Positions 1 through 42,381 of a stretch of DNA of 42,381 nt are shown here, piece by piece. The notes below the pieces were generated by a model. It was not told where the DNA came from. It saw nothing but the letters and a program-made list of their open reading frames with translations, and ran no database searches. The DNA is from an uncultured Pelagibacteraceae bacterium. Lineage in GTDB: Bacteria; Pseudomonadota; Alphaproteobacteria; Pelagibacterales; Pelagibacteraceae. The translations under genes and the position numbers were made by a program. The DNA is taken from NCBI GenBank assembly GCA_902619665.1, contig CACNFB010000008.1:1-42381 (forward strand), written 5' to 3'. Every line of letters begins with the position of its first letter. Position 1 is the first letter of the stretch.

Positions 1-125
1 GCACAGTTTGGGGACCTCCATTGTGGATACCTTATTCTTCCATGCTTATTGGGGCAACTCTCATGACTATGTCATACATTTCTGAATTAATTCTACATGT
101 AAGAAAACTTAAGGAGTTTAAATAG
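1..125 (+). CDS. TRAP transporter small permease (DctQ-type), C-terminal fragment
   Basis: Only the last 40 or so codons are in the window, read in frame 3 and ending at a TAG at 123-125. The fragment contains a hydrophobic stretch (WGPPLWIPYSSMLIGATLM) followed by a short basic tail, which is how the fourth membrane helix and C-terminus of DctQ-type small permeases look. The stop codon overlaps the GTG start of the large permease next door (TAGTG), the standard dctQ-dctM arrangement. The small permease is an obligate partner of DctM in the membrane complex that accepts substrate from a periplasmic binding protein. The binding protein gene should lie upstream, outside the window. The identification rests mostly on context because the fragment is short. 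Confidence 0.7.
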   Translation, partial: TVWGPPLWIPYSSMLIGATLMTMSYISELILHVRKLKEFK

Positions 126-1456
126 TGGACCCATTATTATTAGGACTTGTTGTTGGAGTTTCAACAGTTGTAATGCTATTTTCAGGTATTCCGATTGCAT
201 TTGGATTATGTTTCATCTCAGTCGTGTTTTTAGTGATTGCAGAAGGCTTTTCAATTTTAAATGTTTTTGCAGAAACATTTTATGCGGGTTTAAATTCATT
301 TGTTTTATTATCTATTCCAATGTTTATTTTGATGGGAATGGCAGTAGCTAATTCTCCAGCTGGTAAGGATTTGTATACAGGTTTAGATAGATGGCTTTGG
401 AGATTACCAGGTGGATTAGTAGTATCTAATATTGGAGCTTGCTCTATATTTGCAGCTTTGAGTGGATCAAGTCCAGCAACTTGTGCTGCGATTGGCACAA
501 TGGGAATTCCTGAAATGAGAAAAAGAGGGTATTCCGCTAGATTAGCAACTGGATGTATAGCTGCAGGTGGAACCCTAGGGGTCTTAATCCCACCAAGCAT
601 AGTTTTGATAGTTTATGGTTTAGCTACAGGAACGTCTATTGGAAGATTATTTTTATGTGGCGTTATACCTGGATTACTTCTTGCAGGATTATTTATGTTA
701 TGGGCTTATATATACTCATATTTTATTGACAAAAAGTCCGCGGAAATTTTAAGAAATAGAAAGCCACCAACTTTAAGAGAAAAATTAGAAGTCATCCCAA
801 GAGTACTTCCTTTCTTATTAATTGTAGTTGGAGTTTTATATGTTTTATACGGTGGTGTAGCTACACCATCTGAAGCATCTGGTGTAGGAGCTTTTCTCGT
901 ATTTGTAATGATTGCTGTTGTATATAAAATTTATCAACCAAAAAAAATATGGGATATTGTAAAAGTTTCGATGAAGGAGAGTGTAATGATCATGTTTATT
1001 ATTGCAGGCTCATATATATTCGCATTTAGCTTATCCACTCTCTACGTAACACAATCAATCGCTCAAACTATTGTAGAGATGGGTTTAAACAAATGGGTTT
1101 TATTTTTTTATATTAATATTTTTCTATTAATAGCTGGTTTCTTTTTACCACCAGTTGCAGTAATTGTTATGACTTCAGCAATTCTTCTTCCAATAATTAC
1201 TCAATTTGGTTTTGATCCTTATTGGTTTGCAATTGTCTTTACGATAAATATGGAGATAGGTTTAATTACTCCACCCGTTGGTTTAAATTTATATATTATA
1301 AAAGGGATTACTCCCGATGTTAGTCTTTCTGAAATATTAAAAGGCTCAATTCCTTTTATGATAATGATGGTTATTTGTATAATAATATTGTGTATTTTCC
1401 CAGAAATAGTAACTTGGTTACCTGACAAATTAATGGGAAAAGCTCTTGCATACTAA
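125..1456 (+). CDS. dctM: TRAP transporter large permease (DctM family)
   Basis: This 443-residue polytopic inner-membrane protein matches the usual DctM length (about 425-445). It shows family hallmarks: repeated hydrophobic helices, the stretch ALSGSSPATCAAIGTMGIPEM near residues 111-131, a glycine-rich segment and PPS motif near 147-157, and the repeat-related ITPPVGLNLY segment near 384-393. It is the Na+-coupled transport subunit of a TRAP system that takes up carboxylates or similar organic anions. The substrate cannot be read from this subunit. The GTG start overlaps the stop of the upstream small permease, implying translational coupling, and its own 3' end overlaps the downstream dusA start by 11 nt. 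No promoter is visible between them. Confidence 0.93.
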   Translation: MDPLLLGLVVGVSTVVMLFSGIPIAFGLCFISVVFLVIAEGFSILNVFAETFYAGLNSFVLLSIPMFILMGMAVANSPAGKDLYTGLDRWLWRLPGGLVVSNIGACSIFAALSGSSPATCAAIGTMGIPEMRKRGYSARLATGCIAAGGTLGVLIPPSIVLIVYGLATGTSIGRLFLCGVIPGLLLAGLFMLWAYIYSYFIDKKSAEILRNRKPPTLREKLEVIPRVLPFLLIVVGVLYVLYGGVATPSEASGVGAFLVFVMIAVVYKIYQPKKIWDIVKVSMKESVMIMFIIAGSYIFAFSLSTLYVTQSIAQTIVEMGLNKWVLFFYINIFLLIAGFFLPPVAVIVMTSAILLPIITQFGFDPYWFAIVFTINMEIGLITPPVGLNLYIIKGITPDVSLSEILKGSIPFMIMMVICIIILCIFPEIVTWLPDKLMGKALAY

Positions 1457-2450
1457 TAAAAAAATTAATCGCAAAATATCTGTTGCACCTATGATGGATT
1501 GCACAGATCGTCATGATAGGTTTTTTTTAAGGCTAATCAGCAAAAATGTTATGCTTTATTCAGAGATGGTTGCAACAAAATCAGCGATACATGGTGATCG
1601 AGAAAAGATTTTAGGATTTAGAAACGAGGAACAACCTGTTGCACTTCAAGTAGGTGGTTCTGATAAAAAAGAGCTTGCTCAAGTTGCTAAATTAGCAGAA
1701 GAATATAATTATAAAGAGATAAACTTAAATCTAGGATGCCCAAGTAAAAAAGTTCAAAAAAATTCTTTTGGTGCCTGTTTAATGAAAGAGCCTAACCTCG
1801 TTGCAGAATGCTTAAATGAAATGGTGAATGCTTGTAATATTCCCGTAACAGCCAAAACTAGAATTGGTGTTGATGATATTGAAGATTTTGATTATCTAAA
1901 TAAATTTGTAAACAAAATTAAAGAAGCAGGCTGCAAAACAATTATATTACATGCAAGAAAAGCAATTTTAAAAGGTCTTACACCAAAGCAAAATCTTTCA
2001 ATACCAAAATTAAATTATGAGAGAGTATATGAGATTAAAAAAGAAAATCCTGATTTAGAGGTTATCATTAACGGTGGGATTACAAATATTGAAGATATAA
2101 AAAAACATTTAGAAATATGTGATGGCGTGATGATAGGTAGAGCAATTTACCAAAATCCGTACTTTTTATCAGAAATAGAAAAAGAAATATTTAATACTAA
2201 TAAAATTCCTTCAAGAGAAGATGTGGCTAAGGAAATTTTAAAATATTTAGAGGAGGAAGTGAAAGCAGGAGCGAAAGTAAACCATATTATGAGGCACACA
2301 GTTGGATTGTACCATGGACAACCAGGTTCTAAAGACTGGAAAAGATATTTAAGTGATAATATGATGGCAAGAGACTCTGACTTTCAAAAAGCCAAACATA
2401 TTATGACGATTGTTCAGAATAATGAAAAGGCAAATCAAATTAACACTTAA
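1446..2450 (+). CDS. dusA: tRNA-dihydrouridine synthase (DusA type)
   Basis: This is an FMN-dependent TIM-barrel enzyme that reduces uridines in the tRNA D-loop to dihydrouridine using NADPH. The protein (334 residues from a TTG start) has the Dus N-terminus SVAPMMDCTDRH near residue 12, the LNLGCPSKKVQ segment with the catalytic cysteine at about residue 98, a KTRIG segment, and INGGI and DGVMIGRA phosphate-binding motifs. The DusA-specific GLYHGQPGSKDWKRYLS segment lies near the C-terminus. The TTG start lies inside the end of dctM. The alternative ATG at about 1488 would cut into the conserved SVAPMMD motif, so TTG is preferred. It is an unusual passenger in a transporter operon, and compaction is the simplest reason. 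Confidence 0.92.
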   Translation: MHTNKKINRKISVAPMMDCTDRHDRFFLRLISKNVMLYSEMVATKSAIHGDREKILGFRNEEQPVALQVGGSDKKELAQVAKLAEEYNYKEINLNLGCPSKKVQKNSFGACLMKEPNLVAECLNEMVNACNIPVTAKTRIGVDDIEDFDYLNKFVNKIKEAGCKTIILHARKAILKGLTPKQNLSIPKLNYERVYEIKKENPDLEVIINGGITNIEDIKKHLEICDGVMIGRAIYQNPYFLSEIEKEIFNTNKIPSREDVAKEILKYLEEEVKAGAKVNHIMRHTVGLYHGQPGSKDWKRYLSDNMMARDSDFQKAKHIMTIVQNNEKANQINT

Positions 2451-3286
2451 TGGAAAATTTAAATTTAAGTGAAATAATAAATTTATTAACCGTTCTTGGT
2501 ATTGCAGCAGCTGTAGCAGGTTTCATGGCTGGTTTATTAGGTGTAGGAGGTGGAATAATAATGGTGCCAGCTTTGTATTATGCTTTTACTGTTTTAGATT
2601 TTGATTTAGTGACAAGAATGCATCTATCAGTTGGTACTTCTCTTGCAATAATTATACCTACTTCGATTATTTCTACAAAAACACATATGGAACATGATGC
2701 GGTTGATTTTAATATGGTAAAGTCTTTTGGAATTTTTATAGTTTTAGGTGTTCTTTGTGGAACTTTCTTGGCAGTAAGTTTAAAAACACCTGCATTAGTT
2801 TTATTTTTTGCAATATTTTCATTTTGTGTTGGTCTATTTTTTATTTTTTTAAGGGAACAATTAATGGATAAACCAAAAAAAATCTCAGAATTAATTAAAA
2901 AAATTTCGGGGATATTGATAGGATTTATTTCGGTCCCCTTAGGTATTGGTGGAGGCTCTTTAATGGTGCCATTTATGCGAACCTTTGGTTATGACATTAG
3001 AAAGTCTATTGGGACAGCTGCAGCAGTTGGTTTTTTAATAGCTTTGACTGGTTCAATCACAATGATAACAGGCGGAGAAATAATTGATAATGTAAAATCA
3101 CCATTCAGTTTTGGTTACATTAATTTATTAGGTTTTCTTGTATTTGTACCTGTAACAATGGTAATGGCCCGAATTGGAGCCAAAGTTGTTTACAAAATTA
3201 ATAAAAAGTTATTAAGCAAAATATTTGGCTGTTTTTTGTTGTTAGTTTCTGTTAGGTCCTTCGTTGAATATTTTAATATAAATTAA
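2450..3286 (+). CDS. TauE/SafE family permease, copy 1
   Basis: This 278-residue membrane protein has the two-repeat TauE/SafE architecture: AGLLGVGGG near residues 27-35 in the first half and VPLGIGGGSLMVP near 162-174 in the second half, each followed by a run of helices. Characterised family members are linked to export of sulfite or organosulfonates, or uptake of related anions. The substrate here is unknown. The ATG overlaps the dusA stop codon (TAATG). The next gene is a clear paralogue of nearly the same length, so the pair arose by tandem duplication. Both glycine-rich motifs are intact in this copy. Confidence 0.88.
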   Translation: MENLNLSEIINLLTVLGIAAAVAGFMAGLLGVGGGIIMVPALYYAFTVLDFDLVTRMHLSVGTSLAIIIPTSIISTKTHMEHDAVDFNMVKSFGIFIVLGVLCGTFLAVSLKTPALVLFFAIFSFCVGLFFIFLREQLMDKPKKISELIKKISGILIGFISVPLGIGGGSLMVPFMRTFGYDIRKSIGTAAAVGFLIALTGSITMITGGEIIDNVKSPFSFGYINLLGFLVFVPVTMVMARIGAKVVYKINKKLLSKIFGCFLLLVSVRSFVEYFNIN

Positions 3287-3300
3287 CTAACAAGGTTTCT

Positions 3301-4134
3301 TTGTCGTTATCAATTTTAATAAACGAATACTGGTATTTTATTTTACTTATAGTTTTTGCAGCAACTGCAGTTGGTTTTTTTGCTGGATTATTTGGAATAG
3401 GTGGTGGATTGATTTCTGTTCCATGTCTTTTTTTTATATTTGAAACATTAAATATTGAAAAAGATTTTTTAATGCATTTAACAGTTGGTACAGCCTTTAC
3501 GATAACAATATTCACATCTTCAGCTTCTGTCTTTACCCATTATAAAAATAAATTGGTTGATATAAATGTAGTAAAAACCTTTGGGTTATTTGTTGTTTTA
3601 GGTGTTCTTATGGGAACAGTTTTTGCCGCATATATGAGTACAAAAAGCCTTGTTCTTTTTTTTTCAGTCGTTGTTTATGTTTTTGGAGCATACTTAATGC
3701 TTGCAAACGAACAAGTTAAGAAAGTTAATGTAAATAGAGCATTTTACCCTAAGGCTATCTTTGGTTTAATGTCTGGATTTATATCTGCGCCCATGGGTAT
3801 TACTGGCGCTATGATGAATGTTCCGTTACTTCGATACTTAGGTTATCCAATTAGTAAATGCATAGGAAGTGCCGCAACAATAGGATTATTTATATCTCTA
3901 ACTGGTTCTGTTGGTTTTTTAATTTCAGGTTTTTACTTTGATGCAAATTTACCTTTTAGTATTGGATTTGTTAATATCCCAGCTTTTTTATTATTTGTTC
4001 CAATTACAACTTTTATGGCAAGATTTGGTGCAAACACAGTTTACAAAATGAACAAAATTAAAGCTCAAAGACTTTTTGGAGTTTTTCTTTATGCTGTAGG
4101 AACAATTTTTATATACAGGTATTTTAATATTTAA
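3301..4134 (+). CDS. TauE/SafE family permease, copy 2
   Basis: A 277-residue paralogue of the preceding gene, with matching segments throughout (for example a VLGVLxGT segment near residue 100, a LTGS segment, and the shared C-terminal YFNI). The first-half motif is intact (AGLFGIGGG), but the corresponding second-half motif reads GITGA instead of GIGGG, so the two halves are no longer equivalent. The start is TTG at 3301. An AAGG Shine-Dalgarno-like sequence at 3292-3295, five bases upstream, supports it, and no ATG is available before the first helix. The stop codon overlaps the convergent phosphomannomutase stop at 4131-4134. Whether the two copies form a heterodimer or transport different anions cannot be read from sequence. 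Confidence 0.86.
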   Translation: MSLSILINEYWYFILLIVFAATAVGFFAGLFGIGGGLISVPCLFFIFETLNIEKDFLMHLTVGTAFTITIFTSSASVFTHYKNKLVDINVVKTFGLFVVLGVLMGTVFAAYMSTKSLVLFFSVVVYVFGAYLMLANEQVKKVNVNRAFYPKAIFGLMSGFISAPMGITGAMMNVPLLRYLGYPISKCIGSAATIGLFISLTGSVGFLISGFYFDANLPFSIGFVNIPAFLLFVPITTFMARFGANTVYKMNKIKAQRLFGVFLYAVGTIFIYRYFNI

Positions 4135-5579
4135 TTAATTTTTTGATCGTATTCACCAATTTTCCCTGTCTCTTGTAATAACTTATCAATAAAATAAAAA
4201 ATCTCTTTTTTTAATTCATCAGATGTCGGGCTTTCAGTAACTACAACTAAAGAGGGTTTATTTGAAGAAGCTCTAATCAATCCCCAAGATCCATCTTCCA
4301 ATGAGAATCTAATTCCATTGACTGTAAGTATGTTTTTTATTTTCAGTCCTTTAATTTTAAATTCATTATCTTTTAGTTTATTAATTTTATCAATCATCTC
4401 GTCAATGATTCCATATTTTTCTTCATCTTTACAAAAAGGACCCATTGTTGGACTTTGAAAGGTTTTAGGTAAACTTTTTATTAGAACATCTAACTTTTCA
4501 TTTTGATTATCCAAAAGGTTACAAACTTGAATTGCTGAATTAATACCATCATCAAAACCATAACCAAGTGGTTGATTAAAAAAGAAATGTCCACTCTTTT
4601 CAAATCCAGCAATCGCTTTCTCTTCATTTACTTTCCTCTTTATGTATGAATGACCAGTCTTCCAATATATTGTCTTACAATTATTTTTATTTAAAATCTC
4701 ATCATTCATGAATAAACCAGTTGACTTTACATCAACTACAAATTTTGAGTTTTTATGTTGATTTGAAATATTTCTAGCAATTAATAATCCAATTTTATCT
4801 GCGAAAATTTCTTTACCGCTATTATCTATAACCCCAACTCTGTCTCCATCACCATCAAAACCAAAACCAACATCTGCTTTATTTTGTTTTACACATTTTG
4901 CAATTTCATGAAGCATTTCCATATCTTCTGGATTTGGGTTGTATTTAGGAAAGGTGTAATCTAAATTACAGTCTAATTCTATTACCTCACATCCAATACC
5001 TCTTAAAATTTCTGGAGCAAATATACCAGCTGTTCCATTACCGCAAGCAGCAACAACTTTTAATTTTTTTTTTAATTTTGTTTTAGAAAGTTCTTCAATA
5101 TATACTTTATTAAATTCTTTAACTTCTTCAAACTTTCCTTCTCCTTTTATAAATTTTTGATTTAACACAATGTTTTTAAGCTCAGACATTTCATCTTTAC
5201 AGTGGGTAAGACCTTTTTCAATTCCCATTTTGATACCTGTCCAACCGTTTTCATTATGACTAGCAGTTATCATAGCAACTGCATCAGAATTTAGCTTGAA
5301 CTGTGATAAATAAACAGTAGGCGATAAACATAGTCCAATATCTTTAACGTTGCATCCAGTAGATAACAAACCTTTCACAAAGTTTTTTTTAACATTTTCA
5401 CTATACGATCTGTAATCATGTCCAACTATTACAGTTGGATTTTTCACTTTATTAATTACTTGAGTACCAAAACCTTTACCAACAGATTCAATTCCAAGCT
5501 CATTTATACTATCTGGGAACAACCATCTTGCATCGTATTCACGAAAACCGAATTCATCTATTAAGATATTGCTAGACAT
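4131..5579 (-). CDS. manB: Phosphomannomutase/phosphoglucomutase
   Basis: This 482-residue alpha-D-phosphohexomutase interconverts hexose 6-phosphates and 1-phosphates to feed nucleotide-sugar synthesis. It has the phosphoserine loop TASHNENG at residues 105-112 (Ser107 carries the phosphate), the Mg-binding loop DGDGDR near residue 240, a sugar-specificity loop (FEKSGH) near 324-329, and a C-terminal phosphate-binding segment (RASSNKPSL). The dual mannose/glucose specificity typical of AlgC-type enzymes is inferred from family resemblance, and either product is possible. It is the last gene of a three-gene minus-strand operon after a GT17 transferase and a Gfo/Idh/MocA oxidoreductase. It could also supply glucose 1-phosphate for UDP-glucose used elsewhere. 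Confidence 0.88.
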   Translation of the reverse strand: MSSNILIDEFGFREYDARWLFPDSINELGIESVGKGFGTQVINKVKNPTVIVGHDYRSYSENVKKNFVKGLLSTGCNVKDIGLCLSPTVYLSQFKLNSDAVAMITASHNENGWTGIKMGIEKGLTHCKDEMSELKNIVLNQKFIKGEGKFEEVKEFNKVYIEELSKTKLKKKLKVVAACGNGTAGIFAPEILRGIGCEVIELDCNLDYTFPKYNPNPEDMEMLHEIAKCVKQNKADVGFGFDGDGDRVGVIDNSGKEIFADKIGLLIARNISNQHKNSKFVVDVKSTGLFMNDEILNKNNCKTIYWKTGHSYIKRKVNEEKAIAGFEKSGHFFFNQPLGYGFDDGINSAIQVCNLLDNQNEKLDVLIKSLPKTFQSPTMGPFCKDEEKYGIIDEMIDKINKLKDNEFKIKGLKIKNILTVNGIRFSLEDGSWGLIRASSNKPSLVVVTESPTSDELKKEIFYFIDKLLQETGKIGEYDQKIN

Positions 5580-5582
5580 AGT

Positions 5583-6566
5583 TTATTTCTTTATTAATTT
5601 TGACCAAATTGACATGTTTTTCATTATAGCTAAAGAATTCTGGATATTTACTAAAAATTTATCATCTTTTATGTTTTTTTCAAAATTATCAGAAACTTTT
5701 TCAATTTGATTTGCATACAATGATAAATCGGATTTTACTATTTTTTTATAGTAAGAGTTTCCCTGTGAAATTTCTAAGGTAGTTTGTTTTTCAGGCAACC
5801 ATGGACTGTTGATAGTGAGCTTACCTTTTTGTCCCTCTATTATTGTCTTATTTTGATAATTTTCTTTAAAACTTATTTTAATTTGGCATTTTATTTTTTT
5901 ATTAATTTCAATCTCTGCCTCTGCGAAGTCATCAACATTAGTGTGTGTTAAATTGCCTCTGGCGTTTAAAAATTTATAACTATCTGGGTCTTTATAAAAT
6001 AAATTTAAAATACTTAAAGGATAACAACCCACATCTAATATTGCACCTCCACCTAAACTTTTATTAAAAAGTCTAGATTCTGGTTTTATTTTATTTACCT
6101 TAAAACCAAAACTTGATTGAAAATTTGTTATCTCTCCTAATTCATTATTCTTAACAATTTCTTTTACAATTTTAGTTTGTGGGTGAGACCTGTAAGCAAA
6201 GCCTTCATAAAAAATTATATTATTCTTTAATACATAATCATAAACTTCTCTACCCTCATCATAATTTAATGTGAATGGTTTTTCACATAAAACATTTTTT
6301 TCATGTTGTGTGCATTTTTTAATTAAATGGAAATGTGTATTGTTAAGGGTTGCTATATATATAGCGTTTATGTTTTTATCTTTAATAATTTCATCATAAT
6401 TACCATAAACTGACACTTCATTTAAATTGTAATTTTCTTTAAAATTTTTGATTTTATTTTTATCTAGGCTTGCTACACTAATTATTTTTGAGTTACTAGT
6501 TTCCTTGATTGCATTAGTAAATTTCTGACCCATATTTCCAAGACCAATTATTCCCCACTTAATCAT
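5583..6566 (-). CDS. Gfo/Idh/MocA family oxidoreductase
   Basis: A 327-residue NAD(P)-dependent sugar dehydrogenase-like protein. It has an N-terminal Rossmann motif GLGNMG at residues 8-13, the catalytic-lysine signature CEKPF near residues 94-98, and the DVGCYPLS segment near 178 that lines the active site. The C-terminal half is the usual alpha/beta substrate domain. Members oxidise or epimerise sugars, inositols or nucleotide sugars, and the substrate cannot be assigned from sequence. It starts 4 nt after the end of the GT17 gene and ends 3 nt before the phosphomannomutase gene, so a shared role in making or modifying a surface glycan building block is a reasonable inference. Confidence 0.85.
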   Translation of the reverse strand: MIKWGIIGLGNMGQKFTNAIKETSNSKIISVASLDKNKIKNFKENYNLNEVSVYGNYDEIIKDKNINAIYIATLNNTHFHLIKKCTQHEKNVLCEKPFTLNYDEGREVYDYVLKNNIIFYEGFAYRSHPQTKIVKEIVKNNELGEITNFQSSFGFKVNKIKPESRLFNKSLGGGAILDVGCYPLSILNLFYKDPDSYKFLNARGNLTHTNVDDFAEAEIEINKKIKCQIKISFKENYQNKTIIEGQKGKLTINSPWLPEKQTTLEISQGNSYYKKIVKSDLSLYANQIEKVSDNFEKNIKDDKFLVNIQNSLAIMKNMSIWSKLIKK

Positions 6567-6570
6567 TTAA

Positions 6571-7467
6571 TTAATCAAACCATTGTTTAAGTTTTGAACG
6601 AATTTCACTAGATTGTAAATATTCAGGTAGTTTGTCATCGCTTATTTTTTTTAATTTATAATCAAAATTCCATCTTTCTTTATATTTCTCTTTATCGACA
6701 AAGTGATTAAAAAACATTTCCTTATTCTCAATTTTTTTTTTCAAGTCCTCTACGGTCAGGCCACTCAATTGAAATTCATCGTGGTGACCAAAATTTGTAT
6801 ACTTTTCAAACATTTTTTCAGCTGTCATTAAATTTGTAAAATGCCAACCTCCATCATTTATAATTTCTATATTTATATATCTGTTTTTAGAAAATAATGT
6901 GTCTAATCTCCAAAAAGGATATTTTTTATTTTTTAAGTTTCTTAGCCAAGACATTGAAACCAGCTTTTTTTTCTTAGCTGCTTTCGATCCAAACCAAGGA
7001 ATTAAGTCGTATTGAAGATTAAATTTATAATAAAAAAATAATTGTTTAAAAATTATTATTTCCTTTTTGGTATTTTTAAATTGCTTTGAATTTAAATTAG
7101 GTATTTCATCATTGTCACTTAATATAACTAGATCATTTTCATTAACATCACATAAAGCCTTAATCATATAATCATAGGACAGCTCAATCCTTTTTAGGCT
7201 ATCACTTCTTTTCTCAAAGGGTTCTGCTAAACCATTTTTTTCGCCAATAATATTCGGTGGCTCTTTATCAATTACAATGTATGAAATTTTATCTTTAAAT
7301 TTTGGATAATTATTAATATTAAAATTTAATTTTTTCTTCTTTCCACTATGTGAATAAGTAGATTCGCAAACAATGAATTTTTCTACAAAATCATTTAATA
7401 CATGGAATCGAATATCCATCATTAGATGCTCTGAATAGAAAGTGGTGCAGTCAAAGATTTTCATCAA
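6571..7467 (-). CDS. Glycosyltransferase family 17 protein
   Basis: This 298-residue cytoplasmic protein resembles GT17, the family of eukaryotic beta-1,4-N-acetylglucosaminyltransferase III. The N-terminus (IFDCTTFYSE followed by a LxMDIR-like segment) and the VESTYSHSGK-like segment near residues 33-43 (here CESTYSHSGK) are typical, as is the acidic LSDNDEIP motif near residues 116-123 that probably binds metal-nucleotide. There is no signal peptide or transmembrane segment. Bacterial GT17 members are poorly characterised, so the donor (perhaps UDP-GlcNAc) and acceptor are unknown. It is the first gene of the operon with the oxidoreductase and phosphomannomutase, transcribed away from nrdA. 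The promoter must lie in 7468-7560. Confidence 0.8.
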   Translation of the reverse strand: MMKIFDCTTFYSEHLMMDIRFHVLNDFVEKFIVCESTYSHSGKKKKLNFNINNYPKFKDKISYIVIDKEPPNIIGEKNGLAEPFEKRSDSLKRIELSYDYMIKALCDVNENDLVILSDNDEIPNLNSKQFKNTKKEIIIFKQLFFYYKFNLQYDLIPWFGSKAAKKKKLVSMSWLRNLKNKKYPFWRLDTLFSKNRYINIEIINDGGWHFTNLMTAEKMFEKYTNFGHHDEFQLSGLTVEDLKKKIENKEMFFNHFVDKEKYKERWNFDYKLKKISDDKLPEYLQSSEIRSKLKQWFD

Positions 7468-7587
7468 TTATTTTAAATTCTAGGTAAATTGCTTCAATTT
7501 TATGGTAAGGCTTACTTCATATTGTTAATAATTGTAATTTATTAGTTGAATATTTTTTTAATTGTTCTATAAATGTTCTATTGATTT

Positions 7588-7634
7588 TTAATTTATATAG
7601 TGTATTTAAAGATCTTACACACAACATATAGTTG
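7588..7634 (+). promoter_or_regulatory. Tandem NrdR-box-like operators upstream of nrdAB
   Basis: Two 16-bp sites match the published NrdR box (acaCwAtATaTwGtgt). The first, 7588-7603 (ends TATATAGTGT), matches about 12 of 16 positions. The second, 7619-7634 (starts ACACAACATATAG), matches about 13 of 16 and overlaps a perfect ACAAC-5-GTTGT dyad at 7621-7635. Their starts are exactly 31 bp apart, the helical phasing seen in known NrdR operators. A candidate promoter, TTGATT (7581-7586), 16-bp spacer, TATTTA (7603-7608), would be covered by the sites. NrdR is an ATP/dATP-sensing repressor of ribonucleotide reductase genes. Its gene is not in this window. Confidence 0.6.
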
Positions 7635-7666
7635 TTTTTACTAAAAAGTACTATAAAGGGAGTTAA

Positions 7667-9607
7667 ATGAACAAAGTTTTGTCTCAGGCTATCAAGAAGG
7701 CTGTCTCTGATTTTAAACCTAAGATTGAAATTAGAGATAAAAACAAGGGTCCCGACCTTTTCTCTCTGAATGACAATACTGAACTATTCCAGAACTCTAA
7801 GGGCATTACTATAAAAATCGACAGAACTCGGGATGATAATTTAACAGATTTTGGTAAAGCAACATTGACCGATAGATACTTAGGAGAAAACGAGTCATTT
7901 CAAGATTTATTTGCAAGAGTTGCAAGTCACTATGCAGACGATAATTTACATGCACAAAGATTATATAACTATATTAGTAACCTATGGTTCATGCCAGCAA
8001 CACCAGTTTTGTCGAATGGTGGCACCACAAGAGGTTTACCGATTTCCTGTTTCCTAAATGAGGCAAATGACAGCTTACAAGGAATCCTTGGACTTTGGAG
8101 CGAAAACGTTTGGTTAGCAGCAAGAGGTGGTGGAATTGGAAGTTATTGGGGCAATTTAAGATCGATAGGTGAGAAAATTGGTAGAGTGGGTAAGACTTCA
8201 GGAATTATTCCTTTTATAAAGGTTATGGACTCTCTTACAATGGCGATTAGTCAGGGATCACTGAGGAGAGGTTCAGCAGCATGTTATTTACCAATTGACC
8301 ATCCAGAAATTGAAGAATTCATTGAGATGAGAAGGCCAACTGGAGGTGATCCAAATAGGAAATCACTTAATCTACATCATGGTGTATTAGTATCTGATGC
8401 ATTTATGAGAGCAGTAGAACTAGACGAGCAGTGGGCATTAAAAAGCCCTAAAGATGGAGCAGTTCAACAAACAGTTTCTGCAAGAAATTTATGGATTAGA
8501 TTGTTAACAGCAAGAATAGAAACAGGTGAACCTTATATAATTTATATTGATACTGTTAATAGACAAATACCACAACATCATAAACTAGCTGGACTGACAG
8601 TTAAGACTTCAAATTTATGTAGCGAAATAACTTTACCGACTGGAATAGATAAAGAAGGAAGAGACAGAACAGCAGTCTGTTGTTTATCATCTTTGAATGT
8701 CGAAAAGTATGATGAATGGAAAGACGATGAAAAATTTGTAGATGATGTGATGAGATTTTTAGATAATGTTTTAAGTGACTTTATAAAGAACGCACCAAAA
8801 GAATTCAGTGATGCGGTATATTCAGCGACAAAAGAGAGAAGTGTAGGTCTTGGTGTTATGGGTCTTCACTCATACTTTCAAAAAAAAATGATCCCCTTAG
8901 AGTCTGTGATGAGCAAAGTTTGGAACAAAAAAATTTTTGAAAATATTCAAACCAAAGTTGATAAATCTTCAAAAGATCTAGCTGAAGAAAGAGGTTCGTG
9001 CCCAGATGCTGAGGAATATGGTTTCAAAGAAAGATTCTCAAACAAAACAGCAATTGCGCCAACCGCATCTATATCTATAATTTGTGGAGGAACATCTCCT
9101 GGTGTAGAGCCAATAGCAGCAAATAGTTACACACACAAAACTCTTTCTGGATCTTTTAACGTTAGAAATAAGTACTTAAAAAAATTGTTAGAAAAACATG
9201 GTAAAGATAATGACGAGATTTGGTCAAGCATAACAACAAATCAAGGTTCAGTCTCTCACTTAGATTTTTTAACAAAAGAGGAAAAAGATGTATTTAAAAC
9301 AGCATTCGAACTAGACCAAAGATGGCTTGTTGACTTAAGTGCAGATAGGACTCCGCACATATCTCAAGCACAATCTATTAACTTATTTTTACCTGCCGAT
9401 GTACATAAGAAAGACTTACATCAAATACATTTCCAAGCATGGAAAAAAGGTTTAAAAAGCCTCTATTATTGCAGGTCAAAATCAATACAAAGAGCTGAAA
9501 ATGTTAATGATGCAAAATCAACGGACATTACGGCCAATGTTTATAAATCAAAAAACCAACAACAATCAGAGGAAAACAAATACGAGGAGTGTTTATCATG
9601 TCAGTAG
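7667..9607 (+). CDS. nrdA: Ribonucleoside-diphosphate reductase class I, alpha subunit
   Basis: The catalytic subunit of the oxygen-dependent ribonucleotide reductase, making deoxyribonucleotides. The 646-residue protein shows active-site cysteine Cys128 (GLPISCFLNE), the thiyl-radical motif NLCSE with Asn316, Cys318 and Glu320, the partner cysteine in AVCCLSSLN (about 338-339), the PTASIS segment, and a C-terminal CLSC redox pair (Cys642, Cys645). It is shorter than the E. coli enzyme (about 760 residues) because no N-terminal ATP-cone is present, so dATP inhibition through that domain is not expected. A strong Shine-Dalgarno (AAGGGAG, 7656-7662) precedes the ATG. It overlaps nrdB by 10 nt. 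Confidence 0.95.
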   Translation: MNKVLSQAIKKAVSDFKPKIEIRDKNKGPDLFSLNDNTELFQNSKGITIKIDRTRDDNLTDFGKATLTDRYLGENESFQDLFARVASHYADDNLHAQRLYNYISNLWFMPATPVLSNGGTTRGLPISCFLNEANDSLQGILGLWSENVWLAARGGGIGSYWGNLRSIGEKIGRVGKTSGIIPFIKVMDSLTMAISQGSLRRGSAACYLPIDHPEIEEFIEMRRPTGGDPNRKSLNLHHGVLVSDAFMRAVELDEQWALKSPKDGAVQQTVSARNLWIRLLTARIETGEPYIIYIDTVNRQIPQHHKLAGLTVKTSNLCSEITLPTGIDKEGRDRTAVCCLSSLNVEKYDEWKDDEKFVDDVMRFLDNVLSDFIKNAPKEFSDAVYSATKERSVGLGVMGLHSYFQKKMIPLESVMSKVWNKKIFENIQTKVDKSSKDLAEERGSCPDAEEYGFKERFSNKTAIAPTASISIICGGTSPGVEPIAANSYTHKTLSGSFNVRNKYLKKLLEKHGKDNDEIWSSITTNQGSVSHLDFLTKEEKDVFKTAFELDQRWLVDLSADRTPHISQAQSINLFLPADVHKKDLHQIHFQAWKKGLKSLYYCRSKSIQRAENVNDAKSTDITANVYKSKNQQQSEENKYEECLSCQ

Positions 9608-10608
9608 TAAAAAAAGAAGAAAGCGGAAAAATTATTCAACCAAAGAAAATGGGATTATTAGTTGAAAATCCTGTTTACAAACCATTTAGATATCCATGGT
9701 GTTATGATGCATGGTTAACTCAACAAAGAATTCATTGGCTGCCAGAGGAAGTTCCATTAGGTGATGACGTGAGAGATTGGCAAAAAAATTTATCACAACC
9801 TGAGAAAAATTTAGTTACACAGATTTTTAGATTTTTTACCCAAGCAGATGTTGAGGTTAATAACTGTTATCTAAGGCATTACACAACTGTTTTCAAACCA
9901 ACTGAAGTTTTAATGATGATGACTGCATTTGCTTCTATGGAGACAGTTCATGTTGCAGCATACTCTCATTTACTAGATACAATTGGAATGCCAGAGTCTG
10001 AGTATTCAGCTTTCATGAAATACAAAGAAATGAAAGATAAATATGATTATATGCAAGGCTTTAATGTCAATTCAAAAGAGGACATTGCTAAAACAGTTGC
10101 AGTTTTTAGTGCATTCACTGAAGGACTTCAATTGTTTGCAAGTTTTGCAATTTTACTTAACTTTCCTAGACACAACAAACTTAAGGGAATGGGCCAGATT
10201 GTAACTTGGTCAGTAAGAGACGAAACTCTTCATTGTAATTCAATGATAAGAATATTTAAAGAGTTCATAAAGGAGAACCCAGAAATCTGGACACCAAAAC
10301 TTAAGAAAGAAATTTATGATGCATGTAGAACAATCGTTGAGCATGAGGATGCATTTATTGATTTAGCTTTTGAAATGGGTCCAATGGAAGGTTTAACAGC
10401 TCAAGAAGTTAAGGATTACATTAGATTTATTGGAAACAGAAGATTAGTTCAATTGGGTCTAGAACCAATTTATGATGTAGAGAAAAACCCGTTAACATGG
10501 TTAGACACTATGTTAAATGCTGTAGAGCATATGAACTTTTTTGAGGGAAGAGCTACAGAGTATTCAAAAGCATCAACTCAAGGAAGTTGGGTAGAAGCTT
10601 TTAGTTAA
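9598..10608 (+). CDS. nrdB: Ribonucleoside-diphosphate reductase class I, beta subunit
   Basis: The radical-generating metal-cofactor subunit that pairs with NrdA. With the ATG at 9598 the protein has 336 residues. The expected ligands are Asp84 (TQADVEV), Glu115 and His118 (SMETVH), Glu175 (FTEGLQ), and Glu209 and His212 (RDETLH). The radical tyrosine is Tyr122 (VAAYSH). A GTG at 9589 would add three residues, but the GAGGAG at 9584-9589 is positioned correctly for the ATG at 9598, so that start is chosen. No ATP-cone is fused to this subunit either. The gene is followed after only 10 bp by the convergent prpC stop, and no terminator hairpin is evident. Confidence 0.95.
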   Translation: MSVVKKEESGKIIQPKKMGLLVENPVYKPFRYPWCYDAWLTQQRIHWLPEEVPLGDDVRDWQKNLSQPEKNLVTQIFRFFTQADVEVNNCYLRHYTTVFKPTEVLMMMTAFASMETVHVAAYSHLLDTIGMPESEYSAFMKYKEMKDKYDYMQGFNVNSKEDIAKTVAVFSAFTEGLQLFASFAILLNFPRHNKLKGMGQIVTWSVRDETLHCNSMIRIFKEFIKENPEIWTPKLKKEIYDACRTIVEHEDAFIDLAFEMGPMEGLTAQEVKDYIRFIGNRRLVQLGLEPIYDVEKNPLTWLDTMLNAVEHMNFFEGRATEYSKASTQGSWVEAFS

Positions 10609-10618
10609 AATAGAAAAC

Positions 10619-11743
10619 TTATCTCTGGTTTAAAGGAACAACTTTCCTATAACTACTTCCTTTGTAACTAGCTAAAGGCCTGATTAATTTATTTGCAGCG
10701 TGCTGTTCAAGAATGTGTGCAGACCAACCTGTTATTCTTGATATTACAAAGATGGGTGTAAAGAAATCCGTGTCAAAACCCATTAAGTGATAAGTTGGTC
10801 CAGTTGGGTAATCTACATTAGGGTAAATATTTTTTCTATCAATCATGACTTTTTCTACAATGTCATATATTTTTTCAAATTTTCTATCTTTCTTGACTTT
10901 TGCAACTTTTGAAAAATATTCTCTCATTGTTGGCACTCTAGAGTCCCCACTTTTATAAACTCTGTGACCAAAACCCATTACCACAGCTTTTTTGTCTAAA
11001 GCGTTATTAATCCATTTAAGTGCGTTTTCAGGTTTCTTAATTTTATTCATCATATGCATCACTTCTTCGTTAGCACCACCATGTAATGGACCTTTTAAAC
11101 TAGCTATGGCACCGGTAATTGCACCATGAATATCTGACAAACTACTTGTGATAGTTCTAGCTGTAAAAGTTGACACGTTGAAACTATGCTCAGCATATAA
11201 AATTAATGATACGTCAAATGCTTTTACTATCTCTTTGTTCGGAACTTCTCCAAAACACATGTAAAAGAAATTTTCTGAAAATGATAGATTGCTTTTGGGG
11301 CTTATAATTTTTTTACCTTTTCTCAGTCTATAAAATGCCGCTAAAGCAGTTGGTGTTTTTGCAAAAATTCTCATGACTTTTCTCATATTGGCTTTAGGTG
11401 AATTATCTTTAGTTTCTTTATCCTCGAGACCCATAATGCTTACTGCTGTTCTTGCCACATCCATAGGATGAGATTTTTTTGGAAAATTTTTAATACTATC
11501 CAGAAGCGATTTAGATAATTTTCTTTCTTTTCTCTCAATTTTTTCAAAGCTTTTTAGCTGTTTATTATCTGGTAGTTCACCATTTAGAATTAAATATGCA
11601 ACTTCCTCAAATTTACATTTTGCACATAAATCTTGTGCAGCGTAACCTCGGTAAGTAAGAGAATTAATTTCTGGCATTACTTTTGAAACTTCTGTTTCGT
11701 CAACAACAATTCCTAATAAACCTTTTTTAATATCTTCTGTCAT
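10619..11743 (-). CDS. prpC: 2-methylcitrate synthase
   Basis: Condenses propionyl-CoA with oxaloacetate in the methylcitrate cycle. The 374-residue protein belongs to the short bacterial citrate synthase branch: GLLGIVVDET at the N-terminus, GYAAQDL near residue 33, PLHGGA with His221, GFGHRVY with His260, and the catalytic aspartate near 326 in a DTDFFTP segment. Short length and placement directly after prpD and prpB argue for methylcitrate rather than citrate synthase, although such enzymes often accept acetyl-CoA as well. Its ATG overlaps the prpB stop by one base, so it is the last gene of the gph-prpD-prpB-prpC operon. Confidence 0.92.
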   Translation of the reverse strand: MTEDIKKGLLGIVVDETEVSKVMPEINSLTYRGYAAQDLCAKCKFEEVAYLILNGELPDNKQLKSFEKIERKERKLSKSLLDSIKNFPKKSHPMDVARTAVSIMGLEDKETKDNSPKANMRKVMRIFAKTPTALAAFYRLRKGKKIISPKSNLSFSENFFYMCFGEVPNKEIVKAFDVSLILYAEHSFNVSTFTARTITSSLSDIHGAITGAIASLKGPLHGGANEEVMHMMNKIKKPENALKWINNALDKKAVVMGFGHRVYKSGDSRVPTMREYFSKVAKVKKDRKFEKIYDIVEKVMIDRKNIYPNVDYPTGPTYHLMGFDTDFFTPIFVISRITGWSAHILEQHAANKLIRPLASYKGSSYRKVVPLNQR

Positions 11744-12639
11744 TATTTGTGTCCGTCTGTATTAAAATTATAAATTTTTTTATCTAGTGAATTATATTTT
11801 TTATAATCGACTAAATCATACAATCTACTTCTAGTTTGCATTTTATCAATAATGTTTTTTTGATGTCCATCCTTAAAAATGACTTTTAGACCTTCCTCGA
11901 CACTTTTCATGGCTAGTCTTTGTGTGGTAACTGGATAAATCACGATATTATATCCTAAATTTTCTAATTCTTTATAGTTTATTAGGTCTGATTTTCCAAA
12001 CTCAGTCATATTAGCAAGTAAATATGAGTCAAGACTTTTTCTAACTTTTTCAAACTCCTTTTTATCTTTTAATGCCTCAGGGAATATTATTTCTGCCCCA
12101 GCATCAATATAAGCTTTACATCTTTCAATCATTTTATCGATACCTTCAACACCTTTTGCATCTGATCTTGCAATAATTTTAAAATTCTTATCTTTTTTTG
12201 CCTTAACACATTCTTTAATTTTATTTACCATTTTTTTTGTTGAAATAAGTTCTTTATTATCAAGATGACCACATCTTTTTCTTTCTACCTGATCTTCAAT
12301 ATGTACAGCAGCCACCCCAAATTTTTCAAAAGTATTTATAGTTTTTTTACATGATTTAAAACCTGTATCAATATCAACAATTGTAGGTAGGTTTGTAACT
12401 CTTGCGATTTGTTTTGACCTATTACTAACATCCTCTAGTGTAGTTAATCCAATATCTGGATATCCAAGATCATTTGACATTACCCCACCTGAAACATAAA
12501 CAGCATCATAACCTATTTCCTCAATTATTTTAGCTGTTAAAGGATTATACGCTCCTGGAACTCTTAATATTTTTCCACTTTTTAATTTTTTAACAAAATC
12601 TTTTCTTTTTTCTTTAATTTTTTTTTTAACAAAGTGCAT
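11743..12639 (-). CDS. prpB: 2-methylisocitrate lyase
   Basis: Cleaves 2-methylisocitrate to pyruvate and succinate, the last step of propionate catabolism through the methylcitrate cycle. The 298-residue protein has the PEP mutase/isocitrate lyase fold signatures: RVPGAYNPLTA near residues 26-36, the VDIDTG metal-binding loop at 88-93, HIEDQ near 113-117, and the lyase signature KRCGH at 121-125 with catalytic Cys123. It shares single-base junctions with both neighbours (12639 with prpD and 11743 with prpC). A related lyase for other C4-C5 acids is possible from fold alone, but the context makes PrpB nearly certain. Confidence 0.93.
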   Translation of the reverse strand: MHFVKKKIKEKRKDFVKKLKSGKILRVPGAYNPLTAKIIEEIGYDAVYVSGGVMSNDLGYPDIGLTTLEDVSNRSKQIARVTNLPTIVDIDTGFKSCKKTINTFEKFGVAAVHIEDQVERKRCGHLDNKELISTKKMVNKIKECVKAKKDKNFKIIARSDAKGVEGIDKMIERCKAYIDAGAEIIFPEALKDKKEFEKVRKSLDSYLLANMTEFGKSDLINYKELENLGYNIVIYPVTTQRLAMKSVEEGLKVIFKDGHQKNIIDKMQTRSRLYDLVDYKKYNSLDKKIYNFNTDGHK

Positions 12640-14141
12640 TAAAAAATACCTAATTTATTATTTTTTTTAATATTTTTTTTATTAATTACAATGTTTAATT
12701 TATTTAATTGATTAGATTTTAATTTTTTTAAATTTTGAACATCTTTTATAAATCTATCAGATTCTTTTTTACTAATTAATCCCTTGGTTAAAGTTAGGAA
12801 TTTATTAATATAGTTTAGTCTCTTAAACGGTCTTGATCCGTAAGGGTGAGCATCAGCTACACCTTGTTCCTCTATAACTTTTTTATTATTTTTAAGTGTA
12901 ATAATAACTTTTGCTCCAAATGCCTTATTTTTTGGGTTAGGATCATGGTATCGTTTAGTCCATTTCTTATCTTCATAAGTTTTTATGGATCTCCATATTT
13001 TTAAAGTACTTTTTCTTCTAGCTCGTGCTTTACTGTAAGATTTTATATGATGCCAATCTGCATCTTCTAAAGCAACAGCGAAAATATACATTATAGAATG
13101 ATCCAAAGTCTCTCTGCTTGCATTTGGATCCATCTTTTGAGGATCATTAGCCCCAGTTCCTATAACATTATGAGTATGATGACTTGTGTGTATGTCTATT
13201 TTTTTAATATCATTAAGATTTTTAATTCTTCGATTTAGTTTTTTTGCAAGATCAATCAATGCCTGCGCCTGATACTCTGCGGAATATTCTTTAGTGTAAG
13301 TTTCTAAAATCGCTCTCTTTTCTTCCTTTTTTTTTGGTAAAGGAATTTTATATACAGCTTTTTTTCCATCTAAAATTCTTGCAACAACACTATCTTCACC
13401 TTCATATATTGGGCTTGGAGCTCCTTCTCCCCTCATGGCTCTATCTACAGCTTCAATACCTAGTTTGCCTGCATGAGCAGGGGCGAAAGCTTTCCAACTT
13501 GATATTTCACCTTTTCTAGATTGTCGTGTTGATATAGTTGTATGCAACGCCTGCTGTATCGCCTGGTAAATAGTTTCCGTGTTTAATCGAAGCATTGTAC
13601 CTAGACCAGCTGCAACACTTGGACCTAAATGAGCAATGTGATCTACTTTATGTTTATGCAAACATATTCCTTTAACAAGATTAACTTGTACTTCATATGC
13701 TGTAATAATACCCTTTATTAAATTTAAACCTGAAATTTTCTTTTGCTGTGCGACTGCAATCAAGGCAGGTATATTATCACCTGGGTGACTATAATCTGCA
13801 GCCAGAAAAGTATCATGAAAATCTAATTCTCTTACAGCAGTTCCATTTGACCAAGCCGCCCATTCACAATCAAATTTTTGTTTGGAGTTTATTCCGAATA
13901 TAGTAGCACCATTTTTTCTTAGATGTTTCATAGCCATTTCTCTTGAAGTAATAACTGCCTTTCTATTCAAAGAGGCAATAGCTACTGATGCATTGTCTAT
14001 TATTCTGTTAATTACCATTTCAACAGAATCCTTATTAAGTTTTGCATTATCGCTAGCTAACTCAGCTAATTTCCATGCTAATTGTTTTTTTTTAGGAAGT
14101 TTAACTTTAGATGGATAAACTTTTAACTTATGTATTATCAT
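12639..14141 (-). CDS. prpD: 2-methylcitrate dehydratase (MmgE/PrpD family)
   Basis: A 500-residue protein of the cofactor-independent MmgE/PrpD family that dehydrates 2-methylcitrate to 2-methyl-cis-aconitate. Visible family segments are [14 protein letters not shown] near residues 67-80, [19 protein letters not shown] near 103-121, and HAGKLG followed by a GEGAPSP-like segment near 223-244. The length is close to E. coli PrpD (about 483). The last 50 residues are lysine- and asparagine-rich and low in complexity, consistent with AT pressure. It overlaps the upstream phosphatase gene by 14 nt and prpB by one base. The alternative AcnD/PrpF route is not encoded in the window. Confidence 0.92.
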
Positions 14142-14823
14142 TTAAATAATTCGAAACAATTTTTTCTATACCAATAAAATCTTTAATTAAGTGTTTATGA
14201 GGTATTTGGTTTATATTTTTATCAGTGTAACCATCTTCAACCAAAATAAAAGGAATATCAGCAGAGCTTGCTGCCATACTATCAACTTCACTATCTCCTA
14301 TCATTAATGATTTTTTAATATTTCCTTGCAATATATCGATTATATTTGTTATGTGCCTCGGATCTGGCTTACAGTAATCAAAAGTATTACTCCCTGCAAC
14401 ATAGTCAAAATAATCGTAAACATTAATTTTTTTTAAAAGATCTATAGCCAGATGTTCTTGTTTATTTGTGCAAACAGCTAATGAAATGTTATTTTTTTTA
14501 CTCCATTTTAAAAAATCCAAAACACCGTTTAATAGTTTGCTTTCAACGACTATATTTTTACCATAATAGTCAATAAATTCTTTGACCATCTCATCTTTAA
14601 TTTTTTGATCAGTTATTTTGCTAAATTCTTTTTTAGCACTACCCCAAATTGATCTTCCAATAAGTACACCGGCACCTTTACCAACTAAATTTCTTATCTC
14701 TTCAGTAGTTTTTGACTCATATCCAAACTTTTTCATCACATAGTTATGTGCCATCATCAGGTCTGGGGCTGTATCAACTAAAGTGCCATCTAAATCTAAC
14801 AAAACTGTATAATTTTGACTCAT
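14128..14823 (-). CDS. gph: Phosphoglycolate phosphatase-like HAD hydrolase
   Basis: A 231-residue HAD superfamily phosphatase with motif [16 protein letters not shown] at residues 8-22 (nucleophile Asp10, acid/base Asp12), a helical cap domain, motif II in AVCTNKQ near 137-143, a conserved lysine before PDPRH near 175, and motif IV IGDSEVD near 197-203. The DTAPDL and KPDP segments are typical of Gph, which removes phosphate from 2-phosphoglycolate formed by DNA repair or oxygenase side reactions. Broad substrate range is common in the family, so the assignment is moderate. It is the first gene of the prp operon and overlaps prpD by 14 nt. Confidence 0.82.
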
Positions 14824-14877
14824 TCTAAAAGTATTATTAAGAAATAATTTGTGAATTAATTAACATAGATACTTAAC

Positions 14878-14883
14878 TATAAG
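14878..14883 (+). promoter_or_regulatory. Candidate -10 element for glmU-C/glmS
   Basis: TATAAG lies 9 nt upstream of the ATG at 14893, within the 69-bp divergent gap between gph and the acetyltransferase gene. No well-spaced -35 is recognisable (TTGTGA at 14849-14854 is 23 bp away, too far). If used, it would give a transcript starting within a few bases of the start codon. Confidence 0.3.
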
Positions 14884-14892
14884 AAAAAATCA

Positions 14893-15501
14893 ATGAAACA
14901 AATAAATTTACAAAAAAAAATTAGAGATAAATTTATTAAACAGGGTGTTAAAATGATAGACCCAAATACAGTTTATTTTTCTAAAGATACTAAAATTGGA
15001 AAAAATGTAACAATTGAGCCTTTTGTTGTAATTGGATCAAAAGTAAAAATCAAAAATAACGTAAAAATATTATCTTTTTCTCATATTGAAGGTGTTGTAA
15101 TTAATGAAAACGTATCTGTTGGTCCATTTTGCAGGTTGAGACCTGGAACAATTTTAGAAAAGAATTCAAAAGTAGGAAATTTTGTTGAAGTTAAAAAAAG
15201 TAAAATTAAGAAAAATTCAAAAGTTAGTCATTTAAGTTATATTGGTGATACAATTATTGGATCATCTGCAAATATTGGAGCCGGAACAATTACTTGTAAT
15301 TACGATGGAGTTAAAAAAAACAAAACTGTCATCGGTGATAATTCTTTTGTTGGTTCAAATTCATCTTTAGTTGCGCCGGTGAAAATAGGACGAAACTCTA
15401 CAATTGGTGCAGGATCTGTAATTACTCAAAATGTTAAAGACGGAAATTTGGCTTTAACCAGATCAGCTCAATTACAATCTAAATATAAAAGAAAAAAATA
15501 A
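14893..15501 (+). CDS. glmU: Stand-alone glucosamine-1-phosphate N-acetyltransferase (GlmU C-terminal domain only)
   Basis: The 202-residue protein corresponds to the C-terminal left-handed beta-helix half of GlmU, beginning at the linker ([15 protein letters not shown]). Acetyltransferase residues are present: the RLRPG segment at 81-85, His113 in SHLSYIGD (equivalent to E. coli His363), the [10 protein letters not shown] loop at 130-139, and the GAGSVI turn. The N-terminal uridyltransferase domain (about 230 residues, LAAGxGTRM motif) is absent. The upstream 69 bp contain in-frame stops and then the divergent gph gene. The enzyme would acetylate glucosamine 1-phosphate, and another protein must make UDP-GlcNAc. 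It sits 3 nt before glmS, which supplies the precursor pathway. Confidence 0.88.
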
Positions 15502-15504
15502 ATT

Positions 15505-17325
15505 ATGTGCGGTATTATAGGAATTAATAGTAATAAAGAAGTCACATCAACTATTTTAAACTCACTTAGAAAATTAGAGTATAGAGGATATGACTCAGCT
15601 GGTATCGCAACATTGAATAGCGGATATATTCAAGAAGTAAAGTGTGAGGGCAGAGTAGACAATCTCGAAAAAAGTATTATTAAAAATAAATTGCTAGGAA
15701 ATTTAGGAATAGGTCATGTTAGATGGGCTACTCATGGTATTCCTAGCACTTTAAATGCCCACCCTCACTCATCAGACAATGTTTCAGTGGTTCATAACGG
15801 CATTATAGAAAACTCGACTTTATTAAAAAAATTTTTAGTTAAAAAGGGACATAGATTTAAATCTCAAACAGATACAGAGGTGATTGTACATTTAATTACA
15901 GAATATTTAAAAAAAAATAATTTAATAGATACATTAACAAAAGTTTTAAAAAAACTTCACGGTAGTTTTGCATTAGGAATAATTTTTAAAGATGAACCGG
16001 ACTTAATTGTTGGTGCAAGAAGAGGCTCACCCTTAGCGGTTGGTTATGGTCCAGGTGAAAATTACCTAGGCTCAGATTCTTATGCATTAAAATCTATGAC
16101 TAATAAAATAACTTACTTAGATGATGGTGAATTTTGTATTATCAAAAAAACAGAAGTAAGCTTTTTTAATGAACAAGGAAAAAAAATAAATAAAAAAATA
16201 CTTTCTTTAACCACTGATGAACAAAATTATGATAAAGGTGATTACAAACACTTTATGGCTAAAGAGATTGAAGAACAGCCACTAACTATAAAAAATTGTA
16301 TAAATGAATATGTCGATAAAAAAAATAATGAAATAAGTATTTTTAATTTTCCATGGAAAATAAAAGACATATCATCAATTACATTAGTAGGTTGTGGAAC
16401 TGCTTATCATTCTTGTTTGATTGCAAAATATTGGTTTGAACAACTTACTTCTTTTGATGTTCATATAGATATTGCATCAGAATTTCGTTACAGAAAAAAT
16501 AGATTTAAAAAAGAGACTTTGTACGTCTTTGTTTCTCAATCTGGAGAAACAGCTGATACTTATGCAGCTTTAGATTTATGTAATAAAAACAATATGAAAA
16601 CATGTTCTGTTGTAAATGTAGTAGAAAGCTCAATTGCAAGGAACTCAAAATTTGTTTTACCGATACATTGTGGCCCAGAAATTGGCGTTGCTTCAACCAA
16701 AGCCTTTTTAGGACAAATGTTAGTTCTTTATTTGTTATGTCTTAAAATGAGCAAACTAAACGATGATATTAAGAAAAAAGATTATATTTCAAAAATTAAA
16801 AGCTTATTAAATTTATCAAAAAATATAGAACTTTCTCTAGAATCTGAAAATAATATTCAAACCATATCAAATAGTTTTACAAATATAAAAGGTTCTATGT
16901 TTTTAGGTAGAGGTTACTCATATCCAATTGCGCTTGAAGGCGCACTTAAATTGAAAGAATTATCTTATATTCATGCTGAAGGTTATCCAGCTGGTGAAAT
17001 GAAACATGGTCCTTTAGCATTAATTGAAGATGGTATGCCAGTTGTAGTAATTGCCCCAAGAGATGAATACTACAAAAAAACAATGTCCAATATGCAAGAG
17101 GTTATAGCAAGAGGCGCTAAAGTTTTACTAATTACAAACAAAAGCACTGACGAAATATTCTCAGAAAATATTTGGCAAAAAATCGAAGTTGAGAATACAG
17201 ATGATGACTTGTTGCCCTTTTTAACAACAATTCCACTTCAAAAATTAGCTTACTATACTGCTTTAAAAAAAGGTTACGATATTGATAAACCCAGAAATCT
17301 AGCAAAATCAGTAACTGTAGAGTAA
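15505..17325 (+). CDS. glmS: Glutamine-fructose-6-phosphate aminotransferase (isomerizing)
   Basis: Makes glucosamine 6-phosphate from fructose 6-phosphate and glutamine, the entry to UDP-GlcNAc, peptidoglycan and LPS. The 606-residue length is typical. The N-terminus MCGIIGI carries the Ntn glutaminase nucleophile Cys2 after Met removal, followed by GHVRWATHG near residue 72, HNGIIEN, and the specificity segment SQTDTEV. Two SIS domains follow, with VGCGTAYHS near 296, VSQSGETADT near 343, and ASTKAF. The C-terminus KPRNLAKSVTVE is the universal GlmS tail. It follows the GlmU acetyltransferase gene by 3 nt. No strong terminator hairpin is visible in the 65 bp after it. Confidence 0.97.
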   Translation: MCGIIGINSNKEVTSTILNSLRKLEYRGYDSAGIATLNSGYIQEVKCEGRVDNLEKSIIKNKLLGNLGIGHVRWATHGIPSTLNAHPHSSDNVSVVHNGIIENSTLLKKFLVKKGHRFKSQTDTEVIVHLITEYLKKNNLIDTLTKVLKKLHGSFALGIIFKDEPDLIVGARRGSPLAVGYGPGENYLGSDSYALKSMTNKITYLDDGEFCIIKKTEVSFFNEQGKKINKKILSLTTDEQNYDKGDYKHFMAKEIEEQPLTIKNCINEYVDKKNNEISIFNFPWKIKDISSITLVGCGTAYHSCLIAKYWFEQLTSFDVHIDIASEFRYRKNRFKKETLYVFVSQSGETADTYAALDLCNKNNMKTCSVVNVVESSIARNSKFVLPIHCGPEIGVASTKAFLGQMLVLYLLCLKMSKLNDDIKKKDYISKIKSLLNLSKNIELSLESENNIQTISNSFTNIKGSMFLGRGYSYPIALEGALKLKELSYIHAEGYPAGEMKHGPLALIEDGMPVVVIAPRDEYYKKTMSNMQEVIARGAKVLLITNKSTDEIFSENIWQKIEVENTDDDLLPFLTTIPLQKLAYYTALKKGYDIDKPRNLAKSVTVE

Positions 17326-17390
17326 TTTTTTTCATATTATCTATTCTAATTTGACATAATTTATATATATATTCATCTTAAGGTTGAAAT

Positions 17391-18770
17391 ATGAAAAATT
17401 GGAAAGTTAATTCTTGGAGAAAATATCCAGTTAAGCACATCCCATCATATGATGATGAGAAGGAGCTTAACATGGTATTGAATAAATTAAAGTCATCACC
17501 ACCATTAGTTTTTGCTGGAGAGACTAGACATCTAAAAGATCAACTTGCTGAAGTTGTAGATGGTAAAGCTTTTTTACTTCAAGGAGGAGACTGTGCAGAA
17601 AGTTTTGCTGAATTTCACCCTGATAACATCAGAGATACATTTAAAGTTATTTTACAAATGTCACTTGTTTTAACATATTCAGCATCTTTGCCAGTTGTTA
17701 AGCTTGGTAGAATTGCAGGTCAATTCTCTAAACCGAGAAGTGCACCAACTGAAAAACAAGGTGGAAAAGAATTGCCTAGCTATTTAGGAGACAATATAAA
17801 TTCGATAGAATTTAATGAAAAAGCTAGAAGACCAGATCCAAAGAGATTGTTCAGAGCTTATTCACAATCTGCAGCAACGTTAAATTTACTGAGAGCTTTT
17901 TCTCACGGAGGTTTTGCAGATTTAAAAAAAGTCCACTTATGGAATTTAGGTTATATTAAAAATAGTCCTCAAGCTAAAAAATTTAAAGAATTAGAAGACA
18001 AAATTGCAGATGCTCTTGGATTTATGGCTGCTTGTGGAATAACACCAGAATTTAATAGAAGACTATACACTGTTAATTTTTGGACTTCACATGAAGCTCT
18101 TCATTTACCTTTTGAAGAAAGTATGACAAGAACAGATTCGACAACAGGAGAAAATCATAATACTTCAGCTCATTTTGTTTGGATTGGAGATAGAACTAGA
18201 CAATTAGATGGTGGCCATGTTGAATTCTGCAGAGGAATTGAAAACCCAATCGGTATTAAATGTGGACCAACTTCAAAAGCAGACGAAATTGCTAAAATAT
18301 GTGAAGTTATTAATCCTAAAAATGAAAAAGGTAAAATCACTTTAATTTCTAGATTCGGACACGATAAAGTTGAAAAATTTTTACCAAAACTTATCAGAGG
18401 AATTAAAAAAGAGGGATTAAATGTTGTTTGGTCATGTGATCCAATGCATGGAAATACTTTAGTCTCAACGACAGGTTTTAAAACAAGACCATTTAATAAT
18501 GTTGTTAAAGAGGTAAAAAATGTTTTTGAAGTTCACCAAAGTGAAGGATCTTATGCTGGTGGTCTTCATATAGAAATGACTGGTCAAAATGTGACAGAAT
18601 GTACCGGTGGTGCTAAAAATATATCTGATCAAGATTTATCAAGCAGATATCATACTCATTGTGACCCTAGATTAAACGCAGACCAAGCTTTGGAATTAGC
18701 TTTTTTAATTTCTGATGAGATTAAAAAGAATTCCAATTATGCAAGAAATGCAATTAAAGCGGCATCTTAG
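17391..18770 (+). CDS. aroG: Class II 3-deoxy-7-phosphoheptulonate (DAHP) synthase
   Basis: Commits erythrose 4-phosphate and phosphoenolpyruvate to the shikimate pathway. The 459-residue protein is plant-like class II: FAGETRHL near residue 41, LLQGGDCAESF with metal-binding Cys68, GRIAGQFSKPRS near 106, RTDSTTGE, and HFVWIGDRTRQLDGGHVEF. The C-terminal half has CDPMHGNT and GGLHIEMTGQNVTEC with further metal ligands. The 65-bp upstream gap contains a perfect TTGACA at 17351-17356 but no convincing -10 at 16-18 bp, so the promoter is only tentative. It is flanked by glmS and nadE on the same strand with modest gaps, so independent transcription is possible. Confidence 0.95.
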   Translation: MKNWKVNSWRKYPVKHIPSYDDEKELNMVLNKLKSSPPLVFAGETRHLKDQLAEVVDGKAFLLQGGDCAESFAEFHPDNIRDTFKVILQMSLVLTYSASLPVVKLGRIAGQFSKPRSAPTEKQGGKELPSYLGDNINSIEFNEKARRPDPKRLFRAYSQSAATLNLLRAFSHGGFADLKKVHLWNLGYIKNSPQAKKFKELEDKIADALGFMAACGITPEFNRRLYTVNFWTSHEALHLPFEESMTRTDSTTGENHNTSAHFVWIGDRTRQLDGGHVEFCRGIENPIGIKCGPTSKADEIAKICEVINPKNEKGKITLISRFGHDKVEKFLPKLIRGIKKEGLNVVWSCDPMHGNTLVSTTGFKTRPFNNVVKEVKNVFEVHQSEGSYAGGLHIEMTGQNVTECTGGAKNISDQDLSSRYHTHCDPRLNADQALELAFLISDEIKKNSNYARNAIKAAS

Positions 18771-18795
18771 TCATTTAAAAATTTAATTTTTACAC

Positions 18796-18801
18796 TATAT
18801 T
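18796..18801 (+). promoter_or_regulatory. Candidate -10 element for nadE
   Basis: TATATT lies 6 nt before the nadE ATG in a 37-bp gap after the DAHP synthase gene. No clear -35 is present (ATTTAA at the 17-bp position). If active, transcription would begin at or next to the start codon. AT richness makes chance matches common. Confidence 0.28.
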
Positions 18802-18807
18802 TGAATC

Positions 18808-19545
18808 ATGGACGCATCTAAAAAAGCGATTTTTATTAAAGATTGGATATTAAGTTACGTAAATTCGATGCCCAAAAAGGCTGAGTCATTGGTAATTGGT
18901 ATTTCTGGAGGTATAGATTCATCTGTCTCAAGCACATTAAGTGCAATGACAGGGTTGAAAACAATAGTTTTATCTATGCCAATAAAGCAAAAAGATACTC
19001 AACATGATTTAAGTTTAAGACATCAAGAGTGGTTAAAAAAAAATTTCAAAAATGTTCAGGGACACACTTTAGAGTTAGATAGTTTGTTTAAAACTTTTGA
19101 AAATACTTTAGGTAAATTTGATAGTATGCACGGAATGGCTAATTCTCGAGCTAGATTAAGAATGACGACACTCTATCAAGTTGCTGCCGCAAATAATGGA
19201 ATCGTTGTTGGGACAGGAAACAAAGTCGAGGATTTTGGTGTAGGTTTTTATACTAAGTATGGTGATGGTGGTGTTGATATTTCGCCAATAGCTGACTGTA
19301 ATAAGACTGAAGTTTGGGAACTTGGAAGAGAACTAAAAATTCTTGACGATATAATTAATGCGGCACCTACCGACGGATTATGGGATGATGGTAGAACAGA
19401 TGAGGGTCAACTTGGGTTATCTTATAAAGAGATAGAGGAGGCCATGGACAACGAAAATTCAAAAAATAGAGATAAATACATTCAAATAAGAAAAACAAAT
19501 TTGCATAAAATGGAGCCAATTCCAGTATGCAAGATTCCTAATTAA
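18808..19545 (+). CDS. nadE: NAD synthetase, ammonia-dependent
   Basis: Amidates nicotinate adenine dinucleotide to NAD+ using ATP and ammonia. The 245-residue protein has the N-type ATP pyrophosphatase P-loop SGGIDSS at residues 33-39, the NSRARLRMTTLYQVA helix near 111-125, the GTGNKVEDFGVGFYTKYGDGGVD segment in two parts near 133-155 that forms the active site, and the C-terminal KXXXPP-like tail (HKMEPIPVCKIP). No N-terminal glutaminase domain is present, so free ammonia is the expected nitrogen donor. It shares the NAD theme with nadK, encoded 21 kb downstream. It is separated from cysS by 45 bp. Confidence 0.95.
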   Translation: MDASKKAIFIKDWILSYVNSMPKKAESLVIGISGGIDSSVSSTLSAMTGLKTIVLSMPIKQKDTQHDLSLRHQEWLKKNFKNVQGHTLELDSLFKTFENTLGKFDSMHGMANSRARLRMTTLYQVAAANNGIVVGTGNKVEDFGVGFYTKYGDGGVDISPIADCNKTEVWELGRELKILDDIINAAPTDGLWDDGRTDEGQLGLSYKEIEEAMDNENSKNRDKYIQIRKTNLHKMEPIPVCKIPN

Positions 19546-19549
19546 TCAA

Positions 19550-19567
19550 TTAGATTCACAAATCTAA
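19550..19567 (+). repeat. Short inverted repeat between nadE and cysS
   Basis: TTAGATT (19550-19556) and AATCTAA (19561-19567) form a perfect 7-bp dyad with a CACA loop, just after the nadE stop. It lacks a following T-tract, so it is a poor intrinsic terminator. It may be a weak 3'-end hairpin or a protein-binding site, or simply chance in AT-rich DNA. Confidence 0.35.
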
Positions 19568-19575
19568 ATTAAAAG

Positions 19576-19581
19576 TATATT
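19576..19581 (+). promoter_or_regulatory. Candidate -10 element for cysS operon
   Basis: TATATT lies 9 nt upstream of the cysS ATG (19591), and a second TATATA (19585-19590) touches the start codon. No good -35 is seen. If used, the cysS-cimA-DUF1989-trmJ transcript would have almost no leader. Confidence 0.25.
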
Positions 19582-19590
19582 CCTTATATA

Positions 19591-20952
19591 ATGAACAAAG
19601 ATATATATTTAAGCAACACACTTGCTGGAAAAAAAGAAATATTTAAACCAATTAATGAGAAAAAAATTGGAATGTATGTATGTGGACCAACTGTATATGA
19701 TGATCCACACATTGGAAACGCAAGACCGCTAGTAATTTTTGATATCTTGTTTAAAGTTTTAAAATGTAAGTATGGCAAATCATCAGTTACTTACGTAAGA
19801 AATATTACAGATATTGATGATAAAATTATAGAAAGTTCAAAGCAAAAAAAAATATCAATAAATAACCTTTCTGAAAACATTACTAAAAGTTTCAATCAAG
19901 ATTGTGAATATCTTAAATGTGAAAAACCCTCTTTTGAACCGAAAGCAACTGAAAATATTTCATTAATGATTGATATGATAAATATTCTTTTAAAAAAAGG
20001 AAATGCATATGAAAATAATTCTAACATTTATTTCGATGTTTCGACATTTAAGGATTACGGTAAATTATCAAATAAAAATATTGATGAGTTATTAGCGGGT
20101 GCCAGAGTAGAAGTTTCTAAAAATAAAAAAAATCCAGAAGATTTTGTTTTATGGAAACCATCTAATAATGATGAACCAGGTTGGGATTCTCCCTGGGGTA
20201 GAGGTAGGCCTGGCTGGCACTTAGAGTGTTCAGCAATGTCAAAAAAATTTTTAGGTGATACTTTTGATATACATGGCGGTGGAAGAGATCTAATTTTTCC
20301 CCACCATGAAAATGAAATTGCTCAATCAAGGTGTGCTAATGGAAATAAATCATTTTCAAATTACTGGGTACACAATGGATTCATTACAATTTCAAATGAA
20401 AAAATGGCGAAATCGCAAGGCAATGTTTTTAAAATAAAAGACTTTCACTCTAAATATAATGGCCAAGTTTTAAGGTTAGCATTAATTACAACTCATTACA
20501 AACAATCACTTGATTGGAGTGATGATTTGCTTTCACAGTCTCAAAAAATTCTAGATAAGTGGTACGAGTGTTATAAAGCTCCAAAAGGAAAAGTATTAAT
20601 AGATGAAAAAGATTTAAGCCCTCTATATGATGATTTAAATACACCTGGATACATAAGCAATATTCATAAACTTTATGATAAGGCAGCAAAAGGCTCTGAT
20701 AATGATAAAGAAATATTTACAACAGCTTGCAACTTTATAGGCCTTCTTATTGAGCCTAAGTCAAAGTGGCTTGAGTTTAAAAAAAGCAATTTAATTATTT
20801 CAGAAAAAGAAATTTTACAAAAAATTAAAGAAAGGAATATAGCAAGAGATAATAAAAATTACGAATTAGCTGATAAAATAAGAAATGAACTTTTAGACAA
20901 AGGTGTTTTAATTGAAGATAAAGATGATAAAACAACCTGGAAATTAAAATGA
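19591..20952 (+). CDS. cysS: Cysteinyl-tRNA synthetase
   Basis: Charges tRNA-Cys. The 453-residue class I synthetase has the MYVCGPTVYDDPHIGNARP segment with zinc ligand Cys31 and the HIGN nucleotide-binding motif at residues 40-43. It continues with further zinc ligands in WHLECSAMS (Cys213) and FPHHENE (His238, Glu242), and the KMAKS catalytic loop at 271-275. The helical anticodon-binding C-terminal domain ends in the IRNELLDKGVLIEDKDDKTTWKL segment typical of CysS. The last four bases overlap the cimA start (ATGA), so the two are translationally coupled. Confidence 0.97.
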   Translation: MNKDIYLSNTLAGKKEIFKPINEKKIGMYVCGPTVYDDPHIGNARPLVIFDILFKVLKCKYGKSSVTYVRNITDIDDKIIESSKQKKISINNLSENITKSFNQDCEYLKCEKPSFEPKATENISLMIDMINILLKKGNAYENNSNIYFDVSTFKDYGKLSNKNIDELLAGARVEVSKNKKNPEDFVLWKPSNNDEPGWDSPWGRGRPGWHLECSAMSKKFLGDTFDIHGGGRDLIFPHHENEIAQSRCANGNKSFSNYWVHNGFITISNEKMAKSQGNVFKIKDFHSKYNGQVLRLALITTHYKQSLDWSDDLLSQSQKILDKWYECYKAPKGKVLIDEKDLSPLYDDLNTPGYISNIHKLYDKAAKGSDNDKEIFTTACNFIGLLIEPKSKWLEFKKSNLIISEKEILQKIKERNIARDNKNYELADKIRNELLDKGVLIEDKDDKTTWKLK

Positions 20953-22550
20953 GCAAAGAGAGACTTTATATATTTGATACTACACTAAGAGACGGTGCAC
21001 AAACTCAAGGTGTACATTTTTCTATTGACGAGAAAACAAAAATAGCTCATGCATTAGATAATTTAGGTGTAGATTATATTGAAGGTGGCTGGCCAGGCGC
21101 AAATCCATCAGATACTGAATTTTTCCAAAAAGGTTTAGATCTTAAAAATTCCACTTTTACAGCATTTGGAATGACAAAGAAAGCAGGTAGGAGTGCTGAA
21201 AATGATCCTGGATTATCTGCAATACTTAATTCAAATACTAGTGCAGTTTGTGTAGTAGGAAAGTCATGGGATTTCCATGTTGATGTGGCATTAGGAATTT
21301 CAAACGAAGAAAACTTAGAAAACATAAAAGAAACTACAAAACATTTTGTTAAAAATAATAAAGAGTTTATGTTTGATGCTGAACATTTTTTTGATGGTTA
21401 TAAAGCTAATCCAAAGTATGCATTAGCATGTGTTAAAGCTGCTTATGAGAATGGAGCTAAATGGATTGTGCTTTGTGACACAAATGGAGGAACACTTCCT
21501 CATGAGGTAACTAAAATAGTTAAAGAAGTATCTGAACATATTCCTGGTGAAAACTTAGGAATACACGCGCATAATGATACAGGTAACGCAGTAGCTAATT
21601 CAATTGCAGCTGTATTATCTGGAGCAAGACAAATTCAAGGAACAATAAATGGTTTAGGTGAAAGATGTGGTAACGCAAACTTAATGTCAATTATTCCAAC
21701 ATTTCATCTCAAAAAAGAATTATCAGATAAATTTGAAATAAACATAAAAGAAAAAAATATAAAACATATAACTCAATGTTCTAGATTACTTGATGAGATA
21801 TTAAATAGAAAACCAAACAAACATTTGCCTTATGTTGGAGCTGCAGCATTTTCTCACAAAGGCGGTTTACACGTTTCAGCAGTTCAAAAGGATCCCAAAA
21901 CTTATGAACATATAGATCCAGAGGATGTTGGTAATAATAGAAATATTGTTGTCTCAGACCAGTCGGGCAAATCCAATATCCTGTCAAGACTAAAAACTAT
22001 TGGAATTGAGATTGAGGAAAATGATCCAAAAATAAAAAAATTACTTGAGGAAGTAAAAGATAGAGAGTTTATAGGCTACAGTTATGATGGTGCTGATGCA
22101 TCTTTTGAATTATTAGCTCGAAGAGTTATGGGCGAAATACCAAGATATATTTCTATTAAAGAATACGATGTATCTGTATCAAAAAACAAGCAAGAACAAA
22201 TTATTTCTAAAGCAAAAGCTAAATTGGAAGTTGATGGCGAGCAAATTATTTGTGAAGGCGAAGGCAATGGACCTGTTCACGCACTTGATAATGCCATAAG
22301 AAAAAATGTAACAAAACTAGAAAAATATTCCAAATATTTAAAGGATCTTAAACTTGTTGATTATAAAGTTAGAATTTTAAATACAGGTACAGAAGCTACT
22401 ACAAGAGTGTCAATTGAAAGCACTGACTCCCAAGGAAAGAATTGGTTCACTATAGGTGTGTCACCAAACATAATTGATGCATCTTTTAAAGCTTTAATCG
22501 ATAGTCTTGATTTTAAGCTATTCAAGGACAAAGCTCCCGCAAGCAAATAG
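20949..22550 (+). CDS. cimA: (R)-citramalate synthase
   Basis: A DRE-TIM (HMGL-like) acyltransferase, 533 residues, that condenses pyruvate with acetyl-CoA to citramalate, a threonine-independent route to 2-oxobutyrate and isoleucine. It has DTTLRDGAQTQGV near residues 10-22, the EGGWPGANPSD segment that distinguishes CimA from LeuA, the metal-binding IHAHNDTGNAVANS near 200, NGLGERCGN, and the HKGGLHVSAV segment followed by a C-terminal LeuA-type allosteric domain (about 400-525). Homocitrate or isopropylmalate synthase activity is less likely given the GGWPGANP motif. It starts inside cysS, and its TAG stop directly abuts the next ATG. Confidence 0.92.
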   Translation: MSKERLYIFDTTLRDGAQTQGVHFSIDEKTKIAHALDNLGVDYIEGGWPGANPSDTEFFQKGLDLKNSTFTAFGMTKKAGRSAENDPGLSAILNSNTSAVCVVGKSWDFHVDVALGISNEENLENIKETTKHFVKNNKEFMFDAEHFFDGYKANPKYALACVKAAYENGAKWIVLCDTNGGTLPHEVTKIVKEVSEHIPGENLGIHAHNDTGNAVANSIAAVLSGARQIQGTINGLGERCGNANLMSIIPTFHLKKELSDKFEINIKEKNIKHITQCSRLLDEILNRKPNKHLPYVGAAAFSHKGGLHVSAVQKDPKTYEHIDPEDVGNNRNIVVSDQSGKSNILSRLKTIGIEIEENDPKIKKLLEEVKDREFIGYSYDGADASFELLARRVMGEIPRYISIKEYDVSVSKNKQEQIISKAKAKLEVDGEQIICEGEGNGPVHALDNAIRKNVTKLEKYSKYLKDLKLVDYKVRILNTGTEATTRVSIESTDSQGKNWFTIGVSPNIIDASFKALIDSLDFKLFKDKAPASK

Positions 22551-23411
22551 ATGAAAATAAAAAAGTTTTCTGAGAAACCTACAGATATTAAAAGTAGAGT
22601 AGGTGCTAAGCCTGTTGTTTGTTATCCAAATGATAAAATAGACGATAATCTTAAAACGTTACACGAAGCGAGAAAACACCTTAAACAAATTGATGAAGTT
22701 ATAGTACCACCAAGAGATGCTAAAACATTTAACGTTAAATCAGGTAATTTTTTTAGGATAGAATGCGTTGAAGGCCCGCAGGTTGGCGATCTAAATCTAT
22801 TTAATGCTGAAAATTTAGATGAAAAATTTTATTCTGGTAAGACTAGAGCGTTATATGGAACTCATATTTCAGTAGGTGATAAAATGTTCAGTAGTTTCCC
22901 TTATCTTAGGTCTCTAGCTACAATAACATGGGATACTTTAGACTGGTATGGTTATGATAAAGATGGAGGTTCAGTCCATGATGTTATAGGAACAAGATGT
23001 GATCCTTATACATCTAAGCTAATTTCAGATAAAGATTACCATTATTGTTGTCATTCAAATTTAACTAGAGCTTTGGTAAAAGAAAAAAATATTAAATTGG
23101 ATGAAGCCGAAAAGATAGTTCATGATGTATTAAATGTATTTATGTTAACTGGTTTTACTAATGATACAAAACAATATTTTATGAAATCAAGTCCAGTAAG
23201 ACCTGGAGATTATTTGGAGTTTTTTGCTGAAACGAATTTATTAGGCGCTTTATCTGCGTGCCCAGGTGGAGATTGTGGTTCGGAACATTCATCTGATGTT
23301 GCTAAATGCTATCCTTTAAAAGTATCTATTTGGGATGTCGATAAAGAATATTTAGAGGGGATAAGTTTTTCAAAAACATCTAGTTATAACAGAAATCACG
23401 GAATTAAATAA
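22551..23411 (+). CDS. DUF1989 (urea carboxylase-associated) family protein
   Basis: A 286-residue cytoplasmic protein of the DUF1989 family, recognisable from GPQVGDLNLFN at about 75-85, SGKTRALYGTHISVGDKMFS near 95-114, and the ALSACPGGDC segment near 233-242 with conserved cysteines. Related two-subunit proteins next to guanidine or urea carboxylase genes act as carboxyguanidine deiminases. This one stands alone and is longer, with an extra N-terminal region and a cysteine-rich YHYCCHS segment near 163-169. No urea or guanidine carboxylase is in the window, so its substrate is unknown. It is joined to cimA with zero spacing (TAGATG) and lies 3 nt before the methyltransferase gene, which implies co-expression. 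Confidence 0.82.
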   Translation: MKIKKFSEKPTDIKSRVGAKPVVCYPNDKIDDNLKTLHEARKHLKQIDEVIVPPRDAKTFNVKSGNFFRIECVEGPQVGDLNLFNAENLDEKFYSGKTRALYGTHISVGDKMFSSFPYLRSLATITWDTLDWYGYDKDGGSVHDVIGTRCDPYTSKLISDKDYHYCCHSNLTRALVKEKNIKLDEAEKIVHDVLNVFMLTGFTNDTKQYFMKSSPVRPGDYLEFFAETNLLGALSACPGGDCGSEHSSDVAKCYPLKVSIWDVDKEYLEGISFSKTSSYNRNHGIK

Positions 23412-23414
23412 CTT

Positions 23415-24128
23415 ATGGCTAAAGATAATGTTACATTTATTTTACATAAGCCTCAGCTTTCAGAAAATATAGGAGCGTGTGCAAGGGGTATAAAAAATTT
23501 TGGTTTTAATAAACTTGTATTAATAGATCCTAAGCCTTTGTTTCCAAATGATAAAATAATAGCTACATCAGTTGGGGCAAAAGATATTATTAAAAAAAGT
23601 AAAGTATATGATAACCTTGAAAATATAATTGGTAAGATTGATATTCTGATTGCAACATCTGCAAGAATTAGAAACAAGAATATTAAACATATAGAATTAA
23701 AAGATTTAAAAAAAATAAATTTCAAAAAGAAAGTTGGATTTTTGTTTGGTTCAGAGGCATCTGGCTTATCAAATAATGAAATAACCTACACTAGTTATAC
23801 CTTAAATATTTTGACTGATAAAAATTTTAAATCATTAAATTTATCTCATAGCCTTATAATTATAGCTCAATACATTTCAAATCTGTTATCTAAAGAAAAA
23901 TTTAAACCAAAAAAAACTAATAAGTTTAAAGCAGCATCTAAAAAAGAAATTTTAGCAATGACAAATCTTTGTATAAAACATCTCAATCAAATAAATTTTT
24001 TTAAACAAAAAGAAAAGAAACCTATAATGCTTGAAAATTTAAGAAATATTTTTTACAAAATGGAATTATCTGATAAAGAAACACGTATTTTATCGAGTGT
24101 ATTTGCAAGTTTAGGAAAAAAACGCTGA
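23415..24128 (+). CDS. trmJ: TrmJ-like SPOUT RNA methyltransferase
   Basis: A 237-residue SpoU/TrmH-family 2'-O-ribose methyltransferase. The N-terminus has FILHKPQLSENIGACARG (motif 1, residues about 9-26, with the catalytic Asn and Arg), then a trefoil-knot SAM site formed by FLFGSEASGLSNNEI near 110-124 and LNLSHSLIIIAQY near 142-154. The C-terminal 70 residues are a helical extension like that of TrmJ, which modifies position 32 of tRNAs. Target specificity is inferred from the family. It closes the cysS-cimA-DUF1989-trmJ unit, 40 bp before rpsD. Confidence 0.85.
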   Translation: MAKDNVTFILHKPQLSENIGACARGIKNFGFNKLVLIDPKPLFPNDKIIATSVGAKDIIKKSKVYDNLENIIGKIDILIATSARIRNKNIKHIELKDLKKINFKKKVGFLFGSEASGLSNNEITYTSYTLNILTDKNFKSLNLSHSLIIIAQYISNLLSKEKFKPKKTNKFKAASKKEILAMTNLCIKHLNQINFFKQKEKKPIMLENLRNIFYKMELSDKETRILSSVFASLGKKR

Positions 24129-24156
24129 TTGACAAAATTTTATGTATCTTTATAAG
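24129..24156 (+). promoter_or_regulatory. Sigma70-like promoter of rpsD
   Basis: TTGACA (24129-24134) immediately follows the trmJ stop. It is separated by 16 bp from TATAAG (24151-24156). This is the best consensus promoter in the window. The start point would fall near 24163, leaving only about 6 nt before the rpsD ATG at 24169. Confidence 0.62.
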
Positions 24157-24168
24157 ACCCAATAATTA

Positions 24169-24786
24169 ATGACAAAAAGATTAAAATCTAAACATAAAGT
24201 TGATAGAAGATTAAAAGTCAACCTTTGGGGAAGACCTAAAAGCCCATTCAATAAAAGAGCTTATCCTCCAGGACAACATGGTCAAACAAAAAATTCAAAA
24301 CCATCAGATTATGGTATTCAACTTCAAGCAAAACAAAAACTTAAATCTTATTACGGAAACTTAAATGAGAGACAATTTAGAAATATGTATAGAAAAGCTA
24401 TTATGAAGAAAGGTGATACTGCTGAAAACTTAATAGGTTTATTAGAGAGAAGATTAGACTCAGTTGTTTACAGAGCTAAATTTTCAACAACAATTTTTTC
24501 ATCAAGACAATTTATTAATCATGGTCATGTCAGAGTAAATGGTAAGAAAGTTAATATATCAAGTTATCAGTTAAGAGATGAAGACACTGTAGAAATAAGA
24601 GATAAATCAAAACAACTTGCAATCATCGATATAGCTTTAGCAAGTAAAGAGAGAGAAACGCCCGAGTATCTACAAGTTGATGAAAAAAATAGAAAAATTA
24701 AATTTGTTAGAACGCCAAAATTCGAAGAAGTTCCTTATCCAGTGGTTATGGAACCTAACTTAGTTATTGAATATTACTCTAGATAA
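24169..24786 (+). CDS. rpsD: 30S ribosomal protein S4
   Basis: A primary 16S rRNA-binding protein that nucleates small-subunit assembly. The 205 residues match the usual length. Characteristic segments are [20 protein letters not shown] at the N-terminus, YPPGQHG near residue 37, and an S4 RNA-binding domain from [11 protein letters not shown] near 92 through [13 protein letters not shown]. The tail ends in VIEYYSR. The N-terminal zinc-knuckle cysteines found in some S4 proteins are absent. It has its own strong promoter with a very short leader and no room for the pseudoknot leader used in enterobacterial S4 autoregulation. The end is 2 bp from the convergent grxD stop. Confidence 0.97.
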
Positions 24787-24788
24787 AA

Positions 24789-25121
24789 TTATTTTTTATA
24801 TTTAATTTGTTTATCTTCAAAAAGCTTTTTAAGCTCTCCATTTTCAAACATCTCTTTGACAATATCACAACCACCAACAAATTCTTTTTTAACGTATAAT
24901 TGAGGAACAGTTGGCCATTCACTAAACTTTTTTATACCCTCTCTAATATTTTGATCACTAAGAACATTAACACTTTTAAAATTTACTTCTAAAATTTTTA
25001 ACATATTTGCAACTGCCATTGAAAAACCACACTCAGGGGCATCAGGAGTGCCTTTCATAAACAAGCAGACTTCATTTGTATTTATATTATTTTCAATTAA
25101 TTCTTTAGTTTGTTGGTCCAT
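24789..25121 (-). CDS. grxD: Monothiol glutaredoxin, Grx4 type
   Basis: A 110-residue CGFS-type glutaredoxin. Residues about 19-34 contain LFMKGTPDAPECGFS with the single active cysteine Cys31, followed by WPTVPQLYV near 70 and GGCDIV, which form the glutathione site. Such proteins bind a glutathione-ligated [2Fe-2S] cluster and, with BolA proteins, traffic iron-sulfur clusters or sense iron status. The gene overlaps bolA by 17 nt, a strong sign that the two products work together. It is the last gene of the long purine operon and converges on rpsD. Confidence 0.95.
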   Translation of the reverse strand: MDQQTKELIENNINTNEVCLFMKGTPDAPECGFSMAVANMLKILEVNFKSVNVLSDQNIREGIKKFSEWPTVPQLYVKKEFVGGCDIVKEMFENGELKKLFEDKQIKYKK

Positions 25122-25350
25122 TTTTTTCCTTTGTTTTTAAAGCAAGAGCATGCAATTCATTTCCCATTTTACCTTTTAAGGAATTGTAAATCATTTTGTG
25201 TTGCTCAATTTTACTTTTACCATTAAATGCTGAAGAGGTAATTGTTGCTGAATAGTGGTTTCCATCACCAGCTAAGTCTTGAATATCTATTATAGCATCA
25301 GGCAGTGCCTCTTTAATCATGCTCTCAATTTCTTTTAAATTCATCGCCAT
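25105..25350 (-). CDS. bolA: BolA family protein
   Basis: An 81-residue BolA/IbaG-like protein with the GDGNHYSATI segment near residues 29-38 and the helix-turn-helix-like KSKIEQHKMIYNSLKGKMG region near 45-63, ending in HALALKTK. The conserved histidine in the LHALAL segment is the likely cluster ligand in Grx-BolA complexes. It overlaps purL by one base and grxD by 17 nt. Its placement directly upstream of a monothiol glutaredoxin supports a role in [2Fe-2S] handling rather than in cell shape. Confidence 0.93.
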   Translation of the reverse strand: MAMNLKEIESMIKEALPDAIIDIQDLAGDGNHYSATITSSAFNGKSKIEQHKMIYNSLKGKMGNELHALALKTKEKNGPTN

Positions 25351-27545
25351 TAATTTACCATATACTTATTTAGCCAATCTTTATTGTAATCTGCTAATTT
25401 GTCTACTGATAAAGTTGGCTCATCATTTATTGAAATATTACCCTCAATTACCTCACCAATTAGATCATAATGGTTTGAGTTTTTATCAAGTATTTTTTTA
25501 ACTTTATCGACATTTTCCTTTTTAACTTCAATTATATATCTACCCTGATCTTCAGAAAAGAAGAACTCAAATTTATCTATAAGCCCTTTGTACTTATAAA
25601 AATTTATACCTTTTTTTCCTTTAATACACATCTTTGCAATTCCTGTCATTATTCCACCAAGAGATACATCATGAGCTGACCTAATCAACTTATCTTTAAT
25701 TAATTTCAAAACCGTTTCCCCATTATTTTTTTCATTAAAAAGATTTATTTCTGGAGGTGGTCCTTTTTTCTCATTTAAAACTTCTTTTGCAAAAATACTT
25801 TGATCTAAATGACCTTCAGTTTTTCCAACTACAAAAATTATATTTCCAGTTTCTTTTAAATCCATTGTTATCATGTCTTTATAATTTTTAATTAATCCCA
25901 CTCCACCGATAGTAGGCGTTGGTTTGATACCCTTGTCCTTAGTTTCATTATAAAAAGAAACATTTCCGGATACGACGGGAAAGTTTAAATATTTGCTTGC
26001 TTCATTTAAACCCTCTACACATTCTACAAACTCACCCATATTTTCAGGTTTTTCCGGATTTCCAAAATTCAAACAATTAGTTATAGCTATTGGCTCAGCT
26101 CCTACACATATTAAATTTCTCCATGTTTCACATACAATTTGTTTACCACCGCTAAATGGATGTGCATAACAATAAGAAGCTGAAGAGTCTACTGTAGCTG
26201 CAATAGCTTTTTCACTTCCGTGAACTCTTACTACTCCAGCATCACCACCAGGTTTTTGAATGGTATCACCCATCACAGTATGATCATATTGTTCCCAGAT
26301 CCATTCTTTTGAACAAACATTTGGACTTGCTAATATCTTTTTAAGTACATCAGTAATTTTTAGATTTTTAAAATCTTTTTTTGTAAACTTAATTTTTTGA
26401 GGTAATTTACTTTTCTTCCATTTTCTATCATATTCAGGAGCCTCTTCTGAAAGTAAATCAATTGGAATATTTGCAACTTTATTTTTATCAAAATACAGCT
26501 CAATGTTTTTTGAGTTTGTTGTTTTTCCGATTACAGAAAAATCTAAATTCCATTTATCAAAAATTTCTTTAGCTTTCTTTTCTTTTCCATTCTCAAGCAC
26601 TATCAACATTCTTTCTTGGCTTTCTGATAACATGATTTCATATGGAGACATGTTTTCCTCTCGACATGGAACCTTATCTAAATGTAATTCAATACCAAGT
26701 TTTCCTTTTGAGGCCATTTCAACACTTGAGGAAGTAAGGCCAGCCGCACCCATATCTTGAATTGCAATAATTGAGTCATCTCGCATTAACTCAAGACATG
26801 CTTCTAATAATAATTTTTCCGTAAATGGATCACCTACTTGGACTGTAGGTTTTTTTTCCTCAATTTTATCATCAAATTTTGCTGAAGCCATACTTGCACC
26901 GTGAATTCCATCTCTTCCAGTTTTTGAACCAACATAAATAACTGGCTTGTTTAGTCCAGCGGCCTTGGAGTAAAAAATTTTATCTTTTTTAACTAGACCG
27001 AGTGTCATTGCGTTAACAAGAATATTGCCATTATAAGACTCATCAAAACTTGTTTGGCCAGCAATAGTTGGTACACCTATACAATTACCGTACCCACCAA
27101 TCCCTTGAACCACTCCTCTTAAAAGACTTTTTGTTTTTTTATTAGAAGGGGAACCAAAATGAATAGAATTTAAATTAGCTATTGGACGTGCCCCCATTGT
27201 AAAAACATCTCTAAGAATTCCCCCAACACCTGTCGCTGCTCCTTGATAAGGTTCAATAAATGAAGGGTGATTATGACTTTCAATTTTAAATACTATCGCA
27301 TCATCATCACCAATATCGATAACACCTGCATTTTCTCCAGGACCTTGAATAACTTTTTTACCTTTTGTGTTAAGTTTCTTTAAATGTTTTTTTGATGATT
27401 TATATGAGCAATGTTCATTCCACATTGCAGAAAAAATCCCTAATTCTGTTAGGTTTGGATTTCTTTTTAAAAGTTCACATATCTTTTTATATTCATCTTT
27501 TTTTAGACCGTGATCTATAGCAATTTTTTCATTTACTTCAATCAT
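25350..27545 (-). CDS. purL: Phosphoribosylformylglycinamidine synthase, PurL subunit (small type)
   Basis: The ATP-dependent synthetase of the three-part PurSQL complex, converting FGAR to FGAM. The 731 residues match the small bacterial type that requires PurS and PurQ. Visible landmarks are [17 protein letters not shown] near residues 36-52, [12 protein letters not shown] near 70, KIESHNHPS near 87-95, and the second AIRS-like half with [17 protein letters not shown] near 433 and [12 protein letters not shown] near 522. The start codon overlaps the end of purQ by four bases and the gene ends in a one-base overlap with bolA, so expression is probably coupled along the operon. Confidence 0.97.
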
Positions 27546-28225
27546 TTCATATTACTTAAAAGATTTTCAAAAAAATAAGATCCATCATTACTTGATAAAC
27601 AATTATCAATCACTCGTTCTGGGTGAGGCATCATACCTAAAATATTTTTCTTTTCATTAAAGACACCTGCTATATTTTGAATTGATCCATTTGGATTAGA
27701 CTTTTCCGATATCTCTCCATTGCTATCACAATATCTGATTGCAATTTGATCATTATCTTGCATTGATTTTAAATCATCTTTCGAACAGAAATAATTACCA
27801 TCATTATGGGCTATATGTAGCTCAAGGATATCTTTTTTAATTTTATTAAAATATTTATTATGTGTTTTATTTGCTTTTACAAAAATATTTTTGCAAATAA
27901 ATTTTAAATATTTATTTCTTAATAAAGCTCCGGTGACAAGACCAGTTTCTATTAAAATTTGGAAACCATTACAAATACCAATAACCAGACCGCCTTTATT
28001 AGCGAATTCTATAACTGAATTTATTATGTTTGACTTTGCAGCAATACTTCCACATCGCAAATAATCTCCATATGAAAAACCACCTGGTAACACAACTAAA
28101 TCTGATTTCGGTATCACATTATCATTGTGCCATACCATTTTATTTTTAAATCCAAATTTTTTTAGAGCCACATCCATATCTCTATCACAGTTGGAACCTG
28201 GAAATATAATAACAGATGACTTCAT
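27542..28225 (-). CDS. purQ: Phosphoribosylformylglycinamidine synthase, PurQ glutaminase subunit
   Basis: A class I glutamine amidotransferase that feeds ammonia to PurL. I place the start at 28225 ([16 protein letters not shown]), giving 227 residues. An upstream in-frame ATG at 28249 would add eight residues that overlap purS and are not part of the family N-terminus. The catalytic cysteine is Cys85 in [11 protein letters not shown], the oxyanion segment is [12 protein letters not shown] near 46-57, and the histidine-glutamate pair is in MMPHPERV near the C-terminus. It begins 1 nt after the purS stop and overlaps purL by four bases. Confidence 0.95.
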
Positions 28226-28226
28226 T

Positions 28227-28460
28227 TTATAAGATTTTGTAATCCTCAATCACAAGATTTGCTAAGAGTTTTTTACACATATCTTCAACATTTTTTTTTG
28301 CATCTTTCTCATCTTTTAGATCTGTTTCAATTTCAAAGTATTTTCCTTGTCTAACTTCACTTACATCTATGAAATTCATACTATTTAATGTTTGTTGTAT
28401 AGCTTTACCTTGTGGATCTAAAACACCGTTTTTTGGTGTAACGATTACTTTAATTTTCAT
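28227..28460 (-). CDS. purS: Phosphoribosylformylglycinamidine synthase, PurS subunit
   Basis: A 77-residue PurS protein, the small subunit that bridges PurQ and small-type PurL and helps form the ammonia channel. The family pattern is clear: VTPKNGVLDPQGKAI near residues 7-21, a VRQGKYFEIE segment near 36-45, and a C-terminal LLANLVIEDY. It overlaps purC by four bases (ATGA type) and leaves a one-base gap to purQ. Confidence 0.95.
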   Translation of the reverse strand: MKIKVIVTPKNGVLDPQGKAIQQTLNSMNFIDVSEVRQGKYFEIETDLKDEKDAKKNVEDMCKKLLANLVIEDYKIL

Positions 28461-29245
28461 TTATTTTTTTTTAATTTAATAGCTTTTGGTTTTTTGAAAT
28501 TTACTTCTCTTATATTTGATTCTTCATATAAAATCCCAAGTCTGGATGCGACCTCTTTGTAAGCTTGAATTAAATTTCCAAGATCTTTTCTGAACCTATC
28601 TTTGTCTAATTTTTTTTCACTTTTAGCATCCCACAGTCTACATGTGTCAGGACTTATCTCATCTGCTAGAATAATTTCGTTTCTACTTGAACTTCTTACC
28701 TTTCCAAATTCAACTTTAAAGTCCACAAGTTTGATACCGACACCTCTGAATAAACCTATTAAAAAATCATTAATTCTGAGTAGTTGTTTATTAATTTTTT
28801 CTATTTCATTTTTTTTTGCCCAATTAAATGCATAAATATGTTCTCTTGAAATTAAAGGGTCTCCCAACTCATCATTTTTCAAGCAGTATTCAATCAATGG
28901 GTCATTTAAGACTGTTCCTTCAACTATACCAAGTCTTTTAGTAAGAGAGCCTGTTGCAATATTTCTTACGATAAATTCAATTGGTAAAATATCCACAAAT
29001 TTTATTAATTGTTCTCTCATATTCAGTCTTTTCACCAAATGATTTTTAATACCGATTTGAGATAAATTTTTTAATATATGTTCAGATATTCTATTGTTTA
29101 ATACACCCTTACCATCTATCACAGATCTTTTCTGGTTATTAAAAGCAGTGGCATCATCCTTAAAATATTGAATTACGTAATTTTTGTCAGAAGTTGCGTA
29201 AATTATTTTTGCTTTTCCCTCGTAAAGTTTTTTACCTTTTTTCAT
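28457..29245 (-). CDS. purC: SAICAR synthetase
   Basis: Joins CAIR and aspartate using ATP in purine synthesis. The 262-residue length is typical. Motifs are KKLYEGKAKIIY at residues 4-15, DDATAFN near 30, GVLNNRIS near 47, the VRNIATGSL segment near 93 with LPIEFIVRN, and the ILADEISPDTCRLWD catalytic segment near 194-208. It shares one base with the purB stop (TAATG) and overlaps purS by four bases. The tail is lysine-rich. Confidence 0.96.
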   Translation of the reverse strand: MKKGKKLYEGKAKIIYATSDKNYVIQYFKDDATAFNNQKRSVIDGKGVLNNRISEHILKNLSQIGIKNHLVKRLNMREQLIKFVDILPIEFIVRNIATGSLTKRLGIVEGTVLNDPLIEYCLKNDELGDPLISREHIYAFNWAKKNEIEKINKQLLRINDFLIGLFRGVGIKLVDFKVEFGKVRSSSRNEIILADEISPDTCRLWDAKSEKKLDKDRFRKDLGNLIQAYKEVASRLGILYEESNIREVNFKKPKAIKLKKNK

Positions 29246-30537
29246 TATTTAAACACTCTTCTAAAAATTAAATTTACATTTTTAAAATGTTTAGAATAAC
29301 TGAAAATAGTTTTAAGTTTTTTGGATGGAATTTTACTCATTATATATTTGTCAGACTGTATAACATTAAACAGATCTAAATTTTCAGCAAAGCATTTTTT
29401 TGCATAATTTTGAACCATTCTGTATGACTTTTCTCTTGATAAACCAGTTTTCGTAAGTTCTAACATTAGTTCTTGGGAAAAAATTAAGCCCTTTGTGATA
29501 TTTAAATTCTGCAACATCTTTTTTGGGTAAACAATCATGTTGTCCAGTATGTTTGAAAGTCTTACCAATGCAAAATCTAAAGTTATATTTGCATCAGGCC
29601 CTATATTTCTTTCTACACTCGAGTGTGAAATGTCTCTTTCATGCCATAAGGCTATATTTTCAAGTGCAGGCACAACAGAGCTTCTAACCATTCTTGCTAG
29701 CCCTGTTAAATTTTCACTTAATATTGGATTTTTTTTGTGTGGCATAGCAGATGAACCTTTTTGTTTTTTTGAAAAATATTCTTGTAACTCATAAACTTCA
29801 GTTCTTTGTAAATGTCTTATTTCGGTTGCAACTCTTTCAATAGATCCTGCTATTATCCCTAGAACTGAAAAATAAAACGCATGTCTGTCTCGAGGAATTA
29901 CTTGAGTTGAAACTGGTTCAATTTTTAAACCTAGTTTTTTTGCAACATGTTTTTCAACACTTGGATTAATATTTGCAAAAGTGCCAACAGCACCTGATAT
30001 TGCGCATGTAGATACCTCTTCAATTGCTAATTCTAATCTTTTTTTATTTCTTTTAAATTCTGCATAATAAGATGCTAATTTTAAGCCAAATGTAATAGGC
30101 TCTGCATGAATACCATGACTTCTACCCATACAAGGTGTGAATTTATATTTTTTAGCTTGTCTTTTTAAAACTTTTAAAATTTGATCTATGTCTTTAAGAA
30201 TTATTTTACCAGACTGAACTAATTGTATATTAAAACTAGTATCTAAAACATCAGATGAAGTCATACCTTGATGAAGATATCTTGCTTTTATTCCTGCTTT
30301 TTCTGTAACAGAAGTTAAAAAAGCAATTACATCGTGTTTAACCTGTCCTTCAATTTGATGAATTCTTTTTACATTAATTTTTGCTTTTCTTCTTACAATT
30401 GATGACACACCCTTAGGTATTTGACCAAGCTTTTCCATTGCTTGTGCTGCAGCTATTTCTACATCAAGCCAAATTTTATACTTATTCTCTTCAGACCAAA
30501 TACTTGTGAGTTCTTTTCTGGAATATCTAGATATCAT
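29245..30537 (-). CDS. purB: Adenylosuccinate lyase
   Basis: Acts twice in purine synthesis, releasing fumarate from SAICAR and from adenylosuccinate. The 430-residue protein is the shorter Bacillus-type form. It has MTSSDVLDTS near residues 91-100, the catalytic histidine segment GRSHGIHAEPITFG near 138-151, and the fumarase-superfamily signature GSSAMPHKKNP near 263-273 with the catalytic serine in the flexible loop. It overlaps map and purC by one base each. The substrate pair is assigned by motif plus position between purine genes, so confusion with argininosuccinate lyase is unlikely. Confidence 0.96.
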   Translation of the reverse strand: MISRYSRKELTSIWSEENKYKIWLDVEIAAAQAMEKLGQIPKGVSSIVRRKAKINVKRIHQIEGQVKHDVIAFLTSVTEKAGIKARYLHQGMTSSDVLDTSFNIQLVQSGKIILKDIDQILKVLKRQAKKYKFTPCMGRSHGIHAEPITFGLKLASYYAEFKRNKKRLELAIEEVSTCAISGAVGTFANINPSVEKHVAKKLGLKIEPVSTQVIPRDRHAFYFSVLGIIAGSIERVATEIRHLQRTEVYELQEYFSKKQKGSSAMPHKKNPILSENLTGLARMVRSSVVPALENIALWHERDISHSSVERNIGPDANITLDFALVRLSNILDNMIVYPKKMLQNLNITKGLIFSQELMLELTKTGLSREKSYRMVQNYAKKCFAENLDLFNVIQSDKYIMSKIPSKKLKTIFSYSKHFKNVNLIFRRVFK

Positions 30538-31310
30538 TAATTATAAGGAGGCCTCTTTAAGTTTTTAACAGATTCTGTAAAAATTTCATATCCATTATCA
30601 GTTATACCAACTGTATGTTCGAATTGCGCAGATAAACCTTTATCTTTAGTCACGGCCGTCCATCCATCATTTAAAATTTTAACCTCATATTTACCAGCAT
30701 TAATCATTGGCTCTATGGTAAATGTCATCCCAGGTTGTAGTTCAGGTCCTGTATCCTTTTTTCCATAATGTAATACATTTGGACTTTGGTGAAATACATC
30801 ACCTATACCATGTCCACAAAAATCTCTTACAACACTAAAACCTGCTTTTTCCACATGTGTTTGTATTTCATGACCAATGTCACCTAGCTTTTTACCAGGT
30901 TTTAAAATTTTAATTGATTTCATTAAAGACTCATAAGTAACATTAATTAAATTCATTGATTTGACTGAGGGTTTTCCTACAGTAAACATTCTACTTGTAT
31001 CACCGTAATGATTGTGAACTACTGCTGTCACATCGATATTTAATATATCTCCATCTTCCAAAACTCTCTCACCTGGTATTCCATGACAAACAACATGATT
31101 TAATGATGTGCATATAGATTTATTAAAACCCCGATAATAAAGTGGGGCAGAGTGGCCACCATTATCTTTGATAAATTCATAACACAACTCATCTATTTTA
31201 TTAGTGCTTAAACCAGGTTTAATATAATCTGTAATCATGTCTAGGGTGCTAGATGCAAGTGACCCCGCTTTTCTCATTTTTTCAAATTTCTCAGAATAAT
31301 TATTCATCAA
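30537..31310 (-). CDS. map: Methionine aminopeptidase, type I
   Basis: Removes N-terminal methionine from nascent proteins. The 257-residue pita-bread-fold enzyme has all five metal ligands: Asp93 and Asp104 (NIDVTAVVHNHYGDTSRMF), His167 (CGHGIG), Glu200 (TIEPM) and Glu231 (QFEHTV), plus substrate-contacting His76 (CHGIPG). The start could be either of two consecutive ATGs. Its 5' end overlaps sfsA by 11 nt and its stop touches purB. It presumably prepares, among others, Anbu and GlmS, whose nucleophiles follow Met1. Confidence 0.96.
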   Translation of the reverse strand: MMNNYSEKFEKMRKAGSLASSTLDMITDYIKPGLSTNKIDELCYEFIKDNGGHSAPLYYRGFNKSICTSLNHVVCHGIPGERVLEDGDILNIDVTAVVHNHYGDTSRMFTVGKPSVKSMNLINVTYESLMKSIKILKPGKKLGDIGHEIQTHVEKAGFSVVRDFCGHGIGDVFHQSPNVLHYGKKDTGPELQPGMTFTIEPMINAGKYEVKILNDGWTAVTKDKGLSAQFEHTVGITDNGYEIFTESVKNLKRPPYN

Positions 31311-31986
31311 TAATATTTATTTTTTTTTCAATTTTAATTTCTTTACTGCTCAATAAACATCTATATGCTAAAAACTTAACACCACTCTTTTTAGCTATTA
31401 AATAATTTTTGTAATAATTTAAATCTATATCTTTAGCTATTTTAAAGTTATTAATACCTTGTATTTGAGTTAAAAATAAGACAAATGGTTTATAGCCTTG
31501 TTTTAAAGCTTCAATTAACTTTTTTAGATGTTTGGTGCCTCTTTCAGTAACAGCATCAGGAAATTCAGCTATTTTTTGATCTCTTAAAAGAGTAACGTTT
31601 TTTACTTCAATTATATTTTTATCGCATAAAAAATCGAACCTAGTATCACTTGAAAACTTAAATTCAGGTTTAATATTTTTGATGGATTTAAATTCGTTTA
31701 TCAATCCCTTGTACAATCCGTCAGCAACAATTTTATTTGCTCTATGAGTGTTTACTCCGACTAATTTTTTATTAGCTTCTATTATTTCTAAAGTAAATTT
31801 CAGCTTTCTTTTTGGATCGTCGTTTTTAGATAAAAATACTGTATTATCTTTATCTAAAAGACCTTTCATTGAACCTGTGTTAGGACAATGAGCTGTAACT
31901 ATCGAATTATTTACTTTTATATCTGTAAAAAATCTTTTATATCGCTTGATTAATTTGCCTTTAATTAAAGTATTGGTAAATTTCAT
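31300..31986 (-). CDS. sfsA: SfsA family DNA/RNA nuclease-like protein
   Basis: A 228-residue SfsA protein (sugar fermentation stimulation protein A). I choose the ATG at 31986 (MKFTNTLIKGKLIKRYKRF). The in-frame extension to 32136 would add 50 hydrophobic residues antisense to the cinA-like gene and is not seen in the family. Landmarks are AHCPNTGSMKGL near 33-44, the PD-(D/E)XK-like core FKFSSDTRFDFLC and IIEVKNVTL, and AEFPDAVTERGTKHLKKL. It was first described as a regulator of maltose genes, and nuclease-fold membership makes a nucleic-acid role likelier. It heads the purine operon and overlaps map by 11 nt. Confidence 0.9.
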   Translation of the reverse strand: MKFTNTLIKGKLIKRYKRFFTDIKVNNSIVTAHCPNTGSMKGLLDKDNTVFLSKNDDPKRKLKFTLEIIEANKKLVGVNTHRANKIVADGLYKGLINEFKSIKNIKPEFKFSSDTRFDFLCDKNIIEVKNVTLLRDQKIAEFPDAVTERGTKHLKKLIEALKQGYKPFVLFLTQIQGINNFKIAKDIDLNYYKNYLIAKKSGVKFLAYRCLLSSKEIKIEKKINIIDE

Positions 31987-32008
31987 TATATTTAATTTAT
32001 ATTTGTAT

Positions 32009-32752
32009 ATGTCAAATAAGAAAGAAATAATTGCTGGAATTATAATAATTGGTAACGAAGTACTATCTGGTAGAACCAAAGATATCAATACAAGCACTCT
32101 CGCCACATGGCTAAATTCTTTAGGTGTAAAAGTCAAAGAAGTAAAAATTATACCAGATGAAGAACAAACAATTATAAATACTGTTAATCAATACCGTAAA
32201 TCTTATGACTATGTATTCACTACTGGTGGAATTGGACCAACACATGATGATATAACAGCAGAGTCAATTTCAAAAGCTTTTGATATAGATTACGGTTTTC
32301 ACAAAGAGGCATATTCAATTCTAGAAAGTTATTATAAACCAGGCGAGTTTAATGATGGTCGGCAAAAAATGGCAAAAATGCCAGTTACTGCCAATTTAAT
32401 ATATAACCCATCAAGTGGATCGCCAGGTTTTAATGTTGAAAATGTTTTTTGTTTACCAGGGGTACCATCAATAATGCAGTCGATGCTTGGTAGTTTAACA
32501 AATAAAATTGCAGGCGGTGAACCTATCCTAAGTGAAACAATAAACTTGAGGACTGTTGAAAGTGAAATTGCAAAATCTTTAACCGATGTACAAAATAAAA
32601 ATACTGATGTTGAAATTGGTAGCTATCCCTTTTTTAAAGCAGGCAAACTTGGAGTAGCAATAGTTCTTAGATCAACAGATAAAAACAAAATTGAATTTTG
32701 CAAATCAGAAATAATAAAATTCGTTAAAGATAAAGAAATTCAAATAGTCTAA
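32009..32752 (+). CDS. CinA N-terminal-like molybdopterin-binding domain protein
   Basis: A 247-residue protein corresponding to the COG1058 (MoaB/Mog-like) domain of CinA. It begins at the ATG at 32009 (MSNKKEIIAGIIIIGNEVLSGRTKD), not at the earlier in-frame 31946, which would overlap sfsA on the other strand. Motifs are GNEVLSGRT near residues 15-23, TTGGIGPTHDDIT near 71-83, and FCLPGVPSIM near 148. Full-length CinA adds a C-terminal PncC amidohydrolase domain, absent here. Related domains hydrolyse ADP-ribose or FAD, but the function of stand-alone forms is not settled. Only 22 bp separate its start from the divergent sfsA start. Confidence 0.85.
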   Translation: MSNKKEIIAGIIIIGNEVLSGRTKDINTSTLATWLNSLGVKVKEVKIIPDEEQTIINTVNQYRKSYDYVFTTGGIGPTHDDITAESISKAFDIDYGFHKEAYSILESYYKPGEFNDGRQKMAKMPVTANLIYNPSSGSPGFNVENVFCLPGVPSIMQSMLGSLTNKIAGGEPILSETINLRTVESEIAKSLTDVQNKNTDVEIGSYPFFKAGKLGVAIVLRSTDKNKIEFCKSEIIKFVKDKEIQIV

Positions 32753-32758
32753 TTCAAA

Positions 32759-33163
32759 ATGTTATATTTTGCCTACGGTAGTAACTTAAATCATTTTCAA
32801 ATGAAAAAAAGGTGCAAGGACTCTAAATATATCAAGAAATTTGAAATCAAAGACTTTAGACTTACATTCAGAAGTAAATATGGTGTTGCAGATATAGAGA
32901 GTAAAAAAAATTATTCAATACAAGGCGGTCTTTATGAAATATCTAAATCAGATGAAAAAAAACTTGATATTTATGAGGATTTTCCAATCTTATATAAAAA
33001 GATCTATTTTGATAATGATAGTCAAAAAATTATGGCGTACAGCATGGTTAAAAAGAGTTTATTCATTTACCCAAGTAAAAGGTATCTTGATGTAATTAAA
33101 CAAGGATACAAAGACTGTAAATTAGATATCAAATACTTAGAAAAAGCTCTTAGAAATTTTTAA
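32759..33163 (+). CDS. Gamma-glutamylcyclotransferase-like protein
   Basis: A 134-residue protein of the AIG2/GGCT fold. The substrate-binding loop YGSNL is at residues 6-10, and the catalytic-type glutamate Glu73 lies in IYEDFP. Characterised relatives cyclise gamma-glutamyl groups to 5-oxoproline or remove gamma-glutamylamine adducts. The actual substrate is unknown here. It starts 6 nt after the cinA-like gene and ends directly before azlC with no spacing, so it belongs to that four-gene unit. Confidence 0.82.
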   Translation: MLYFAYGSNLNHFQMKKRCKDSKYIKKFEIKDFRLTFRSKYGVADIESKKNYSIQGGLYEISKSDEKKLDIYEDFPILYKKIYFDNDSQKIMAYSMVKKSLFIYPSKRYLDVIKQGYKDCKLDIKYLEKALRNF

Positions 33164-33850
33164 ATGCGTTCAAAGTACGAAATTTTTAAAATTGGAATAA
33201 AAGATGTTGCACCACATTTGTTATCAGTTTTTCCTTTTGGAATTATATTTGGTGCAATTGGTATTGAGTTAGGATTTAGTCCATTATTCACTTATGCAAC
33301 TTCTTTAATAATTTTTGGTGGCGCTTCACAAATAGTTTTTCTACAACTTTTATCTGGTGGCGCATCTTCATTAATTGCAATTACTTCTGTTGGGGTAATA
33401 AATTCAAGACATTTTTTATATGGCGCAGTATTATCTGAATATTTACAAAAATTATCTTTAATTAAAAAACTTTTAATTTCTTATCTTATAGTCGATCAAG
33501 GATTTGCTGTTTCAAATCAGTATTTTAAAAAAAATCCAACTGAGGAATTTAATCATTATCATCTAATTGGTTCTGGAATAATACTTTGGTTTATCTGGCA
33601 GGTTTCCACAATAATGGGAATTTACTTAGGATCTATTGTACCTGAGGAACTTGGATTAAAATTTGCAATTCCTCTAACGTTCATTGCAATAATTGTAAAT
33701 GAGTTAAGAAAATTTGATCATGTTTTAGTTATGCTAGTTTCAGGTTTAGCAGCTACTTTTTTTTATAATGCCCCCTTCAAAACCTACATAATAATTTCAC
33801 CACTCATTGGACTTTTTGCAGCGATGGTAATTAATAAATTAAAAAAATGA
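33164..33850 (+). CDS. azlC: AzlC family branched-chain amino-acid exporter subunit
   Basis: A 228-residue integral membrane protein. The N-terminal FPFGIIFGAIGIELGFSP segment near residues 23-40, the IFGGASQIVFLQLL segment near 50-63 and the VINSRHFLYGA motif near 78-88 are typical of AzlC, the large subunit of two-component exporters for branched-chain and similar amino acids. It overlaps azlD by four bases (ATGA). Substrate specificity is taken from the family, and AzlC-like proteins also export other hydrophobic amino acids. Confidence 0.9.
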   Translation: MRSKYEIFKIGIKDVAPHLLSVFPFGIIFGAIGIELGFSPLFTYATSLIIFGGASQIVFLQLLSGGASSLIAITSVGVINSRHFLYGAVLSEYLQKLSLIKKLLISYLIVDQGFAVSNQYFKKNPTEEFNHYHLIGSGIILWFIWQVSTIMGIYLGSIVPEELGLKFAIPLTFIAIIVNELRKFDHVLVMLVSGLAATFFYNAPFKTYIIISPLIGLFAAMVINKLKK

Positions 33851-34158
33851 CCTGGACTTCAATTTTTATAGCAGGAATTTTAACTTATTTTACAAGAATG
33901 AGCATGGTTACATTGATCAGAAAAGAAATGATAAGTGATAATTTAAGAAAGATTTTAAATTATGTACCATCTGTAGTTTTCCCTTCAATAATATTTCCTG
34001 GGGTTTTGTTAGATGATTTTGGAACTTTTGTTTCAATAAGTGATCCAAAAATATTTGGAGCTTTAACTGCATTAGTTATTGGGTTTTTTACAAGGAATGT
34101 TATTTTAACAATTGTATCAGGGCTATCTTCATATTGGATTGTTATTTTTGTTTTCTAA
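33847..34158 (+). CDS. azlD: AzlD family amino-acid exporter small subunit
   Basis: A 103-residue protein with about four membrane segments and the AzlD hallmark LNYVPSVVFPSIIFPG near residues 37-52. It works with AzlC as the small subunit. Start and azlC stop overlap (ATGA), and its own TAA overlaps the convergent GH13_18 stop at 34155-34158, so the two transcripts must read into each other unless terminated by another means. Confidence 0.88.
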   Translation: MTWTSIFIAGILTYFTRMSMVTLIRKEMISDNLRKILNYVPSVVFPSIIFPGVLLDDFGTFVSISDPKIFGALTALVIGFFTRNVILTIVSGLSSYWIVIFVF

Positions 34159-35888
34159 TTAGATAACCAAACTGTTTCAGAAGGTTTTAAGAATAATCTT
34201 TTACTAATAATGTTAACTTTTTTACTTAAAAGGTTTTTATATTTATCTTGATTGTTAGCTAATAAAACACTTTGTGATTTTGAAGACATATTTGTAATAC
34301 AAATAATAGTTTGTTTTTTATCTAAACTCACTCTTTTATATGCGAGTATTTTTTTACCAAAAGATAAATATCGCATAGATGCGTTTGGATGGAATGCTTT
34401 TTGTTTTTTTCTTATTTTTAATAAATTAGTAATATGATCGTAGTAAATTTTTTGTTTGGATTTTTTATCTTTTAAAAATCTATCTAATTTTGACTTGTTC
34501 CATTTATATCTGTTAAGGTCTCTTTTATTATTAGATATAACATATTTATATTCGTCATTAGCCTTGCCAAATATTGAATTAAAGTAAACAGCAGGCACAC
34601 CCTCAATCGAAAACATTATTGCATGCGCAGAGACATATCTTTCTAAAGAATATAATCCTTTTTTATCATAATCAGTATTTTTGAAAGCGTTAAAGAGAGT
34701 TATGTTGACTTCATAAACTTTTTTTTGTGTTTTATTTAATTTTCTATGAGAAAACTGAGCTCCATTTTTCCTCAATCTTTTAAATAAGTTGTTAAGGGTG
34801 TCCTTATTTAAATAACCTTCAGCAGGTCTCATTCCTATACCATCATGTGAAGCAATAAAATTAAAATAATTATTTTTTAAATTAGTTGACGGTAATTTTT
34901 TTATCCATTGATTTAATTTTGAACTATCTTCAAAAAGAAAAGCGTGAATTAGAAGGGGAGGTAATGTAAAATTATATATCCAGTTAGCTTCATCATTCTT
35001 CTTTCCAAAATAACTTAAGTTTTCTTTTTCAGGTAAATTAGTTTCAGTAATTAAATAAGGGGAATTTTGCAAAGAGTTACATATAATTCTTAGCAATTTA
35101 ATTATTTCATGTGTTTGCTTGAGATTTATACATTTAGTACCGCTTTCTTTCCATAAATAGGCAATCGCATCTAGTCTAAAAATTGAAACTCCGTGACATG
35201 CTAAGTTGATCATAATTTTAATAAAACGCATTAATACTTTTGGATTTTTAAAATTCAAATCTATTTGGTCAGAGCTAAATGTTCTCCATATAAAATCGGG
35301 TTTATTAAACACATGAATCTTTTTAAGTAATTTATTTTCCCGTGGCCTTACAACTTTAGAAACATCAAATTTATTATTTACTTTTAAAAAATAATCTTTT
35401 CCCGGTGATTTATTTTTTAAAAAATTTTTAAACCATAGTCCTTTTGACGAGGCATGATTTATAACAATATCAGCCATAATATTATTCTTTTTTGAAAAAT
35501 TATTTATATCTGCCCAAGAACCTAATTTACTATCAATTTTATAATGATCTTTAACAGCAAATCCGCTGTCACTACTTGAGGGATAAAATGGTAAAAAATG
35601 TATTGTATTAAAATACTTTGATAGTTTTTTATTGTAAAAATTCTTAAATGACTTAATTGAATTTATTTTTCCATTATCATAAACACTGTCACCATAGCAA
35701 ATCACAACCGTAGTCTCTTCGGATATTTTCAATTTTTTAGTTTTAGCTTTAAATATTTTTTTATTAGAAATTTTAATTAATTCAAAAATTTCATTAGAAA
35801 ATATTTTTAAGTCTTTTTTGTTAAAATTTTTACTATAAATATTTTTTAGCTTAGAATTTATTTGACTTTTTACTGTGCTTGATAACAT
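34155..35888 (-). CDS. GH13_18 sugar phosphorylase (sucrose/glucosylglycerate phosphorylase-like)
   Basis: A 577-residue alpha-amylase-superfamily enzyme. The retaining GH13 triad is visible: nucleophile Asp240 (FRLDAIAYLW), acid/base Glu282 (LITETNLP) and Asp349 (ASHDGIG). FLPFYPSSSDSGFAV near 98-112 and DIVINHAS at 140-147 resemble sucrose phosphorylase-type GH13_18 proteins, which split an alpha-glucoside with phosphate to give glucose 1-phosphate. Next to a glucosyl-3-phosphoglycerate synthase and its phosphatase, glucosylglycerate is the most likely substrate. Sucrose cannot be excluded. There is no signal peptide, so it acts in the cytoplasm. It is the last gene of the operon and shares one base with GpgS. 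Confidence 0.82.
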   Translation of the reverse strand: MLSSTVKSQINSKLKNIYSKNFNKKDLKIFSNEIFELIKISNKKIFKAKTKKLKISEETTVVICYGDSVYDNGKINSIKSFKNFYNKKLSKYFNTIHFLPFYPSSSDSGFAVKDHYKIDSKLGSWADINNFSKKNNIMADIVINHASSKGLWFKNFLKNKSPGKDYFLKVNNKFDVSKVVRPRENKLLKKIHVFNKPDFIWRTFSSDQIDLNFKNPKVLMRFIKIMINLACHGVSIFRLDAIAYLWKESGTKCINLKQTHEIIKLLRIICNSLQNSPYLITETNLPEKENLSYFGKKNDEANWIYNFTLPPLLIHAFLFEDSSKLNQWIKKLPSTNLKNNYFNFIASHDGIGMRPAEGYLNKDTLNNLFKRLRKNGAQFSHRKLNKTQKKVYEVNITLFNAFKNTDYDKKGLYSLERYVSAHAIMFSIEGVPAVYFNSIFGKANDEYKYVISNNKRDLNRYKWNKSKLDRFLKDKKSKQKIYYDHITNLLKIRKKQKAFHPNASMRYLSFGKKILAYKRVSLDKKQTIICITNMSSKSQSVLLANNQDKYKNLLSKKVNIISKRLFLKPSETVWLSN

Positions 35889-37108
35889 TAAACAAATTTT
35901 TTATTATCTTCACTAACAGCTTCATCTAATCTTACAAGAAAATCAGGTATTGCACTTTTCACTCGACTCCAAGTTGGAATAAATGGTGTATCCATTGGAT
36001 TAATGTAAAAAGCTTCTCCTGCTTTCATAATATTTACCGCGAATAATTCAACCGCTTCCTCTTCTTTGTGAGAATCGAATTTTAATCCATTCATTGAAGC
36101 ATCACTTCTATAAATATCAATTAAGTCTAATGCTGACCTGTAGTAGGTTGCTTTTAAAGATCTGAAAGTTTCTCTACTAAATGAGTTTCCTTGTGTTGCC
36201 AATTTTTTTATAAATGTTTTTATAATGTCAATTGACATTTTTGAAAGTCCTTTAGTTTCGTCATCGATAGAGAGATCCTGATGTTTATGATCATAAGCGT
36301 CTGCTAAATCAACTTGGCAAATATTATTCGGTGAAAAACTTCTTTGCATTTCTGATAAAATTCCAACTTCTATGCCCCAATCCGACGAAATTCTTAATTC
36401 TGGTAATACATTACGTCTGAATGAAAATTCACCTGCTAAAGGATATTTAAATGATTTCATAAAATTTAAATAGTCACTTTGGCCAATTGTTTTTTCTAAT
36501 GCTGTTAACAAAGGCCCAACCAAAAGTCTTGCCACTCTTCCATTCATTTTATTATTTGCAATTCTTGGATAATAACCTTTACAAAATTCAAAGTTAAACA
36601 ATGGGTTTACAACCGGATAAAATAATTTGGCCAACATTCTTCTGTCATAAGTTTTGATATCACAATCATGTAAAGCTACTGATCTAGCCGTATCTCGTGC
36701 TATGCACATTCCTATACAATACCAAACATTTCTACCTTTACCCATTTGGTTTGGTGCTAAATTTTTCTTCTTTAACTCACTATCTAATTTTTTAAGCTTA
36801 GGTCCATCGTTCCATAAAATTGTGAAAGGAACATTTATTTTTTTAAAAAATTTCCAAGCCTTTTTAGCTTGGCTTTCTGAAGCTTTATCTAACCCAATAA
36901 TGACGTGGTTTAAATATTTTGTCTTACTTATTTGATCTACTATATTAGGTAGCGCACCACCTTCTAATTCGGAGTATAAACATGGGAGAATTAATTCCAT
37001 TTTTCTTTCTTTAGAAAAATTTAATAAATCCTTTTCAATTTCAGTTGTAGATTTTGTTCCAAAATCATGAAGTGTTGAAACAATACCATTTTGAGAAAAA
37101 TCACCCAT
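35888..37108 (-). CDS. gpgS: Glucosyl-3-phosphoglycerate synthase (GT81)
   Basis: A 406-residue GT-A transferase that would move glucose from an NDP-glucose to 3-phosphoglycerate, the first step to glucosylglycerate. Visible features are LILPCLYSELEGGAL near residues 39-53, the donor/acceptor loop NQMGKGRNVWYCIG near 120-133, the metal-binding DCD motif at 148-150, and a DWGIEVGIL segment followed by a DAYDHKHQ segment with the C-terminal metal histidine. These fit GpgS, although mannosylglycerate-type or mixed donor use cannot be excluded. It lies 17 nt after the phosphatase gene and abuts the GH13_18 gene. Confidence 0.85.
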   Translation of the reverse strand: MGDFSQNGIVSTLHDFGTKSTTEIEKDLLNFSKERKMELILPCLYSELEGGALPNIVDQISKTKYLNHVIIGLDKASESQAKKAWKFFKKINVPFTILWNDGPKLKKLDSELKKKNLAPNQMGKGRNVWYCIGMCIARDTARSVALHDCDIKTYDRRMLAKLFYPVVNPLFNFEFCKGYYPRIANNKMNGRVARLLVGPLLTALEKTIGQSDYLNFMKSFKYPLAGEFSFRRNVLPELRISSDWGIEVGILSEMQRSFSPNNICQVDLADAYDHKHQDLSIDDETKGLSKMSIDIIKTFIKKLATQGNSFSRETFRSLKATYYRSALDLIDIYRSDASMNGLKFDSHKEEEAVELFAVNIMKAGEAFYINPMDTPFIPTWSRVKSAIPDFLVRLDEAVSEDNKKFV

Positions 37109-37125
37109 AACTTATTCTAGTAATA

Positions 37126-37926
37126 TTATTTTATTTTATCCAGAGCCAATTTGACTACCTCTTCCCATCCCTCTGGTGCAGGATTTTTTGAAACTAGACA
37201 ATTATCTATGTTTATTTTTTCCATTGTAAATTTATCATTAAAGACTAAACAAGGTATATCGCTATTTTTAAGCATATCTAGATCATTGAAATTATCTCCA
37301 ACTCCAATTGTAATTAGTTTCTCTTTGCTTATTTTCTCAAATATTTTAACAACATTTTTCATTGCTTTAGACTTGCTAATTTTATCACAAAGATTAATTA
37401 CTCTTCCTCCTTCTTGTAAGGAAAGACCAACATTATTTACAGATTTAAAAAGATCAGTTTTTTGAATTTTCGAACCTTCAAATATTAGAGGTATAGTATA
37501 TTCTCTATTTATTGCTAATTTGACCTTATCTTTTGGAAGTCCAAAAATTTCTGATTGTTTGTCACTTTTCAAATCTTTAATAAATTTACATTTTGATTTG
37601 TATTTACTAGAAATTTTGTTGTCAAATATTTCTATAATTTCATTAATCTCTCTACTTAAACTTATCTTTTCTGGAAAACTTGAATGAATTAAATTTAGAT
37701 TATAAATAGCAGCACCGTTTTCAACTATAAAAGGCAAATCTTCATCTAAGTCATTATTAAACTTTTCTATTTCAACTTTTGTTTTACTTGAATTTGGAAT
37801 TATAATAGTACCATCAGAGATTAAATCTTTAATATATTTTGAAATTTTATCGAATTTAAAAGTATCTCTATCTAGTAAACTTCCATCTAAATCTGTAAAT
37901 ATCAAAACTTTATTATTCGCATTCAT
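37126..37926 (-). CDS. gpgP: HAD-IIB phosphatase, glucosyl/mannosyl-3-phosphoglycerate phosphatase type
   Basis: A 266-residue HAD hydrolase: motif I FTDLDGSLLD with nucleophile Asp12 and Asp14, motif II PNSSKTKVE near residues 44-52, FIVENGAAIY near 66-75, and motif IV GVGDNFNDLDML at 208-219. This pattern belongs to the MpgP/GpgP (YedP) group, which dephosphorylates mannosyl- or glucosyl-3-phosphoglycerate. The adjacent synthase points to glucosyl-3-phosphoglycerate. It shares one base with the ATP-grasp gene upstream, so synthase, phosphatase and ATP-grasp protein are co-transcribed. Confidence 0.85.
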   Translation of the reverse strand: MNANNKVLIFTDLDGSLLDRDTFKFDKISKYIKDLISDGTIIIPNSSKTKVEIEKFNNDLDEDLPFIVENGAAIYNLNLIHSSFPEKISLSREINEIIEIFDNKISSKYKSKCKFIKDLKSDKQSEIFGLPKDKVKLAINREYTIPLIFEGSKIQKTDLFKSVNNVGLSLQEGGRVINLCDKISKSKAMKNVVKIFEKISKEKLITIGVGDNFNDLDMLKNSDIPCLVFNDKFTMEKINIDNCLVSKNPAPEGWEEVVKLALDKIK

Positions 37927-39371
37927 TAAATATCAACAACGAGCGTATCTTTAGAACCACCACCTCGAGAACTATTTACTATAGTGCTTCCTTTTCTTAG
38001 AGCAACACGCGTTAAGCCACCCATTGTTACATAGGTTTCTTTTCCAGATAATATAAAAGGTCTTAAATCTTGGTGTCGTGGTTCAAACAAATCACCTTGA
38101 AGAGTGGGAGTTGTAGATAGTACTTCTAATGGCTGGGCAATATAATTTCTTGGGTTGTCTTTAATTCTTTTTTGAAATATTTCTCTTTCTTTTATTTTAG
38201 CTTTAGGTCCAATCATAATACCATACCCACCAGATCCATCTGCTGGTTTCACAACCATTTTTCCAATATTTTCAATTACATGATCTCTTTGCAGTTTTTC
38301 AAAACATCTAAATGTTTCAACTTGTTTAAGTTTTGGCTCTTCTCCTAGATAGTATTTTATTATTTCTGGTACATAAGAATAAATTAATTTATCATCTGCA
38401 AAACCGGTTCCAGGGGAATTTAATATTGCAACATTTCCTTTTCTGTAAGCTTTAAATAAACCAGGGACACCTATTAAGGATCCTTTAAAAAAAGATTTTG
38501 GATCTAAATAGGTATCATTGAGTCTTCTATAAATACAATCAACCCTAATTCCACCACCTATCGTTTTCATAAAAACTTTATCATTTTCAACATAAAGATC
38601 TTTTCCTTCAACAAGAGCCACTCCCATTTGTTGAGCTAAAAATGAATGCTCAAAGTATGCAGAGTTATAAATCCCAGGTGTTAAAACAACCATATGAGGA
38701 TTTTTTGTTTGGTAAGGTATTGCATCATGCATGCAATGATAAAGTCTATTACAATAGTGACCAATTGGAGAAACTCTATATCTTGTAAATATTTGAGGAA
38801 ACACCTGACTCATCACCATTCTGTTTTCAAGCATATAAGATACACCAGATGGAACTTGTAAATTGTCTTCAAGAACTAAAAAATCGCCATTGATATTTCT
38901 TATTAAATCAATTCCAGAGATATGAGACCAAATTTTCCTTTTAGGACTAAAGCCCTCACATTGTTTTAAATAATTTTTTGATTTAAATACTATATCTTCT
39001 GGAATGATTTTATCCTTAAATATTCTTTTTTTGTTATATACATCATCAATGAATAAATTTAATGCCTTTGATCTTTGAATTAATCCTTTTTTAACCTTGT
39101 TCCATTTTGTTTTTAAAACAATTCTAGGGATAATATCTAAAGGCCATTTTTTTTCTTCAGCAGCTTTTTTATCAGCAGAGTAAACTTTAAAATTTATTCC
39201 TCTAGAGTCTATAGTGCTCATACAGTTTCTATCTATTTCTTGAAGTTTTTTCTTACCGTGTCTATCTAAAATATTTGAAATAATTTTAGCTTCTTTTCTT
39301 AACTTTCTTTCAGGCGTTAAGTACTCATCATAAGATGATTTAGCATCATAGTTTTTCCAAAGACTAGTCAT
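37926..39371 (-). CDS. Circularly permuted ATP-grasp family protein (CP_ATPgrasp type)
   Basis: A 481-residue member of the DUF404/DUF407 circularly permuted ATP-grasp family. FLVLEDNLQVPSGVSYMLEN at residues 164-183 is the displaced Mg/ATP-binding part, VVKPADGSGGYG at 373-384 is the phosphate-binding loop, and EPRHQDLRPF near 430-439 and GGLTRVAL near 451-458 are family hallmarks. ATP-grasp enzymes form amide or ester bonds through acyl phosphates. This family has no established substrate, but is often encoded with Anbu, alpha-E and transglutaminase-like proteins. Here it heads the glucosylglycerate operon and faces Anbu across a 118-bp divergent promoter region. A ligase acting on a small peptide or metabolite is a family-based prediction. 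Confidence 0.88.
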   Translation of the reverse strand: MTSLWKNYDAKSSYDEYLTPERKLRKEAKIISNILDRHGKKKLQEIDRNCMSTIDSRGINFKVYSADKKAAEEKKWPLDIIPRIVLKTKWNKVKKGLIQRSKALNLFIDDVYNKKRIFKDKIIPEDIVFKSKNYLKQCEGFSPKRKIWSHISGIDLIRNINGDFLVLEDNLQVPSGVSYMLENRMVMSQVFPQIFTRYRVSPIGHYCNRLYHCMHDAIPYQTKNPHMVVLTPGIYNSAYFEHSFLAQQMGVALVEGKDLYVENDKVFMKTIGGGIRVDCIYRRLNDTYLDPKSFFKGSLIGVPGLFKAYRKGNVAILNSPGTGFADDKLIYSYVPEIIKYYLGEEPKLKQVETFRCFEKLQRDHVIENIGKMVVKPADGSGGYGIMIGPKAKIKEREIFQKRIKDNPRNYIAQPLEVLSTTPTLQGDLFEPRHQDLRPFILSGKETYVTMGGLTRVALRKGSTIVNSSRGGGSKDTLVVDI

Positions 39372-39416
39372 TTAACATATTATTATAAATATTCTTTTAA
39401 TTATAAGTGCAAATTA

Positions 39417-39472
39417 TATATACCTGTTATGAGTTTTTGGGGTATATATATATGTCGAGGTATATATATAAG
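39417..39472. repeat. Three TATATACC/GGTATATA motifs in the ATP-grasp/Anbu divergent promoter
   Basis: The gap 39372-39489 carries TATATACC (39417-39424), and two direct GGTATATATATA copies starting at 39441 and 39459, 18 bp apart. The first copy is inverted relative to the other two, so 39417-39450 also forms a dyad. This could be a set of operator sites or overlapping divergent -10 elements controlling both the ATP-grasp/gpg operon and the Anbu gene. No regulator is encoded nearby. Simple TA-repeat slippage is the alternative, but the conserved GG flank argues for more than a microsatellite. Confidence 0.5.
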
Positions 39473-39489
39473 TAAATATCTAAATAACA

Positions 39490-40215
39490 ATGACATATTG
39501 TATCGGTATAAAATCTAAAGATGGAATTGTTGTAGCTTCAGATTCTAGAACTAATGCTGGACTAGATAATGTTAATATCTACTCAAAAATGTTTACATAT
39601 GATGTTGGTGATCGAACTGTTCTAATTGTCACTTCAGGTAATTTAGGAACTTCTCAAGCAGTTTATAAATCAATAGAAAAAGATCTTGAAGACAATTCTG
39701 GAAAAAAAAATTTAAACACTTGTGAAGATTTTGATCAGGTTGCTAAATATATAGGTGCTTTAAATATAAAACATTCATCCCCTAAAGGTATGAACACTGA
39801 TACCGTTTTATTAGGTTCAACCTTTATTGTTGGCGGTCAAATTAAAGGAAAACCAATGGAACTTTTTTTAATTTATCCCCAAGGCAATTATATAAAACCT
39901 GCTGACAGCAAACCATATTTGGTTATTGGAGAAGTTAAATATGGTAAACCAATTTTAGATAGAGTTATCACTCCTGATGTATCTATAGGTGATGCTTCAA
40001 GATGTGCATTAATATCGATGGACTCTACATTAAAGAGTGACTTAACAGTAGGCCCGCCCATAGACTTCGTAGTTTATAAAAAAGATCAATATAAAATCGC
40101 ATCACAGAAATGTTTAAACCTTAACGATCAAGAATTTTCAAAGGTATCTAAGGAATGGTCAGAGGGAATATTTAAAATATTTGACTCATTTCCAAGATTT
40201 GATTGGGAAAAATAA
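39490..40215 (+). CDS. Anbu (ancestral beta-subunit) proteasome-like peptidase
   Basis: A 241-residue Ntn-hydrolase closely matching Anbu/BPH peptidases. The nucleophile would be Thr2 exposed after Met removal (MTYCIGIKSK), with Asp18 in VASDSRTNAG and Lys33 in YSKMF as the partner residues, and a GDASRCALISMDS segment near residues 174-186 corresponding to the conserved C-terminal active-site region. Anbu forms open helical or ring assemblies, and its physiological substrate is unknown. It is usually encoded with a circularly permuted ATP-grasp, an alpha-E protein and a transglutaminase. Only the ATP-grasp partner is here, divergently oriented. No Shine-Dalgarno precedes the ATG. Confidence 0.92.
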   Translation: MTYCIGIKSKDGIVVASDSRTNAGLDNVNIYSKMFTYDVGDRTVLIVTSGNLGTSQAVYKSIEKDLEDNSGKKNLNTCEDFDQVAKYIGALNIKHSSPKGMNTDTVLLGSTFIVGGQIKGKPMELFLIYPQGNYIKPADSKPYLVIGEVKYGKPILDRVITPDVSIGDASRCALISMDSTLKSDLTVGPPIDFVVYKKDQYKIASQKCLNLNDQEFSKVSKEWSEGIFKIFDSFPRFDWEK

Positions 40216-40281
40216 AAAAATTTACTTATTGATCTTGTTCAATTATAAATATTAGCATAAACACTCATGAAAATAACTCAT

Positions 40282-40367
40282 GCCCTCGTGGTGAAATTGG
40301 TAGACACAAAGGACTTAAAATCCTTGCCCTTTTGGGAGTGCCAGTTCGAGTCTGGCCGAGGGCACCA
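40282..40367 (+). tRNA. tRNA-Leu (UAA), CCA encoded
   Basis: A complete type II tRNA folds from this stretch. Acceptor GCCCTCG (40282-40288) pairs with CGAGGGC (40357-40363). The anticodon stem AAGGA/TCCTT encloses the loop CTTAAAA with anticodon TAA at 40316-40318. A long variable arm (CCC/GGG) follows, then a T-arm GCCAG-TTCGAGT-CTGGC. Discriminator A and CCA are encoded at 40364-40367. The long variable arm and UAA anticodon identify leucine. It is followed after only 3 nt by the nadK start codon, implying a joint transcript. Confidence 0.97.
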
Positions 40368-40370
40368 CTA

Positions 40371-41132
40371 ATGAAAAAGATAATTTCTGACTCGAATACA
40401 AAATCTTTAAAAATAAAATCCTATTTAGAAAAAAAATTAAAAAACAAGAAATTAAAATCAAATGTATTTATTGTTATAGGTGGCGATGGTTTTATGCTTA
40501 AAATTTTAAAAAAATATAAAAAAAGCTCCAGAATATATTATGGAATAAATTCTGGTAACTATGGTTTTTTGATGAATAAATTTTCCACTAACAAAACAAT
40601 TAAGAATTTGTTTAAGTCTAGAATGATATCAATTTCACCTTTAGAAATGAAAGTTATTAATAAAAAAGGAGTCTCAAAAAAAATTCTTGCTATCAATGAG
40701 GTATCTATACTAAGACAAAGTAGACAAACTGCATCACTTCAGGTTACTTCAGGAAAAAAATATTTAATTAAGAAATTAATTTCTGATGGAATTTTAGTTT
40801 CAACACCAGCAGGTAGCACTGCATATAATTTGTCTGTTAATGGTCCAATATTAAGCCTCAATTCAAAAAAACTCTCTGTTTCACCAATTAGCGCATTTAG
40901 ACCCAGAAGATGGAAGGGTAAGATAATTAATGATAGCTCTGTTGTAAAAATCAAAAATTTGAATCCCATCAAAAGACCTATAAGTGCTGTTGCTGATAAT
41001 ATAGAGATAAGAAATGCTAAACAAATTGTTATTAGAACAAACAAAAAAATAAAATTCAATCTATTATATGATCCAAATAGAAGTCTTCAAAAAAAAATTA
41101 AAATTGAGCAAACAAAAAGAGAGATAAATTAA
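40371..41132 (+). CDS. nadK: NAD kinase
   Basis: Phosphorylates NAD+ to NADP+. The 253-residue protein starts at the ATG at 40371 (MKKIISDSNTKS). The in-frame opening at 40332 lies inside the tRNA and is rejected. It has the GGDG motif at residues 37-40 with catalytic Asp39, a GINSGNYGFLMN segment near 58-69, the NEVSILR segment near 105-111, and ISDGILVSTPAGSTAYNLSVNGPIL around 140-165 (the diphosphate-binding loop). Its messenger has essentially no leader of its own after tRNA processing. It is followed by a short terminator-like hairpin. Confidence 0.94.
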   Translation: MKKIISDSNTKSLKIKSYLEKKLKNKKLKSNVFIVIGGDGFMLKILKKYKKSSRIYYGINSGNYGFLMNKFSTNKTIKNLFKSRMISISPLEMKVINKKGVSKKILAINEVSILRQSRQTASLQVTSGKKYLIKKLISDGILVSTPAGSTAYNLSVNGPILSLNSKKLSVSPISAFRPRRWKGKIINDSSVVKIKNLNPIKRPISAVADNIEIRNAKQIVIRTNKKIKFNLLYDPNRSLQKKIKIEQTKREIN

Positions 41133-41151
41133 CTATAAATATAGTTTTTTT
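41131..41151 (+). terminator. Weak intrinsic terminator after nadK
   Basis: AACTAT (41131-41136), loop AAAT, ATAGTT (41141-41146) forms a 6-bp stem directly followed by a run of T through 41151. It begins on the last bases of the nadK stop. Stem stability is low because only one pair is G-C, so it may be partial or may not work. Confidence 0.45.
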
Positions 41152-41168
41152 AGTGTTAAAATCATTAA

Positions 41169-41978
41169 GTGAAAAGAAGATTTTTTTTTCGTTTTATATC
41201 TTATTTATTATCATTACCTTTGATAAGTTCGTGTACCAAAGTACCAGTTACTAATAGAACTCAACTTAATTTTGTGCCTGACAAGTGGATCAGATGGATT
41301 AGCGATAAATATTATTATGATTATTTAGATGATAATTTTTTAATTCAAGATGTTGATATGTATAATAGGGTGTACGATATAGGACTTAAAATTCAACTTG
41401 CTATAAAAAAATATTTTGAGATTAAAAAACTAGATTTTAGTAAATATAACTTAGATTATGAAATTAATGTTGTAGATGATAAAAGAAATCTAAATGCTTT
41501 TGCAATGGCTAATGCAAAAATAGTTTTCTTTAGAAGGATTGTTGAATTTTGTGATAATGATGATCAGATTGCAGCTATCATGGGTCATGAGATGGGTCAT
41601 GTTATTTCAAAACATATTCACGAAAGAATAAGTCATAGATTTACATGGGATGTATTAACTTTAGGTATTGCAGAAATTTTTGCAGAATTAGGCTTTTTCT
41701 TGCCTTGGAGTAGAAAACAGGAATCTGAAGCTGATTATCTAGGTGTAGTTTTTATGACTTTAGCTGGATACGATCCTAACGAAGCTGCTGTGTTTTGGGA
41801 GAAACTTTACGACTATCAACAAAAAGTAAAAAAATATAGATCAAATCCAGATTTAATTGTTAAGATAAAAAGAAATCTTCCAGAATTTACAAGCACTCAC
41901 CCTTTCCCTGAGAATAGAAGTAAAAAAATCAGGGATTGGGCAAAAGAAGTAAATAACGAATTTAAAGATTACATTTGA
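41169..41978 (+). CDS. M48 family metalloprotease, predicted lipoprotein
   Basis: A 269-residue protein starting at GTG, since no ATG precedes the signal sequence. Residues 1-22 form a lipoprotein signal (basic start, hydrophobic core, lipobox ISSC with Cys22), so it should be anchored at the periplasmic membrane face. The zinc site is HEMGH at 140-144, and the third ligand glutamate is in QESEADYLG near 195-203. This is the BepA/LoiP-like, TPR-less type of M48 protease, which degrades misassembled outer-membrane or periplasmic proteins. It precedes another predicted secreted protease, suggesting an envelope-quality-control pair. Confidence 0.9.
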   Translation: MKRRFFFRFISYLLSLPLISSCTKVPVTNRTQLNFVPDKWIRWISDKYYYDYLDDNFLIQDVDMYNRVYDIGLKIQLAIKKYFEIKKLDFSKYNLDYEINVVDDKRNLNAFAMANAKIVFFRRIVEFCDNDDQIAAIMGHEMGHVISKHIHERISHRFTWDVLTLGIAEIFAELGFFLPWSRKQESEADYLGVVFMTLAGYDPNEAAVFWEKLYDYQQKVKKYRSNPDLIVKIKRNLPEFTSTHPFPENRSKKIRDWAKEVNNEFKDYI

Positions 41979-42009
41979 AATTTTTTTACCTTTTTAGTAT
42001 TGTTAGATA

Positions 42010-42381
42010 ATGAAGTTTTCAGTTCTTTTTATAATTATATCATTAGTGTTAGTTACTAATGCTAATGCTGGTAAATCAAAAGATTTAAGAAAAATTGACA
42101 GAATGTACGATGATGGCTTGTTGACTAGAACAGAGTGCGTTAAAGCAAAAAAGAAAATACTTGGTAGCAACTCATCTCCAACTTGCAAGAAAACTTCAAC
42201 TAAAAAAGCCAATAATAAGATTTTCTCATCTCAAGGAACAGCATTTTTTATAGCTAAAGGAGGCTATTTGCTTACCAACTATCATGTTATTGAAAATTGT
42301 GATGCTAATGTAAAAATTAAGTATAAAAGAGATACTGTAGATGTTGAAATAATATCAAATGATAGACATTTAGATATGTCT
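42010..42381 (+). CDS. Secreted trypsin-like serine protease with N-terminal SHOCT-like segment (partial)
   Basis: The gene runs off the window; 124 codons are visible. A signal peptide (residues 1-20, probable cleavage after ANA) is followed by DLRKIDRMYDDGLLTRTEC near 25-43, resembling a SHOCT oligomerisation motif. A lysine-rich linker follows, then the start of a DegP/S1-type protease domain: GTAFFIAKGGYLLTNYHVI with catalytic His92 and RHLDMS with the likely catalytic Asp122. The serine lies beyond the window. Cysteines 43, 59 and 97 may form disulfides in the periplasm. Domain order after residue 124 cannot be judged. Confidence 0.82.
   Translation, partial: MKFSVLFIIISLVLVTNANAGKSKDLRKIDRMYDDGLLTRTECVKAKKKILGSNSSPTCKKTSTKKANNKIFSSQGTAFFIAKGGYLLTNYHVIENCDANVKIKYKRDTVDVEIISNDRHLDMS

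Follow-up and report, generated by a model that had tools for sequence, protein, structure and literature searches.

Anbu, a peptidase of the proteasome fold, has been described as part of a four-gene operon with an ATP-grasp protein of the CP_ATPgrasp_2 family (circularly permuted, type 2), an alpha-E protein, and a transglutaminase (PMC5666114; PMC6376114). Its catalytic residues were named as Thr1, Asp17, and Lys32(33); in the available text of the same account, amidase activity was undetected for three Anbu proteins, and phosphate release from ATP was seen with the Yersinia ATP-grasp (PMC6376114). The published accounts cited here, as far as available, give the operon no established substrate. 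The second related system is the set of gpgS, gpgP, and a GH13_18 phosphorylase, for which (T/S)ETN and a loop-A Glu were published as signatures of glucosylglycerate phosphorylase (PMC7178133). The capability for glucosylglycerate synthesis, which is predicted for the window analysed here, has already been reported in offshore SAR11 genera (PMC12636525); the main text of that paper makes no mention of Anbu, proteasome, or ATP-grasp. In this study, we analysed a locus where the two systems stand side by side.

The window, i.e. the whole 42,381-nucleotide stretch under analysis, comes from a SAR11 genome of the family Pelagibacteraceae (G000). The first-pass annotation had placed an Anbu gene opposite a minus-strand run of four genes, and this layout was confirmed for all five genes, coordinates included. 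The run is headed by the CP_ATPgrasp_2 gene (37926-39371, minus strand; Pfam PF14403, E 1.6e-153; PDB 3n6x, E 1.9e-135). The end of this gene is overlapped by 1 bp by the gene of a HAD-IIB phosphatase (37126-37926, minus strand), a probable glucosyl-3-phosphoglycerate phosphatase (GpgP) that matches PRK00192.1-5 (E 1.5e-48) and TIGR01486 (155.3 bits against a cut-off of 164.75), both under cut-off, and PDB 1xvi (E 2.3e-16). Then follows GpgS, a glucosyl-3-phosphoglycerate synthase (35888-37108, minus strand) whose family, which we take to be the one labelled GT81, is clear and whose substrate is predicted (NF040724, E 2.3e-108, 362.6 bits, with the cut-off at 700). The last gene encodes a GH13_18 phosphorylase, probably a glucosylglycerate phosphorylase (34155-35888, minus strand; PF00128), whose best PDB sequences are sucrose and glucosylglycerol phosphorylases. 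GpgS and GpgP would produce glucosylglycerate, a nitrogen-free salt-protectant, and the GH13_18 enzyme would cleave it to glucose-1-phosphate and glycerate. Across a 118-bp divergent promoter region (39372-39489) lies the Anbu gene (39490-40215, plus strand), followed by tRNA-Leu(taa) (40282-40367, plus strand). GpgP adjoins GpgS on the same strand in all 34 loci with GpgP read, and GH13 copies carry TETN in 20/20 and the loop-A 'YE' in 19/20, the window included in both. The solute genes and the phosphorylase motifs are those of the published set (PMC7178133), to which the ATP-grasp is added as first gene in 10 of the 35 GpgS genomes.

The order sample consisted of 147 genomes, 94 of Pelagibacteraceae (f1) and 53 of a sister family (f2). 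The arrangement is not due to chance: the divergent ATP-grasp/Anbu pair was found in 52 of the 147 genomes, always divergent and with a spacing of 75-118 bp, and gpgP stands directly behind the ATP-grasp gene, on the same strand at -1 to 42 bp, in 10 of the 26 genomes with both read. The first-pass annotation had staked its hypothesis on the linkage not being unique to this genome, and the linkage does recur in relatives in several arrangements. The named loci are the best 80 of 121 by closeness to the window Anbu, so linked arrangements are over-represented among them. The abutment of gpgP and ATP-grasp occurs at three sites, namely a variable island, a zinc-ABC site, and the c123 site of G132. 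The linked arrangements often lie inside the island, which has fixed borders, GGCT on one side and tRNA-Leu/NAD kinase on the other; the tRNA-Leu directly adjoins NAD kinase in 15/15 scanned loci holding NAD kinase, and the tRNA of the window is its right border. Comparison of G128/L136, G082/G048, and G121/G144 showed sites that are occupied by the pair in some genomes and free of it in others. This shared island accounts for much of the linkage. Where a genome holds both modules, they are apart on the stretches read in 13 of 27 cases, 12 of these being on different contigs and the measured distance (about 330 kb) coming from G013 only.

GpgS had no match in 25 of the 52 pair-bearing genomes, and the pair was missing from 8 of the 35 GpgS genomes; in these counts G138 is scored as lacking GpgS although its contig stops within the adjoining GH13 gene, GpgS is partial in G126, and ATP-grasp is cut by contig ends in G107 and G146. 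The raw co-occurrence was positive (27/25/8/34, with 27 genomes holding both, 25 the pair only, and 8 GpgS only; Fisher p 0.0013). The association loses significance once the tree is controlled for (median sign-test p 0.23, 22 independent pairs), and it still leans positive (7.8 vs 2.9). On the tree, which carries long-branch warnings and covers 88 of the 94 f1 genomes (G056, G072, G112, G122, G009, and G054 had no HslV anchor), 25 changes were counted for Anbu, 20 for GpgS, 7 for linkage, and 6 for gpgP adjacency.

The explanation that we prefer, with moderate confidence, is that two separate accessory modules, a reduced Anbu system and a glucosylglycerate cycle, stand side by side and share hotspots; the adjacency seen here probably stems from a common accessory-gene hotspot rather than from common chemistry. 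The first module consists of an ATP-grasp ligase and Anbu, an N-terminal-threonine hydrolase, divergently oriented around one short promoter region. From the chemistry of their families, the ligase would make an amide from a carboxylate that it activates with ATP, and Anbu would be a hydrolase of amides. Gains and losses of both modules are frequent and fall in the same hotspots, chiefly the one from GGCT to tRNA-Leu/NAD kinase. In the window lineage, gpgP-gpgS-GH13 lie right behind ATP-grasp and are probably co-transcribed with it. Expression of the solute genes may therefore accompany that of the pair, and this may happen under nitrogen limitation. Several observations count against the two-module explanation. 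The abutment of gpgP at three different sites is not especially predicted by a pure hotspot model. The raw co-occurrence is positive, and in G121, where the pair was lost at the site, its promoter remains ahead of gpgP. In the distant family f10, the modules are only about 6-11 kb apart in the four matching genomes.

An alignment of 51 ATP-grasp/Anbu intergenic regions revealed a conserved 28-bp element. A strict pattern of the element gave 40 matches in 39 of the 147 genomes and 0 control hits, and 39 of the 40 matches lay inside the pair's promoter; under this pattern, a wider regulon was rejected. The pattern misses 13 of the 52 pair-bearing genomes, the window's included (0 hits in G000). 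The window version, at 39404-39431 (plus strand, position counted from the intergenic alignment), retains the right half, ATATACCTGTTATG, and has a changed left half. Among 34 gpgP upstream regions, only that of G121 scored above background for the element. A search of the promoter for known RNA elements gave none at gathering thresholds, tRNA being the only match.

A shared nitrogen-stress response of the pair and the glucosylglycerate genes, which the first-pass annotation had offered as an option, is plausible by analogy with other bacteria. Anbu was reported to be high under nitrogen starvation (PMC6376114; PMC5666114). In Pseudomonas putida, PP_2685 (proteasome beta/Anbu) and PP_2688 (ATP-grasp) are up on nitrate versus ammonium (PMC8050072); the Burkholderia NtrC regulon includes ATP-grasp/alpha-E/transglutaminase genes, which drop in an ntrC mutant (PMC5491218); and glucosylglycerate is described as an alternative osmolyte of nitrogen limitation in cyanobacteria (PMC12636525). 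The linkage could then have been selected, with both modules serving a nitrogen-poor condition and the pair's promoter acting as a ready-made switch repeatedly shared by solute genes. The six tree changes in gpgP adjacency and the promoter scar in G121 agree with such selection, which we nevertheless consider rather unlikely. The element is missing from 19 of the 20 gpgP upstream regions where the pair is distant or absent, the modules are apart in about half of the genomes with both, and where the solute genes follow Anbu or run in the opposite direction, the ATP-grasp promoter is not shared in the same manner. Moreover, the literature search gave no SAR11 expression data, and the available text of one account has the expression of the Anbu operon unchanged under various conditions (PMC5666114).

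The first-pass annotation had further proposed a glucosylglycerate-linked metabolite or protein adduct as a possible target of the pair, and the counts of pair and GpgS given above, with the tree-controlled p of 0.23, did not bear this out. In the direct form of this idea, the ligase would amidate the carboxylate of glucosylglycerate, and the product, either glucosylglyceramide or a conjugate with an amino acid, would be cleaved by Anbu. The adjacency in 10 genomes fits this chemistry, and Rhodothermus marinus has mannosylglyceramide beside mannosylglycerate, favoured at raised NaCl (PMC1224877). It is improbable, however, given the many pair-bearing genomes with no GpgS match and the unequal range in the class sample, where the ATP-grasp family was found in 128 of 337 genomes and this GpgS in 11. 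The history of the window lineage argues against it as well. The window ATP-grasp groups with G403 (support 97; identity 77.5% vs 70.5% to G017), and its grouping with its own lineage was rejected (p-AU 1.7e-17), whereas the window Anbu is 90% identical to that of G017 and 59% to that of G403, and GpgS is still 98% identical to that of G017. The sequences thus indicate that the ATP-grasp alone was swapped for a foreign version. The ATP-grasp tree and the companion gene tree carry long-branch warnings, and in the Anbu tree joining the window with G403 gave p 0.075, which is no formal rejection. Forcing together all Pelagibacteraceae ATP-grasp copies except that of G005 was rejected only marginally (p 0.044), so a G403-like donor stays a candidate. 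A further reading, very improbable, takes the pair for a minimal cycle of amide formation and cleavage which, in window-like lineages, would reversibly mask the glucosylglycerate carboxylate as glucosylglyceramide or an amino-acid conjugate and so tune the charge or nitrogen of the osmolyte pool.

The reduced Anbu system of the two-module explanation is intact in its remaining parts. Of the five best PDB sequences for the window peptidase (E 1.3e-66, for 5loy, to 1e-49), three bear the name Anbu and two the name 'Peptidase', the next match is a proteasome beta subunit at only E 1.3e-05, and a separate HslV-sized match exists in the same genome (G000:C7); judged by these matches, the peptidase is assigned to Anbu, not to HslV or proteasome beta. 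Thr2 (mature Thr1), Asp18 (17), and Lys33 (32) are intact in the window, and Thr1/Asp17/Lys32(33) are conserved in 134/134 sequences. ATP-grasp has 113 invariant columns across 62 sequences. The dN/dS was 0.007-0.055 for Anbu (12 genome pairs) and 0.007-0.081 for Anbu and ATP-grasp together. Both proteins are intact and under strong purifying selection. That the four-gene operon, with two of its four partners lost, survives here as a decaying remnant is highly improbable in view of these values, the conserved promoter element, and the repeated gain and loss.

In SAR11, a four-gene proteasome-related system has shrunk to two genes that are gained and lost as a unit. The form shares with the four-gene operon (PMC5666114; PMC6376114) an Anbu with the same catalytic residues and the same ATP-grasp family, and differs in having two genes that are divergent, not co-directional, and a promoter element of its own. 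As an example of the full set, G411 of the class sample has ATP-grasp, alpha-E, transglutaminase, and Anbu in a row. The whole G000 assembly (completeness 87%) gave 0 matches to alpha-E, 0 to Transglut_core, and one CP_ATPgrasp_2 copy only, which answers the first-pass call to look for the two partners elsewhere in the genome and upholds its view of a reduced system. Alpha-E is absent in 51 of the 52 pair-bearing genomes and present in 1 of the 94 f1 genomes (G005). The completeness leaves room for alpha-E and transglutaminase in the missing 13%, a reading made barely credible by this distribution and by the pair-bearing G013 (one contig) and G017 (five contigs), both 99% complete and without a match to either family. 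The 20 f1 matches to Transglut_core are frames of 620-655 aa, none beside the pair; thirteen pair-bearing genomes, G005 among them, carry this protein elsewhere. In f2, 36 of 53 genomes have alpha-E, which by its coordinates adjoins ATP-grasp directly in 35, and a small transglutaminase (226-284-aa frames) lies beside alpha-E in 35 of the 36. No f2 genome had more than one proteasome-fold match, and no Anbu was seen in f2. One member of this family, G035, matches the proteasome fold weakly (E 4.8e-8). In the class sample, alpha-E was found in 98 of 103 ATP-grasp genomes (numbered up to G418); of the five without a match, G000 and G403 lack it by direct search, G005 does have it, apparently outside the class sample, the ATP-grasp match of G292 is at a contig end, and that of G383 is weak.

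G005 has the same divergent Anbu/ATP-grasp layout as the window and, unlike the window, retains alpha-E behind ATP-grasp; protein identity between the two is 61-62%. In the ATP-grasp tree, its copy has a long branch and falls immediately outside the two-gene pairs. G005 is doubtful as a vertically inherited intermediate, because it nests inside genus g1 on the 88-genome tree while its pair is deep. A search for ATP-grasp positions that changed after the loss of alpha-E gave 13 candidates. At 6 of them G005 departs from the two-gene form, and at no more than 3 (60, 144, and 157) does it have the residue typical of the alpha-E form, too few to interpret.

SAR11 and its relatives have split the operon, with ATP-grasp and Anbu in one family and ATP-grasp, alpha-E, and transglutaminase in another. 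Nature has thereby dissected the system, which suggests that alpha-E and transglutaminase are dispensable for the working of ATP-grasp and Anbu. The split cuts the biochemical problem to two proteins and provides related genomes in which one site either carries the pair or lacks it. Since ATP-grasp alone was swapped, a small substrate common to both proteins, and not a tight complex, may be what brings them together; the negative outcome of published pull-downs agrees with this (PMC6376114). Published abstracts count SAR11 cells among the most abundant of the ocean; hence, the substrate of the pair could be relevant to the nitrogen or osmolyte chemistry of the sea.

Gene calls and family profiles confirmed the five genes of the first-pass annotation and their positions in the window, which is an entire 42,381-bp contig of a 979-kb assembly (87% complete). 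The ATP-grasp and phosphatase (gpgP) genes share 1 bp, a 17-bp gap separates the phosphatase gene from gpgS, and gpgS overlaps the GH13 gene by 1 bp. The GH13 product contains TETN and the loop-A Glu, which are described as signatures of glucosylglycerate phosphorylase (PMC7178133). The Anbu protein is identical in sequence to that of the SAR11 single cell AG-918-E06; its catalytic Thr, Asp, and Lys are intact, as in 134 of 134 aligned Anbu sequences. azlD (33847-34158) and the GH13 gene (34155-35888) run towards each other and share 4 bp. A tRNA-Leu (40282-40367) lies downstream of Anbu. The first TTG of the NAD kinase frame (40332-41132) falls within this tRNA; hence, the true start is probably further downstream. 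In the close relatives at loci L039 and L040, an 895-aa gene that by eye encodes a PEP carboxylase lies between Anbu and tRNA-Leu; it is absent at 40216-40281 of the window.

Of 147 genomes from the order, 88 had ATP-grasp matches, 52 had Anbu, and 37 had alpha-E, and this distribution follows family. In the window's family (94 genomes), Anbu and ATP-grasp are divergently paired in all 52 cases, spaced by 75-118 bp, and alpha-E occurs in G005 only. The 20 transglutaminase-domain matches of this family are all 620-655-aa frames away from the pair. In the sister family (53 genomes), alpha-E is present in 36 genomes; it directly adjoins ATP-grasp in 35, and a small transglutaminase adjoins alpha-E in 35 of the 36, as taken from match coordinates, with gene order itself read in four loci. 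No sister-family genome had a second proteasome-fold match; the tabulated matches were HslV-sized (one partial), and G035 had one weak match (E 4.8e-8). In a sample of the class (handles up to G418), 98 of 103 ATP-grasp genomes also have alpha-E. Two exceptions were confirmed: the window genome and G403, a member of another order with the same divergent pair lacking alpha-E. Because 98 of these genomes keep alpha-E and the pairs of the window's family, except that of G005, do not, alpha-E loss marks the two-gene form within the sample. The earlier description of a reduced system thus holds: apart from G005, these pairs lack alpha-E, and no transglutaminase lies beside them. G005 has divergent Anbu and ATP-grasp plus alpha-E, and its ATP-grasp branches, on a long branch, just outside the two-gene ATP-grasps; its layout may resemble the parent layout of the pair. 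Anbu systems and glucosylglycerate operons are known kinds; the SAR11 form, a mobile divergent pair of two genes that lacks alpha-E, appears to be new. In an open library that covers a minority of subscription journals, no paper contained the whole words "Anbu" and "SAR11" together.

Judged from sequence, the two-gene pair is maintained. Across 12 pairs of genomes, pairwise dN/dS ranged over 0.007-0.055 (Anbu) and 0.008-0.081 (ATP-grasp). The phosphatase gene (37126-37926) evolves faster than its neighbour gpgS in the pairs that were compared (0.07-0.23 vs 0.003-0.065). The promoter region of the pair contains a conserved 28-bp element, roughly CAAWTGc-N10-ATAtCwGnTATG (51 aligned regions). 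Scanning 2.4 Mb with a weight matrix produced 129 matches. Of these, 122 were labelled between ATP-grasp and Anbu; six more had the same position but another label, owing either to a longer Anbu frame or to a small frame predicted at that place; the last was in G121. A strict pattern, which misses 13 of the 52 pair-bearing genomes including the window's, gave 40 matches in 39 of 147 genomes and 0 control matches; compared with ATP-grasp/Anbu coordinates, 39 lie at the pair and one more in G121. In the window copy the left half is altered. The promoter region of the window lineage also has two copies of a GGTATATATATA run (39440-39472), which the other lineages in the alignment lack.

The pair occupies four or more types of site. 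One is the GGCT-to-tRNA-Leu/NAD-kinase interval, two others are next to a zinc-ABC cluster and next to carAB, and 13 genomes have another site in common (neighbour names assigned by eye from sequences). The same site was found with and without the pair in related genomes (G128 vs L136, G082 vs G048, G121 vs G144). A tree built from 11 hslV-region proteins and covering 88 of the 94 genomes required 25 changes for Anbu presence and 20 for GpgS presence. The gene order in G144 and G074 is gpgS-gpgP-ATP-grasp/Anbu-c39. At the same site G121 has gpgS-gpgP-c39, with similar flanks and the 28-bp element, its midpoint 48 bp before gpgP; neither an ATP-grasp nor an Anbu frame remains between gpgP and c39, and G121 has another pair at the carAB site. 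The simplest reading of this one case is that the pair was deleted and the putative ATP-grasp promoter was retained, now ahead of gpgP-gpgS. Among 20 gpgP regions from genomes that lack the pair or have it far off, the other 19 do not contain the element.

The window was compared with G017, a near-complete pair-bearing relative. DNA identity is 92-99.7% over 33800-37100, drops inside gpgP, is 68-77% over 38000-39500, and is 79-82% across Anbu; protein identities are 98% (GpgS), 90% (Anbu), and 71% (ATP-grasp). The window ATP-grasp clusters with that of G403 (support 97, 77.5% identical). A tree keeping it with its own lineage was rejected by 117 log units (p 1.7e-17). These comparisons indicate that the ATP-grasp of the window lineage was swapped; less surely, the donor may have been G403-like (tree test p 0.044). 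By identity, Anbu was not swapped along (90% to G017, 59% to G403), although the formal tree test gave only p 0.075 against grouping it with G403. An exchange of partners this far apart speaks against a closely fitted complex of ATP-grasp and Anbu. Pull-downs described in PMC6376114 found no such complex.

GpgS was found in 35 of the 147 genomes. Both modules occur in 27. In 10 of these, gpgP immediately follows ATP-grasp in the same orientation (-1 to 42 bp); in four, the modules are at most about 6.3 kb apart but differ in order or orientation; and in 13 they are not close on the stretches read (different contigs in 12). ATP-grasp and gpgP occur together, in several layouts, in 67 of 80 named loci, the best 80 of 121 by closeness to the window's Anbu, among which linked arrangements are over-represented. 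Among genomes with both modules, linkage needs seven changes on the tree; with the several layouts, this means it was gained or broken repeatedly. Many GpgS operons lie in the GGCT-to-tRNA-Leu island with or without the pair, so a common hotspot accounts for much of the linkage. In the window's family, 27 genomes have both, 25 the pair only, 8 GpgS only, and 34 neither (Fisher p 0.0013, uncorrected for descent). Over 22 independent tree pairs, GpgS changed in the same direction as the pair in 7.8 and in the opposite in 2.9; the median p was 0.23 (range 0.02-0.75), so functional dependence does not follow. The linkage noted in the first-pass annotation recurs in the 10 genomes, but the co-occurrence is not significant under tree control. 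The proposal that the pair acts on a glucosylglycerate-linked compound is not supported: the 25 pair-bearing genomes without a GpgS match count against glucosylglycerate as the general substrate.

Several neighbours recur in these loci. A 536-aa transporter-like gene (by eye) lies between gpgP and ATP-grasp in L140, L141, L147-L149, L152, and L154, and alone beside ATP-grasp in L157. The glucosylglycerate genes adjoin a four-gene ABC transporter, which by eye resembles a sugar importer, in 10 loci (L048, L049, L051, L099, L101, L102, L105, L106, L107, and L111), and a similar set lies near gpgP in G254. In a distant family, the four genomes matching both (L208-L211; G465, G154, G385, and G287) carry the ATP-grasp/alpha-E/transglutaminase and gpgP-gpgS-GH13 operons about 6-11 kb apart on one contig, with no Anbu between them. 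The GpgS match of G287 (L122, G287:C14:29272-30483) may be broken or misassembled because it has one in-frame TAA.

From family chemistry, the ATP-grasp would activate a carboxylate and form an amide, and Anbu, an Ntn hydrolase, would cleave amides. PMC6376114 reports that the Yersinia ATP-grasp released phosphate from ATP and that amidase activity was not detected for the Anbu proteins tried. In other organisms, regulation suggests a link to nitrogen: in P. putida, PP_2685 and PP_2688 are at log2 4.4 and 4.0 in nitrate vs ammonium (PMC8050072), Anbu is high in nitrogen starvation (PMC6376114, PMC5666114) and reported as unchanged across various other conditions (PMC5666114), and the Burkholderia NtrC regulon includes the ATP-grasp, alpha-E, and transglutaminase genes (PMC5491218). 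In marine metagenomes, these domains correlate with urea metabolism (PMC3597751). Glucosylglycerate synthesis is reported in offshore SAR11 genera, and in cyanobacteria this compound is described as an alternative osmolyte under nitrogen limitation (PMC12636525). Given this regulation and this osmolyte role, a common nitrogen-stress role for the pair and the glucosylglycerate genes in SAR11 is plausible by analogy.
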